Of a stretch of 47,005 bases of DNA, positions 1-47,005 are shown in pieces; positions within the stretch are counted from its first letter, which is position 1, and every line of letters begins with the position of its first letter. Below the pieces are notes generated by a model. The model made no database searches and had not been told where the DNA came from. It worked only from the letters and a program-made list of their open reading frames with translations. The DNA comes from an uncultured SAR86 cluster bacterium (GTDB taxonomy: Bacteria > Pseudomonadota > Gammaproteobacteria > Magnimaribacterales > AG-339-G14), in contig CACIUX010000008.1 in assembly GCA_902589965.1 (NCBI GenBank), positions 1 to 47,005 of the forward strand, given 5' to 3'. Position numbers and translations under genes: made by a program.

Positions 1-3000
1 GCAACAACGAAGCTAAATTTGTATGGTACGACTTTGATATGGGCACGCCGAACGATATTAATTACGATGAGAACGAGGTTATCAATGCTGGAGCCTATTT
101 TTCTCGAGATAGCGTTGGTAGCGCTAAATATCCTTTTTGGTGGATGATGACGGATAAAGCAGCAGTTTCCACGACACATTGGCCCTTAACTGAGCCAGAA
201 ATCCACGATTGGAGCTCCATCAAACTTTTATGCATCGGAATAGCTTATCAGTATTGCTCCAACCAACTCACTCAGGCAGGGAATGGATTAGAGGATATTT
301 CCGTTACTTCGTTAGCACCAACTAGCTACGATCAACTTGAGGACATCAGTAATCTCTCCCAATACAACATTATCGTTGATACCGATTATTATTATCGCTC
401 TGCTGCAGAACACGAAACAGATAAAGATGATTTTGTAAATTGGATGAAGCTTGATTCCTCAATCCTTTACATAAAAATTTATTCCGAGAATGTATATGCC
501 AGCAGTAGCGATGTGACTACCGGCACACAATCTTGGGTGCAAGCTATCGGTGGCGATTTTACGGTGAGTAGTTCCAATCATACTGGGTCTGGTGGTTGGC
601 GATCGATGGGCGGAACTCTCACGAACGATAAACTTCATCGTTCTTTCAACAACATTAAATTAGGAGTTAACACTCCCGGGAAAGGAATCACATCGATTAC
701 CAACGGTATACCGATGTTTTGCAATTCAAACACGATTACTGGCTCCGGTTTTTCAGAGCCTTGCATAACAGCTTATTTTAATAACGACGATCTGGATTCT
801 GGAGTTAAAGCGGACCTCTTTATAATAGGCGACAGCCACAGTATTTTTGGCGTCGGCAATGGGTCTCATACTGGACAAGACAACGAAGACATAGTTGTAA
901 AATTGATCAACGGTGCTTTAGATCGAACCCAAACCACTTATACCACTTACGAAGACCAAATTAATATTGGCACGGAGGCCTACACCGACTCACAATTCAA
1001 CGCCTTCACCAATAACGGCACTACCAAGCGCGTGGTTGCTTTTGCGCCCATCCCCATAGAGGTAACCGATCAGCAATCTGCTAATGTCACTTATTCTAAT
1101 TATTTCTACCCAAATTTTGTGCCGGTTATAAACACTACCGTAGATACTACTTTGGAGCGCCAGTATCGAAGAGGAAGTGGTATGCGTTTTTATACAACTA
1201 CAAATTATTGTGAAGCATTAGGTCTTTCTGAAAGTGAATGTGGTTACGGTGATTACAAATGGATGGAGCAAGCTTTAGAGGATCCAGATTCTTCAGGCAA
1301 CGGCGCCGATATCAAAGGTGGGCGTTTTCAAGCTTTTTATAATGAGGATAGGTGGGTGCAAGACGACCTTCATCTTGGCAGCTCGCTTTGGTATCAAGTG
1401 TTGAATCCCAACGGTAAGGGTGTTGGCATACACGCTCAATTTATTCTTCAAGATTGTAACAATGGAAGAACAAATACTTGCGGTGGATATGAAGGCATGG
1501 CTTCCACTGGAAAAAGAGAATATCAACAAACTTTTTTTAGTGTATCGATTGGCACACTGGATAAGAGAAGTTCCGATACCACGAGATATTCCGCTGGCGA
1601 TACCGGCTATGCATTCTCCGGCGGAACTTACTTTTCGCACGAATGGGGTACTGCTGATACTGATCATGACGAAAAAAATAAATTATTGAGCGGTTACATC
1701 CCTATGGAATGTGTCAGTTCATTTAATTCAGGTTGTTTGTTTGCCTCAGAAGCGCAATGGGATTCAAGTGCTTCCAATCGCCCGATAGGGATGATGATGA
1801 CCAATTCCGATCCGTATAAAAAATCCGATATGACCTTAGGCGTCCTCATGGATGGATACAGAGATACTTCACCTTTTATGACAGCGCCGCCAATGAATCA
1901 AATGATGATTTCGCAGCGCATAGCTTCATCCACTTCAAACGTTATCAGCGGCGCTCCGATCACGGATTCTTATTACGGTCCATGGAACAACCAGGGTTGG
2001 TCTTTGTATCATGATGAAGCAGTTTCTACTTATTCTCCTGCTATGAGTAGCATCCCTCATATTATTGCTGTTTCTGCTAGAGTGCCGAGTCTCAATACAA
2101 CCATTTGGTATCATACAGGGACTTCCTATCAATGGACCATGAAAGTCAATTCTTCCGGTTACCTAGATTTAACCGCATGGCATGGATCACACAATAAAGG
2201 CTTCACGTTCACCGCTTCTGACAATCAACTATCAGTAGATACCGATTATGGATTTATCTTTGAATACGTTGGCGGTTCTTGCAGTAATAATTGCGATGCA
2301 AGCAGCCTTTTCACAGTAAAAGTCGTCAATATGTCTACCGGGGCGGTCTCTACCCCAAATGGATCGTGGAGTTACACTCAACACAATAATTTAGGCTCTA
2401 GCGTGTTAAGCGGTTCTGGAGATTTATATTTTCTTAGCTGCAGCGATGAGACCGATTGCAGAATGTACGGAGCCGTCGTTACAACTTTTGATACATCAGC
2501 GCAACCCAACGATACCGAGCTAGCAATGATGGTCAGAGATCCGGTGACTTGGCTTGAAACTTATAAAGTAGGTCAAAGTTATCTCTCAACAACTAATCAG
2601 ACACTCAGTAATTTCACTCTTTGCCATGAACTAGCCTGTGGCGATGATACAAGCGCCTTGGAATCTTCCTATGCAACCCAAGTTTGGCTGATGGGTTCGG
2701 GCGACCCCGAAAAAGTTGATTGGCTCAATAATGCCAATGTCAGAGACGGCCTGAGGGTACACAATTATGTACGTCTCTTTTACGATCAAGAACCTGACAC
2801 AAGAACCAGCTTAACAAATTCAGCTTACGATCGAGATGGAATGGGTTACTCCAGAAAGAATAATCTGGTTGCTAACACCAGCGCCATTACTAAATCAGAC
2901 TACAAAAGTTTATCGGATTTTCGAAGTTCAGATTTTTATGCCTCGACGGCAAGCAGTTACAGCGGATTTTTTTCAGGCATCTTAGAATTCTATGTATCCG

Positions 3001-4034
3001 GATCCCAGACCGGAACCGGGACCAATATAATTCCGATGAGTTCCCTAAGGTCCAGCAGCACATTAGCTACTTTTACTTTTGACAGCACCAACGATGATGT
3101 TCAGATTGTAGCGCCAATGAAAGTCGCAGCTTTTCCAATCAATTACCATACTTCAGACTGGGAACAAAATGGCTACGCTATATCAAATCTTAACGACAAA
3201 ACTATCACGCTCAAGTTTGGGGACGCAGATAACACTGCTTCAAAATCTGCGTACCTTTCCCATGAGGTTTTTGGTGCGGAGATTCAAGATGACGGAGCTC
3301 AAATTGATGGATCATCAGGCGGTCTTGGTAATCTAGCTGGGGTAATGGTTTCGTATAATACTTTAGAAGAAAAACAAAGAAATCTTTTTGATGACGGCAG
3401 CGAGGACAGCTCGCTCGGCAGTGGAGCTTTAACTGCTAGAGAAATGCCAAACACTGATTATTCAACCTGGGGGTTATGGGCCATGGGGGCTAACGATATC
3501 ATCGATGATAATACGCAGTCTGCAGATAACCAGGCACAAGTTCATCTTGGAACTTGGGTTGCAGGAGAATTAGTTGATCAAAGTGAAATACCATCTTCAG
3601 GCACTGCTTCTATGAAAGGCGCTGCGGTTTTTAGGGTAGCTTCCAGATACGGCGAAACTGTACTAGATAGAACACAAAAATACGTAACCACAGCCAACGT
3701 TGATGCATCTTTCAGTTGGGGTTCGGGTTCGTATACCGGAAATATCGCCTTTAGCGGTTTTGACCATTCCAATGAAATTGTAAGCAATGCTGGTTTCGCG
3801 TCTTTCAATATAGCCATAAGCGGCTCGGGTAATACCTATTCCGGTAATTCCACAACTTCAATATCAAACGGTTGGTCTGGAGGAGCAAGTTTGGTTGGTG
3901 CACTATACGGCGGTAGCAGCGTGGATGAAAGCGGAGGTCAAGTTAATGTTCAGCTATATAAATCGAATAGCAATCTTTACGGCAGTAATGCAAACGATTT
4001 TTATGTTGCGGAAGGAGTGTATTTAATCGACTAG
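1..4034 (+). CDS. Giant exported surface protein, 5'-truncated by window edge
   Basis: The frame is already open at base 3, so the N-terminus lies upstream; at least 1343 residues are present. Numbering from the first Met (base 39), residues 59-298 alternate short hydrophobic strands with helices and end in a GDS motif followed by Asn-Glu-Asp and a helix. That layout resembles class-I amidotransferase-like (ThuA/DUF4350) folds. Residues about 675-800 look like a concanavalin A/LamG-type beta sandwich. Residues about 1190-1331 (SGSYTGNIAFSGF, ALYGGSSVDESGG) match the pattern of TbpB/Slam-type eight-stranded barrels. Closely spaced Cys pairs and a Ser/Thr/Asn/Gly-rich composition indicate an extracytoplasmic protein. 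Domain assignments come from visual pattern only. Its stop shares CTAG with the stop of the convergent neighbour. Function unknown. Confidence 0.75.
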   Translation, partial: NNEAKFVWYDFDMGTPNDINYDENEVINAGAYFSRDSVGSAKYPFWWMMTDKAAVSTTHWPLTEPEIHDWSSIKLLCIGIAYQYCSNQLTQAGNGLEDISVTSLAPTSYDQLEDISNLSQYNIIVDTDYYYRSAAEHETDKDDFVNWMKLDSSILYIKIYSENVYASSSDVTTGTQSWVQAIGGDFTVSSSNHTGSGGWRSMGGTLTNDKLHRSFNNIKLGVNTPGKGITSITNGIPMFCNSNTITGSGFSEPCITAYFNNDDLDSGVKADLFIIGDSHSIFGVGNGSHTGQDNEDIVVKLINGALDRTQTTYTTYEDQINIGTEAYTDSQFNAFTNNGTTKRVVAFAPIPIEVTDQQSANVTYSNYFYPNFVPVINTTVDTTLERQYRRGSGMRFYTTTNYCEALGLSESECGYGDYKWMEQALEDPDSSGNGADIKGGRFQAFYNEDRWVQDDLHLGSSLWYQVLNPNGKGVGIHAQFILQDCNNGRTNTCGGYEGMASTGKREYQQTFFSVSIGTLDKRSSDTTRYSAGDTGYAFSGGTYFSHEWGTADTDHDEKNKLLSGYIPMECVSSFNSGCLFASEAQWDSSASNRPIGMMMTNSDPYKKSDMTLGVLMDGYRDTSPFMTAPPMNQMMISQRIASSTSNVISGAPITDSYYGPWNNQGWSLYHDEAVSTYSPAMSSIPHIIAVSARVPSLNTTIWYHTGTSYQWTMKVNSSGYLDLTAWHGSHNKGFTFTASDNQLSVDTDYGFIFEYVGGSCSNNCDASSLFTVKVVNMSTGAVSTPNGSWSYTQHNNLGSSVLSGSGDLYFLSCSDETDCRMYGAVVTTFDTSAQPNDTELAMMVRDPVTWLETYKVGQSYLSTTNQTLSNFTLCHELACGDDTSALESSYATQVWLMGSGDPEKVDWLNNANVRDGLRVHNYVRLFYDQEPDTRTSLTNSAYDRDGMGYSRKNNLVANTSAITKSDYKSLSDFRSSDFYASTASSYSGFFSGILEFYVSGSQTGTGTNIIPMSSLRSSSTLATFTFDSTNDDVQIVAPMKVAAFPINYHTSDWEQNGYAISNLNDKTITLKFGDADNTASKSAYLSHEVFGAEIQDDGAQIDGSSGGLGNLAGVMVSYNTLEEKQRNLFDDGSEDSSLGSGALTAREMPNTDYSTWGLWAMGANDIIDDNTQSADNQAQVHLGTWVAGELVDQSEIPSSGTASMKGAAVFRVASRYGETVLDRTQKYVTTANVDASFSWGSGSYTGNIAFSGFDHSNEIVSNAGFASFNIAISGSGNTYSGNSTTSISNGWSGGASLVGALYGGSSVDESGGQVNVQLYKSNSNLYGSNANDFYVAEGVYLID

Positions 4035-4648
4035 GGAATTAGCCAGCTTGATGATAAATCATTGTTAAGCCACACGTGTTTCGCCCTCCTGTGACCGCTT
4101 CCTTTTAAATGCAGAAATTCAAGGGAATCAAATTGAAACAGTACTACGCAAAAATTAGCGTAGCCCAATTCTAAATCTAAATTTTTCGCGTCTATATCAA
4201 ACGCATTCGGATCGTCTATCGATAATCCTGGCGCATCGGCGACCGAGTAACATTCTTTGGACATTTCTCTGGTTTCCGCCCAAGCAGCTTCGGTGACCGC
4301 ATCTCGGTGATGCACTTCAGCTGAACCAAGCATCCTCAATTGAATTTTTATGCTGGGATCGTAGCCTTGCATCGTTGCTGCTGGATTGGCTTGTAACTCC
4401 GCAACTTTGGGTGAGCGCAAATCGGTATGAAACCGAATAATTCTGGAATCTTTGATAAAATCACGCAGCACTACGGTACGGGTTTGAATGCCTTCGGCAG
4501 AATGACTCGAGATTACCGGCGTGTGAAACAAATTTTTGGCGTTCCGGATGGCATCTTCTAAAATAGACTCAGCAGATTGCAACGTCTGCTCAAGCGAATC
4601 GTAGTGCGAAGGTAAGTCCTGCATAATGGTGGTAGTGTAGCCCAACAT
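4031..4648 (-). CDS. Pyridoxamine 5'-phosphate oxidase-like FMN-binding protein
   Basis: The protein has about 205 residues. The segment TRTVVLRDFIKDSRIIRFHT, followed by RSPKVAEL and a later LRMLGSAEVH strand, is the split-barrel FMN-binding core of the Alr4036/PNPOx-like family, which is smaller and less defined than true PdxH. Family members bind flavin, but the substrate is usually unknown. The start is uncertain: ATG at 4648 or ATG at 4624. Neither has a Shine-Dalgarno motif, and a TTG at 4651 is also in frame. The gene diverges from uvrD with only 8 bases between start codons, so each promoter must lie inside the other gene. Its stop overlaps that of the upstream giant gene. Confidence 0.8.
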   Translation of the reverse strand: MLGYTTTIMQDLPSHYDSLEQTLQSAESILEDAIRNAKNLFHTPVISSHSAEGIQTRTVVLRDFIKDSRIIRFHTDLRSPKVAELQANPAATMQGYDPSIKIQLRMLGSAEVHHRDAVTEAAWAETREMSKECYSVADAPGLSIDDPNAFDIDAKNLDLELGYANFCVVLFQFDSLEFLHLKGSGHRRAKHVWLNNDLSSSWLIP

Positions 4649-4656
4649 CAAAAAAA

Positions 4657-6828
4657 ATGGATGCTAATCATATACTTGAAAGTTTAAACGAAGCCCAACA
4701 ACAGGCGATTAAGTCCGACGCTAAGCAGTCGTTGATTTTAGCGGGTGCTGGTTCGGGTAAAACTCGGGTTATCACCCATAAAGTTGCGTGGCTGTCGAGC
4801 ATTCTTGATATCAATCCCATGTCGATTATGACGGTGACATTCACCAACAAAGCTGCACGCGAGATGCGCGGCCGAATCGAAGGGATTTTAGGTGAACAAC
4901 TGCAAACCATGTGGTGCGGTACGTTTCACGGCTTGTTCCATCGCATGCTGAAGATGCACTGGCAAGAGGCAGGACTTATTAAAAGTTTTGCCATTTTAGA
5001 CGGCGACGATCAGTTGCGCGTAATCAAACGTGTCATGAAAGAAATGAACATCGATCTAGATCAATGGCCACCCAGTCAAGTTCAATGGTTTATCAATAAA
5101 CAAAAAGAGGAAGGACGCCGCAAAGCAAAAATCAGTTCGAATAATTCATACCTCGAAGAAAAAATGGCAGAGATTTATGAGAGTTACCAGGCCGTATGCG
5201 AAGCAGAAGGGCTGGTGGATTTTGCAGAGATTTTGTTACGCTCCTACGAGCTTCTTAATAATAACGAAGGCCTGCGCGATCATTACCAAAGGCGGTTTGA
5301 GTACGTTCTAGTGGATGAGTTTCAAGATACCAACGAAATTCAGTACTTATTATTAAGACAAATCGTCGGTCCCGATGGCTGCATTATGGTGGTTGGCGAT
5401 GACGATCAAAGTATTTATTCATGGCGGGGAGCCAAAAGTGGGAATATTAAACGCTACACCAAAGACTTTCCCAAAGCCGATGTCATCAAGCTTGAGCAGA
5501 ACTACCGTTCAACCAAAAATATTTTATCTGCTGCTAACTCGGTCATTAAAAATAATCCCAGCAGAATGGCTAAAGAATTATGGAGCAATAACGAAGAGGG
5601 CGAGATGGTAAAGGTTTACCGTGCCTTCAACGAAAGAGACGAAGCAAAGTTCATCGTCGATATTATTAAAGATTGGGTCAAAGAAGGCGGTTGTCTATCA
5701 GAATGCGCCATCATTTATCGCTCGAACGCACAATCTCGTTCGCTCGAAGATTCTATCTTGCGCGCCGAATTGCCGTATCGAATATACGGCGGCGTGCGCT
5801 TCTATGAGAGGGCGGAAATTAAAAACGCTCTTGCTTATGCGCGCTTGGCTGTGGATCGGAATAACGATGCTGCCTTTGAGCGAGTGATCAACGTGCCGAC
5901 CAGAGGGATCGGTGCTAAAACGATGGATAATTTACGCGAGGCTGCAAGACAGGCGGACTCTTCGTTATGGGAAGCGGCTGAAGAAATGGCTAAAGCTAAT
6001 AGCTCCGGTCGCGCAGTTTCATCCTTTCAAACGTTTATCGATCTCATCAATAAGATTGCTACTCATAAAGACACCGAAGAATTAGGGTCTTTTTTCACTG
6101 ACTTGATTGAGGCATCTGAGTTAAAAGAATTTCACGGCAAAGAACCCGGAGAAAAAGGTCGATCGCGGGTCGAAAACTTAGAAGAGCTCATCACTGCCAC
6201 CTCAAACTATTTTGGTATCGGTGAAGACGATACCGACGAGAGAACCACGTTGGAGTTATTTCTCGACCAAGCTGCTTTGGATGCCGGCGAAACCCAAGCC
6301 GATGAAAACGAAAAAGCCATTCAGCTGATGACCTTGCATTCATCCAAAGGATTAGAATTTCCATTGGTCTTCATTGCCGGTTGCGAGGAAGGGTTGTTCC
6401 CGCATCAACGCTCCATGGACGATGCCGGACAGCTCGCCGAAGAGCGTCGCCTTTGTTACGTGGGCATGACGCGCGCGATGCAGCGCTTGTATATGACTCA
6501 CGCTGAAGTAAGAAGTTTGTATGGGAGCGACTCATTCAGTCCGGTCTCAAGATTCATCAAAGAAATACCGGAAGAATTAAAGTACGAAATTCGTTTAGCA
6601 GCAGAAAAAGAACATCCAGACCAGGGCTTTAAACCCAGAATTGTTGGCGGCACCGATGTGGCCGATACGCCTTTTGCTTTAGGGGATAGAGTGACGCATA
6701 ACATGTTCGGTGAAGGCATAATTTTGAATTATGAAGGCCAAGGGGATAATGCTAGAGTGGAAGTCAATTTTGATTCGGGAGGCAGTAAATGGCTGGTAAT
6801 CAGTTACGCAAATTTGGAAAAAGTTTAA
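4657..6828 (+). CDS. uvrD: DNA helicase II (UvrD)
   Basis: This is a superfamily 1A 3'-5' DNA helicase acting in nucleotide excision and mismatch repair, 723 residues and so the usual UvrD length. Motif I is AGAGSGKT (29-36). Motif II is DEFQD (about 220), motif III GDDDQSIYSWRGA (about 248-260) and motif IV QNYRST (about 285). Motif V is TLHSSKGLEF (about 562) and motif VI VGMTRA (about 602). The C-terminal 70 residues (GDRVTHNMFGEG and following) form the Tudor-like UvrD/PcrA tail. I see no ribosome-binding motif before the ATG, which follows a run of A. The last 40 bases overlap the next gene, which carries its own ribosome-binding site inside uvrD. Rep is shorter and lacks this tail. Confidence 0.97.
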   Translation: MDANHILESLNEAQQQAIKSDAKQSLILAGAGSGKTRVITHKVAWLSSILDINPMSIMTVTFTNKAAREMRGRIEGILGEQLQTMWCGTFHGLFHRMLKMHWQEAGLIKSFAILDGDDQLRVIKRVMKEMNIDLDQWPPSQVQWFINKQKEEGRRKAKISSNNSYLEEKMAEIYESYQAVCEAEGLVDFAEILLRSYELLNNNEGLRDHYQRRFEYVLVDEFQDTNEIQYLLLRQIVGPDGCIMVVGDDDQSIYSWRGAKSGNIKRYTKDFPKADVIKLEQNYRSTKNILSAANSVIKNNPSRMAKELWSNNEEGEMVKVYRAFNERDEAKFIVDIIKDWVKEGGCLSECAIIYRSNAQSRSLEDSILRAELPYRIYGGVRFYERAEIKNALAYARLAVDRNNDAAFERVINVPTRGIGAKTMDNLREAARQADSSLWEAAEEMAKANSSGRAVSSFQTFIDLINKIATHKDTEELGSFFTDLIEASELKEFHGKEPGEKGRSRVENLEELITATSNYFGIGEDDTDERTTLELFLDQAALDAGETQADENEKAIQLMTLHSSKGLEFPLVFIAGCEEGLFPHQRSMDDAGQLAEERRLCYVGMTRAMQRLYMTHAEVRSLYGSDSFSPVSRFIKEIPEELKYEIRLAAEKEHPDQGFKPRIVGGTDVADTPFALGDRVTHNMFGEGIILNYEGQGDNARVEVNFDSGGSKWLVISYANLEKV
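6777..6782 (+). promoter_or_regulatory. Ribosome-binding site of the TRAP binding lipoprotein
   Basis: GGGAGG lies 6 bases before the ATG at 6789 and inside the 3' end of uvrD. It fixes the start of the overlapping downstream gene, whose lipoprotein signal begins exactly there. Confidence 0.7.
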
Positions 6829-7895
6829 TCGTCATTATTGCGATGACGCTTTTTGCTTGCACTGACTCAGGCACCGAGGCTGCTGGCGCTACCGATAATA
6901 AGGTCTACAAATGGCGCATGGTAACGACCTGGCCGAAAAATTATCCCGGCGTTGGTTTAGCTGCAGAAAATTTATCGCGTTACGTGGATGAGATGAGCAA
7001 CGGGCGCTTACAGATTCAAGTTTACGGTAACGGTGAGCTGGTGCCAGCTTTAGAGGTATTCGATGCTGTCTCTCGAGGCAGCGTACAACTGGGACACGGT
7101 GCCTCTTATTATTGGGTTGGAAAAGTACCTTCTGCGCAATTTTTTACCGCTCTCCCTTTCGGTATGAATGCCCAAGAGATGAATGCTTGGTTGCATTACG
7201 GCGGTGGCCTTGAGCTGTGGCAAAAAGCCTACGCACCTTATAACTTGCTGCCTTTGACTGGCGGCAACACCGGCGTGCAGATGGCAGGGTGGTTTAACAA
7301 GGAAATTAATTCTCTGGAAGACATTAAAGGTGTACGCATGCGTATTCCTGGGTTGGCAGGAAAAGTCTTTACTCGAGCTGGCGGTGAATCGGTATTGATG
7401 CCTGGCAGCGAGATTTTTACCAATTTACAAACCGGAGTCATCGATGCCGCGGAATGGATAGGACCGTACAACGATTTTACTTTTGGCCTCCATCAGGCAG
7501 CTAAATATTACTATTACCCTGGCTGGCATGAACCCGGTGCGGTGCTTGAAACCATTGTGAACAAGGAAGCATTTGAGTCGCTGCCGGCAGACTTACAGAG
7601 TATTTTGAAAGTCGCTGCCCGCGCTGTGAATCAAGATATGCTCGATGAGTACACGGCCAGAAACAATCAAGCCCTAGAAACTTTAGTTAACGACCACGAC
7701 GTACAACTGCGTAAACTACCGGATGATGTTTTAAAAAAATTCCGAGAAATCACCGACGAGCTGGTGGATGAGATAGCCGCAGAAGACCCGCTCTTTCGAG
7801 AAATTCGTGATTCCTTCACTGAGTTTCAAAAAAACGTGAGCAATTATCACGAGATTTCTGAAAAAGCCGTTTATGAAATGCGCGATTTAGACTAA
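6789..7895 (+). CDS. takP: TRAP transporter substrate-binding lipoprotein, TakP type
   Basis: This is an extracytoplasmic binding protein of a tripartite (TRAP) transporter, 368 residues. A signal with a basic n-region, hydrophobic LIVIIAMTLF and lipobox LFAC puts the lipidated Cys at about residue 24; most DctP/TakP proteins are instead soluble. The mature part has strong TakP signatures: TTWPKNYPG, GELVPALEVFDAVSRG, GNTGVQMAGWF, RIPGLAGKV, IDAAEWIGPYND and YYYPGWHEPG. In TakP, which binds 2-oxo acids such as pyruvate with a cation, the Gln/Glu/Trp/Arg positions in these motifs line the site. The permease subunits lie on the opposite strand and converge on it. The substrate is inferred only. 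Confidence 0.9.
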   Translation: MAGNQLRKFGKSLIVIIAMTLFACTDSGTEAAGATDNKVYKWRMVTTWPKNYPGVGLAAENLSRYVDEMSNGRLQIQVYGNGELVPALEVFDAVSRGSVQLGHGASYYWVGKVPSAQFFTALPFGMNAQEMNAWLHYGGGLELWQKAYAPYNLLPLTGGNTGVQMAGWFNKEINSLEDIKGVRMRIPGLAGKVFTRAGGESVLMPGSEIFTNLQTGVIDAAEWIGPYNDFTFGLHQAAKYYYYPGWHEPGAVLETIVNKEAFESLPADLQSILKVAARAVNQDMLDEYTARNNQALETLVNDHDVQLRKLPDDVLKKFREITDELVDEIAAEDPLFREIRDSFTEFQKNVSNYHEISEKAVYEMRDLD

Positions 7896-7906
7896 GCGTA
7901 TTTTTT
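7878..7906 (+). terminator. Putative intrinsic terminator spanning the takP stop
   Basis: ATGCGC (7878-7883) can pair with GCGTAT (7896-7901) with one G-U pair. The 12-base loop contains both convergent stop codons, and a run of six T (7901-7906) follows immediately. The stem is short, so efficiency is uncertain. Confidence 0.4.
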
Positions 7907-8176
7907 AACCAACCAAATCCCAATCGACGTCGATACCGTAAACCTCAATAGATAAATAAATATCGCCGGTAAGGTATAGATGAATTCAATGTATGCCTGG
8001 AAAAGACCGTTTAAGTTTTTAAACCATTCGATCACAGAAAAGAAAACGTTTAGATAAGCCTGCAGATGTAGCTCAAAATTAATAGGTCCAACGACGAAGG
8101 CATGCAGCGCAAAAAACAACAGATAAAAATCACCCCAAATTAAAAAATACCCCAAACCTTTTAAAAAATTAGTCAT
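7892..8176 (-). CDS. Small integral membrane protein of the TRAP/dipeptidase cluster
   Basis: The product has 94 residues, is very hydrophobic and aromatic (many Phe, Leu, Ile, Tyr), and has no recognised domain. Three hydrophobic stretches are visible: about 8-30 (FLIWGDFYLLFFALHAFVV), 42-52, and 66-90 (IYTLPAIFIYLLRFTVSTSI), ending in Lys-Lys. Its ATG overlaps the 3' end of the dipeptidase gene by 8 bases, so the two are probably translated together. Its stop shares CTAA with the convergent binding-protein stop. Position and co-translation suggest a helper of the dipeptidase or transporter, but no function can be assigned. Confidence 0.75.
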   Translation of the reverse strand: MTNFLKGLGYFLIWGDFYLLFFALHAFVVGPINFELHLQAYLNVFFSVIEWFKNLNGLFQAYIEFIYTLPAIFIYLLRFTVSTSIGIWLVKKYA

Positions 8177-9260
8177 CAGCCAAGCGTCTGACCTCTTTCC
8201 AAACTCTTAGAATATTGCCGTTCATTATTTTTTTGATGTCTTCATCGGAATAGCCGCGCACTAAGAGCTCCTTGATGAATTGCGGGTAAGTTGATACGTC
8301 TTCAAGACCGATCGGTAATCTTGGGATGCCATCGTAGTCTGAGCCTATGCCAATGTGGTCAATCCCGACTAAATCAACGACTCGGTCAACGTGGTCAACG
8401 ACGTCGGCAATGGTGACTTTTAAGTCAGGATTATTTCTAACGTCACGAATAAAGTAGTCACCAAAATTCAGTTGCAAGACGCCACCGTTTTTAGCCAGAG
8501 CAATCATCATTTCATCGGAAACGTTACGTTCGAAGTCTGGTACAAAGTGTCTTAACGAGGAATGTGTGGCTACCGTCGGCGCACTCGATAATTCAAGGAC
8601 TTGAAAGAAAGCTTCGTCGGAAACGTGAGAAATATCGATCATCATACCCAAACGGTTCATTTCTTTTACAACTTCAACCCCAAAAGGACTTAGTCCATCC
8701 CATTGACGAGTTTCATCGTAAGAGGAATCAGAAATGTGATTACTTTTTGAATGCGTTAGGGTGATGTAACTGATGCCTTTATCGGCAAAATACTGAAGTC
8801 GTTCAAGTTTTCCTTCCAAGGGACCGCCGTTTTCCATACCGTAAGCGATACCGACTTTTTTGTTAAAGGTACTTTTATCAATATCCTCAGGAGATCTTAC
8901 AAAATAAAAAAAGCGCTCGTTTTCTTCGATAATGGCATTCATAAAATCAATCACCTTATTGGCGGTATCGAAAGCTACGCCGTTGGTTTCATCGACTGCC
9001 GGGACGTAAATAGCAAAGAAGGGCACGTTCAATCCGCCTTCAAGTGCTCTCGGTAAATCAAAGTGTATGCTGGTTCTTCGGGTGATATCTTCAAATGAGC
9101 CGGTATCCATTTGTTGTTTGTACAAACGGTAAGGCGTATCGATGTGCGTATCGATAATCGCATTTTCTAAGCTCATTTCAATCGCCTTTCTTTCAAGCGA
9201 TTGGTCACAACCTATTAATAAGATAAAGCCGGTTAGTGCGATAAGACTTTTTACTTTCAT
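8169..9260 (-). CDS. Membrane dipeptidase (peptidase M19), lipoprotein
   Basis: This is a zinc metallopeptidase of the renal-dipeptidase family, 363 residues, hydrolysing dipeptides and sometimes D-amino-acid-containing or modified ones. The di-zinc ligands are present: His39-x-Asp41 (IDTHIDTP), Glu143 (YGMENGG), His212 (ISHVSD) and His233 (ATHSSLR). The late GSDYDG motif is near 304. The N-terminus is a lipoprotein signal with lipobox LIGC (Cys18). The residue after the Cys is Asp, which in the E. coli Lol rule means retention in the inner membrane. The gene is 4 bases downstream of dctM, hence in one operon with the TRAP permease. It may release a substrate for that transporter; this is inference. 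Confidence 0.93.
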   Translation of the reverse strand: MKVKSLIALTGFILLIGCDQSLERKAIEMSLENAIIDTHIDTPYRLYKQQMDTGSFEDITRRTSIHFDLPRALEGGLNVPFFAIYVPAVDETNGVAFDTANKVIDFMNAIIEENERFFYFVRSPEDIDKSTFNKKVGIAYGMENGGPLEGKLERLQYFADKGISYITLTHSKSNHISDSSYDETRQWDGLSPFGVEVVKEMNRLGMMIDISHVSDEAFFQVLELSSAPTVATHSSLRHFVPDFERNVSDEMMIALAKNGGVLQLNFGDYFIRDVRNNPDLKVTIADVVDHVDRVVDLVGIDHIGIGSDYDGIPRLPIGLEDVSTYPQFIKELLVRGYSDEDIKKIMNGNILRVWKEVRRLADD

Positions 9261-9264
9261 ACTT

Positions 9265-10617
9265 TTAACTATAAATGATAGACGGCAACTTAGTCACGAT
9301 GTCTGGGAAGATAGCCATCAGGATCAACAAACCAATTTGGATGGCAATGAAAGGAATCACTCCCTTGTAGATCGATTCTGTTGCAATACTCTCAGGCGCA
9401 ATGCCACGCAAATAAAAGAGTGCAAACCCAAACGGCGGCGTTAAAAATGACGTTTGCAGATTAACTGCCAGCATAATACCAAGCCACAGCGGATCAGCAC
9501 CCATTGCCATCAACACCGGTCCAACAATCGGCACCACCACAAAGCTGATTTCGATGAAGTCTAAAATAAAACCAAGCAGGAAGACCATCACCATGACCAA
9601 GAGCATTGCGCCAAAAAGACCTCCAGGTATGGCATTAAAAATTTCATTGATGATTTCTTCGCCGCCCAAACCTCTAAACACGAGAGAAAAAATTGACGCC
9701 CCGATAAGAATGAGAAAAACCATAGTGGTAATAAAAGCGGTTTGACGAGTTGCTTCCTTAAGCACACCACCAGAGAGTTTACCGCCGCTCCAAGCGATCA
9801 ACATCGCACCTAAAGCCCCAATGCCGGCTGCTTCCGTTGGCGAGGCAACCCCGGAAATGATGGACCCCAAAACAATAAAGATCAGAGCAAAAGGCGGTAA
9901 CAAAGATCTTATGAGTTTAGGAACTTCTAGGTCATCTTGATCTTGGGATTGTCCTTCGGAACTGACCTTAACGAAAAGCACAAAGTAAATTGCATAAGCC
10001 ACAACGAGCATTAGTCCGGGTACGATGGCCGCGATGAAGAGATCACCGACTGAAATTGTCTTCGCAGCAAAATTCCCAAGACTTAATTGCGATTGTTGGT
10101 AGGCGCTCGACAGCACGTCTCCTAAAATGACCAAAGCAATGGACGGCGGAATGATTTGTCCCAAAGTACCGGTCGCACAAATCAAGCCAGTGGATATTTC
10201 TTGTGGGTAACCGCGCTTCAACATGGCGGGCAAAGAAATCAACCCCATCGCGATGACCGTAGCGCCGACGATACCGGTGCTCGCAGCAAGGAGAGCTCCA
10301 ACGATGACCACCGACAGACCCAATCCGCTTTTCATTCGACCGAAGAGCTTCGCCATTGAAGTTAATAGATCTTCAGCAACTTTTGATTTCTCCATGATGA
10401 CTCCCATGAAGATAAAGAGCGGCACCGCAATTAAGGTTGCGTTGGTCATGACTCCGTACAATCGATTCGGGATGGTTTCTAAGAGGTATAAATCAAAACC
10501 TCCAAACAAGGAAACGATGGCAGCAAAAATTAGAGAAACACCTGCCAAAGTAAAAGCAACCGGAAACCCTGCCAAAAGAATTAAGCAAACAAGGGCAAAT
10601 AACAACAAGGGCAACAC
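9265..10617 (-). CDS. dctM: TRAP transporter large permease subunit (DctM)
   Basis: This is the ion-coupled membrane subunit of a TRAP transporter, 450 residues with about 12 hydrophobic segments. Family signatures include the start LLFALVCLILLAGFPVAFTL, then VPLFIFMGVIMEKS, TGIVGATVIAMG and GQIIPPSIALVILG. TEAAGIGALGAM and LTPPFGFALFYLRG follow further on. The start is GTG, directly abutting the TAA stop of dctQ with no bases between, so translation is probably coupled. A long hydrophilic loop near residues 215-230 (EGQSQDQDD) separates the two halves. It forms the translocation unit with DctQ and the binding protein encoded on the other strand. Confidence 0.95.
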   Translation of the reverse strand: MLPLLLFALVCLILLAGFPVAFTLAGVSLIFAAIVSLFGGFDLYLLETIPNRLYGVMTNATLIAVPLFIFMGVIMEKSKVAEDLLTSMAKLFGRMKSGLGLSVVIVGALLAASTGIVGATVIAMGLISLPAMLKRGYPQEISTGLICATGTLGQIIPPSIALVILGDVLSSAYQQSQLSLGNFAAKTISVGDLFIAAIVPGLMLVVAYAIYFVLFVKVSSEGQSQDQDDLEVPKLIRSLLPPFALIFIVLGSIISGVASPTEAAGIGALGAMLIAWSGGKLSGGVLKEATRQTAFITTMVFLILIGASIFSLVFRGLGGEEIINEIFNAIPGGLFGAMLLVMVMVFLLGFILDFIEISFVVVPIVGPVLMAMGADPLWLGIMLAVNLQTSFLTPPFGFALFYLRGIAPESIATESIYKGVIPFIAIQIGLLILMAIFPDIVTKLPSIIYS

Positions 10618-11121
10618 TTATCGATCCTCAAAATATTTCAATATCATGGCAAAGCTTTGCATAATCAAAAGAATTGCAAAAACCAACAATATGGATTTTA
10701 AAACGTAGACAATCGGTAAACCTCCCGGTTCAGGGGAAACTTCTCCAATTGACCATGAAAAACTAACGTAATCGATTGAAATAAGCAGGGTTAGCCATGC
10801 CATCGGTTGTACAAACAAAACCTGACCCAAAAAGTTAATTAATGCTTTGCGTGACTTACTCCAATTGCGATAAAAGATATCCACCCGAACGTGCTCGTCT
10901 TCACCTAGCGCATAGGCTGCACATAATAAAAAAAGAGAGCCGTGCAGATAGATGGTCATTTCTTGTAAAGAAATGATTCCAATGTTCAAAACGTAACGAC
11001 AAAAAACCACGATTCCGGTCAAAAAAATCATTGCAAGGACAAACCAGGCCGAAAATTTGCCTATAGCTGTGGGTAAAAAGGTTAGTACCGATTGAGATAA
11101 ATGGATTATTTTTTTGCTCAT
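10618..11121 (-). CDS. dctQ: TRAP transporter small permease subunit (DctQ)
   Basis: The protein has 167 residues and four predicted membrane helices, the standard DctQ topology. Helix 1 is SAWFVLAMIFLTGIVVFCRYV. Helix 2 contains LHGSLFLLCAAYAL, followed by the conserved EDEHVRVDIFY segment, and two more helices close the protein. DctQ binds the large subunit in the inner membrane. It is the first gene of the minus-strand operon dctQ-dctM-dipeptidase-small membrane protein and starts 28 bases from the divergent yaaA start. Its bases are clearly more A+T-rich than most of dctM, so the change in composition of the window falls about here. Confidence 0.92.
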   Translation of the reverse strand: MSKKIIHLSQSVLTFLPTAIGKFSAWFVLAMIFLTGIVVFCRYVLNIGIISLQEMTIYLHGSLFLLCAAYALGEDEHVRVDIFYRNWSKSRKALINFLGQVLFVQPMAWLTLLISIDYVSFSWSIGEVSPEPGGLPIVYVLKSILLVFAILLIMQSFAMILKYFEDR

Positions 11122-11149
11122 TTAGGTAATTTTGATTAGAATTTTTTCT

Positions 11150-11926
11150 GTGATTATTGTTCTTTCTCCAGCTAAAACATTGGATTACGAAACTCCAATG
11201 AACGGTATTGATTATACCGTTGCCAATCATTTAAGTAAGTCTGCTGAACTTATCAAGACTTTAAAGTCTTATGAGACTGAAGATATATCCAAATTAATGG
11301 GGTTAAGCAGCAATTTAGCGTTTTTAAATTTTGAGCGTTATCAAAGCTGGAAAAAGCCAACCAAGCCTAGTGCGGATGCCCGTCAAGCAGTGTTTGCTTT
11401 CCAAGGGGATGTTTATCAAGGTTTAGAAGCTGCAACCATGAAAAAGGGCGATCTAAAATTTGCTCAAAAACATTTAAGAATTCTCTCTGGTCTATACGGA
11501 GTGCTGAAACCTCTAGATTTAATGGCGCCGTATCGTTTAGAAATGGGCACCAAGTTGGCTACGAAAAAGCACGATGATTTGTACGGTTTCTGGAAAGACA
11601 CTCTCACTGCGGATATCAATGAACAATTAGCGGAGCAAAAAGATTCAACACTAATTAACCTTGCTTCCAACGAATACTTTAATGCTTTGAATAAAAAAGA
11701 CATCGCTGGTGACATCATCAGTCCAGTTTTCAAAGATTTCAAAAACGGTGATTACAAAATCATTAGTTTCTTTGCCAAAAAAGCTAGAGGTATGATGGCA
11801 AGGTATATCATTGATAATAAAGTTACCAATCCCGATGGATTAGCTACCTTTAATTACGGTGGTTATAAGTTCAACGCGAAGCTTTCACAAGACAACGCGC
11901 CAACTTTTACTCGAAAAACTTCTTAA
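11150..11926 (+). CDS. yaaA: Peroxide stress resistance protein YaaA
   Basis: A member of the YaaA/DUF328 family (cytosolic, DNA-binding; in E. coli lowers free iron and oxidative damage under peroxide). The N-terminal SPAKTLDYE, the central [24 protein letters not shown] block and the late INLASNEYF are family signatures. A start at GTG 11150 gives [11 protein letters not shown], matching the family's N-terminus; an in-frame TTG at 11132 would add six residues that fit poorly. The protein then has 258 residues, the usual size. No clear ribosome-binding motif is seen. The stop overlaps the stop of the convergent crotonase gene (TTAA). Confidence 0.95.
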   Translation: [258 protein letters not shown]

Positions 11927-12780
11927 CTTCCTGTTTCGTCGTATTTTTTGACAGCAACCATCTTGTCAAAAGAGGTTTCTCTTTTTTCCATTTTCGCTTG
12001 CATGGCTTCGCCCATGTCTTTGGAACTCAACATAGCTCCACTCCACAGGGCATTGTATTCCAAGCCATCTTTCACGGTATGATCGCGAGAGTAATTCAGA
12101 ACTTCTTTTAGACCGTAAATAGCAACAGGAGATTTACTGGCGATCTCTTTGGCCATGGCATCTGCAGCCTCGAGCATGGCTTCGTGTGAATCGTAAACTT
12201 CATTCACTAAACCGCATTCTTTTGCTTCCTCAGCCATCATCCTTCTGCCGGTGTACGCGAGATCTCGAACCTTTCCTTCTGGAATTAAGCGAGGCAGTCT
12301 TTGCAAAGTTCCAACGTCAGCTGCCATACCAATGTTGATTTCTTGAATACAGAAAAAAGCATCTTTTGTGCAGAGTCTTATGTCACAAGCCGTAACCATA
12401 TCTAGAGCTCCGCCAATACAACCGCCTTGTATAGCAGCGATTACAGGCGCTCTGATGGTTTCAATGTTTGTGATGTAGCCTTGCAGTTCTTTAGCAACTC
12501 GATACATGACTTCACCAACCCTTGCATGATCAGGTTTCTTTTCAGGCGATATGTTCTCAACTCCGTTATTGAAGTTAGCTAAGTCCATGCCGGCACAGAA
12601 GTGCTTTCCAGTTGAAGACATGACAACTGCCCTTAAGTCAGGATCACGATTTATTTCATTCAATATTTCTGGTAACTCAATCCAGAATTTTTTAGTCATA
12701 GTGTTAAACGATTCCCCCCTACAGAGAGTCATGTTTGCGACGTGACCGTCTTTTTCTAAAGTAAAACTTTCATAACTCAT
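11923..12780 (-). CDS. Enoyl-CoA hydratase/isomerase family, dienoyl-CoA isomerase-like
   Basis: A crotonase-fold acyl-CoA enzyme of 285 residues. The oxyanion-hole segments are visible (GKHFCAGMDL near 59-68 and QGGCIGGALDMV near 118-129). Asp127, Glu147 and Asp155 have exactly the spacing (20 and 8 residues) of the three acidic residues of delta3,5-delta2,4-dienoyl-CoA isomerase (ECH1). The surrounding sequence (ACDIR, AADVGTLQRLP, SKSPVAIYGLKEVLNYSRDH) is also ECH1-like. In that family the enzyme helps oxidise unsaturated fatty acids with odd-numbered double bonds. Its ATG overlaps the stop of the tiny upstream gene (TAATG), so the two are probably coupled. A plain enoyl-CoA hydratase is the less likely alternative. 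Confidence 0.88.
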   Translation of the reverse strand: MSYESFTLEKDGHVANMTLCRGESFNTMTKKFWIELPEILNEINRDPDLRAVVMSSTGKHFCAGMDLANFNNGVENISPEKKPDHARVGEVMYRVAKELQGYITNIETIRAPVIAAIQGGCIGGALDMVTACDIRLCTKDAFFCIQEINIGMAADVGTLQRLPRLIPEGKVRDLAYTGRRMMAEEAKECGLVNEVYDSHEAMLEAADAMAKEIASKSPVAIYGLKEVLNYSRDHTVKDGLEYNALWSGAMLSSKDMGEAMQAKMEKRETSFDKMVAVKKYDETGS

Positions 12781-12953
12781 TACGAACCTCCGTTTTCAAG
12801 TTTTGCAATAGCGCCTGCTGCAATGCCTTCGAGTTCTTCGATTAATTCAAACTCTTTGTGATGCGGCAGAACTACTTTTCTGTTTTTCCCTATTCTTTTT
12901 AGTCCTGATGCGATATCTTTTAAATCACTCAGAACGTCGTTTGTATTTTCCAT
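12780..12953 (-). CDS. Small conserved-looking hypothetical protein (57 aa)
   Basis: The product has 57 residues, is charged and predicted to be helical, and begins MENTNDVLSDLKDIASGLKR. It carries a basic patch (KRIGKNRKVVLPHHKEF) and an acidic helix after it. No domain is recognised. The ATG at 12953 is preferred; a TTG at 13004 would add 17 residues but is not supported by a ribosome-binding motif. The stop overlaps the ATG of the dienoyl-CoA isomerase-like gene by one base, suggesting translational coupling. It diverges from cysQ. It could be a regulator or partner of the enzyme, but that is only a guess from position. Confidence 0.6.
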   Translation of the reverse strand: MENTNDVLSDLKDIASGLKRIGKNRKVVLPHHKEFELIEELEGIAAGAIAKLENGGS

Positions 12954-13010
12954 AATGTGCAAATTCAAAAGACCATTGTAAAGTAATAATTTATTGGAAA
13001 ACAATTTTTA

Positions 13011-13823
13011 ATGGATAAAGAAACCGTCAATAGCCTAGTTTCAGAAGCTAAGCACATTGCTGAGAATGCTGGAAATCTGATTATGACCTTTTTTGATGAA
13101 TTAGCTGAAGAAGAGGTGGAATACAAAGCTGATCAATCTCCGGTTACCTTAGCCGATAAAGCAGCTAACAAACAAATCGTTGATGAATTAATCAATTTAG
13201 ATGACTCTATTCCTATTATCTCAGAGGAAGGTTTAGCTCAAAATCTAGATAACGCCGATATTTTTTGGTTGGTGGATCCTTTAGATGGAACCAAAGAATT
13301 TATTAACGGATCACAGGAGTTTACCGTCAATATTGCGCTAATTAATAAAGGTGAGCCAGTTCTGGGTGTTATTCATCAACCGCCAGCTAATATCACGACA
13401 TTTGGTAGCCAAGAGTCCGGTGCTTATATTGCTGGAGATGATGAAGAGTTATCCGCCAGCACACCAGAGAACTCATGCATGCTTGCCGTTAGCAAACGCC
13501 ATAGCTCGGGAGAAGAAACTAAATTTGCCTTGTTTCTTCAGGATAAATTTGAAGAAATGAGGACCATTGGTCTTGGATCCTCATTGAAATTTAATGCCAT
13601 TGCTCAAGGTTCAGCGCATATATATTCCCGATTTGGCAGGACTTTTCAGTGGGATATTGCTGCTGGGCACGCTATTTTAAGATCAGCAGGGGGTGAAATA
13701 GTGGATTTACACGGAAAGCCAATTTCTTACAAAAATGACTCAAATCAGCCAATAAATGGATTTTTTGCCGTTTCTGATATAGACTATTGGCAAGGAATAA
13801 TCAACGAATTCAATAACTTATAA
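13011..13823 (+). CDS. cysQ: 3'(2'),5'-bisphosphate nucleotidase CysQ
   Basis: This is a Mg2+-dependent, Li+-sensitive phosphatase of the inositol monophosphatase superfamily, 270 residues. It hydrolyses 3'-phosphoadenosine 5'-phosphate to AMP, so it recycles the by-product of sulfate assimilation and of 4'-phosphopantetheine transfer. The metal-site motifs are intact: SEEG (71-74), DPLDGTKEFING (89-100) and WDIAAGHAI (about 215-223). The segment GSSLKF before the last motif is typical of CysQ rather than SuhB. It stands alone on the plus strand and diverges from the small hypothetical gene. No clear Shine-Dalgarno motif precedes the ATG. Confidence 0.95.
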   Translation: MDKETVNSLVSEAKHIAENAGNLIMTFFDELAEEEVEYKADQSPVTLADKAANKQIVDELINLDDSIPIISEEGLAQNLDNADIFWLVDPLDGTKEFINGSQEFTVNIALINKGEPVLGVIHQPPANITTFGSQESGAYIAGDDEELSASTPENSCMLAVSKRHSSGEETKFALFLQDKFEEMRTIGLGSSLKFNAIAQGSAHIYSRFGRTFQWDIAAGHAILRSAGGEIVDLHGKPISYKNDSNQPINGFFAVSDIDYWQGIINEFNNL

Positions 13824-13854
13824 AACTTATATCTTTATTCTAATTACTAATATT

Positions 13855-13884
13855 TTGTCATTTTCACAAAATAGGAGTTAAAAT
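13855..13884 (+). promoter_or_regulatory. Putative sigma70 promoter of rpoH, almost no leader
   Basis: TTGTCA (13855-13860, one mismatch) is followed by an 18-base spacer and TAAAAT (13879-13884, one mismatch). Initiation would be expected near 13890, only about 3-4 bases before the rpoH ATG. An AGGAG lies in the spacer, 16 bases before the ATG and too far for normal use. Confidence 0.5.
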
Positions 13885-13893
13885 TCCGCATCT

Positions 13894-14748
13894 ATGGGCA
13901 AAGAACTGCAACCAATGGACATTTCAGCACCAGGTCAGAACCTGGAGGCCTACCTTAATTCCATTCAAAACATAGCTATTCTCTCACCAGAAGAGGAGCG
14001 TAAATTAGCAGAAGATCTTTATTACCGAGAAGATCTAGAAGCTGCGAGGCAACTTGTAATGGCGCATTTAAGGTTTGTCGTTCACATCGCTAGAGGCTAT
14101 TCAGGGTATGGATTACCTCAAGCAGACCTCATTCAAGAAGGTAACGTTGGCTTGATGAAAGCCGTTCGAAAGTTCAATCCTGAGGTGGGCGTTAGGTTGA
14201 TTTCGTTTGCTGTGCATTGGATAAAATCAGAAATACACGAATACGTATTAAAAAATTGGAAAATAGTTAAGGTAGCTACGACCAAAGCCCAGAGAAAATT
14301 ATTTTTTAACTTAAGAAACAAAAAGAAAGAAATCACTTGGTTAAGTGAAGACGATGTCAAAATGATATCCAACGAGCTCGACGTCAAGGAAGATACGGTG
14401 CGGGAGATGGAGCAAAGAATGTCATCTCATGATGTTTCTTTTGATCCCTACTCAGCCGATGATAGCGAAGAGGGGAATACTTACAGTCCGGCTGATTACT
14501 TAACAAACGAAGACTCGGATCCATTGGAAATCGTTGAGAAAGAGGATTTTGCTAGAGATCAAATCAATCAACTGCAAAGTGCAATCTCTGACTTAGATGA
14601 GAGAAGCCAATTGATACTTAAAGAACGTTGGTTAACCGATGACAAGCCCACTCTTCATGAGTTGGCTGACAAGTATGGAATCAGCGCTGAACGAATTCGT
14701 CAAATTGAAAAGAAAGCCATGGAAAAGATCAGAACTAATATAAACTGA
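13894..14748 (+). CDS. rpoH: RNA polymerase sigma-32 factor RpoH
   Basis: The heat-shock sigma factor, 284 residues as usual. Region 1.2-2 is visible (NLEAYLNSIQ, RFVVHIARGYSGYGLPQADLI, GLMKAVRKFNPEVGVR, then SFAVHWIKSEIHEYVL). The RpoH-specific box QRKLFFNLR and the region 4.2 helix-turn-helix near the end (LHELADKYGISAERIRQIEKKA) follow. It directs transcription of chaperone and protease genes. A second Met at codon 8 is possible, but neither Met has a good ribosome-binding site. thiS begins 8 bases after the stop, so thiamine genes are probably co-transcribed. The promoter lies so close that the long 5' leader used for the RNA thermosensor in E. coli seems absent. Confidence 0.98.
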   Translation: MGKELQPMDISAPGQNLEAYLNSIQNIAILSPEEERKLAEDLYYREDLEAARQLVMAHLRFVVHIARGYSGYGLPQADLIQEGNVGLMKAVRKFNPEVGVRLISFAVHWIKSEIHEYVLKNWKIVKVATTKAQRKLFFNLRNKKKEITWLSEDDVKMISNELDVKEDTVREMEQRMSSHDVSFDPYSADDSEEGNTYSPADYLTNEDSDPLEIVEKEDFARDQINQLQSAISDLDERSQLILKERWLTDDKPTLHELADKYGISAERIRQIEKKAMEKIRTNIN

Positions 14749-14756
14749 TCTTATTC

Positions 14757-14966
14757 ATGAACGACATTCAAGTTAGCATTAACGCCGAATCAAAAAAAAT
14801 TCCCGAGAACCTTAATATTCCTCAGCTGCTTAACTTTTTAGAGCTCAAAGATGATCTGCTTGTGGTTGAACTAAACGAGGAAGTGGTTATGCGAGCAGAT
14901 TGGGAGACGACAACAGTTGGAGAAGGCGACAAACTAGAAATAGTCAAAGCCATTGGAGGAGGGTAA
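14757..14966 (+). CDS. thiS: Sulfur carrier protein ThiS
   Basis: A 69-residue ubiquitin-fold protein whose C-terminal glycine is converted to a thiocarboxylate and donates sulfur to the thiazole of thiamine. It ends in AIGGG; the terminal Gly-Gly is the functional tail. The sequence [19 protein letters not shown], then [10 protein letters not shown] and [13 protein letters not shown], follows the family pattern. The stop overlaps the ATG of thiG (TAATG), so the carrier and synthase are translated together. It sits 8 bases after rpoH, the same neighbourhood I recall in Pseudomonas. No TPP riboswitch is visible in the short gap. Confidence 0.95.
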
Positions 14967-15748
14967 TGTCCGATTCATTCAGAATTGGAGTTCGTGAATT
15001 TCAGTCTCGCCTCATGGTTGGCACAGGAAAATACGCCAACGATCAATTGGCAATTGACGCTATCAGAGAATCCGGAGCGGATATCGTCACCATGGCGATC
15101 CGCAGAGTAAACCTAGGTCAAAATAAAGATGAGAGCAATATTCTCGAACTGATCTCGCCAGATGAATTTACTATCTTGCCCAATACTGCTGGATGTTATA
15201 CGGCAGACGAGTCGGTGAGAACATGTAAATTAGCGCGTGAGTTATTAGGTGGCCACAGCTTGGTTAAATTAGAAGTCATTGGTGATAAAAATACTTTACT
15301 GCCCGATATGCCAGAAACATTAAAAGCAGCAAAGGACCTTGTTAAAGAAGGCTTCGAGGTGATGGTTTATTGCACCGATGACTTTGATTGCTCAATTGCG
15401 TTAGAAGATGCTGGTTGCGTTGCAGTGATGCCTTTAGCCGCTCCCATAGGATCTGGAAGAGGAATAGAGAATCCACAGGCAATTGAAGCAATCGTTAAAA
15501 GAATTCAAGTTCCGGTCATTGTTGACGCTGGCATTGGAACCGCTTCAGATGCAGCTTTGGCAATGGAGTTAGGTTGCGACGGAGTCTTATTGAATACGGC
15601 GATTGCAGGAGCTCGAAATCCAGTCTTAATGGCAGCAGCAATGCGACAAGCAGTCAAAGCAGGTAGGTCTGCCTATCTTGCTGGCCGCATGCGCAAATCT
15701 GATCAGGCCACTGCCAGTTCACCTATAGAAGGAGTTATTAACTCTTGA
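14966..15748 (+). CDS. thiG: Thiazole synthase ThiG
   Basis: A TIM-barrel enzyme of 260 residues that forms the thiazole phosphate of thiamine from 1-deoxyxylulose 5-phosphate, ThiS thiocarboxylate and dehydroglycine. Family motifs are [12 protein letters not shown] at the start, [12 protein letters not shown] and LVKLEVIGD, whose Lys is the Schiff-base residue. The phosphate-binding end has [23 protein letters not shown] and [16 protein letters not shown]. The start at 14966 is supported by the TAATG overlap with thiS; earlier in-frame codons lie inside thiS and do not fit the family. The ThiG stop overlaps the TTG start of trmB. Confidence 0.97.
15729..15734 (+). promoter_or_regulatory. Ribosome-binding site supporting the TTG start of trmB
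   Basis: AAGGAG lies 10 bases before TTG 15745, within the end of thiG. No ATG or GTG is available in frame before the conserved N-terminal part of TrmB, so the TTG is the best start. Confidence 0.6.
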
Positions 15749-16392
15749 GATCTATAAGAAGCTTTGCCAAAGCAAGGTCGAGACTCTCCGCTAATCATAA
15801 AAAAATTTTAAACCAAGAGAATGATTTCCTTTTTTCGGCGAACACCAAGTTAGCTTTCGAAGAAACATTAATAAGCACTAATAATAAGATTCTTGAAATT
15901 GGGTTTGGCGAAGGAGATTCTCTTTTTGAAATGGCTGTAAACAATCCAGATCTTAACTTTTTTGGTATTGAAGTTTATGAAACCGGCGTCGCAAGAACTT
16001 GTTCAAAAATAGAAGAGTCTGGCATTAAAAATTTGAAAATATACTTAGGCGATGTTGTCGACTTAATTCTGGATAAAGATATCGAGACAACATTTGATTT
16101 GCTCTTATTTCTCTTTCCCGATCCTTGGCATAAAAGAAAACATTATAAAAGACGTCTTCTAAGCTCACATAATTTAAAAAAATTTCGAAGTTATCTTTCT
16201 AAAAAAGGATTTATTTTTTTTCGCACTGACTGGCAAGAATACGCAAATTCTGTCAAAAAAATTTGTAATGATCAGAAAGTAGAATTTCAAGATTTAGAAA
16301 AGTTATCTCTTCTTAACCAGCTGACCCTTACTAAATACCAAAGGAAGGGAATTGAAGCAGGCAGATCAATCACATCACTTCTCTTTAAGTAA
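15745..16392 (+). CDS. trmB: tRNA (guanine-N7-)-methyltransferase TrmB
   Basis: An S-adenosylmethionine enzyme of 215 residues that makes m7G46 in tRNA. The SAM site [10 protein letters not shown] (about 51-60), then [11 protein letters not shown] and the catalytic/tRNA-binding [14 protein letters not shown], are diagnostic. [11 protein letters not shown] and the C-terminal [11 protein letters not shown] complete the pattern. The start is TTG, overlapping the thiG stop as TTGA, with AAGGAG upstream. The N-terminus ([19 protein letters not shown]) matches the family's RSFVRR-R-T-QQ region. The last 18 bases overlap the 3' end of convergent rdgB. The 3' half is very rich in A+T with long A runs. 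Confidence 0.95.
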
Positions 16393-16962
16393 TTTATTCA
16401 AAAGAATCTTGGTTGCTTTAGCCCTATGGCTGTTTTTGTTTTTATAACCTTTGCCTAATTCAGCAAGGGTTTTGTTTTCTTCAGAGATATAAAAAATTGG
16501 ATCATAGCCAAAACCATCTTTACCTTTAGAGTCTCTGGCTATCTCGCCTTCAAGTCTCCCCTCTGCGGATAAGGGACTTTCATTTGAATTGGGATCGAAG
16601 AACACCAGGCAGGCCATAAAAGCAGCATTTCTTTGCGTTTCATTTTCTAAAGATTCTAATAATTTTGAATTGTTTTCAGCATCGCTTGAATTTTCCCCTG
16701 CATAACGAGCAGATTTTATACCCGGTGCTCCGTTTAAACAGTCTACGCAAAGACCTGAGTCATCAGCTATTGCGGGATAACCCGAAATAGTTGCCGCATG
16801 CCTTGCTTTGATCAGTGCGTTTTCATAGAAAGTTGCGCCGTCTTCAATAGGACTATCAATTCCTAGATCTTGTAGAGAATAAAACTGCCAATTCAAAGGG
16901 GCTAGCAGAGTTTCAAATTCTTTTAGTTTTCCTTGATTGGAGGTGGCTATGACAACTTTCAA
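16375..16962 (-). CDS. rdgB: XTP/dITP diphosphatase (RdgB/HAM1)
   Basis: A house-cleaning pyrophosphatase of 195 residues that removes ITP, dITP and XTP from the nucleotide pool. Motifs: ATSNQGKLKEFE (6-17), then DDSGLCVDCLNGAPGIKSARY with the metal-binding Asp pair. GFGYDPIFY, the substrate-binding loop and LAELGKGYKNKNSHRAKA, the C-terminal signature, follow. It is the last gene of the eight-gene minus-strand run and overlaps metW by 4 bases. In the related Pseudomonas order I would expect hemW beyond it; here trmB converges instead. Confidence 0.96.
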   Translation of the reverse strand: MKVVIATSNQGKLKEFETLLAPLNWQFYSLQDLGIDSPIEDGATFYENALIKARHAATISGYPAIADDSGLCVDCLNGAPGIKSARYAGENSSDAENNSKLLESLENETQRNAAFMACLVFFDPNSNESPLSAEGRLEGEIARDSKGKDGFGYDPIFYISEENKTLAELGKGYKNKNSHRAKATKILLNKLLKEK

Positions 16963-17546
16963 TTCCTGGCCTTAACTCTGTAAAGAGCAATTTCGGTTAA
17001 GAGGTTAGGAGCAACTTTCATAAACGATTGTTCTTCTCCATCAAAACTTAAAAGTTGTCTATCAAGAATGTCCGCGCCGTGATCAACGCATAACTTTTCA
17101 AAATCCTTTAAAGAGCATAGGTGTATGTTTGGAGTTGAATACCAATCGTGCGGAAGTGCAGAAGATACCGGCATAGTGCCGCCAAAAATAAGCTGTAAGC
17201 GACATCGCCAATTTGCAAAGTTGGGAATACTGATTATTGCCTCTTTACCTATTCTGATAATTTCTTCTAGAGCAACTTCGGGCTTTCTTAATGCTTGAAT
17301 TGATTGACTCATAATAACTGCATCAAAACTTTGGTCTTGAAAGTTACTTAATCCGGAGTCAATATCTTGATCGATAACACTGACGTCCTTCTGTAAACAC
17401 TTTTGAATTTTTTGGTGATCGATTTCTAGGCCTAATCCTTTTACTTGATTATTTTTTTTTAGAAATGCTAAGAGTGAGCCGTCACCGCATCCCAGATCCA
17501 GGACTCTGTCATTAGTATTTATAAACTTACCTATTAACTTATTCAT
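16959..17546 (-). CDS. metW: Methionine biosynthesis protein MetW
   Basis: A 195-residue methyltransferase-fold protein with the SAM motif [12 protein letters not shown] (14-25). The MetW signatures [35 protein letters not shown] and [12 protein letters not shown] are present. MetW works with MetX; in several proteobacteria it is needed for homoserine acylation activity in methionine synthesis, apparently as a partner protein. The gene overlaps metX by 8 bases and rdgB by 4, so the pair is translated together. No frameshift or missing motif is seen. Confidence 0.95.
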
Positions 17547-18639
17547 TTTTCTCTAAGAATGTTTCTATCGCGCTATCGTAAGTTTCGCTTGGCATTAGAA
17601 AAGCATCGTGACCATGCGGTGAATCTATTTCTAAAAAGGAGACGTCCTTTTCAGCTTCAATAAAAGCATTGGCCAACTCTCTTGATCTTTCTGGTGAAAA
17701 TCGCCAGTCGGATGAAAATGCGATAAGAAGAGTTTTCGCAGTAACTGATTTAAGAGTTTTGGCCAAATCACCTTTATGAGACTCAGCAGGATCAAAATAG
17801 TCTAAAACTTTAGTCATAAGCAGGTAAGTGTGAGCATCAAATCTATTAGAAAAACTCTCGCCTTGATACCTTAAATAGCTTTCTACTTCGAACTCGACAT
17901 CGTAGGAGAAATTCACTTCACCTTTTTTCATATCTCGCCCAAATTTCTCTCGCATTGCATCATCTGATAGGTAAGTAATGTGACCAAGCATTCTCGCAAG
18001 CCCTAAACCTGTCTTCGGAAGCTTATCCTCAGAGTTATAGTTAGGATCAGCCAAGATGGCTTGCCTAGCTATTTCATTAAAAGCAATGTTCTGAGCGCTC
18101 AACTTAGCCGCTGCTGCTATTACAACAATTTTTTTAACAAGGTCTGGGTAATCTATGGACCATTGTAAAGCTTGCATACCGCCTAGGCTGCCGCCAACAA
18201 CAGCATACCAATAGGGCAGGCCAAGATGAGTACGTAATAAGTCTTGGCTTTTGACCCAGTCCCCAATTGTGACCATCGGGAAGGAGGAGCCGTATGCTAG
18301 ATTGTTTTCTGGATTAATGGAATTTGGACCTGTGCTACCGTGGCAGCCGCCTAAATTATTGCAACCTACAATAAAATATTTGTTCGTATCAAAGGCTTTG
18401 TTTGGACCAACCATATCGTCCCACCAGCCTTTTTTATCGTCTTCACTCAACCCTGCAACGTGATGATTACCGCTGAGGGCATGACATATAAGAATAGCGT
18501 TATCTTTAGCTTCATTTAATTCTCCGTAAGTTTGATAAACCATTTCAAATCCTTGAAGGGTTTTGCCTGATTTTAAAGAAAAAGAATCTCTATGAATGAA
18601 ACTCTTTGTTTCTACTCGACCTAGTGAATCGATTGACAT
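17539..18639 (-). CDS. metX: Homoserine O-acyltransferase MetX
   Basis: An alpha/beta-hydrolase-fold enzyme of 366 residues that acylates L-homoserine in the first committed step of methionine synthesis. The nucleophile Ser151 lies in [14 protein letters not shown]. The catalytic Asp is in [11 protein letters not shown] (about 310) and the His in [10 protein letters not shown] (about 344). Other markers are [17 protein letters not shown] and [11 protein letters not shown]. Whether acetyl-CoA or succinyl-CoA is used cannot be decided by eye; MetX partnered by MetW is often a succinyltransferase in gammaproteobacteria. Its ATG overlaps the yggT stop by one base. Confidence 0.95.
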
Positions 18640-19190
18640 TATATGAACCGAGGTAATTCTAAGTTTGCGCCGAGAGTTAGAAGAATTCTATCGATCTGTA
18701 TTAAGAGAAAAAATACAATGATCGGTGAAAAATCTATTCCCGAGAATGAAGTAAACCTTTGAAATGGCAACAGTAAAGGTTGCGTAAGACCATGACATAT
18801 ATTCAGAAAGGAATTATTTGACATGGGCGCTAACCAACTGGCAAATATTGAGATAAACAAACTATATCTAATTATTTGCGAGGCCATGTATAAAGAGCCA
18901 ATAGCTGCCCAAGATAAAGCATCTACTGTATCGAAGATCTGGTCGGCACTAAAAATCAAATTAAACAGACCGAACTTTGCCACAATCACCAAAGCCAATG
19001 CAGACAAATCTATTCCAAACAAAATAGGTAAAACAAATCTAAATGGTTTAAGGAAGGGTTCTAAATACTTAAAGGAATTCGAAACGATCGGATTATTAAA
19101 ACTTAATTGAAACAATCTAAAAAGTAGATAAAGCAAAAAAATAGCCGAAAAGAAATTTACCAATGCTATGAGAAAAAAGTTATTCGCCAT
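18639..19190 (-). CDS. yggT: YggT family integral membrane protein
   Basis: The protein has 183 residues with two copies of the YggT unit, each a pair of membrane helices joined by the conserved pattern [15 protein letters not shown] (first copy) and [13 protein letters not shown] (second copy). The second copy is followed by [15 protein letters not shown]. The family is widespread next to proC and yggS and has been linked to osmotic or ion homeostasis, but its molecular role is not settled. It lies 1 base after proC and overlaps metX by one base. It is located in the inner membrane. Confidence 0.93.
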
Positions 19191-19191
19191 T

Positions 19192-19962
19192 TTAATCGTT
19201 TAGTTTTTTTGATCTTTCAATTGCGTTATTGATTGCTTGTGAAATGATCTCATTAAATCCAGAAGACTTCATTGTATTTAAAGCTTCTTCTGTGACTCCT
19301 TTTTTTGAAGCAACTTTATTTTGAACTTCAGCAAATCCAGCTGATTCATTTTCCTGAAGCAATTCCCCGGCAGTGAACATAACTGATGCTAAGTCTTTAT
19401 CGGACATTGATAAACCGCTATCCGCAGCAATCTTACTCATTGTTTCTGCTACAAGAGCAAAATAAGCTGGCCCAGCACCGTAAATAGCTGTGAATGCATC
19501 AATGTCTTTCTCTTCCAATACATAAGTGCTACCTAACTCAGAAATAATCACTTCGGTTTGATCAACTAATGCCTTATCTCCCATTTCCGCTATAGCGATG
19601 GGTCCGTTTTTAAAACCAATTCCAAGTGATGGCATGGTTCTCACGATATTTTTATAACCACCTGCCAAATCGATGAGCTTACTTCTTGAGATGCCAGCAA
19701 CAAAAGAAATTACGAGTTGATTCTCTAATTGTGAGGCAATGCTAGAAAGAACCTCTGCTGTTACATTTGGCTTTACAGTTATAAAAATAACATCACATTT
19801 TTTGGCTAATTCTATAGTTTCTAACCTTTCTGCTGCTAGGTTTTCAGCGGCTTGATTAATAGAAAGGTTTGAATAAAAAATATCATAAGAGCCAGACAAA
19901 GTTTTAATTGCCTGTAATGCTAGGTTTCCGCATCCTATAAACCCTATGTTTTGTTTATTCAT
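19192..19962 (-). CDS. proC: Pyrroline-5-carboxylate reductase ProC
   Basis: The last enzyme of proline synthesis, reducing 1-pyrroline-5-carboxylate with NAD(P)H; 256 residues, slightly short for the family. The Rossmann motif GFIGCGNLALQAI (6-18) starts the protein. SFVAGISRSKL, VRTMPSLG and the C-terminal dimerisation block with TAIYGAGPAYFALV and KKGVTEEALNTM follow. It overlaps yggS by 4 bases and is followed after 1 base by yggT, the conserved yggS-proC-yggT arrangement. Confidence 0.95.
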   Translation of the reverse strand: MNKQNIGFIGCGNLALQAIKTLSGSYDIFYSNLSINQAAENLAAERLETIELAKKCDVIFITVKPNVTAEVLSSIASQLENQLVISFVAGISRSKLIDLAGGYKNIVRTMPSLGIGFKNGPIAIAEMGDKALVDQTEVIISELGSTYVLEEKDIDAFTAIYGAGPAYFALVAETMSKIAADSGLSMSDKDLASVMFTAGELLQENESAGFAEVQNKVASKKGVTEEALNTMKSSGFNEIISQAINNAIERSKKLND

Positions 19963-20624
19963 CGTTTACCAAATATTGATTCTCCAACTCTAACCATGGT
20001 TGATCCGTGCTTAATACCCAACTCAAAATCTTGTGAGGTTCCCAATGAAAGTTCATTAGCAGGGGAATAATAATTTTTGAGTTGATCGCTAAGCATATTC
20101 ATTTTCTCATATTCTTTTTCATTAATCTTTCCATCTATTGGAGGTGAAGGAAGCGCCATCAAACCTTTAAGTTCTAAGCATTTCGATTCAATAACAATCT
20201 CTGCCAGAGGCATCAGGTCGCTTTCACTTATGCCCGACTTACTCTTTTCATCACTGACATTAACCTGGATTAAAACTTTTAGATTTTGACCAGCAGCATC
20301 CAGTGAATTAACTATTTTTACCCTATCAATTGTATGCACCCAAGAAAAATATTGAGCTATTTGCGAACTTTTTTTTGATTGAATGTTGCCAATAAAATGC
20401 CAATCTATTCCATTTAAATTAATGGATGAAATCTTTTCAACCGATTCTTGCAGATAATTTTCTCCAAAGTTAGTCAACCCACAATGATGAGCTGCAGCGA
20501 TTAAATCAGTACTTTTCTTTTTTGAAACCGCAATTAACTTTATCTCTTCTGAAGATCTACCCGATCGAGTTGCAGCAGATTCTATTTTGTCGTTAATTTT
20601 TGCAATATTGTCTGAAATATCCAT
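19959..20624 (-). CDS. yggS: Pyridoxal-phosphate homeostasis protein YggS
   Basis: A 221-residue TIM-barrel PLP-binding protein (PLPBP/PROSC family) without known catalysis, which keeps the PLP pool in balance. The PLP-binding lysine is in LIAVSKKKS (about 35-36). The family blocks FGENYLQE, WHFIGNIQSKK and VLIQVNVSDEKSKSG follow. MALPSPPID, LSLGTSQDFELGIKHGSTMVRVG and SIFGKR close the protein. The ATG overlaps the argS stop by one base. It belongs to the eight-gene run that starts at efp. Confidence 0.95.
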   Translation of the reverse strand: MDISDNIAKINDKIESAATRSGRSSEEIKLIAVSKKKSTDLIAAAHHCGLTNFGENYLQESVEKISSINLNGIDWHFIGNIQSKKSSQIAQYFSWVHTIDRVKIVNSLDAAGQNLKVLIQVNVSDEKSKSGISESDLMPLAEIVIESKCLELKGLMALPSPPIDGKINEKEYEKMNMLSDQLKNYYSPANELSLGTSQDFELGIKHGSTMVRVGESIFGKR

Positions 20625-22336
20625 TACATTTTTTCAGGAGCAACTATCCCTAAAATACCTAATCCATCATTAATCACTGCTTTTGTTGCCAAAGAAACAG
20701 CAATCCTTGCATTTCTTGAATTGCCATCTTTATCCAAGATTGGATGAGAGTTGTAAAACGAATGAAAGATAGCCGCCAAGTCTCTAAGGTAAAAACATAA
20801 AGAATGGATTTCTCTTTTATCAAAACATCGCTCAAGAGTTTGTTGGTAACTGTTAATTTGTGAAACAAGTTCATTCTCTTTATCAGAAGATAAAGATGAT
20901 AGGGCTCTAAAACCTTCTGAATTGGAATAATTAAAACCCCTTTCTGGCAACTCTTTCATCAAGCTGCAGATTCGGGCATGAGCATATTGAATGTAGTAAA
21001 CAGGATTATCTTTATTTTTCTTTTTAGCAAGCTCAATATCAAACTCAAGCGTTTGATCTGATCTTCTTTCTAAAAAGAAATACCTTACAGCATCTACGCC
21101 CACTTCATCTATAAGTTTCTTTAAGGTCACAAACTCACCTGATCTTGTAGACATAGCAACTTTATTTTTTCCTCTTATTAAAGAAACAAATTGTATAAAA
21201 ATTGTTTTGAGTTTCTTGCTGTCGTAGCCGAGACCATTTAATGATGCATTTATTCTGGGTAGATAGCCATGATGGTCTGACCCCCATATATTTATCATTT
21301 CATCAAATTTTCTATCAAATTTATTTTTATGGTAAACCAGATCAGAAGCAAAATAAGTTGGTGCTTCATTCTCTCTAATTAAAACCCTATCTTTTTCATC
21401 GCCAAAATCCGTTGATTTATACCAAATAGCACCGTCTTTATCGTAACTGAGATCTTTTTTACTCAGAAAATTGAGAGTCTTATGAAATTCTGATTTTTTT
21501 GAGTTTTTAAAAAGACTTGATTCAAAAAAGAAATCATCATGGAACGTATTGAATTCTCTTAGGTCTGTCTTGATGCCATCTAAAATATTTGTGAGAGCGA
21601 ATTTTCCTAACTCTTCAAAATCAGATAACTCTTTTTTTGCCAAAATGAGCCAGTCATCAAAATTTGTTGGTAGTTTTTTTGGAAGAGTGAATTCGTATTT
21701 ATTTTTTTTATCTTTTTTCAGATCACTTGCAAGAGTTTTCAAATAGTCCCCTTGATAACATTCTTTAGGTAATTTTATTCTTTCTCCGCCGAGAGATAGA
21801 TAATTAAGCAAAAGACTAAGACCAAGAGTCTCTATCTGCAATCCCTGATCGTTTACGTAATATTCTTGGGTAACTTCACTTCCTGCTTTAGATAAAAGGT
21901 TTGCTAAAGCTGATCCCAATGCAGCTCCTCTTCCATGGCCAATATGAATGGGCCCAGTTGGATTGCTTGAAACATATTCAATTAATATCTTCTGTTTAGT
22001 TTTGCCTTTAATTAAGAAGGGCTTCTCTTGCTCTAAACATTCTTGAATAAAAATGTATTTTTGCTCGGAGGTTAAGTAAAAATTTAAAAAGCCTGCTCCT
22101 GCAATCTCAATTTTGGTTACCCAGTCCTTTTTTGCGAGATTCTGGATTAATTTTTCAGCAATCTGTCGAGGATTATCTTCAGAATTAGCAGCAAGTTTCA
22201 TGCAAATATTAGAAGTCCAATCTCCAAACTCCAGATTTTTGGGTTCAAAAACCTCAATTTGGGATGCCTTTGTGACTCCTTTAAGATTTGATGACTTTAT
22301 TTCTTCATAAAGAAGGTTTTGAATATCTTCTTTCAA
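20624..22336 (-). CDS. argS: Arginyl-tRNA synthetase
   Basis: A class Ia aminoacyl-tRNA synthetase of 570 residues charging tRNA-Arg. The HIGH motif is PIHIGHGRG within SSNPTGPIHIGHGRGAALG (about 125-142). The KMSKS counterpart is degenerate (GKNKVAMSTRSGEFVTL), as is normal for ArgS. The N-terminal add-1 domain (LEFGDWTSNICMKLA) and the anticodon-binding DALR domain with YIQYAHARICSL are present. The gene overlaps efp by 4 bases and yggS by 1. Its codons are much more A+T-rich than those of uvrD at the other end of the window. Confidence 0.97.
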   Translation of the reverse strand: MKEDIQNLLYEEIKSSNLKGVTKASQIEVFEPKNLEFGDWTSNICMKLAANSEDNPRQIAEKLIQNLAKKDWVTKIEIAGAGFLNFYLTSEQKYIFIQECLEQEKPFLIKGKTKQKILIEYVSSNPTGPIHIGHGRGAALGSALANLLSKAGSEVTQEYYVNDQGLQIETLGLSLLLNYLSLGGERIKLPKECYQGDYLKTLASDLKKDKKNKYEFTLPKKLPTNFDDWLILAKKELSDFEELGKFALTNILDGIKTDLREFNTFHDDFFFESSLFKNSKKSEFHKTLNFLSKKDLSYDKDGAIWYKSTDFGDEKDRVLIRENEAPTYFASDLVYHKNKFDRKFDEMINIWGSDHHGYLPRINASLNGLGYDSKKLKTIFIQFVSLIRGKNKVAMSTRSGEFVTLKKLIDEVGVDAVRYFFLERRSDQTLEFDIELAKKKNKDNPVYYIQYAHARICSLMKELPERGFNYSNSEGFRALSSLSSDKENELVSQINSYQQTLERCFDKREIHSLCFYLRDLAAIFHSFYNSHPILDKDGNSRNARIAVSLATKAVINDGLGILGIVAPEKM

Positions 22337-22902
22337 TCTTTCGCTCTGCTTTGATATTCGCTGGTTCTGGTATCAATTTTAAGGATATCTCCAATCTCAA
22401 TAAATAATGGGACTTTTACTTCAACACCATTTTTAAGGATGGCTGGTTTCGTTGCTCCTGTAGCAGTATCTCCTTTAAATCCAGGCTCAGTTTCAGTTAC
22501 TTCCATTTCAACAAACGTATCGAGCTCAACAGATAAAGGCGAACCTTCAAATAATAAGACTTCATAAGACTCACCTTCTTCCATCCATTGAATTGAGTCG
22601 CCAAGATCACTTTTAGAGAAAGTTTCCTGATCGAAACTATTGTTATTCATCATTACAATTTCCTCGCCGCTTTCGTACAAAAATTGCATGAGTATATTCT
22701 CAAGATCAGCCTTTTCAAGCGACTCCCCGGTTTTGTATGTTTTTTCCCATACTCTATTGGATTTTAAATTTTTGAATTTCACACGCATTACTGCTTGCCC
22801 TTTACCGGGTTTATGGAATTCATGTTCAAGAATCTCGCAAGGATCTCCTTCAACAATAAGTTTTAATCCATTTTTGAACTCATTCGTACTGATCGAAGCC
22901 AT
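22333..22902 (-). CDS. efp: Translation elongation factor P
   Basis: EF-P relieves ribosome stalling at consecutive prolines; 189 residues. The modified lysine is present at Lys34 in EFHKPGKGQA, so the EpmA-type lysylation route is expected, although epmA/epmB are not in this window. KN-VEVKVPLFIEIGD-LKIDTRT near the end is the OB-domain signature. It heads the eight-gene minus-strand run and diverges from the TonB operon. No Shine-Dalgarno motif is visible; a TAAAAT lies 5 bases before the ATG (22913-22908), so a leaderless transcript is possible but unproven. Confidence 0.97.
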   Translation of the reverse strand: MASISTNEFKNGLKLIVEGDPCEILEHEFHKPGKGQAVMRVKFKNLKSNRVWEKTYKTGESLEKADLENILMQFLYESGEEIVMMNNNSFDQETFSKSDLGDSIQWMEEGESYEVLLFEGSPLSVELDTFVEMEVTETEPGFKGDTATGATKPAILKNGVEVKVPLFIEIGDILKIDTRTSEYQSRAKD

Positions 22903-22991
22903 AGTGAATTTTACATTAGAGTGACAAATAATTTCATAGATAGATGTTGATTTTTTAATTGAATTCCAATAAAGAAAAACTAATAAGTTTG

Positions 22992-23020
22992 TTGCTTTGA
23001 TAAGTTATTCTTACTAAAGT
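22992..23020 (+). promoter_or_regulatory. Putative sigma70 promoter of the TonB operon
   Basis: TTGCTT (22992-22997) is separated by 17 bases from TAAAGT (23015-23020). Both elements are imperfect but the spacing is optimal. I see no convincing Fur box around it. This is the only clear candidate between efp and the DUF3450 gene. Confidence 0.35.
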
Positions 23021-23040
23021 AGATAAAGAAAAAAATCCGC

Positions 23041-23079
23041 CCAGCAAAAATTTAACTATTAATTTTTGTTGGCTTTTTT
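23041..23079 (+). terminator. Terminator-like hairpin in the TonB operon leader
   Basis: CCAGCAAAAATT (23041-23052) pairs with AATTTTTGTTGG (23061-23072) with one G-U pair and an 8-base loop. C and a run of six T follow (23073-23079). It ends just before the ribosome-binding AGGGAG (23082-23087) of the first gene. It lies downstream of the candidate promoter, so it could act as an attenuator. A mirrored T run also exists for the other strand, so it could stop antisense transcripts instead. Confidence 0.5.
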
Positions 23080-23092
23080 ATAGGGAGATGAA

Positions 23093-23866
23093 ATGTTTAG
23101 TAAAACAGTTAAAAAGTTAAAAGTTACTGTCTTTATTATTGCCTTTTCTTTTTCAGGAGCACTTTTTGCGCAGCTTCAACCGGTTCTGCAAGTTAATGAT
23201 GAAAGAACGGAAAGAGCTGCAACTTCTCAAACCACTATCGATGGTTTTCAAGATAAAACCGATAAATTATCTGCTGAATACAAAATAGTCAGTAAGCAAA
23301 TTGAGGGTTTAAAGGTTTACAACGCACAAAAAAGAAAACAAATAAAAAGACAAGTTGAAAGAATGGAAGAAATAGAAACAACCATGAAAGATGCATCGGT
23401 TCTTCAGAGACAAATTCCACCCTTATCAAGAAGAATGTATGAGGGGCTAAAAAGTTTCATTTCATTAGACTTGCCTTTCAGGCTTGGTGAAAGAGAAGAA
23501 AGATTATCATTTATTCAGAAAGCTTTAGATAACCCAACCGTTTCTCCCGCGGAGCAATTAAGACAGGTTCTTGAAGGTTACACAGTTGAATCTGAGTATG
23601 GAATGAAAATGGATACTTACAAAGATACAATTTCCATTGATGGCCAAGATCGAGAAGTTAATATTCTTAGAGTTGGCAGATTAGTTTTAGCCTATCAAAC
23701 ATCTGATCTTGATCAAACTGGGGTATGGAATAAAGAAACTAGTACTTGGGAAGAATTACCGTCTAGATACAGAAATCCTGTAAAAAATGGTATTCGCATA
23801 GCTCAAAAACTTCAAACCGTTAACATCCTAGAGATGCCAATACCAGCTGCTGAGGTGGTCCAATGA
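23093..23866 (+). CDS. DUF3450 periplasmic protein of TonB system
   Basis: The protein has 257 residues. An N-terminal signal peptide (basic start, hydrophobic VTVFIIAFSFSGAL, cleavage likely after LFA) leads into a long coiled coil of about residues 50-105 (KLSAEYKIVSKQIEGLK onward). The conserved DUF3450 block follows (LPFRLGEREERLSFIQKALDN). This family is found next to TtpC-type TonB systems and is exported, but its role in the complex is not established. The start has a good ribosome-binding motif, AGGGAG. It overlaps the next gene by 4 bases (ATGA). It is first in a six-gene operon that energises TonB-dependent outer-membrane uptake. Confidence 0.9.
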   Translation: MFSKTVKKLKVTVFIIAFSFSGALFAQLQPVLQVNDERTERAATSQTTIDGFQDKTDKLSAEYKIVSKQIEGLKVYNAQKRKQIKRQVERMEEIETTMKDASVLQRQIPPLSRRMYEGLKSFISLDLPFRLGEREERLSFIQKALDNPTVSPAEQLRQVLEGYTVESEYGMKMDTYKDTISIDGQDREVNILRVGRLVLAYQTSDLDQTGVWNKETSTWEELPSRYRNPVKNGIRIAQKLQTVNILEMPIPAAEVVQ

Positions 23867-25239
23867 AAAAACTAATATTGATATTTATCATTGGGTTATT
23901 CTTAAACCCACTTTTTTCTCAAGAAGAGGAGAAACCAGAATCCGCAGCGGCTACTCTTGATGAGTTATTGGAACTAGTAAAACAAGGTAGGTTTGCTGAA
24001 TCAGAAGAAGCATCAGAAAGAGAAGATAGATTCAGAACTGAAAGAAATAGACAGCAAAAACTTTTGTCGGATGCTAAAGCTGAAAGGGCGCGTTTAGAGA
24101 GAATCGCTGAAGAGTTAGAAGCTCAGTTTGAAGCCAATGATGCAAAGCTTGTGGTGCTTGAAGAACAACTTAAAGAAAGACTTGGTTCCCTGTATGAAAT
24201 GTTTGGACATTTGCAAAGTACTGCAAGTGACTCTTTAGCAAGGTTCGAAGAATCAATTACGGCTGCTCAATTTGGTAAAGACAGAGAAGTATTCCTCTCT
24301 GATCTAGCTAAAAAAATGAGCGAAGGTGTTTCTTTAGCATCAATTCCAGAATTAGAAAGACTTTGGTTTGAGTTACTAAGAGAGCTAGAAGCTTCTGGAT
24401 CGGTCGAAAAATTCAACGCAACAGTTGTCGATAATAACGGTAATGCAACTGAAGAGGATGTTGTTAGGGTTGGAACCTTTAATGCCGTTGCTGAAGGAAG
24501 TTACTTAAGTTACTTAAAAACAAGAGGAGCTTATGAGGTTCTTCCAAGACAACCAGCAAGATACACCGGTGGAACATATGACCTATTCGATGAGAGTTCT
24601 GGATTTGTGCAATTTGGTGTTGATCCGACGGGACCACAAGGTGGTACCTTGCTTTCTAATTTAATAACACTTCCAACTTTTAGCGAAAAAATTGCTCAAG
24701 GAAGATTTGTTGGTTACTTGATTCTTGTGTTGTTAGCTATATCAGCGGCAGTATTCATATGGCGTTTTTATATTTTATATGGAGTAAGAAGAGGAGTTAA
24801 CGCCGAGGCTGCAGGAAAAGGTTCTGGAAATAATGCGCTTTCAAGAGTTATGAAAGTAGCTGAAGAGGCAAAAGATGCCGATACGGAAACTTTGGAACTT
24901 AAAATGGCTGAACAAATTCTTGCAGAAAGGCCGGCTATAGAAGCTTACATTTGGGTCGTTAAATTAATCGCTGCAGTTGCTCCGCTTCTAGGATTATTTG
25001 GAACTATCATCGGTATGATAAATACTTTCCAAGCAATTACCTTGTTTGGAACAGGTGATCCAAAAACTATGGCCAGTGGTATTTCAGAAGCGCTTGTTAC
25101 AACCTGGTTAGGATTGATGTGTGCTATACCATCAGTCTTCATGGCAGCTATCCTTGCTAATTATTCAAAAGGTATTTTGTCTATTATCGAAGAACAAAGT
25201 ACTGGAATGGTGGCTGCAAGATCTGAAGGAAAAGCCTAG
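23863..25239 (+). CDS. ttpC: TtpC-like large MotA/TolQ/ExbB proton channel protein
   Basis: The protein has 458 residues, over twice the size of ExbB. A signal-like N-terminus (ILIFIIGLFLNPLFSQ) is followed by a periplasmic coiled-coil region, rich in Glu and Arg, over about residues 45-130. A first inner-membrane helix is near 285-305 (GYLILVLLAISAAVFIWRF). The conserved MotA/ExbB domain follows (AAVAPLLGLFGTIIGMINTF, then GDPKTMASGISEALVTTW and LMCAIPSVFMAAI). TtpC proteins are required with ExbB2-ExbD2-TonB2 in Vibrio. It overlaps the DUF3450 gene and precedes exbB by 9 bases. Confidence 0.92.
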   Translation: MKKLILIFIIGLFLNPLFSQEEEKPESAAATLDELLELVKQGRFAESEEASEREDRFRTERNRQQKLLSDAKAERARLERIAEELEAQFEANDAKLVVLEEQLKERLGSLYEMFGHLQSTASDSLARFEESITAAQFGKDREVFLSDLAKKMSEGVSLASIPELERLWFELLRELEASGSVEKFNATVVDNNGNATEEDVVRVGTFNAVAEGSYLSYLKTRGAYEVLPRQPARYTGGTYDLFDESSGFVQFGVDPTGPQGGTLLSNLITLPTFSEKIAQGRFVGYLILVLLAISAAVFIWRFYILYGVRRGVNAEAAGKGSGNNALSRVMKVAEEAKDADTETLELKMAEQILAERPAIEAYIWVVKLIAAVAPLLGLFGTIIGMINTFQAITLFGTGDPKTMASGISEALVTTWLGLMCAIPSVFMAAILANYSKGILSIIEEQSTGMVAARSEGKA

Positions 25240-25248
25240 CATCTAGAT

Positions 25249-25809
25249 ATGAGTTGGTTTTACGATCTTCAAGACCTTCTTTTCGAGTTTCTTGAAAAAG
25301 GAGGTCCTGTAGTTCTTCTAATAGGAGTCCTCATTATGGTTATGTGGATTCTCATCTTTGAGAGATTATGGTTTTTCAGATTCTCAAAACCTCAACTTAT
25401 TCAAGATGCTCGAGAACAATGGGATCAGGTAAGATCTGAAAATGGCGGACCTGGAAGAAAATCTTGGGAAGGTCATATGATAAGAAGTATGCTTATTTCT
25501 CAGGCAAGCTCATCAATCAATTCAAATATAGATCTCATAAAAGTATGCACTGCCGTTGCTCCTTTATTTGGATTATTTGGAACAATCACCGGAATGATGG
25601 AAGTTTTCCATATTCTTGCTGTCACGGGTGGTGGTGATGCCAAGGCTATGGCTGGTGGAGTAGCTAGATCTACTATACCTGCAATGGCAGGTTTATTTGC
25701 TTCCATTCCAGCCTTATTAGCTCTGAGATCTATTGACCAAGCAGCTAAAAAGAATATAGAGATTCTTACAGAAAGATTAACTTATGATAAAAAATTTGAT
25801 GTAATTTAA
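25249..25809 (+). CDS. exbB: ExbB-type proton channel subunit
   Basis: The protein has 186 residues, three membrane helices, and the MotA/TolQ/ExbB core. Helix 1 is GGPVVLLIGVLIMVMWILI. The signature helices contain CTAVAPLFGLFGTITGMMEVF and, further on, ARSTIPAMAGLFASIPALLAL. With ExbD it converts proton flow into work on TonB. Together with the larger TtpC-like protein it gives the operon two ExbB-family members, as in the TonB2 systems of Vibrio. Nine bases separate it from ttpC; 12 separate it from exbD, which has its own AGAGGA ribosome-binding motif. Confidence 0.95.
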   Translation: MSWFYDLQDLLFEFLEKGGPVVLLIGVLIMVMWILIFERLWFFRFSKPQLIQDAREQWDQVRSENGGPGRKSWEGHMIRSMLISQASSSINSNIDLIKVCTAVAPLFGLFGTITGMMEVFHILAVTGGGDAKAMAGGVARSTIPAMAGLFASIPALLALRSIDQAAKKNIEILTERLTYDKKFDVI

Positions 25810-25821
25810 AGAGGATAAATA

Positions 25822-26232
25822 ATGAGAAGAGCACCTATCAGCCAAGCGGTTGCAGAAGAAGAAGAAATAAATATTACTCCTATGTTGGATGTAGTATTCA
25901 TCCTGCTAATTTTCTTTATTGTCACAGCAAACTTTATCAAAGAGCCTGGTCTAGAAGTGAACAGACCAGATTCAGAAACTGCAGAGCCTACTGAAAATGC
26001 AGCTATTTTAATCGCTGTAGGTAACGCTGGCGAAATATATATGGATGGAAGGAGAATTGATAAGCGTCAGGTAAAAGCAAATGTCGTGAGATTGCTTGCA
26101 GAAAATCCTCAGGGATCAGTAGTAATCCAAGCTGACGAAAAAGCCACTGCAGATACAATTATGGCTGTAATGGATGGCGCTAGAGAAGCTGGCGTTTACA
26201 ATATCTCTCTAGCATCGGAACCTCAATTTTAA
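25822..26232 (+). CDS. exbD: ExbD-type subunit of TonB energising complex
   Basis: The protein has 136 residues. One membrane helix near the N-terminus carries the essential acidic residue (INITPMLDVVFILLIFFIVT; Asp at about residue 25), followed by the periplasmic ExbD/TolR domain (VVIQADEKATADTIMAVMDG). The pre-helix segment EEEEINITPM is the family signature. It works with ExbB in proton-driven activation of TonB. Two bases separate its stop from tonB. Confidence 0.96.
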   Translation: MRRAPISQAVAEEEEINITPMLDVVFILLIFFIVTANFIKEPGLEVNRPDSETAEPTENAAILIAVGNAGEIYMDGRRIDKRQVKANVVRLLAENPQGSVVIQADEKATADTIMAVMDGAREAGVYNISLASEPQF

Positions 26233-26234
26233 GC

Positions 26235-26891
26235 ATGGCAATCGGTCTCAATAAAAACGATTATCAAAAGTACGGTCTCATAGCCGCAGGTGGAACTGCT
26301 TTTGCAATTTTCTCTCTGCTATTTATGGCTGCATTAATTGCTACTGGAGATGTTTCACTCGATGATATTAATACTAGAAAAATAGCTGATTTCCTCATGC
26401 CTGAAAGAGAACTTGAGCTGATGGATGATTCTATGGAAAGACCAGAAGAACAAGAACCTCCGCCAGACATGTTACCTCCTGATGTTGAGATGGATACTAT
26501 GGAAGATTTATCGGGAAATATAGCACCAAAATTTAATTTCAAAGCTAGGAGGCAGGGAGTCTTTGCAGACGGAGCTTATGTTCCTATATTTCAAATCCCT
26601 CCTCAGTATCCAAGAAGAGCTGCTGAAAGAGGAATTGAAGGTTGTGTGGTCGTTGAATATACCGTAACAACTATGGGAACCGTTAGAGATCCTGAAGTTA
26701 TAGCGGCCAAACCATCTGGAATATTTAATAGCTCAGCAAAAAGAGCTGCACTAAAATATAAATATAAACCTATGATAAGAGATGGTGTGGCTGTGGAAGT
26801 TCCTGGAGTTAAACAAAGAATAACTTTTATTTTAGAAGGTGAGGGCAAGGGACCTGATTACATTCCTCAAAACTGTCTAGAAATGTACTGA
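26235..26891 (+). CDS. tonB: TonB protein, short TonB2-like
   Basis: The protein has 218 residues. One N-terminal membrane helix (about 14-36, GLIAAGGTAFAIFSLLFMAAL) is followed by a short acidic proline stretch (PEEQEPPPDMLPPDVEMD). The C-terminal TonB domain begins at about residue 117 (PIFQIPPQYPRRAAERGIEG, then YKPMIRDGVAVEVPGVKQRI). The linker has no Lys-Pro repeats, unlike E. coli TonB, and is short, as in TonB2 proteins. The product spans the periplasm and delivers energy to outer-membrane receptors; none of these receptors is encoded in the window. One base separates it from the TPR gene. Confidence 0.95.
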   Translation: MAIGLNKNDYQKYGLIAAGGTAFAIFSLLFMAALIATGDVSLDDINTRKIADFLMPERELELMDDSMERPEEQEPPPDMLPPDVEMDTMEDLSGNIAPKFNFKARRQGVFADGAYVPIFQIPPQYPRRAAERGIEGCVVVEYTVTTMGTVRDPEVIAAKPSGIFNSSAKRAALKYKYKPMIRDGVAVEVPGVKQRITFILEGEGKGPDYIPQNCLEMY

Positions 26892-26892
26892 T

Positions 26893-28287
26893 ATGATTAA
26901 GTTTCTTTTAATAATTTTACTCTCTCTTATTTCCTTTTCTGCATTTGTTCAAGAGGAGCAGCCGAAAGAAAAGCAGATTCTTTTCCCAGAGTACAACCTA
27001 GATGATTGCTTAAAGAGTCTTGATATCAAGAAGGCCAGCAAAAGAAGATCGGCAAAAACCTTAAGCAGATCTGTCCAAAGGATAATGGCTGATATTTTCC
27101 CTCTTCTAGAAGAAGAACAATGGGATGAGGCTCTATTATTGTTAGATCAAATTAAAGGTCTCGAAAAAGCCACTGACACTGATTTGGCACAAATGTGGTA
27201 TTACTATGCCTATGTTCATTTTTCTCAAGATAATCTTAGGCTTGCAAAATACGATTACCAACAATTTTTAGCAATTCCTGATACTGATCCCAGACTTAAG
27301 GCAGGTGTAATCTTTAGTCTTGCTCAAATAGCATATTCAAGCGAGGACTACAGAGAAGCCATTAGACGCCTGAAAGAATGGCTTGCTTTAGAAGAAGCTC
27401 CTAGTTCAACTGGTTTTGACATTATGGCAGCTGCCCACTGGCAACTTAAAGAAAAGAAACTAGCTTTAAAAAATGCTGAGACAGCAATGTGTATCTCTAA
27501 AGCCAACCAAAAAATTCCGCGAGAAGGAACATACAATCTATTAATAGCTTTGTATAACGAGATAGAGGATTCACAATCAATGTTAACTCTATATGAAGAG
27601 CTAGTAAGTTTTTACCCGAAAAAAAGATACTGGGTTCAACTCTCAGGAATCTATGGCGAACTTAAAGAAGAATCAAAACAATTAGGAGCTTTAGAAGCAG
27701 CTCATGATCAAAGACTTCTGGATAAGGAAAATGAGTATGTTGTTTTGTATCAACTCTTGATGAGAGCGGAAACGCCTTATAAAGCAGCAAAAGTAATTGA
27801 TTATGGAATTAAAGAAGAATTCGTTGAAGAAAATGAAAAACATCTCAAATACTTAGCTCAAGCATGGCATTTATCGCAGGAGCTAGACAAAGCTGAACCC
27901 GTTTATAAAAAGGCTGCTGAAAAAGCCAAAGATGGTGAATTGTATGTTTTCTTAGGACAGATTTACCTTGCTACTGATAGATATGATATGGCTTCAGAAA
28001 GCCTAAAAAAAGGTCTTGAAAAAGGAAAGTTAAAAGATCCTGTATCTGTAAATATTCTGCTAGGGCAAGTTGCTTACGAACAGCAAAAATTTGATGAGGC
28101 CACGACATTTTTTAGAAAATCTCTTGATAAGGTCAGTGATATAAAAGGGAAAAACGAAGAAGATACATATAAAAAGCAAGACAAGCTCAGAAACCAGGCT
28201 CTTAAGTGGCTCACCTATACTGAGAATGAAAGAGAAAGAGTCAGGATTCTTAACTTAAGAAGAAAAGATTTAGAAGAAAACGCTTAA
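26893..28287 (+). CDS. Exported TPR protein of the TonB operon
   Basis: The protein has 464 residues. A hydrophobic leader (FLLIILLSLISFSAF) suggests export. The body is a series of about ten helix-turn-helix tetratricopeptide-like repeats, for example ARYHFSQ-like pairs near 110-150, LYVFLGQIYLATDRYDMASE near 352-371 and VAYEQQKFDEATTFFRKSLD near 395-415. TPR proteins of this kind follow tonB in the TonB2-type operons and presumably organise the complex; the exact role is unknown. It ends the operon. Its TAA overlaps the stop of convergent folA (TTAA), so no terminator space exists between them. Confidence 0.9.
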   Translation: MIKFLLIILLSLISFSAFVQEEQPKEKQILFPEYNLDDCLKSLDIKKASKRRSAKTLSRSVQRIMADIFPLLEEEQWDEALLLLDQIKGLEKATDTDLAQMWYYYAYVHFSQDNLRLAKYDYQQFLAIPDTDPRLKAGVIFSLAQIAYSSEDYREAIRRLKEWLALEEAPSSTGFDIMAAAHWQLKEKKLALKNAETAMCISKANQKIPREGTYNLLIALYNEIEDSQSMLTLYEELVSFYPKKRYWVQLSGIYGELKEESKQLGALEAAHDQRLLDKENEYVVLYQLLMRAETPYKAAKVIDYGIKEEFVEENEKHLKYLAQAWHLSQELDKAEPVYKKAAEKAKDGELYVFLGQIYLATDRYDMASESLKKGLEKGKLKDPVSVNILLGQVAYEQQKFDEATTFFRKSLDKVSDIKGKNEEDTYKKQDKLRNQALKWLTYTENERERVRILNLRRKDLEENA

Positions 28288-28775
28288 GGACTTTTTGCAT
28301 ATTTTATTAAAGCGCAGTTTATTCCAGAGCCTTCATCAAAAAAATCTTCTCTCTCCATTTCCCTCCAGCTTTCCCAATCAAAATCAGGTAGCCTCACATC
28401 TCCTTCTACTTCAATATCAACCTTAGTTAGGTATAACGTATCTGCAAAAATTTCCCCATTTTTATAAATGGCATAACCCCCGATTAAGAAAATATCTTTA
28501 TATGGAAAGTTTTCTTTTGATGAATTTATTGCTTCTTCCAATGATCTAACTACTTTGCAGCCATCTGCTGATTTCAATGTTGTTGAGACAACTATATTTT
28601 CTCTATTTGGCAGAGGTTTTCCTATCGATAAGAAAGTATTTTTACCCATTATCACCACTGAATTGCTCGTAATTTTTCTGAATCTTTTTAGATCTTCAGA
28701 AATTTGCCAAGGTAGGGAACCATCCTTTCCGATGAAACCATTTTTAGAAACGGCAACAATTAGACTTAAAGTCAT
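28284..28775 (-). CDS. folA: Dihydrofolate reductase
   Basis: The protein has 163 residues and reduces dihydrofolate with NADPH. Motifs: LIVAVSKNGFIGKDGSLPWQ at the N-terminus, then SEDLKRFRKIT with the acidic Asp of the active site, then VVIMGKNTFLSIGKPLPNRENIVVS and the NADPH-binding FLIGGYAIY. It follows thyA immediately (its ATG overlaps the thyA stop by one base), a functional pairing because ThyA produces dihydrofolate. Confidence 0.97.
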   Translation of the reverse strand: MTLSLIVAVSKNGFIGKDGSLPWQISEDLKRFRKITSNSVVIMGKNTFLSIGKPLPNRENIVVSTTLKSADGCKVVRSLEEAINSSKENFPYKDIFLIGGYAIYKNGEIFADTLYLTKVDIEVEGDVRLPDFDWESWREMEREDFFDEGSGINCALIKYAKSP

Positions 28776-29569
28776 TACACGGCAATAGGAGCTGAAATTG
28801 CAGGGTGAGGATCGTATTCTTGTATTTTGAAATCTTCATATGAAAAATCAAAAAGATCCTTTACATCTTTATTTATTTCGAGGCTAGGTAATTTTTTAGG
28901 TTGTCTTTCAAGTTGTAATTTAGCTTGATCAAGATGATTGTGATAAAGGTGCGCATCACCTAAAGTCAAAATAAATTCTTTTGGCTTCAGGTTACAAACT
29001 TGGGCAATCATCATTGTTAAAAGAGCATAGGATGCAATGTTGAACGGCACTCCAAGAAAGACATCCGCACTTCTTTGATATAACTGACAAGAAATTTTTC
29101 CGTCTGCTATATAAAATTGAAAGAGTATATGACAAGGCGGCAATGCCATTTCATCTATAAGGGAAACATTCCATGCGCTTACTATATGACGTCTGGAATT
29201 CGGATTATTTTTTATGCTTTCAATGACTTGAGTTAACTGATCAACTTTTTTGCCATCATGAGTTGGCCATGATCTCCATTGAGATCCATAAACTGGCCCT
29301 AGCTCTCCATCTTGATCTGCCCACTCATCCCAAATAGTTACTTTATTATCTTTCAAAAATTTTATATTTGTTTCACCTTTTATAAACCAAAGCAGTTCAT
29401 AAATGATAGATTTTAGATGTACCTTCTTAGTTGTTAATAAAGGGAAATTATTTTCTAAATCAAACCTTAATTGTTCTCCAAAAATACTTCTTGTTCCTGT
29501 TCCAGTTCGATCTTCTCTATCAACGCCTTCATTGATAATTTTTTCTACTAAATTTAAATAATTTCTCAT
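28775..29569 (-). CDS. thyA: Thymidylate synthase
   Basis: The protein has 264 residues, the exact E. coli length. It methylates dUMP to dTMP with methylene-tetrahydrofolate. The catalytic cysteine is Cys146 in [11 protein letters not shown]. Other conserved blocks are [43 protein letters not shown] and the dUMP-binding [33 protein letters not shown] lies nearer the end. It overlaps lgt by 4 bases and folA by 1, so lgt-thyA-folA form an operon. Confidence 0.98.
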
Positions 29570-30360
29570 GAAGGTTTTTTCCTGTAAGCAAAGATCATTA
29601 AAGATATACCTATTATTAGCATAGGTAAACTTAAAAGCTGACCTCTTGTAAATATTTCCAACAAATCAAATCCTATGTGTGCATCTGGTGTTCTAAAGTT
29701 TTCTGTAAAAATTCTTACAACTGCATAGCCACTCAGAAATAAACCAGCTATAGACCATCTTGGAGGATTAGTTTGCGCAAACAGGTAAAGCAAAATGAAT
29801 AGAATAAACCCTTCGCTAAATGCTTGATAGAGTTGAGATGGATGTCTTAATAGTCCCTCAGGATCATTTGAAAAAATGACTCCCCAAGAAACTTCAGTAG
29901 GCCGTCCTAATAATTCTCCTCCCATAAAATTTCCTACTCTTACTGATCCAAGACCTACAGGGAAGCAGATAGCGTAATGCTCCATAACATCAGAGAACTT
30001 GAGGTTAAACTTTCTACCAAATAAATAAAAGGAAAAGAGAACCCCGATCAAACCTCCGTGAAAAGATAGGCCGCCTTCCCAGATTCTTATAATTGACAAA
30101 GGATCGTAGATTAATTGATCAGGTGCATAAAAGACCATGTAACCAATTCTGCCGCCCAAAATTGCTCCTAATATCCCATAAGTCAAATAGTCTTCAGCTT
30201 GCGCAGGTGACAATCTTCTGCTGACTTTTCCAATTCTTTTGGCAGCAAAATTCACTCCTAAAATCGCAACTAACCACGAGATGCCATACCAGTAAACTGG
30301 CCACCAACCAATGACAGGAACTGGAATATAAAATGCAACTGGGTCGATATTTATGATCAT
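29566..30360 (-). CDS. lgt: Prolipoprotein diacylglyceryl transferase
   Basis: This inner-membrane enzyme of 264 residues transfers diacylglycerol from phosphatidylglycerol to the lipobox Cys of prolipoproteins, the step the two lipoproteins of this window would need. Conserved elements are [21 protein letters not shown], and LSFHGGLIG with the essential His101. The Lgt signature [33 protein letters not shown] and [15 protein letters not shown] follow. The signature differs slightly from the usual GRIGNFINGE (R-V-G-N-F-M-G-G-E). About seven membrane helices are present. It overlaps thyA and the TauE/SafE gene by 4 bases each. Confidence 0.96.
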
Positions 30361-31166
30361 AAAAAAGTTGAATAAAAGACCCTAAATGCAGCAAGGATCA
30401 CCAAAACTGCAAAAGCTTTCTTTAAAATATCTCCTTGAGTGTTTGAAGATAAATTAGCCCCGACCCGAGCGAAATAAATACTGCTCAATCCAACAATCAA
30501 AATGGCAGGATAAAAAGCTGCTCCAATAAGATAATCTAATTCTTTAGCGGCCTCTGGAACAAATAAAAAGACTGCTACAGAGCTTGATAGAGCAAATGAA
30601 AATCCCATCACAGAAGATGTGCCAATTGCTTTGTGCATAGATAACCCTCTAAATTTAAAATAAGGAATCATTAAAATGCCTCCACCAATTCCTACAATTG
30701 AGGTTAAAGAAGCTATTGCGGCAATGACAAGTATTAGTTCTACTTTATTTATTTGTGTAGAAGTTTGTTTTGGAGAAATGTCAAAAATTAATTGTAAAGC
30801 TGCCAAAGTTAAAGAAACAGCAATGATAATTTGTAAGGTAGTGCTTTCGAAAAAAAAAGAAATATATCTTCCTAAAAAAGCAAAAAACAACCCCACTAAA
30901 AAAACAATCCTTAAAATATCCGTATCTACATTTCCATTTTTGTAATGAGTTCTAGCAGCATTGGGGATTACTAAGGCCATAGTAGTCATTGAAGTGCCTG
31001 TTGCTAAGAACGGGATAATTTCTTTAGGGAAGTTTAAAAATTCAAATAGAAAAATGTACGCTGGCACCAGAATGATGCCAGATCCAATACCAAAGAAACC
31101 CGAAAGTAGCCCTGCAAAGATACCTAGAAACAAGAGAGCTATGGTTATTTCAATCATTACATGCAT
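30357..31166 (-). CDS. TauE/SafE family sulfite/anion exporter
   Basis: The protein has 269 residues with about eight membrane helices. Two repeats of the DUF81/TauE signature are visible: GIFAGLLSGFFGIGSGIILVP at the N-terminus and SLTSIVGIGGGILMIPYF in the middle. Members export sulfite, sulfoacetate or other small organosulfur anions, or are of unknown substrate. The start could also be the ATG at 31157, three codons later. It begins the tauE-lgt-thyA-folA run and diverges from the NRDE gene by 44 bases. The position next to lgt is the one I remember in Pseudomonas. Confidence 0.88.
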   Translation of the reverse strand: MHVMIEITIALLFLGIFAGLLSGFFGIGSGIILVPAYIFLFEFLNFPKEIIPFLATGTSMTTMALVIPNAARTHYKNGNVDTDILRIVFLVGLFFAFLGRYISFFFESTTLQIIIAVSLTLAALQLIFDISPKQTSTQINKVELILVIAAIASLTSIVGIGGGILMIPYFKFRGLSMHKAIGTSSVMGFSFALSSSVAVFLFVPEAAKELDYLIGAAFYPAILIVGLSSIYFARVGANLSSNTQGDILKKAFAVLVILAAFRVFYSTFL

Positions 31167-31210
31167 TATCTATGATAGAGGTGCTCTGATAAACTTCTTT
31201 CCAAAATAAA

Positions 31211-31987
31211 ATGTGTCTCGTTCTTACTGCAATAAATCCTAACTCTGAGTTTAAACTTGTCTTAGCCTCTAACCGTGATGAGTTTTATGAAAGACCAACA
31301 AAAAATATGTTTTGGAGGTCAGACAAAAGTATTCTCTCTGGAGAGGATGAGCTTAAAAAAGGGATGTGGTTAGGCCTAAATAAAAATGGAAGTCTCGCAG
31401 CGGTTACCAACGTCAGAGATTTTTCTGATGATGAAGCTCTTAATCAACCTGAAAAAAAAGAATCCAGAGGCGATCTAGTAAAAAACTTCCTCGAGGAAAA
31501 CATATCTATAAAAGATTATTCAAATAGAATTACTGGATCAAATTATCAAGGATTTAATCTGATTCTCATCAAAGATTTCAAGTTAAGTATTATTTCAAGC
31601 AAAGGCAAAGAATTAGATGAGCAGAGTGAGGGGATCTTTGTTTTAGGCAATAAAAAATATAATTCAAAAAGTGAAAAACTCCTGAGCGCAAAAAATGATT
31701 TTAGTGATGTTCTTCAATCTCAATTAACTCACCAGGGACTGCTTCAGTTGATGTCTGAACCAGCAAATGAACCTTTTGCTTTTTCAAATACATTTATTAA
31801 AGGTAATCATGGCAATGAATTCAATGCGCGCTTTATAAATTCTGATATTTATGGAACGAGAGCAACGACAATCATAACAATTGACAAAGAAAACTTATGT
31901 TTAATTACAGAGAGGGTCTTCGATGACAAAGGCTTTGTAAAAGAAAATAAATTTGAATTTACTATAAATAATGAAAGAGTTTCCTAA
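31211..31987 (+). CDS. NRDE family protein (TANGO2-like)
   Basis: The protein has 258 residues. The N-terminal MCLVLTAINPN, then LVLASNRDEFYERPT with the eponymous Asn-Arg-Asp-Glu motif and GGMWLGLNKNG-like strands (KKGMWLGLNKNGSLAAVTNVRD), define the NRDE/TANGO2 family. Later the gene encodes NFLIEENI-type helices and YGTRATTIITID. Family members are thought to act in lipid or haem handling or as hydrolases of Ntn type with Cys2 at the N-terminus; the function is not settled. Its 3' end overlaps rppH by 17 bases. Confidence 0.85.
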   Translation: MCLVLTAINPNSEFKLVLASNRDEFYERPTKNMFWRSDKSILSGEDELKKGMWLGLNKNGSLAAVTNVRDFSDDEALNQPEKKESRGDLVKNFLEENISIKDYSNRITGSNYQGFNLILIKDFKLSIISSKGKELDEQSEGIFVLGNKKYNSKSEKLLSAKNDFSDVLQSQLTHQGLLQLMSEPANEPFAFSNTFIKGNHGNEFNARFINSDIYGTRATTIITIDKENLCLITERVFDDKGFVKENKFEFTINNERVS

Positions 31988-32444
31988 AGGCTATAGAAAG
32001 AATGTGGCTGTCATTGTGAGAGATCCATCGAATGGAAAGTTACTTTTTTGTCGAAGATGCGAAACAGATAATTGGCAATTTCCACAAGGCGGCATTGATA
32101 ATGGTGAAGATGTCACGGAAGCAATGTTCAGAGAACTATATGAGGAAGTAGGGCTAGGTAAAGAAGATATTAATATTGTGGCTATTTCAAAAGAATGGAT
32201 AACTTATGACATCCCAACATCAATTAGATCTTACGTTTTGGGAGGTAAATTTAAAGGCCAGATTCAAAAATGGTATTTTGTGGATCTCGTTTCCCCAAAA
32301 AAGAAAATAGACTTAAATCGGGATTCTAAGCCAGAATTTGACAGATATGAATGGGTCACATATTGGTATCCTTTAGGAAAAATTATTGATTTTAAAAAGG
32401 AAGTATATAGAAAGGCACTTACAGAATTTGCTGAGCAAATGTGA
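31971..32444 (+). CDS. rppH: RNA pyrophosphohydrolase RppH
   Basis: A Nudix hydrolase of 157 residues that removes pyrophosphate from 5'-triphosphate RNA and so starts mRNA decay. The Nudix box lies at residues 40-62 (GGIDNGEDVTEAMFRELYEE, then VGL) with all conserved Glu residues. GYRKNVAVIV at the start, NWQFPQGG and the late QKWYFVDL are typical of RppH rather than other Nudix enzymes. The usual downstream ptsP found next to rppH in many gammaproteobacteria is absent; a HAD gene follows after 3 bases. Confidence 0.95.
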   Translation: MKEFPKGYRKNVAVIVRDPSNGKLLFCRRCETDNWQFPQGGIDNGEDVTEAMFRELYEEVGLGKEDINIVAISKEWITYDIPTSIRSYVLGGKFKGQIQKWYFVDLVSPKKKIDLNRDSKPEFDRYEWVTYWYPLGKIIDFKKEVYRKALTEFAEQM

Positions 32445-32447
32445 AAG

Positions 32448-33095
32448 ATGAAATTACACGTTTTTGATTTGGACGATACACTCCTTTGCGGAGACTCTGA
32501 GGGAGCATGGATAAATTTTTTATCAACAAAAGGTTTCTTTGTTAACGATGACCACGCTTCAATAATGGAACAGTTTGAAGTAGATTATCGTTCCGGTGAT
32601 TTTGATTCAGAAAGATATTGTCTTTACATCTTGCAATCCATGCAGGGTCTTCATGAAGAGGAATTATCAAAATTATCCGATGAATTTATTGAAGAGTACT
32701 TCGATCAATTAGTAGATCAAGTTACCTTTAATCTTTTGGATAGGATTGAGAAAGAAGATCTATCAATTATTGCTACCGGGGCTATGGATTTTTTAGGAAA
32801 TAAATTTTCCAGCAAATTTGGCATTCAAGACTGCATTGCTACAAAGACAGAGATCATAAACAACAAAATATCTGGCAGGTTAGATGGTTCGCCAAACTTT
32901 GGGTCTGACAAGAAAGCTAATGTTGAAGAATGGTGTAAACGAAAAAACATTTCCAAAGAAGAGATTATTTTTTACACCGATTCTATAAATGATTTTCCTT
33001 TGGTTAAGCTTAGTCCCCAAAATGTTATTGTATGCCCTGATGATAAGTTAGAAAAATTTGCTCAGGAAAATAAATTAGAAATTATTTATCGTTAA
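32448..33095 (+). CDS. HAD-IB family phosphatase
   Basis: The protein has 215 residues. HAD motif I is DLDDT (7-11) with the nucleophile Asp7. Motif II is the Thr in ATGAMDF (about 110), and motif III includes Lys in FGSDKKANVEEW. Motif IV is YTDSINDFPLV (Asp-Asp pair). Members include SerB-like and phosphatidylglycerophosphatase- or phosphoserine-type enzymes; the substrate cannot be told. In Pseudomonas a related HAD-IB gene is beside rppH, so the pairing is conserved. The ATG is 3 bases after rppH. Confidence 0.88.
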   Translation: MKLHVFDLDDTLLCGDSEGAWINFLSTKGFFVNDDHASIMEQFEVDYRSGDFDSERYCLYILQSMQGLHEEELSKLSDEFIEEYFDQLVDQVTFNLLDRIEKEDLSIIATGAMDFLGNKFSSKFGIQDCIATKTEIINNKISGRLDGSPNFGSDKKANVEEWCKRKNISKEEIIFYTDSINDFPLVKLSPQNVIVCPDDKLEKFAQENKLEIIYR

Positions 33096-33112
33096 CATAT
33101 TAAAATAAATAG

Positions 33113-34333
33113 ATGGAAGACCTTAAAGAACAATATGATTCTTTGTGCAAAGAAAAAAATGTAATTGACCTAACAAGGGGAAAGCCATCTCCAGAACAGC
33201 TGAATTTATCTGAAGAGCTCGATGGTATTTTAGATGGTAACTTTATCCAAGATGGCGTAGATATAAGAAACTATGGCGAAATAAAAGGTTTACCTTCTGC
33301 CAGAAAGCTTGGTGCTGAGTTATTGGATTATTCTGAAGAATTTATCCTTGCTTCCTCAAATAGTAGTTTAACTTTGATGGGCAATCTTTTGTCAGCATTC
33401 CTTTTTAATGGCAGCGGGGACGCTCCTTGGAATGAATTGGAGAGTATTTCAATAATTTGTCCAGTCCCTGGTTATGATCGTCATTTCGCAATATGTGAAA
33501 AACTTGGAATTAAGATGATAAAAGTTCCTCTTATAGGGGATGGTCCAGACATGAATATTGTTGAAGACTTAGTTAAAAATGATGAGAGCATAAAAGGTAT
33601 ATGGTGCAATCCCAAACATTCAAATCCTACCGGAGAAATTTATTCTCAAGATACCGTTAAAAGAATTGCCAATTTGCCATTGATTGGTGCATCTGATTTC
33701 ATTGTTCTTTGGGATAATGCATATTCCGTTCATGATTTTACGAATTCAAAAAAGTTATCTAGTATTCAGGAGATTTCTCAAGAACTTAATACTTTTGACA
33801 ATATTGCTACTTTTGGCAGCACCAGCAAGATAACTTTTGCTGGGGGAGGCATAGCTTTTTTAGGGGCTTCCGATAAGTTGATGAGCTTATTTCTTGATTA
33901 TTTTTCAAAATTTAATTTCAGTCCAGATAAAGTTAATCAAGCTAGACACGTTAAATTTTTAAAGAATAGAAAGGGTATAGAAGCCCACATGAAAAAGCTA
34001 GCAGCTCTCATTAAGCCTAAATTTGAGCTGGTGGATAAATATCTAAATTCATTACCAGAAGGATTAGCTTCTTGGACAAAACCAACCGGGGGATATTTTG
34101 TGTCCTTTGACTCAAAGCCTGGACAAGCATCAAAAATTTTTGATTTATGTAAGACGGCTGGACTTAATCTAACCCCTATAGGATCTGCTTTTCCTTACAG
34201 AAGAGATCAGGAAAATAGCAATATCAGAATTGCACCAACTTACGTCTCAATTGAAGAGCTTGAAAAGGCAATGCAAATATTTGTGTGTTGCGTGAAATTG
34301 GCAGATGAAATGGAGAAGAACTTAGTTTCTTGA
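33113..34333 (+). CDS. PLP-dependent aminotransferase, class Ic (AspAT-like)
   Basis: The protein has 406 residues. The start VIDLTRGKPSPEQLNLSEEL and the block YGEIKGLPSARKLGAELL match the Aminotran_MocR/aspartate aminotransferase subgroup Ic rather than classic AspC. PLP-site features are KHSNPTGEIYS, the Asp-Asn-Ala-Tyr stretch LWDNAYSVHDF and the Schiff-base Lys about 240 in FGSTSKITFAGGGIAFLGAS. IRIAPTYVSIEELEKAM at the C-terminus carries the Arg for the carboxylate. The likely reaction is transfer between aspartate and 2-oxoglutarate. The last 12 bases overlap convergent hspQ. Confidence 0.9.
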   Translation: MEDLKEQYDSLCKEKNVIDLTRGKPSPEQLNLSEELDGILDGNFIQDGVDIRNYGEIKGLPSARKLGAELLDYSEEFILASSNSSLTLMGNLLSAFLFNGSGDAPWNELESISIICPVPGYDRHFAICEKLGIKMIKVPLIGDGPDMNIVEDLVKNDESIKGIWCNPKHSNPTGEIYSQDTVKRIANLPLIGASDFIVLWDNAYSVHDFTNSKKLSSIQEISQELNTFDNIATFGSTSKITFAGGGIAFLGASDKLMSLFLDYFSKFNFSPDKVNQARHVKFLKNRKGIEAHMKKLAALIKPKFELVDKYLNSLPEGLASWTKPTGGYFVSFDSKPGQASKIFDLCKTAGLNLTPIGSAFPYRRDQENSNIRIAPTYVSIEELEKAMQIFVCCVKLADEMEKNLVS

Positions 34334-34666
34334 AGTTTCTCTTACTTCGTAAGATTGGCCTTTGAAAGGTCCAAAAAATTCTTTTACATCAGGATGATCA
34401 ACCGGAGAGTTTGAATCGTCAGCAATAAGATTTTGTTGAGAAACATAAGCAGTGTAAAAAACATCATCATTCTCGGCAAACACATGATAGAAAGGTTGAT
34501 CCTTTCTGGGTCTTATTTGTTGAGGAATGCTTTGGTACCACTCTTCGGTGTTATTAAACTCAGGATCAACGTCAAAAATAACACCTCTAAAGTCTAGGTA
34601 TTTATGTCTAACAACTTGTCCTATGGAATAATTAGTTTCGATAAGTTCTTTCATTGATAATTTCAT
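34322..34666 (-). CDS. hspQ: Heat shock protein HspQ
   Basis: A 114-residue protein of the HspQ/YccV family, called hemimethylated-DNA-binding or Lon-specificity-enhancing factor in E. coli. The conserved core IGQVVRHKYLDFRGVIFDVDPEF, then EWYQSIP and RPRKDQPFYHVFAENDD, and TAYVSQQNLIADDSNSPVDHP, are clear. In E. coli the gene responds to RpoH; here rpoH is in the same window, but I see no secure sigma-32 promoter before it. It is 36 bases downstream of zapE. Confidence 0.93.
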   Translation of the reverse strand: MKLSMKELIETNYSIGQVVRHKYLDFRGVIFDVDPEFNNTEEWYQSIPQQIRPRKDQPFYHVFAENDDVFYTAYVSQQNLIADDSNSPVDHPDVKEFFGPFKGQSYEVRETSRN

Positions 34667-34702
34667 TCTAACATCTTTTTTATGAGGGCTTTGTCAAAAA
34701 AA

Positions 34703-35770
34703 TCAACCTTTGTGGCGTCCCTGTAAATAATCATTAGATTGCATTTCAGTTAGCCTGCTTAAGGTCCTTTGAAATTTATCGGCAAGTCTTTTACCGGTGT
34801 ATATTTCATGTGGAAGAGGGTTGGATAGAAAAATTACTTTAACGTTTCGATCGTAACATTCATCTATAAAGGCTATGAATCTTCTTGCTGAATCTTCCTC
34901 TTCAATTACATTCAGATTGGAAATAAAAATGGTATGGAACTCTCTTGATAACTCGATATAGTCTGATGAACTTCTTGGGGAATTAAAAATTACATCAGCC
35001 GAAAAATGAATAATGTCGTTTGAAGAATCTTCAAAGGCAATCTTTCTACCCAAAATATCTATCGTACTTTGCCCAGAATTAGCTCCTTTAGATAATTGTT
35101 GGAATAATTTATTAAAGCTGCTTATTTTTTCAGAATCTATGGGGGAGAAATAAATCCCGCTTTTTTCTAATTCTCTTAATCTGTAGTCTGTTACTGACTC
35201 CAGACAAATAATTTCGCAATGGTTTTCAATAGCAGATATTGCAGAGAGAAAAGATTTTCGCTGTAATCCACCCATATAAAGGTCGCTAGGTTTTATGTTT
35301 GAGGTGAAAACCATTTTAACTTTCGAAGCCAATAGCTTTTCTAGTGACCTGCCAAGCAACATGGCATCTCCGATGTCTTCAACATAAAACTCATCGAAGC
35401 ATATAAGGTCATAATCTCTCTCTAATTCTGAGACCACAATACTTAAAGGGTCAGTTTTTCCTGATAACTCGGCTAATCTTGCATGGATTGATTGCATGAA
35501 TCTGTGGAAATGTTGACGAATCTTTTTCTCAGTACCTACCGAATCAAAAAATAAATCCATGAGCATTGTTTTACCTCTTCCAACGCCGCCATAGATGTAA
35601 ACACCTTCTAAAGAATTAGAAGATTTTCTGAAAAATCCTTTTATATTCTCAAGGATTCCATCCCTAACTATATTTTCAGAGAGGATCTCAAGTATTTCGA
35701 TAATTTTGAGCTGATCAGGATCCTTTTGAAGGATTCCTGATTCAACTTGCGCTAAGTATTCTTTTTTCAG
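34703..35770 (-). CDS. zapE: Cell division ATPase ZapE, non-canonical start
   Basis: An AFG1-like AAA-type ATPase that E. coli uses at the division septum. The Walker A motif GGVGRGKT is encoded upstream of the first in-frame ATG (35566). Translating back to the stop at 35785-35783 gives ESLILKKEYLAQVESGI and onwards, which matches the ZapE N-terminus, but no ATG, GTG or TTG occurs there. CTG at 35770 (giving MKKEY) or ATT at 35773 (touching the previous stop as TAATT) must start it. The length is then about 355 residues, near the E. coli 375. Later motifs are CFDEFYVEDIGDAMLLGR, TSNIKPSDLY, GLQRKSFL, RRFIAFIDECYDRNVKVI and RTLSRLTEMQS. Alternatively there is a sequencing error or a mutated start. 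Confidence 0.85.
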   Translation of the reverse strand: MKKEYLAQVESGILQKDPDQLKIIEILEILSENIVRDGILENIKGFFRKSSNSLEGVYIYGGVGRGKTMLMDLFFDSVGTEKKIRQHFHRFMQSIHARLAELSGKTDPLSIVVSELERDYDLICFDEFYVEDIGDAMLLGRSLEKLLASKVKMVFTSNIKPSDLYMGGLQRKSFLSAISAIENHCEIICLESVTDYRLRELEKSGIYFSPIDSEKISSFNKLFQQLSKGANSGQSTIDILGRKIAFEDSSNDIIHFSADVIFNSPRSSSDYIELSREFHTIFISNLNVIEEEDSARRFIAFIDECYDRNVKVIFLSNPLPHEIYTGKRLADKFQRTLSRLTEMQSNDYLQGRHKG

Positions 35771-35772
35771 AA

Positions 35773-36057
35773 TTAGACTTTCTTATGAACTGTAATCTCA
35801 GGAGCTCCTGCCATAAAAGGGGCTAATGCCATTCCAAGCGTTTTGAAATGTTCTGTTTGTGAATGACTTTGATGAGCTTCTTCAGTTTTATATAGTTCTA
35901 TCATCATAATGGTTTGAGGGTCATCGGTCTCATGCATTTCATAGTAAAAACAATCAGGTTCATTATCAGCTACTGCTTGAACCAATTTACCCATGGCTTC
36001 TATAAAATTATCTCTATCCCCGTCTTTAATTTTTAATTTAGCTATTACTCCAATCAT
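35773..36057 (-). CDS. Antibiotic biosynthesis monooxygenase (ABM) family protein
   Basis: The protein has 94 residues with the ferredoxin-like ABM fold. The opening strand IGVIAKLKIKDGDRDNFIEA, then EPDCFYYEMHETDDPQTIMMIELYKTEEAHQSHSQTEH (read as successive strands and a helix, residues 34-72) and a final FM-GAPEITVHKK fit the family. Members are quinol or flavin monooxygenases (YgiN-like) or haem-degrading enzymes; the substrate is unknown. It shares its TAA stop with the region that begins zapE. It diverges from the GST gene; a 10-base tandem repeat lies between them. Confidence 0.87.
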   Translation of the reverse strand: MIGVIAKLKIKDGDRDNFIEAMGKLVQAVADNEPDCFYYEMHETDDPQTIMMIELYKTEEAHQSHSQTEHFKTLGMALAPFMAGAPEITVHKKV

Positions 36058-36069
36058 TATTTATCCTCG

Positions 36070-36089
36070 TTGATTTAAATTGATTTAAG
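36070..36089. repeat. Ten-base tandem duplication between divergent genes
   Basis: TTGATTTAAA (36070-36079) is followed directly by TTGATTTAAG (36080-36089), nine of ten bases identical. It lies between the ABM and GST start codons. A period of one helical turn could suit a regulator, or it may be chance in A+T-rich DNA. Confidence 0.4.
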
Positions 36090-36127
36090 ATATCAAAGTA
36101 TAACCATTTAACACTCAAGGAGAAATC

Positions 36128-36742
36128 ATGATTAAAATTTGGGCTACGCAAGGTTCCAGAGCCATAAGACCAATATGGACTGCTGAAGAGATGGGATTAG
36201 ATTATGAACTAACGATGATGCCATTCCCTCCGAGAGTTTTTATGAAGGAATATCTTGATGTAAACATGCTGGGCACTATTCCTTATCTTACTGATGGTGA
36301 CGTGAAAATGACCGAATCAGTAGCTATGGCGCAATACTTGGTTGAAAAATATGGTCCGACAGATTTAAGAGTTTCACCAGATGAACCAGATTATCCATCT
36401 TATCTAAACTGGTTATTCCATTCAGATGCAACCTTAACTTTTCCTCAAACCGTTGTTCTTCGATATAAACTTCAAGAGCCTGGAGTCGCCGATGCTGCAG
36501 TTGATGGCTACAGCAGATGGTTTGTATCAAGATTGAAGTTGCTTGAAACGACATTGGAAGATAGAGAATTTCTTTGTTCTGACAGGTTTACTATCGCAGA
36601 TATATGCGTGAGTTATGCTATTACGCTGGCAGATTCTTTAGGTATTGAACAAGCGTTTAAACCTAATATTAAACGTTGGACAGATATGCTTTTTGAAAGA
36701 ACCGCTTACAAAAAATCTATGTCATTCAAGCACGAGGAATAA
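36128..36742 (+). CDS. Glutathione S-transferase family protein
   Basis: The protein has 204 residues. The N-terminal thioredoxin-like domain contains KIWATQGSRAIRPIWTAEEM, with Ser at the usual cysteine/serine position, then LGTIPYLTDGDVKMTESVAM, which holds the glutathione-binding cis-Pro and Glu-Ser pair. The helical C-terminal domain follows (FLCSDRFTIADICVSYAITL with the family Asp). The start is set by a strong AAGGAG motif. The substrate is unknown. It ends 9 bases before the convergent PepSY gene; a hairpin lies just inside that gene. Confidence 0.9.
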   Translation: MIKIWATQGSRAIRPIWTAEEMGLDYELTMMPFPPRVFMKEYLDVNMLGTIPYLTDGDVKMTESVAMAQYLVEKYGPTDLRVSPDEPDYPSYLNWLFHSDATLTFPQTVVLRYKLQEPGVADAAVDGYSRWFVSRLKLLETTLEDREFLCSDRFTIADICVSYAITLADSLGIEQAFKPNIKRWTDMLFERTAYKKSMSFKHEE

Positions 36743-36751
36743 AAATTTAAA

Positions 36752-37291
36752 TCAAGCTTTAGACTTAGGTCTAAAAAATAATATTATTCCTGTGATTGAG
36801 CTGATCAAAGCAAGGATTGAGAAGATTTTTAATAAAAGATTATTTATATCATCTCTATCGCGCCAGTCCATGATGTGAAGGCCCCACATTAAATCCCAAA
36901 GGCGCCATTCAAAAGTTCGAATGGCTACTATTTTTCCTAAACTTGGATCAATGTACACGTTTACTTCCTTATCTGAAGAATCTAAAGAGGATAATTTATA
37001 CAAGGGAAGGTTTCTCCCTCGAAACTCACTCCCTCTTTTTTCTTCTGTAATTTCCTCAACTGAAATTGGTTTTAGATAAGTTTTTTCTATCACTAATTCT
37101 TTTGCTTCATCAAAAGAAATTCTGCTTATTTTCTGTGGTGTAACTTGCTCAACTGATTTCAGATAATTTTCTCCTCTTATCTGATCAATTTTATTAAAAG
37201 AAAAGAATATTCCTGAGATAGTCCAAAGCAAGAGTTGGACTGAAACAACTAAACCAATAAATTTGTGAACTTTGCGGTTAGAAACGTTCAA
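36752..37291 (-). CDS. PepSY-domain membrane protein
   Basis: The protein has 179 residues. A membrane helix near the N-terminus (FIGLVVSVQLLLWTISGIFFSF, residues 11-32), a periplasmic PepSY-like domain (PQKISRISFDEAKELVIE, and YKLSSLDSSDKEVNVYIDPSLG), and a second helix near the end (LLLKIFSILALISSITGIILFF) are visible. It resembles the first part of larger PepSY-associated iron-uptake reductases (FoxB/PiuB-like), but is short. The function cannot be fixed; a role in iron or thiol redox handling is possible. It overlaps the DUF1295 gene by 4 bases. Confidence 0.82.
   Translation of the reverse strand: MNVSNRKVHKFIGLVVSVQLLLWTISGIFFSFNKIDQIRGENYLKSVEQVTPQKISRISFDEAKELVIEKTYLKPISVEEITEEKRGSEFRGRNLPLYKLSSLDSSDKEVNVYIDPSLGKIVAIRTFEWRLWDLMWGLHIMDWRDRDDINNLLLKIFSILALISSITGIILFFRPKSKA
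36758..36775. other. Hairpin at the GST/PepSY convergent junction
   Basis: TTTAGAC (36758-36764), loop TTAG, GTCTAAA (36769-36775) is a perfect 7-base stem inside the end of the PepSY gene. The minus-strand side leads into ATTTAAATTTTTA after a few bases, so it might be a weak terminator for that gene. Confidence 0.35.
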
Positions 37292-38160
37292 ATTTTTTTC
37301 GGAGGCATAGGAATTAGAATAGATGTTTTATTTAAATAACGTTGGTATTCCTCATTGCCTTTCCATTGTTTTCTTCCTCTTGCCTCAAGAAGACTAACAC
37401 CACTTATTCTTGTAAGTTGAATAAAAACAAAGATGGGTGATATCAATGCAAAATATAACCATCCTTCAAGCGATGGAAGGGCAACAATAGCAACACCAAA
37501 CCATAGCAATATCTCGCCGAAATAATTCGGATGCCTTGACCAAGACCAAAGGCCAGTTGTAATGAATTTATCTTCATTTTCTTTTTTCGCTCTAAATTTT
37601 GTTTTTTGATTATCTGCAATAACTTCTATTAGAAATCCGGTTAACCAAATTAAAAAACCAAGGATATGGATGACATTAAAACTTATTTCTTTTGGAGAGG
37701 AAATAGCAGCTAAAGCAGCCCCTAGAGATAATAAAACCCACAGACCTTGGACATTCCAAGTCATAAAGAACCACGAAAATTTAGTTTTCATTATTGTAAA
37801 TCTTTTATCTTCTCCAGCTTTTCTTACTCTCCAAAATAAGAAAGATCCTAGACGGATTGCCCAAATAGAGATCATTAGGGCTAATAAAATATTTATTAAA
37901 GACAAGTTTGGACTTAAAGATACAGATAAAATTGATATCGATATAAATGTGAGGCTTCCGGTTAAATCAAAGAAATGTTCAGTTTGATTTAAATAAGAAG
38001 GAATAAAAATCACATATTGAATTACAAAAATTATTAATGCACAAAATCCGAATAATGGTATCCCGGATATAGTAAGTGAATTTAAGCTGCATACCCAAGC
38101 CACCAAGAGAGCAACAGCAAGAGTTACTGCAGTGCCAATGTTTGATTGAGTTCTATTCAT
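37288..38160 (-). CDS. DUF1295 family membrane protein
   Basis: The protein has 290 residues with about eight membrane helices. The DUF1295/steroid-5-alpha-reductase-like signature is in the C-terminal half: QKTKFRAKKENEDKFITTGL, then WSWSRHPNYFGEILLWFGVA and a Glu-Ala-Arg-Gly before the end (LEARGRKQWKGNEEYQRYL). The family includes NAD(P)H-dependent lipid or sterol reductases and isoprenylcysteine methyltransferase relatives; no substrate is known here. It is first in a two-gene run with the PepSY gene and diverges from the small exported protein. Confidence 0.88.
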   Translation of the reverse strand: MNRTQSNIGTAVTLAVALLVAWVCSLNSLTISGIPLFGFCALIIFVIQYVIFIPSYLNQTEHFFDLTGSLTFISISILSVSLSPNLSLINILLALMISIWAIRLGSFLFWRVRKAGEDKRFTIMKTKFSWFFMTWNVQGLWVLLSLGAALAAISSPKEISFNVIHILGFLIWLTGFLIEVIADNQKTKFRAKKENEDKFITTGLWSWSRHPNYFGEILLWFGVAIVALPSLEGWLYFALISPIFVFIQLTRISGVSLLEARGRKQWKGNEEYQRYLNKTSILIPMPPKKI

Positions 38161-38232
38161 AATAAAATTCTACTATAAGACTTGATTTGGAGGCTTATTT
38201 AGATGATATTATTTATGAAAGTGGAGAAAAGA

Positions 38233-38661
38233 ATGAAAAACTTAATAAACAAAATTTTATTTTCAGGCATGTTGTTACTTTTAAGCTCAACTGCCTTTAG
38301 TTATTCAATTTCTGGAGATTCTTTTACGGCAAATCTAGAAATTGATACCATAAACTTCGGAAAGGAATACGCAGTAATTTCTGCTTCTGGAAGAGCTGGG
38401 GAATACGGAGCAGTTTATGCTGATTACAAATTAATGCCATCAAACGATCAAAGAAATTCTGGAACTATATCTGGGTTGGCAAGAGCAATTAACGATGATG
38501 GTGTGTTGACGGGTGCAAATCTAACTGGTGTATATAAGCGAAATGGCGGAATTATCAGTATTTATATGCTCGATGAATTAACCAATGGAGTGATTCATTA
38601 TGTAGAGGGTACAATAAATGTTGTCACTAAAAAAATAGAAATAGAGGTTTATCCTAAATAA
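38233..38661 (+). CDS. Small exported protein of unknown function
   Basis: The product has 142 residues. A clear signal peptide (MKNLINKILFSGMLLLLSST, cleavage probably after AFS) precedes a mostly beta-rich domain (SGDSFTANLEIDTINFGKEY, GAVYADYKLMPSND, and SGTISGLARAINDDGVLTGA). The start is set by GGAG 6 bases before ATG 38233; an in-frame ATG at 38203 would add ten residues before the signal peptide and lacks such a motif. The protein likely lives in the periplasm or on the surface. No family is recognised. The nitronate monooxygenase gene follows after 12 bases, so both may be co-expressed. Confidence 0.75.
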   Translation: MKNLINKILFSGMLLLLSSTAFSYSISGDSFTANLEIDTINFGKEYAVISASGRAGEYGAVYADYKLMPSNDQRNSGTISGLARAINDDGVLTGANLTGVYKRNGGIISIYMLDELTNGVIHYVEGTINVVTKKIEIEVYPK

Positions 38662-38663
38662 TT

Positions 38664-38667
38664 GGAG
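38664..38667 (+). promoter_or_regulatory. Ribosome-binding site of the nitronate monooxygenase gene
   Basis: GGAG lies 6 bases before ATG 38674 and fixes that start. The in-frame TTG at 38662 precedes the motif and is not used. Confidence 0.6.
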
Positions 38668-38673
38668 ATAATT

Positions 38674-39813
38674 ATGATGAATTCAAAAATTTGTGAACTA
38701 TTAGATATAGAGTTTCCGTTAGTTGCTTTTACGCATTGTCGAGATGTTGTAGTTGCTGTCTCAAAAGCAGGCGGATGCGGAGTTTTGGGTGCAGTGGGTA
38801 TGTCGCCTGAGCAATTGGAAAAAGAATTAAAATGGATCGATGATCATATTGACGGCAAACCTTACGGTGTTGATGTTCTTATTCCAAACAAAATGGTTGA
38901 TCAAAGTGAAAAGTTTGATGCAGAAAAATTAAAGAGCATGATTCCACAGGAGTATGCTGACTACAGAGCTGACATTCTGGAAAATCATGATATCGAAGCT
39001 TCTGAACTAAGAACCATCGATACAGCTGGTTCTAGTTTTGCTCAGAATACCAAAGCAGATGGTGCTAAAGCTCTGTTAGATGTTGCTTTTAGTCATCCGA
39101 TAAAACTTATAGCTAACGCCTTAGGTGTTCCACCTGACTGGATGTTAGAGATGGGAAAAGAAAATGACGTAAAGGTTGCTGCTTTATTAGGAACTGCACA
39201 ACATGCAATAAATCAAGTCAAGGCAGGAGTGGATATACTAGTAGTCTCAGGTACCGAAGCAGGTGGACACTGCGGAAGTGTTTCGACAATGGTGTTGATA
39301 CCAGAAGTGCACAAAGCAATCCAACCTTATGGAGATGTTCCAATCCTAGCTGCCGGCGGCATCGTTACAGGTCAACAGATGGCTGCTGCAATGGCAATGG
39401 GAGCATCTGGTGCATGGTGTGGTTCAGTTTGGTTAACTACAGTCGAATCTGAAGTGCCTCCCGTTATAAAAGAAAAAATGGTTGCTGCAAATTCTAGTCA
39501 AACTGTAAGATCAAGAAGCAGAACAGGAAAACATTCTAGGCAGTTGGTTTCTCCTTGGACTGAAGCATGGGAATCAGACAAGGCTCCTGATCCATTGCCA
39601 ATGCCATTGCAACCAATGGTTGCTGAACCAGCTCTTCAAAAAGTTAATAAATTAGCAGAAGGTGGTCATGCAGGAGCCCAAGATCTTTCCACTTATTGGG
39701 TAGGTCAGGGAGTTGGATTGATGAACGCCAGCATTTCAGCAAGCGATGTTGTTCAAGAATTCAAGGAAGACTTTATTTCTGCATACGAAAGACTTACAAA
39801 CTTTGTAAGTTGA
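38674..39813 (+). CDS. Nitronate monooxygenase-like FMN enzyme
   Basis: The protein has 379 residues, of the 2-nitropropane dioxygenase/nitronate monooxygenase TIM-barrel family. Its FMN phosphate site is in the AAGGIVTGQQMAAAMAMG stretch, and the catalytic His is in SGTEAGGHCGSVSTMVLIPE (about residue 195). GGCGVLGAVGMSPEQLEKEL near 30-50 and GKPYGVDVLI are family blocks. Some relatives act as enoyl reductases or on propionate-3-nitronate; the actual substrate is unknown. It follows the small exported protein gene by 12 bases. A perfect 9-base inverted repeat ends right before its stop codon. Confidence 0.9.
   Translation: MMNSKICELLDIEFPLVAFTHCRDVVVAVSKAGGCGVLGAVGMSPEQLEKELKWIDDHIDGKPYGVDVLIPNKMVDQSEKFDAEKLKSMIPQEYADYRADILENHDIEASELRTIDTAGSSFAQNTKADGAKALLDVAFSHPIKLIANALGVPPDWMLEMGKENDVKVAALLGTAQHAINQVKAGVDILVVSGTEAGGHCGSVSTMVLIPEVHKAIQPYGDVPILAAGGIVTGQQMAAAMAMGASGAWCGSVWLTTVESEVPPVIKEKMVAANSSQTVRSRSRTGKHSRQLVSPWTEAWESDKAPDPLPMPLQPMVAEPALQKVNKLAEGGHAGAQDLSTYWVGQGVGLMNASISASDVVQEFKEDFISAYERLTNFVS
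39792..39810. other. Perfect inverted repeat abutting the stop codon
   Basis: ACTTACAAA (39792-39800), C, TTTGTAAGT (39802-39810): nine paired bases, immediately before the TGA at 39811. As RNA it would form a 7-base stem with a 5-base loop. It lies in the junction of two convergent genes separated by 3 bases, without a T run. Confidence 0.5.
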
Positions 39814-39816
39814 AGG

Positions 39817-40611
39817 TTATAGATATTTGAGGAAGAATATTCCTTGAATATCTACAACATTTCTACCTAAAGCTGGCTGACTATCAAAGGCATGATCTTC
39901 ATCAGCATAGATATGGATTTCTGCAGTTCGATTATGTTTTTGAAGCTCTTCATAAAAATCTGTAGATTCGCTCAAAGGAACGACCTTATCCTTCGATCCG
40001 TGTATCAATAAGCAGGGAGGAAAAGATTCCAGATCCTGTTTTATAGGACTAGCTTTTATATAATCTTCTGAAGAAGCCTCCTCTCCCATCATAAAAGCAA
40101 AAGCATTGAATTTTCCTTCTGGAACTTCCTCTCTTACAAGAGTCGGAGGATACACAGCACATATTGCTTTTATTTTGCTATCAAAATCTTGATTGCCACC
40201 TTCTCCTTCAAGGCTAGGATCATTCGAAGCACACATCAAAGCTAAATGACCTCCTGCTGAGTTACCAGTAACTCCAATCCTATCTGGATCGATGCCGAGT
40301 TCTTCTGCATTAGCTTTTAGATAACGAATTGCACACTTAACATCTTCAATATGAGATGGCCATTTAGCTTCTTGAGATAGCCTATAAGATGCACATAAAC
40401 ATACAAACCCCATTCTAGACAATAAGATGCCATAGCCTCTAAGTTGAGTTTTATCACCTTCCATCCATCCACCGCCATGAATAACTACTACAGCGGGCTT
40501 TTTTGGATCTTTTGCTGGGGGAAGAAATAGATCAGCTAACAATTCCCTACTTCCAGCTTTTCCTATTACTACATCATCTTTGATGGAAACTAGCTTTTTT
40601 TTACTATTCAT
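39817..40611 (-). CDS. Alpha/beta hydrolase, HGGG-type esterase
   Basis: The protein has 264 residues. The oxyanion motif HGGGW (45-49), nucleophile Ser118 in GVTGNSAGGHLAL, Asp near 208 in LIHGSKDKVVPL, and His near 240 in ADEDHAF complete the catalytic triad of the hormone-sensitive-lipase/BD-FAE group. No signal peptide is seen, so it probably acts in the cytosol on short acyl or carbamoyl esters. It is downstream of the Fe-alcohol dehydrogenase (31 bases apart), which might feed or remove its alcohol product; this is only positional. Confidence 0.9.
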   Translation of the reverse strand: MNSKKKLVSIKDDVVIGKAGSRELLADLFLPPAKDPKKPAVVVIHGGGWMEGDKTQLRGYGILLSRMGFVCLCASYRLSQEAKWPSHIEDVKCAIRYLKANAEELGIDPDRIGVTGNSAGGHLALMCASNDPSLEGEGGNQDFDSKIKAICAVYPPTLVREEVPEGKFNAFAFMMGEEASSEDYIKASPIKQDLESFPPCLLIHGSKDKVVPLSESTDFYEELQKHNRTAEIHIYADEDHAFDSQPALGRNVVDIQGIFFLKYL

Positions 40612-40642
40612 TTCTTAAATAATTTCAGATCCATCAAAGCTT

Positions 40643-41773
40643 TTACATAGCACTTAAGAATAGTTCATGCCACTCATCTTGTGTTGGTTGTCTTGGAGTG
40701 GTGACATTACTAGGATCAGTCATAGAATGCGCCACCAGATCGGGGATCATATCTTCTGAAATACCCATCTCTGCTAGTCCACTGGGCAATCCTATATCAG
40801 CATTTAGTTTTTCAATTTCCTCTGCAAGATCTGAAGATTCTTTTATTCCCATTGCTCTACAAATCCTAGAGTACTTTTCTCCTACATGATCCTTATTAAA
40901 TCTTAATATTGTTGGCAAAATTACTCCATTCAATGTTCCATGATGCAATCTCAAATCTTGATCGGCTCCGGCGGCATGACTCATTGAGTGAACTGCACCA
41001 AGTCCTTTTGAGAAGGCCATTGCTCCTTCCGAGGAGGCCATCATCATATTCCATCGCGCATCTCTATCCTGGCCATCTTTACAAACTCTTTTTAAGCTTT
41101 CCTCTTTTATTATTTTTTCAATTCCATCAAGGCCTACTGCTTCAGCAGGCGGATCATTAATAGGAGACATGATTGCTTCAATACAATGTGTCAAAGCATC
41201 CATTCCTGCTCCAGCAGATAAAATAGGTGGCAAACCCAAAGTTAATTCAGGATCACATATGGCTGCTTTTGGTCTCAAATGTTCACTGGCAAGAATTAGC
41301 TTCCTTCCATCATTCATAATGATTACTGCACCATTAGATATTTCACTCCCAGTTCCTGATGTTGTTGGTATTGCAATCATTGGGATAGTTTCTTTTATTT
41401 TTCCATAGCCGCCTTCATTAATAGCATAGTTGATCACATTGCCCTCATGATTTGCCATCATAGCAACGGCTTTTCCTAAATCCATGCTCGATCCACCCCC
41501 AAATCCAATTACTCCATCACAATTATTTTCTTGATATAGATTTAATGCATCTTCAACAGCTTTTTCTGTGGGATTTGCAGGAGTTTCTTCAAAAAATGTT
41601 GGAGCGATTTCATTCGAAATAAGACCTCTGATTTTATCTGTCATACCGATTGAAGCAAGACCAGGATCTGTACATATCAGAGGATTTTTTATTCCAAGCT
41701 CTTTAAGTACATCAGTTATTTTGTTGATTGAACCATTCTCAAAATGAGGTCTGTTAAAAAAATTTAATTGCAT
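40643..41773 (-). CDS. Iron-containing alcohol dehydrogenase
   Basis: The protein has 376 residues, of the group III (Fe-ADH) family. The NAD-binding loop is GFGGGSSMDLGKAVAMM (90-106). IPTTSGTGSEIS (135-146) is the family signature. Metal ligands are Asp192 and His196 (MDALTHCIEA), His262 (GAVHSMSHAAGA) and His277/278 (LHHGTLN); the spacing between the last two is two residues longer than in E. coli FucO. It oxidises small alcohols or reduces aldehydes; the substrate is not known. It heads a pair with the HGGG esterase. Confidence 0.93.
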   Translation of the reverse strand: MQLNFFNRPHFENGSINKITDVLKELGIKNPLICTDPGLASIGMTDKIRGLISNEIAPTFFEETPANPTEKAVEDALNLYQENNCDGVIGFGGGSSMDLGKAVAMMANHEGNVINYAINEGGYGKIKETIPMIAIPTTSGTGSEISNGAVIIMNDGRKLILASEHLRPKAAICDPELTLGLPPILSAGAGMDALTHCIEAIMSPINDPPAEAVGLDGIEKIIKEESLKRVCKDGQDRDARWNMMMASSEGAMAFSKGLGAVHSMSHAAGADQDLRLHHGTLNGVILPTILRFNKDHVGEKYSRICRAMGIKESSDLAEEIEKLNADIGLPSGLAEMGISEDMIPDLVAHSMTDPSNVTTPRQPTQDEWHELFLSAM

Positions 41774-41907
41774 AATTACCTATCATCGTCTTTCTATTTT
41801 GTTATTAAAATATCAAGGTTTTCCTCAATTTACTACATGGTCACCTTAAATAGATAATCATCACAATAATAAACAAGCATTAAAAGAATGTAGAATTGTT
41901 CTTTTTT

Positions 41908-42795
41908 ATGAAAATGAATACCGCACTTGTAAATTGGATTTTAGTCTTATTTGTCAGCTTTAGCTGGGGAGCTTCCTTCATGTTTACAAGGCTAGCAGTA
42001 GATGAAATAGCTCCTACCTACTTAGTTGTCGCAAGACTTTTTCTGGCAAGTATCTTACTTGGTCCTATTTTTATCAGAAAAAAAGACTTAATTCTGATGA
42101 GCAAAGAAATACCCTCCATATTAATTCTCGGTATTATAAATGCTGCTTTACCATTCTTTCTTTTCGCTTACGCTGCGCAAGATTTAAGTGCAGGAATGTT
42201 ATCAATATTAAATGGTACCTCTCCATTATTTGCATTAATTATTGCTATAACTTGGTTTAGGCAAAATACCACTATGATGCAAATTTTAGGTTTAGGTTTA
42301 GGATTTATAGGATTAATGGTATTTATTGGCATAGATCAAATATCTTTTATTTTTTATCCAGTGTTACTATGCTTGATAGGTGCATTTTGCTACGCGTATT
42401 CAAATAATATTCTTTTTAGACTCAACCACATCAAGTCCGCAGCTCTGGCATCGGTCACCATGATTTCAGGATTTTTCTTCTCGTTGCCATTAATCTTTTT
42501 GGAACCCACATATTTTTCGATGGACTTATCTTTAAAAATAATTTTTGCAATTTTTTTTCTTGGGTTAGTTTCAACTGGAGTATCGTTTATTGCTTACGTT
42601 GTGTTGCTTCAAAGATCATCACCGGTTCAAGCTTCTTCAATTATATTCCTAGTTCCTGTGACAGGGATATTCTGGGGCGCGATCTTTTTAGATGAAGTTA
42701 TTACTACCAATGTTTTACTTGGTGCAGGCTTTATTCTCTTTGGAATTGCCTTAACAAATCTTTTTAAACCTAAAGTTCTTTCTAGGGACGCCTAA
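41908..42795 (+). CDS. EamA/DMT family transporter
   Basis: The protein has 295 residues with ten membrane helices in two EamA repeats. The family pattern SFSWGASFMFTRLAVDEIAP-type opening, then LFAYAAQDLSAGMLSILNGTSPLFALI and the second-half FIAYVVLLQRSSPVQASSI with PVTGIFWGAIFLDE, are clear. It probably exports amino acids or other metabolites. The ATG at 41908 is preferred over the earlier TTG at 41896. The last 14 bases overlap the convergent sodium symporter gene. The 134 bases before it contain no other gene. Confidence 0.9.
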   Translation: MKMNTALVNWILVLFVSFSWGASFMFTRLAVDEIAPTYLVVARLFLASILLGPIFIRKKDLILMSKEIPSILILGIINAALPFFLFAYAAQDLSAGMLSILNGTSPLFALIIAITWFRQNTTMMQILGLGLGFIGLMVFIGIDQISFIFYPVLLCLIGAFCYAYSNNILFRLNHIKSAALASVTMISGFFFSLPLIFLEPTYFSMDLSLKIIFAIFFLGLVSTGVSFIAYVVLLQRSSPVQASSIIFLVPVTGIFWGAIFLDEVITTNVLLGAGFILFGIALTNLFKPKVLSRDA

Positions 42796-44530
42796 TAGTT
42801 TCAACTAAGTTAATAACTGATTCTGGAGGACTCTTTGTAGATTTGGTTATTAATAGCATAACCAGAAAATTGAGAATCATGCCGATGACTCCAATCCCTT
42901 CGGGTGAAATTCCTAGAAGCCAATAATCGGAATTATTTAATTCTGGAGAAATAAACTTAAAAAAGACAATGTAGCTAAATGTGAAAACTAAACCTGTAAG
43001 CATTCCTCCTATGGCAGCTTCTTTGGTTGTCTTTTTTGAAAAAATTCCCATGAATAAAACTGGAAAAAGTGTTGATGCTGCTAATCCAAATGCAAAGGCT
43101 ACTACTTGCGCCACAAATGCAGGAGGGAAGATACCCAGAAGGCCTGCGAGAAGAATAGTTATCCCAGCTGCTAACCTCGCATATAAAAGTTCTTTTTTTT
43201 CTGTAATCTGCGGCATAAAGGTTTGCTTCATCAAATCATGAGAAATGGATGATGAAATCACCAGGAGCAATCCTGCTGCAGTAGATAACGCAGCTGCTAA
43301 ACCTCCTGCCGCAACTAGTGCGATGACCCATATAGGCAAGTTTGCTATCTCAGGATTGGCTAGAACAATAATATCTCTGTCTAAATAGACCTCATTGGAA
43401 CTGGATGTATTGGCTTCATTTTCTAACAATCTTTGACCTAGACTTCCTCTTTCATCGGCGAAAACTGGTCTGCTTTCAACAAAAGGAGAACCGGATGAGT
43501 ACTGCATTTTTCCATCTTGATTTTTATCCATCCAAGAAATCAATCCTATGTTTTCCCAATTCTTAAACCAATCGGGGGCATCTTCATAAGACGTGTTTTG
43601 GACCGAATCTATGAAATTCAGTCTTGCAAATGAAGCTACTGCAGGGGCAGTGGTATAAAGAATTGCTATGAATACAAGTGCATATCCAGCAGATCGTCTT
43701 GCAGCCTGCATATTGGGGACTGTGAAAAACCTTACAATCACATGAGGTAAACCAGCCGTTCCAAACATCAAAGCTGCGGTTATGCAAAAAATATCTATCA
43801 GACTTTTTGAATACTCTGTGTAAGGTGAAAAACCTAAATCAATTATTGTTTTATCAAGCTTATCGATTAGATAGATATCGCTGTTTAAAAGCTTATCTCC
43901 AAACCCTAACTGCGGGATCGGATTGCCAGTTAACATCATAGATAAAAATATTGCCGGCACTAGATAAGCAAAAATCATGACGCAATATTGAGCAACCTGA
44001 GTGTAGGTAATTCCTTTCATTCCACCTAAAACAGCATAAATAAAAACGATACCCATGCCGATAATGACTCCCATCTCTATCTCAACTTCAAGAAATCTTG
44101 AGAAAACAATGCCGACACCCCGCATTTGTCCTGCTATGTAGGTGAAAGAAATAAATATTAAACATATAACTGCAACTACTCGTGCAACGTTAGAGTAATA
44201 CCTCTCCCCAATAAAATCTGGTACGGTGTACTTACCGTATTTTCTTAAATATGGAGCCAGGAGAAGAGCCAATAGGACATATCCACCAGTCCAACCCATT
44301 AAATAAACCGAACCATCGCGACCCAAAAATGCTATCAATCCAGCCATTGATAAAAAAGAGGCAGCAGACATCCAATCAGCTGCTGTAGCCATACCGTTAG
44401 CCACTGGATTAACTCCTTTTCCGGCAACGTAAAAATCATTTGTTGATTTGGCTCTGGAAGCAATGGCAATGCCAATATAAAGAGCAAAAGAAAGACCTAC
44501 AAAAATATAAGTAAGAGTCTGCGCTTCCAT
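42782..44530 (-). CDS. Sodium/solute symporter (VC_2705/ActP-like)
   Basis: The protein has 582 residues with about 13 membrane helices of the SSS fold. Signatures: SRAKSTNDFYVAGKGVNPVA, NGMATAADWMSAASFLSMAG and YVLLALLLAPYLRKYGKYTV; later LSTAAGLLLVISSSISHDL. The family includes acetate and other monocarboxylate importers. Between two helices near residues 310-385 it has a long extracytoplasmic insertion with a WMDKNQDGKMQY segment resembling a calcium-loop start. The small DUF4212 gene immediately upstream in transcription is the usual partner subunit of this subfamily. It converges with the EamA gene. Confidence 0.93.
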   Translation of the reverse strand: MEAQTLTYIFVGLSFALYIGIAIASRAKSTNDFYVAGKGVNPVANGMATAADWMSAASFLSMAGLIAFLGRDGSVYLMGWTGGYVLLALLLAPYLRKYGKYTVPDFIGERYYSNVARVVAVICLIFISFTYIAGQMRGVGIVFSRFLEVEIEMGVIIGMGIVFIYAVLGGMKGITYTQVAQYCVMIFAYLVPAIFLSMMLTGNPIPQLGFGDKLLNSDIYLIDKLDKTIIDLGFSPYTEYSKSLIDIFCITAALMFGTAGLPHVIVRFFTVPNMQAARRSAGYALVFIAILYTTAPAVASFARLNFIDSVQNTSYEDAPDWFKNWENIGLISWMDKNQDGKMQYSSGSPFVESRPVFADERGSLGQRLLENEANTSSSNEVYLDRDIIVLANPEIANLPIWVIALVAAGGLAAALSTAAGLLLVISSSISHDLMKQTFMPQITEKKELLYARLAAGITILLAGLLGIFPPAFVAQVVAFAFGLAASTLFPVLFMGIFSKKTTKEAAIGGMLTGLVFTFSYIVFFKFISPELNNSDYWLLGISPEGIGVIGMILNFLVMLLITKSTKSPPESVINLVETIRRP

Positions 44531-44531
44531 A

Positions 44532-44762
44532 TTATTTCTTTTCTTTTCTTTCTAGTCTTTCAACGAGATAAGAATAAGTAAAAATTAGAATAATAAAGAC
44601 GTAGATACTTCCTTGTTGAGAAAACCAAAAACCTATTTCAAAGCCTCCAATTTTTATGAAGGATATGTAGTCTGAAAAAAGTATTCCAAATCCAAAGGAA
44701 CAGAGAAACCAAAAAAATAATAAACAAGATAAAAGAATTAAATTCTTTTGCCAAAAAGTCAT
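44532..44762 (-). CDS. DUF4212 small membrane subunit of sodium symporter
   Basis: The protein has 76 residues with two membrane helices (LILLSCLLFFWFLCSFGFGI and GSIYVFIILIFTYSYLVE), separated by a short loop with GFEIGFWFSQQGS, the conserved hallmark. Proteins of this type are encoded just before SSS symporters and are considered their small subunit, comparable to YjcH beside ActP. It ends in a basic tail, Glu-Arg-Lys-Glu-Lys-Lys. One base separates its stop from the symporter start. Confidence 0.9.
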   Translation of the reverse strand: MTFWQKNLILLSCLLFFWFLCSFGFGILFSDYISFIKIGGFEIGFWFSQQGSIYVFIILIFTYSYLVERLERKEKK

Positions 44763-44776
44763 GTAGTTATTTTAAG

Positions 44777-45619
44777 TTAACTAGAAGCGTTAACAACCCA
44801 AGTAGCACTCTCGAATTCTAAGCCTTGGCTATTTTTGTGGGATTCATAGACCTCGGCCAATTCAGTAACAATAGGTTCTTTTTCATCATCACTCATCCCT
44901 TGAAGAGCGTTACTAATAATGGGATTCAATGCCATGAAATCTTTAGCTGCGTCGTAAGAAGATTTATTGGGAAATAAGTGAATATTTTCTTGATTATCAT
45001 CAATGGAATATTTGCTAAAACCAGAGCTTTTTAAAATTTCTTCAAGATAGGCTTTTTCTTCAAAAGCAAAGGGACTCGGCGCTCTGGGTTGTGCAGGAGG
45101 TAAATCAAAATATTTTTTTAAGATCCCTAAGGGTTTTGTATGCCAGGGATTTTTACTAGGATGTTGCCAACAAACGAAGGAAAAACTTCCGTCTGCTTTC
45201 AAGCTCTTCTTTAAATTTTTAAAACTCGTGATGGGATCAGTAAAGAACATGACGCCAAAACGAGAGAATAAGTGATCGTATTGTTCATCAAGCTCATTTT
45301 CTTGAACATCTTTATTGATGATGGAAATGTTGGTTTTATTGTTTTCAATGGCAAGCTCTAGAGTTCGAGCTAACATGGGTACAGAAATATCTAGTCCAGT
45401 AACTTTTCCTTCGGGGCCTACTTTTTCGGAAAGTAAAAGTGTTGTTGTTCCGGTTCCGCAACCAACATCTAATACGGAATCTCCTTTTTGAATATCTAAA
45501 CTATCGATAGCTTTTTGCCCTAAAGGATTAAGCATGGTGTCCATCTCAAATTGTTTATCGACCCAATAGTCGCCACCGCCACCAGACCAGAATTCAATTT
45601 GTTGTTTATTAGCTGACAT
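44777..45619 (-). CDS. Class I SAM-dependent methyltransferase
   Basis: The protein has 280 residues. SAM motif I is VLDVGCGTGTTTLLLSEKVG (about 50-69), motif II KVTGLDISVPML, then a conserved DHLFSRFGVMFFTDP. SFVCWQHPSKNPW is typical of the UbiE/Coq5-like Methyltransf_25 or 11 group. N-terminal QIEFWSGGGGDYWVDKQFEMD is a signature of many proteobacterial family members of unknown substrate. It lies 14 bases upstream, in the minus direction, of the DUF4212 gene, and diverges from the small exported protein. Confidence 0.9.
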   Translation of the reverse strand: MSANKQQIEFWSGGGGDYWVDKQFEMDTMLNPLGQKAIDSLDIQKGDSVLDVGCGTGTTTLLLSEKVGPEGKVTGLDISVPMLARTLELAIENNKTNISIINKDVQENELDEQYDHLFSRFGVMFFTDPITSFKNLKKSLKADGSFSFVCWQHPSKNPWHTKPLGILKKYFDLPPAQPRAPSPFAFEEKAYLEEILKSSGFSKYSIDDNQENIHLFPNKSSYDAAKDFMALNPIISNALQGMSDDEKEPIVTELAEVYESHKNSQGLEFESATWVVNASS

Positions 45620-45679
45620 AAGAAAGAATGTAATATGACATTAATGAATATAAGTTAATGCTTTATTTTAGTTACTTTT

Positions 45680-45709
45680 TTGATAACTAATGGTGCATAA
45701 CGATATGAT
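45680..45709 (+). promoter_or_regulatory. Putative sigma70 promoter of the 134-aa exported protein
   Basis: TTGATA (45680-45685) and TATGAT (45704-45709), each one mismatch from consensus, are spaced by 18 bases. Transcription would start near 45716, leaving about 65 bases of leader before the AAAGGAGAG ribosome-binding motif and ATG at 45781. Confidence 0.5.
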
Positions 45710-45780
45710 TTCTGGTTAATTTTAAAAAAGTTGTTTATACATAACTTCTGTATTAACTTATTTGAATAAAGGAGAGAAAA

Positions 45781-46185
45781 ATGAATCTACGCTATTTATC
45801 TTATTTGCTTTACATAGTCTTAATGATCACAGGGGTTAATACTTATGCAGCTGAAACATTAGAGCCGGTTGCAAAGAAGGGTCAAGTAATCGTGATTTAC
45901 CGAGGTCCTTGCCCTAGCGGAAAAACAAAAGCTGCTATGAGAAAGATCGAAAAAATAATTATCTACGAAAGAAAAAACAGTCCAGTAAGTTATTCTTCAT
46001 CACCAGGTAACTGGGAAGATGGTCAAGTTGGCGCCGTTGATCTGCATGCATCACAAAGTGCAATGGAAAAGGCCTTTGCTTGGCAAGAGTCAGATAAAAA
46101 ATGGTCGAAAATGTACGATGACGTTGCAAAAATTTGCGGCACCACAGTTGAAGAATTTCATGTGCATATGCTTACTGCAAACTAG
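45781..46185 (+). CDS. Small exported protein of unknown function (134 aa)
   Basis: The product has 134 residues. A signal peptide is visible (NLRYLSYLLYIVLMITGVNT, cleavage likely after TYA). The mature part has VIVIYRGPCPSGKTKAAMRK, a central NWEDGQVGAVDLHASQS, and FHVHMLTAN at the end. Two cysteines (in GPCP and KICG) could bond. I recognise no family. It has a strong ribosome-binding site and a good promoter of its own, so it is likely well expressed. Its stop overlaps that of the convergent proline iminopeptidase (CTAG). Confidence 0.75.
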   Translation: MNLRYLSYLLYIVLMITGVNTYAAETLEPVAKKGQVIVIYRGPCPSGKTKAAMRKIEKIIIYERKNSPVSYSSSPGNWEDGQVGAVDLHASQSAMEKAFAWQESDKKWSKMYDDVAKICGTTVEEFHVHMLTAN

Positions 46186-47005
46186 GCAAATTTATTAGTT
46201 GCCTCAATAAGTAATTCTCTAATTTCTTTTTCAAAAGCTGAGTGACCTGAAAAAGGTGCTATTTTTAATTCTGCTTCTGGCCATCTGCTGCTGAGTTCAT
46301 AGGCTGTAGTAGGCGGGCAAACTACATCGTATCTGCCTTGAACTATCACACAGGGAATGTGCCTAATTTTATCAACGTTATCTAGGAGTTGATTTTCATG
46401 ATCCAAAAATCCTTTATTAACAAAATAATGATTTTCAATAAGTGCAAATGCTAGAGCAAATTCTGCGTTGATAGATTCTTTAACCGCTCCAGGATTATGG
46501 TTTATATAGCTTGTTGAGGCTTCCCATTTTGACCAAGCCCTTGCAGCGGAGAGTTTTTTTTCTTGATCTTCTCCGTTAAATATTTTTCTGTAAGCCTCCA
46601 TCAGATTGGATCTTTCTTCTGGCTTAATTTCATCTAAAAATCCTTGCCAAGCTTCAGGGTAAATCTCACTCGCGCCGTATTGATAAAACCATTCCAGTTC
46701 TTTTTGACGAAGCATGAAAATACCTCTGAGAATTAACTCAGAAACCCTATCAGGGAATTTTTGTGCGTATGCCAAAGACAGCGTGCTTCCCCAAGAACCG
46801 CCAAAGACAAGCCATTTTTCAATTTCAAGCTTTTCTCTAATGGATTCAATGTCATCGACTAAGTGCCAAGTCGTATTATCCTCGAGTGAGGCATGAGGTT
46901 TGCTTCTCCCACAGCCTCTTTGATCAAAAACAACGATTCGATATTTTTTTGGATTAAAAAAACGCCTTGAAAGAGTGCCGCCACCTCCACCCGGTCCACC
47001 GTGCA
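46182..47005 (-). CDS. pip: Proline iminopeptidase, 5'-truncated by window edge
   Basis: The open frame continues to the last base (partial codon, then HGGPGGGGTLSRRF), so the start is outside the window; about 274 residues remain. An alpha/beta-hydrolase of the S33 family that removes N-terminal proline. The oxyanion HGGPGGG, FDQRGCGRSKPHA and the Ser nucleophile in VFGGSWGSTLSLAYA are present. Near the C-terminus, the Asp is in VQGRYDVVCPP and the His in FSGHSAFE. The family region LILRGIF is also present. The true N-terminus should lie about 35-40 residues further. It overlaps the stop of the small exported protein gene. Confidence 0.95.
   Translation of the reverse strand, partial: HGGPGGGGGTLSRRFFNPKKYRIVVFDQRGCGRSKPHASLEDNTTWHLVDDIESIREKLEIEKWLVFGGSWGSTLSLAYAQKFPDRVSELILRGIFMLRQKELEWFYQYGASEIYPEAWQGFLDEIKPEERSNLMEAYRKIFNGEDQEKKLSAARAWSKWEASTSYINHNPGAVKESINAEFALAFALIENHYFVNKGFLDHENQLLDNVDKIRHIPCVIVQGRYDVVCPPTTAYELSSRWPEAELKIAPFSGHSAFEKEIRELLIEATNKFA
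46184..46204. other. Hairpin at the final convergent junction
   Basis: AGGCAA (46184-46189) and TTGCCT (46199-46204) form a perfect 6-base stem with a 9-base loop, immediately after the shared CTAG stops. No T run follows on either strand, so termination by it is doubtful. Confidence 0.3.

Follow-up and report, generated by a model that had tools for sequence, protein, structure and literature searches.

A probable conserved CUG start codon for zapE, apparently replaced by AUA in one genus, in a family of SAR86 bacteria

How is zapE translated in an uncultured SAR86 bacterium in which the gene has no standard start codon ahead of its Walker A motif? The window (the whole 47,005-nucleotide stretch of DNA that was analysed) comes from a SAR86 draft genome that is 86% complete and comprises 20 contigs. 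It carries zapE, which encodes an AFG1-like ATPase, on the minus strand at 34703..35770 (355 aa when counted from a CTG codon at 35768..35770). Reading of the sequence places the in-frame TAA that bounds the frame on its upstream side at 35783..35785 (minus strand); the codons that follow are, in minus-strand reading, GAA AGT CTA ATT CTG AAA AAA GAA TAC. Every codon of the frame was read from this TAA to the first in-frame ATG (35564..35566, minus strand), and no ATG, GTG or TTG was found between them. This ATG encodes an internal methionine just past the Walker A motif and is non-functional as a start. The absence of a standard start had been described in the first-pass annotation, whose coordinates and codon reading are correct.

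The same annotation held that the frame encodes a ZapE-like N-terminus followed by GGVGRGKT, and both profile matches and selection agree with it. The product matches AFG1_ATPase in Pfam (PF03969, E 1.5e-106) and the ZapE equivalog in NCBIfam (NF040713; a score of 370.9 bits where 140 is the cut-off, profile positions 2-344 of 344). Its Walker A (GGVGRGKT) and Walker B (CFDEF) motifs, read directly, are those of E. coli ZapE, a conditional FtsZ-interacting ATPase that loses ATP hydrolysis when the Walker A lysine is mutated (PMC8503651). The 60 codons 5' of Walker A are under purifying selection in four genera of the family, here g1 to g4 (pN/pS 0.17-0.38). Silent sites at the 5' end of the gene (35710-35770 in the window) are unusually conserved in g1, with a pS of 0.14 in the first ~20 codons versus 0.43 elsewhere in zapE, a pattern that fits an initiation region.

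Forty genomes of the window's SAR86 family were surveyed and zapE was found in 35 of them, representing six species of g1, seven each of g2 and g3, and 15 of g4. A usable ATG, GTG or TTG start, that is, one able to give the conserved N-terminus and Walker A, is present in none of the 35 copies (0/35); some species have isolated TTG or GTG codons inside the gene, and these are not conserved between species. The start-less state is common to single-cell and metagenome assemblies. Species of the same genus are dependent observations, which weakens the numbers given here and in what follows and leaves their direction unaffected.

The start of zapE appears to be CUG in g1 to g3 and AUA in g4. The CTG at 35768..35770 (minus strand), which would give fMet-KKEYL..., is invariant in all 20 species of g1 to g3. 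CTG accounts for only 4.5-6% of leucine codons in these genes, and silent sites vary strongly, with a pS over zapE of 0.5-0.66 within g2 and g3. Leucine is conserved in 13 columns, and of these the 35770 column alone keeps one codon throughout g1 to g3. The g4 species have CTA (nine species) or CTT (six) at the same column and CTG in none. This provides an internal comparison: the position becomes CTA or CTT only in the genus with the alternative start ATA, exactly where AUA would take over. The assignment is based on the codon invariance, on this exchange of CTG for CTA/CTT, and on the invariant ATA behind GAGG that is described below. CTG at 35770, giving MKKEY, had been named earlier as a candidate start, and its invariance (20/20 species) supports that proposal; the wider claim that zapE uses a non-AUG start is likewise favoured by the family-wide lack of a canonical start together with the invariant CTG or ATA.

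In g4, GAGGAAATAAAATA is invariant in 15/15 species. An ATA stands two codons upstream of the CTA/CTT column in each of these species, and GAGG, likewise invariant, lies ahead of it at a spacing of 7 bases. The 16S 3' end is GGATCACCTCC, which contains the matching ...CACCTCC, so that the GAGG can pair with a normal anti-Shine-Dalgarno sequence. Both the codon after ATA (GCT, GCC, ACT or GTT) and the stop of the upstream gene (TAG or TAA) are variable. The last four codons of that upstream gene in g4, GAG GAA ATA AAA, are all codon-invariant, versus 19 of its 81 comparable columns.

This upstream gene encodes a 94 aa protein with an ABM (antibiotic biosynthesis monooxygenase-like) domain (PF03992, E 2.3e-18); in the window it lies at 35773..36057 on the minus strand, with its TAA stop at 35775-35773. 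It directly adjoins zapE in each of the 35 family genomes that yielded a zapE copy, and zapE is in the -1 frame relative to it. The window junction reads TAA TT CTG A, with 2 nt from the ABM stop to CTG. Across the family the stop-start contacts are CTGA (g2, g3), ATAG or ATAA (g4), and TAATTCTG. No clear Shine-Dalgarno sequence was seen at the junctions of g1 to g3. The last four ABM codons before CTGA in g2 (AAGCTAATAAGC; loci L024, L025, L028-L030, L082 and L083) are identical in 7/7 species while the codons immediately 5' of them do vary, and they may form a reinitiation element that works without a Shine-Dalgarno sequence. Neither zapE nor ABM was found in G003, G007, G008, G021 and G035, two of which are 90-94% complete, in an ABM protein search that included no positive-control genome; the two genes may have been lost jointly.

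The history of the start can be traced on the ZapE tree, in which g3 splits off before g2, leaving g1 and g4 together (94% bootstrap support at both inner forks). Since g3 and g2 lie outside g1+g4, CTG is the ancestral codon of the family and ATA the derived one. The sister SAR86 families (L049-L069, L076 and L081) carry TTG (TTG AAA CC...), and never ATG, at the corresponding position. With these families as the outgroup, the tree points to a change from UUG, which they still have, to CUG in the ancestor of the window's family; CUG would have been kept in three genera and exchanged for AUA in the fourth. The sequence 5' of the TTG start in the sister families differs from that in the window's family.

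A second gene in these genomes offers independent support for AUA starts. In the g1 species read, infC, which encodes IF3, has no ATG, GTG or TTG start and has an invariant ATA (AGAGG TTTAAA ATA GCT; near 11385 of G000:C1 [L180], and also at L174-L176, L178, L179 and L186). Its ATA GCT aligns with ATG GCT in g2 and g3, and infC of g2 to g4 starts with ATG. A possible 10-codon leader ORF (TTG TTA AAA ... AAA TAG) begins just 3' of thrS in g1 and shares bases of its stop with this ATA, an overlap that resembles the ATAG of g4 zapE.

As a control, a single 757 kb contig of G006 (g1) was set against parts of two other genomes, 577 kb from g4 and 254 kb from g2. We looked for genes whose first canonical start was preceded, in both comparisons, by at least 15 conserved residues. 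Of 493 conserved ORFs that remained after removal of antisense shadow ORFs, zapE was the sole protein gene of this kind, and when either comparison alone was enough, a single further gene appeared, whose start is ordinary. The other leftovers were ORFs of the rRNA operon and genes whose alignments extended 8-19 residues into the region before a normal start. The initiator tRNA stem-loop, GGG-CTCATAA-CCC in 36 of the 40 genomes, is standard. A relaxed initiation apparatus in the lineage was rejected on the basis of this tRNA, the normal anti-Shine-Dalgarno sequence and the single start-less gene in 493.

We consider it about 85% probable that translation of zapE begins, by reinitiation after ABM, at the CUG at 35770-35768, and that this is an old, selected, family-wide state in which AUA replaces CUG in g4. 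Reinitiation is likely because the ABM stop lies so close to the start, overlapping it or all but touching it. Ribosomes ending ABM two bases upstream would reinitiate at CUG with the ordinary fMet-tRNA and would make, at a low rate, the full-length ATPase beginning fMet-KKEYLAQ.... For g1 the predicted N-terminus is (M)KKEYLAQVESGILQK; for g4 it is (M)ALKENYLR. In g2 and g3 reinitiation would take place on a CUG that overlaps the ABM stop, and in g4 on an AUA that overlaps it (AUAG/AUAA), helped by the GAGG Shine-Dalgarno sequence. The efficiency of the CUG start in g1 to g3 depends on the assumed reinitiation, as no clear Shine-Dalgarno sequence is seen there. Figures quoted in PMC11497404 put the yield of CUG in E. 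coli at ~0.86% of that of AUG, and its share of annotated bacterial starts at 0.024%; on the first of these figures, the ZapE product should be scarce. IF3 represses such non-canonical starts (PMC5472188), so zapE expression may be expected to be IF3-sensitive. A low ZapE dose is plausible, and its purpose would be to hold a division-ring ATPase at a low, possibly IF3-sensitive, level. Initiation at CUG or AUA, the coupling to ABM, the low yield and the purpose of a low dose are what we infer from comparison of the sequences.

Several other explanations place the start elsewhere or remove the need for an unusual one. An ordinary ATG or TTG could be hidden by a sequencing or assembly error, the window being part of a draft genome, or by a mutation in this strain, as the first-pass annotation had allowed; this is refuted, with a negligible chance of being correct, because 34 other assemblies share the lack of a canonical start and have the same CTG or ATA arrangement, so that the state is common to all 35 family copies. 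Comparison with the zapE of close relatives had been proposed as the check for a base error, and with no usable start in 35/35 there is none. Initiation downstream, at the ATG at 35566 (the first in the frame) or at scattered internal TTG or GTG codons, would yield a ZapE without its N-terminus. We regard this as extremely improbable: a start at 35566 would remove the conserved N-terminus and the Walker A motif, on which ATP hydrolysis by E. coli ZapE depends (PMC8503651), the 60 upstream codons are under purifying selection, and the internal TTG and GTG codons are unconserved between species. The earlier proposal of a start at ATT (35771..35773, minus strand), overlapping the ABM stop as TAATT, was correct as to the one-base overlap and fails as to the start. 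ATT is a near-cognate codon that E. coli infC uses and is present in five of the six g1 species, but the sister species G006 has ACT there and keeps CTG, g2 and g3 have no ATT at this place, and CTG is invariant; a start at ATT is accordingly most unlikely. Very unlikely, too, is an ABM-ZapE fusion made by -1 ribosomal frameshifting where ABM ends. The -1 frame of zapE and the A_AAA_TAG at the ABM stop in g4 would suit it, but g1 (AAA GTC TAA) and g2 (ATA AGC TGA) have no slippery sequence; moreover, the 35770 column would then be an ordinary leucine codon, yet CTG is found only where ATA is absent.

It could also be that the CUG and AUA starts are real but have not been selected for weakness, being locked in by the overlap with the ABM stop or maintained by drift. 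In g4 species with the ABM stop TAG, a change of ATA to ATG would indeed destroy that stop (TAG to TGG). Elsewhere the route is open. In g2 and g3, where CTG and the ABM stop share bases in CTGA, a change of C to T is silent in ABM (AAC/AGC to AAT/AGT) and yields TTG, and in g1 the C of CTG lies outside ABM; the C is nevertheless kept in 20/20 species of g1 to g3. By comparison, the same species have 47 two-fold C/T columns in which the residue is invariant; the fraction of C in these columns averages 0.25, and no column is all C. The g4 species G027 and G033 could pass from ATAA to ATGA and still keep the ABM stop, yet this change is absent. In all, 22 of the 35 species are one ABM-silent transition from TTG (the 20 CTG species) or ATG (G027 and G033) and none has taken it, which makes lock-in or drift an improbable account, if one to be taken seriously. 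Selection against a stronger zapE start is the simplest reading of these sequences. Under translation from CUG or AUA, it is conceivable, though we advance it tentatively and at less than even odds, that these codons form a selected, IF3-dependent throttle that would link the amount of ZapE to initiation fidelity and to ABM translation, the lineage having passed from one rare start to the next (UUG, CUG, AUA) and never back to AUG.

Starts other than AUG, GUG and UUG are known for very few bacterial genes, and gene-finding programs take them not to exist. Annotation rules restricted to ATG, GTG and TTG cannot supply the N-terminus and Walker A of these ZapE proteins. If the reading is correct, zapE would be a case, spanning dozens of species, in which a CUG start is conserved and has been replaced naturally by AUA, and would pose the question of why a start ~hundredfold weaker than AUG is retained when a silent mutation would improve it. 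Our search of the literature on SAR86 start codons and on AUA starts found nothing relevant for bacteria.

The closest known systems each resemble zapE in part. ATGA and TAATG translational coupling likewise involves a start that overlaps or touches the upstream stop, whereas the zapE start would be CUG or AUA, not AUG. E. coli pcnB, which has an AUU start, is, as zapE would be, a housekeeping gene kept low by a poor start and differs in codon and gene; we know of no stop-overlap switch for pcnB. The AUU start of E. coli infC is autoregulated by IF3 (PMC5472188). As zapE would be, infC is a conserved gene whose near-cognate start is kept weak for a reason, but it uses AU-N codons and controls its own repressor, whereas zapE encodes an AAA+ division ATPase with a putative CUG or AUA start on an upstream stop. 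Streptomyces sigR has a GTC start that is IF3-repressed (PMC5472188); there, as is proposed for zapE, a non-canonical start keeps the protein low and gene finders misannotate the start, while the codon is a different one and the start was demonstrated by experiment, in contrast to that of zapE, which we infer. zapE is probably a real, conserved and selected addition to the small class formed by infC, pcnB and sigR, with an unusual replacement of CUG by AUA.
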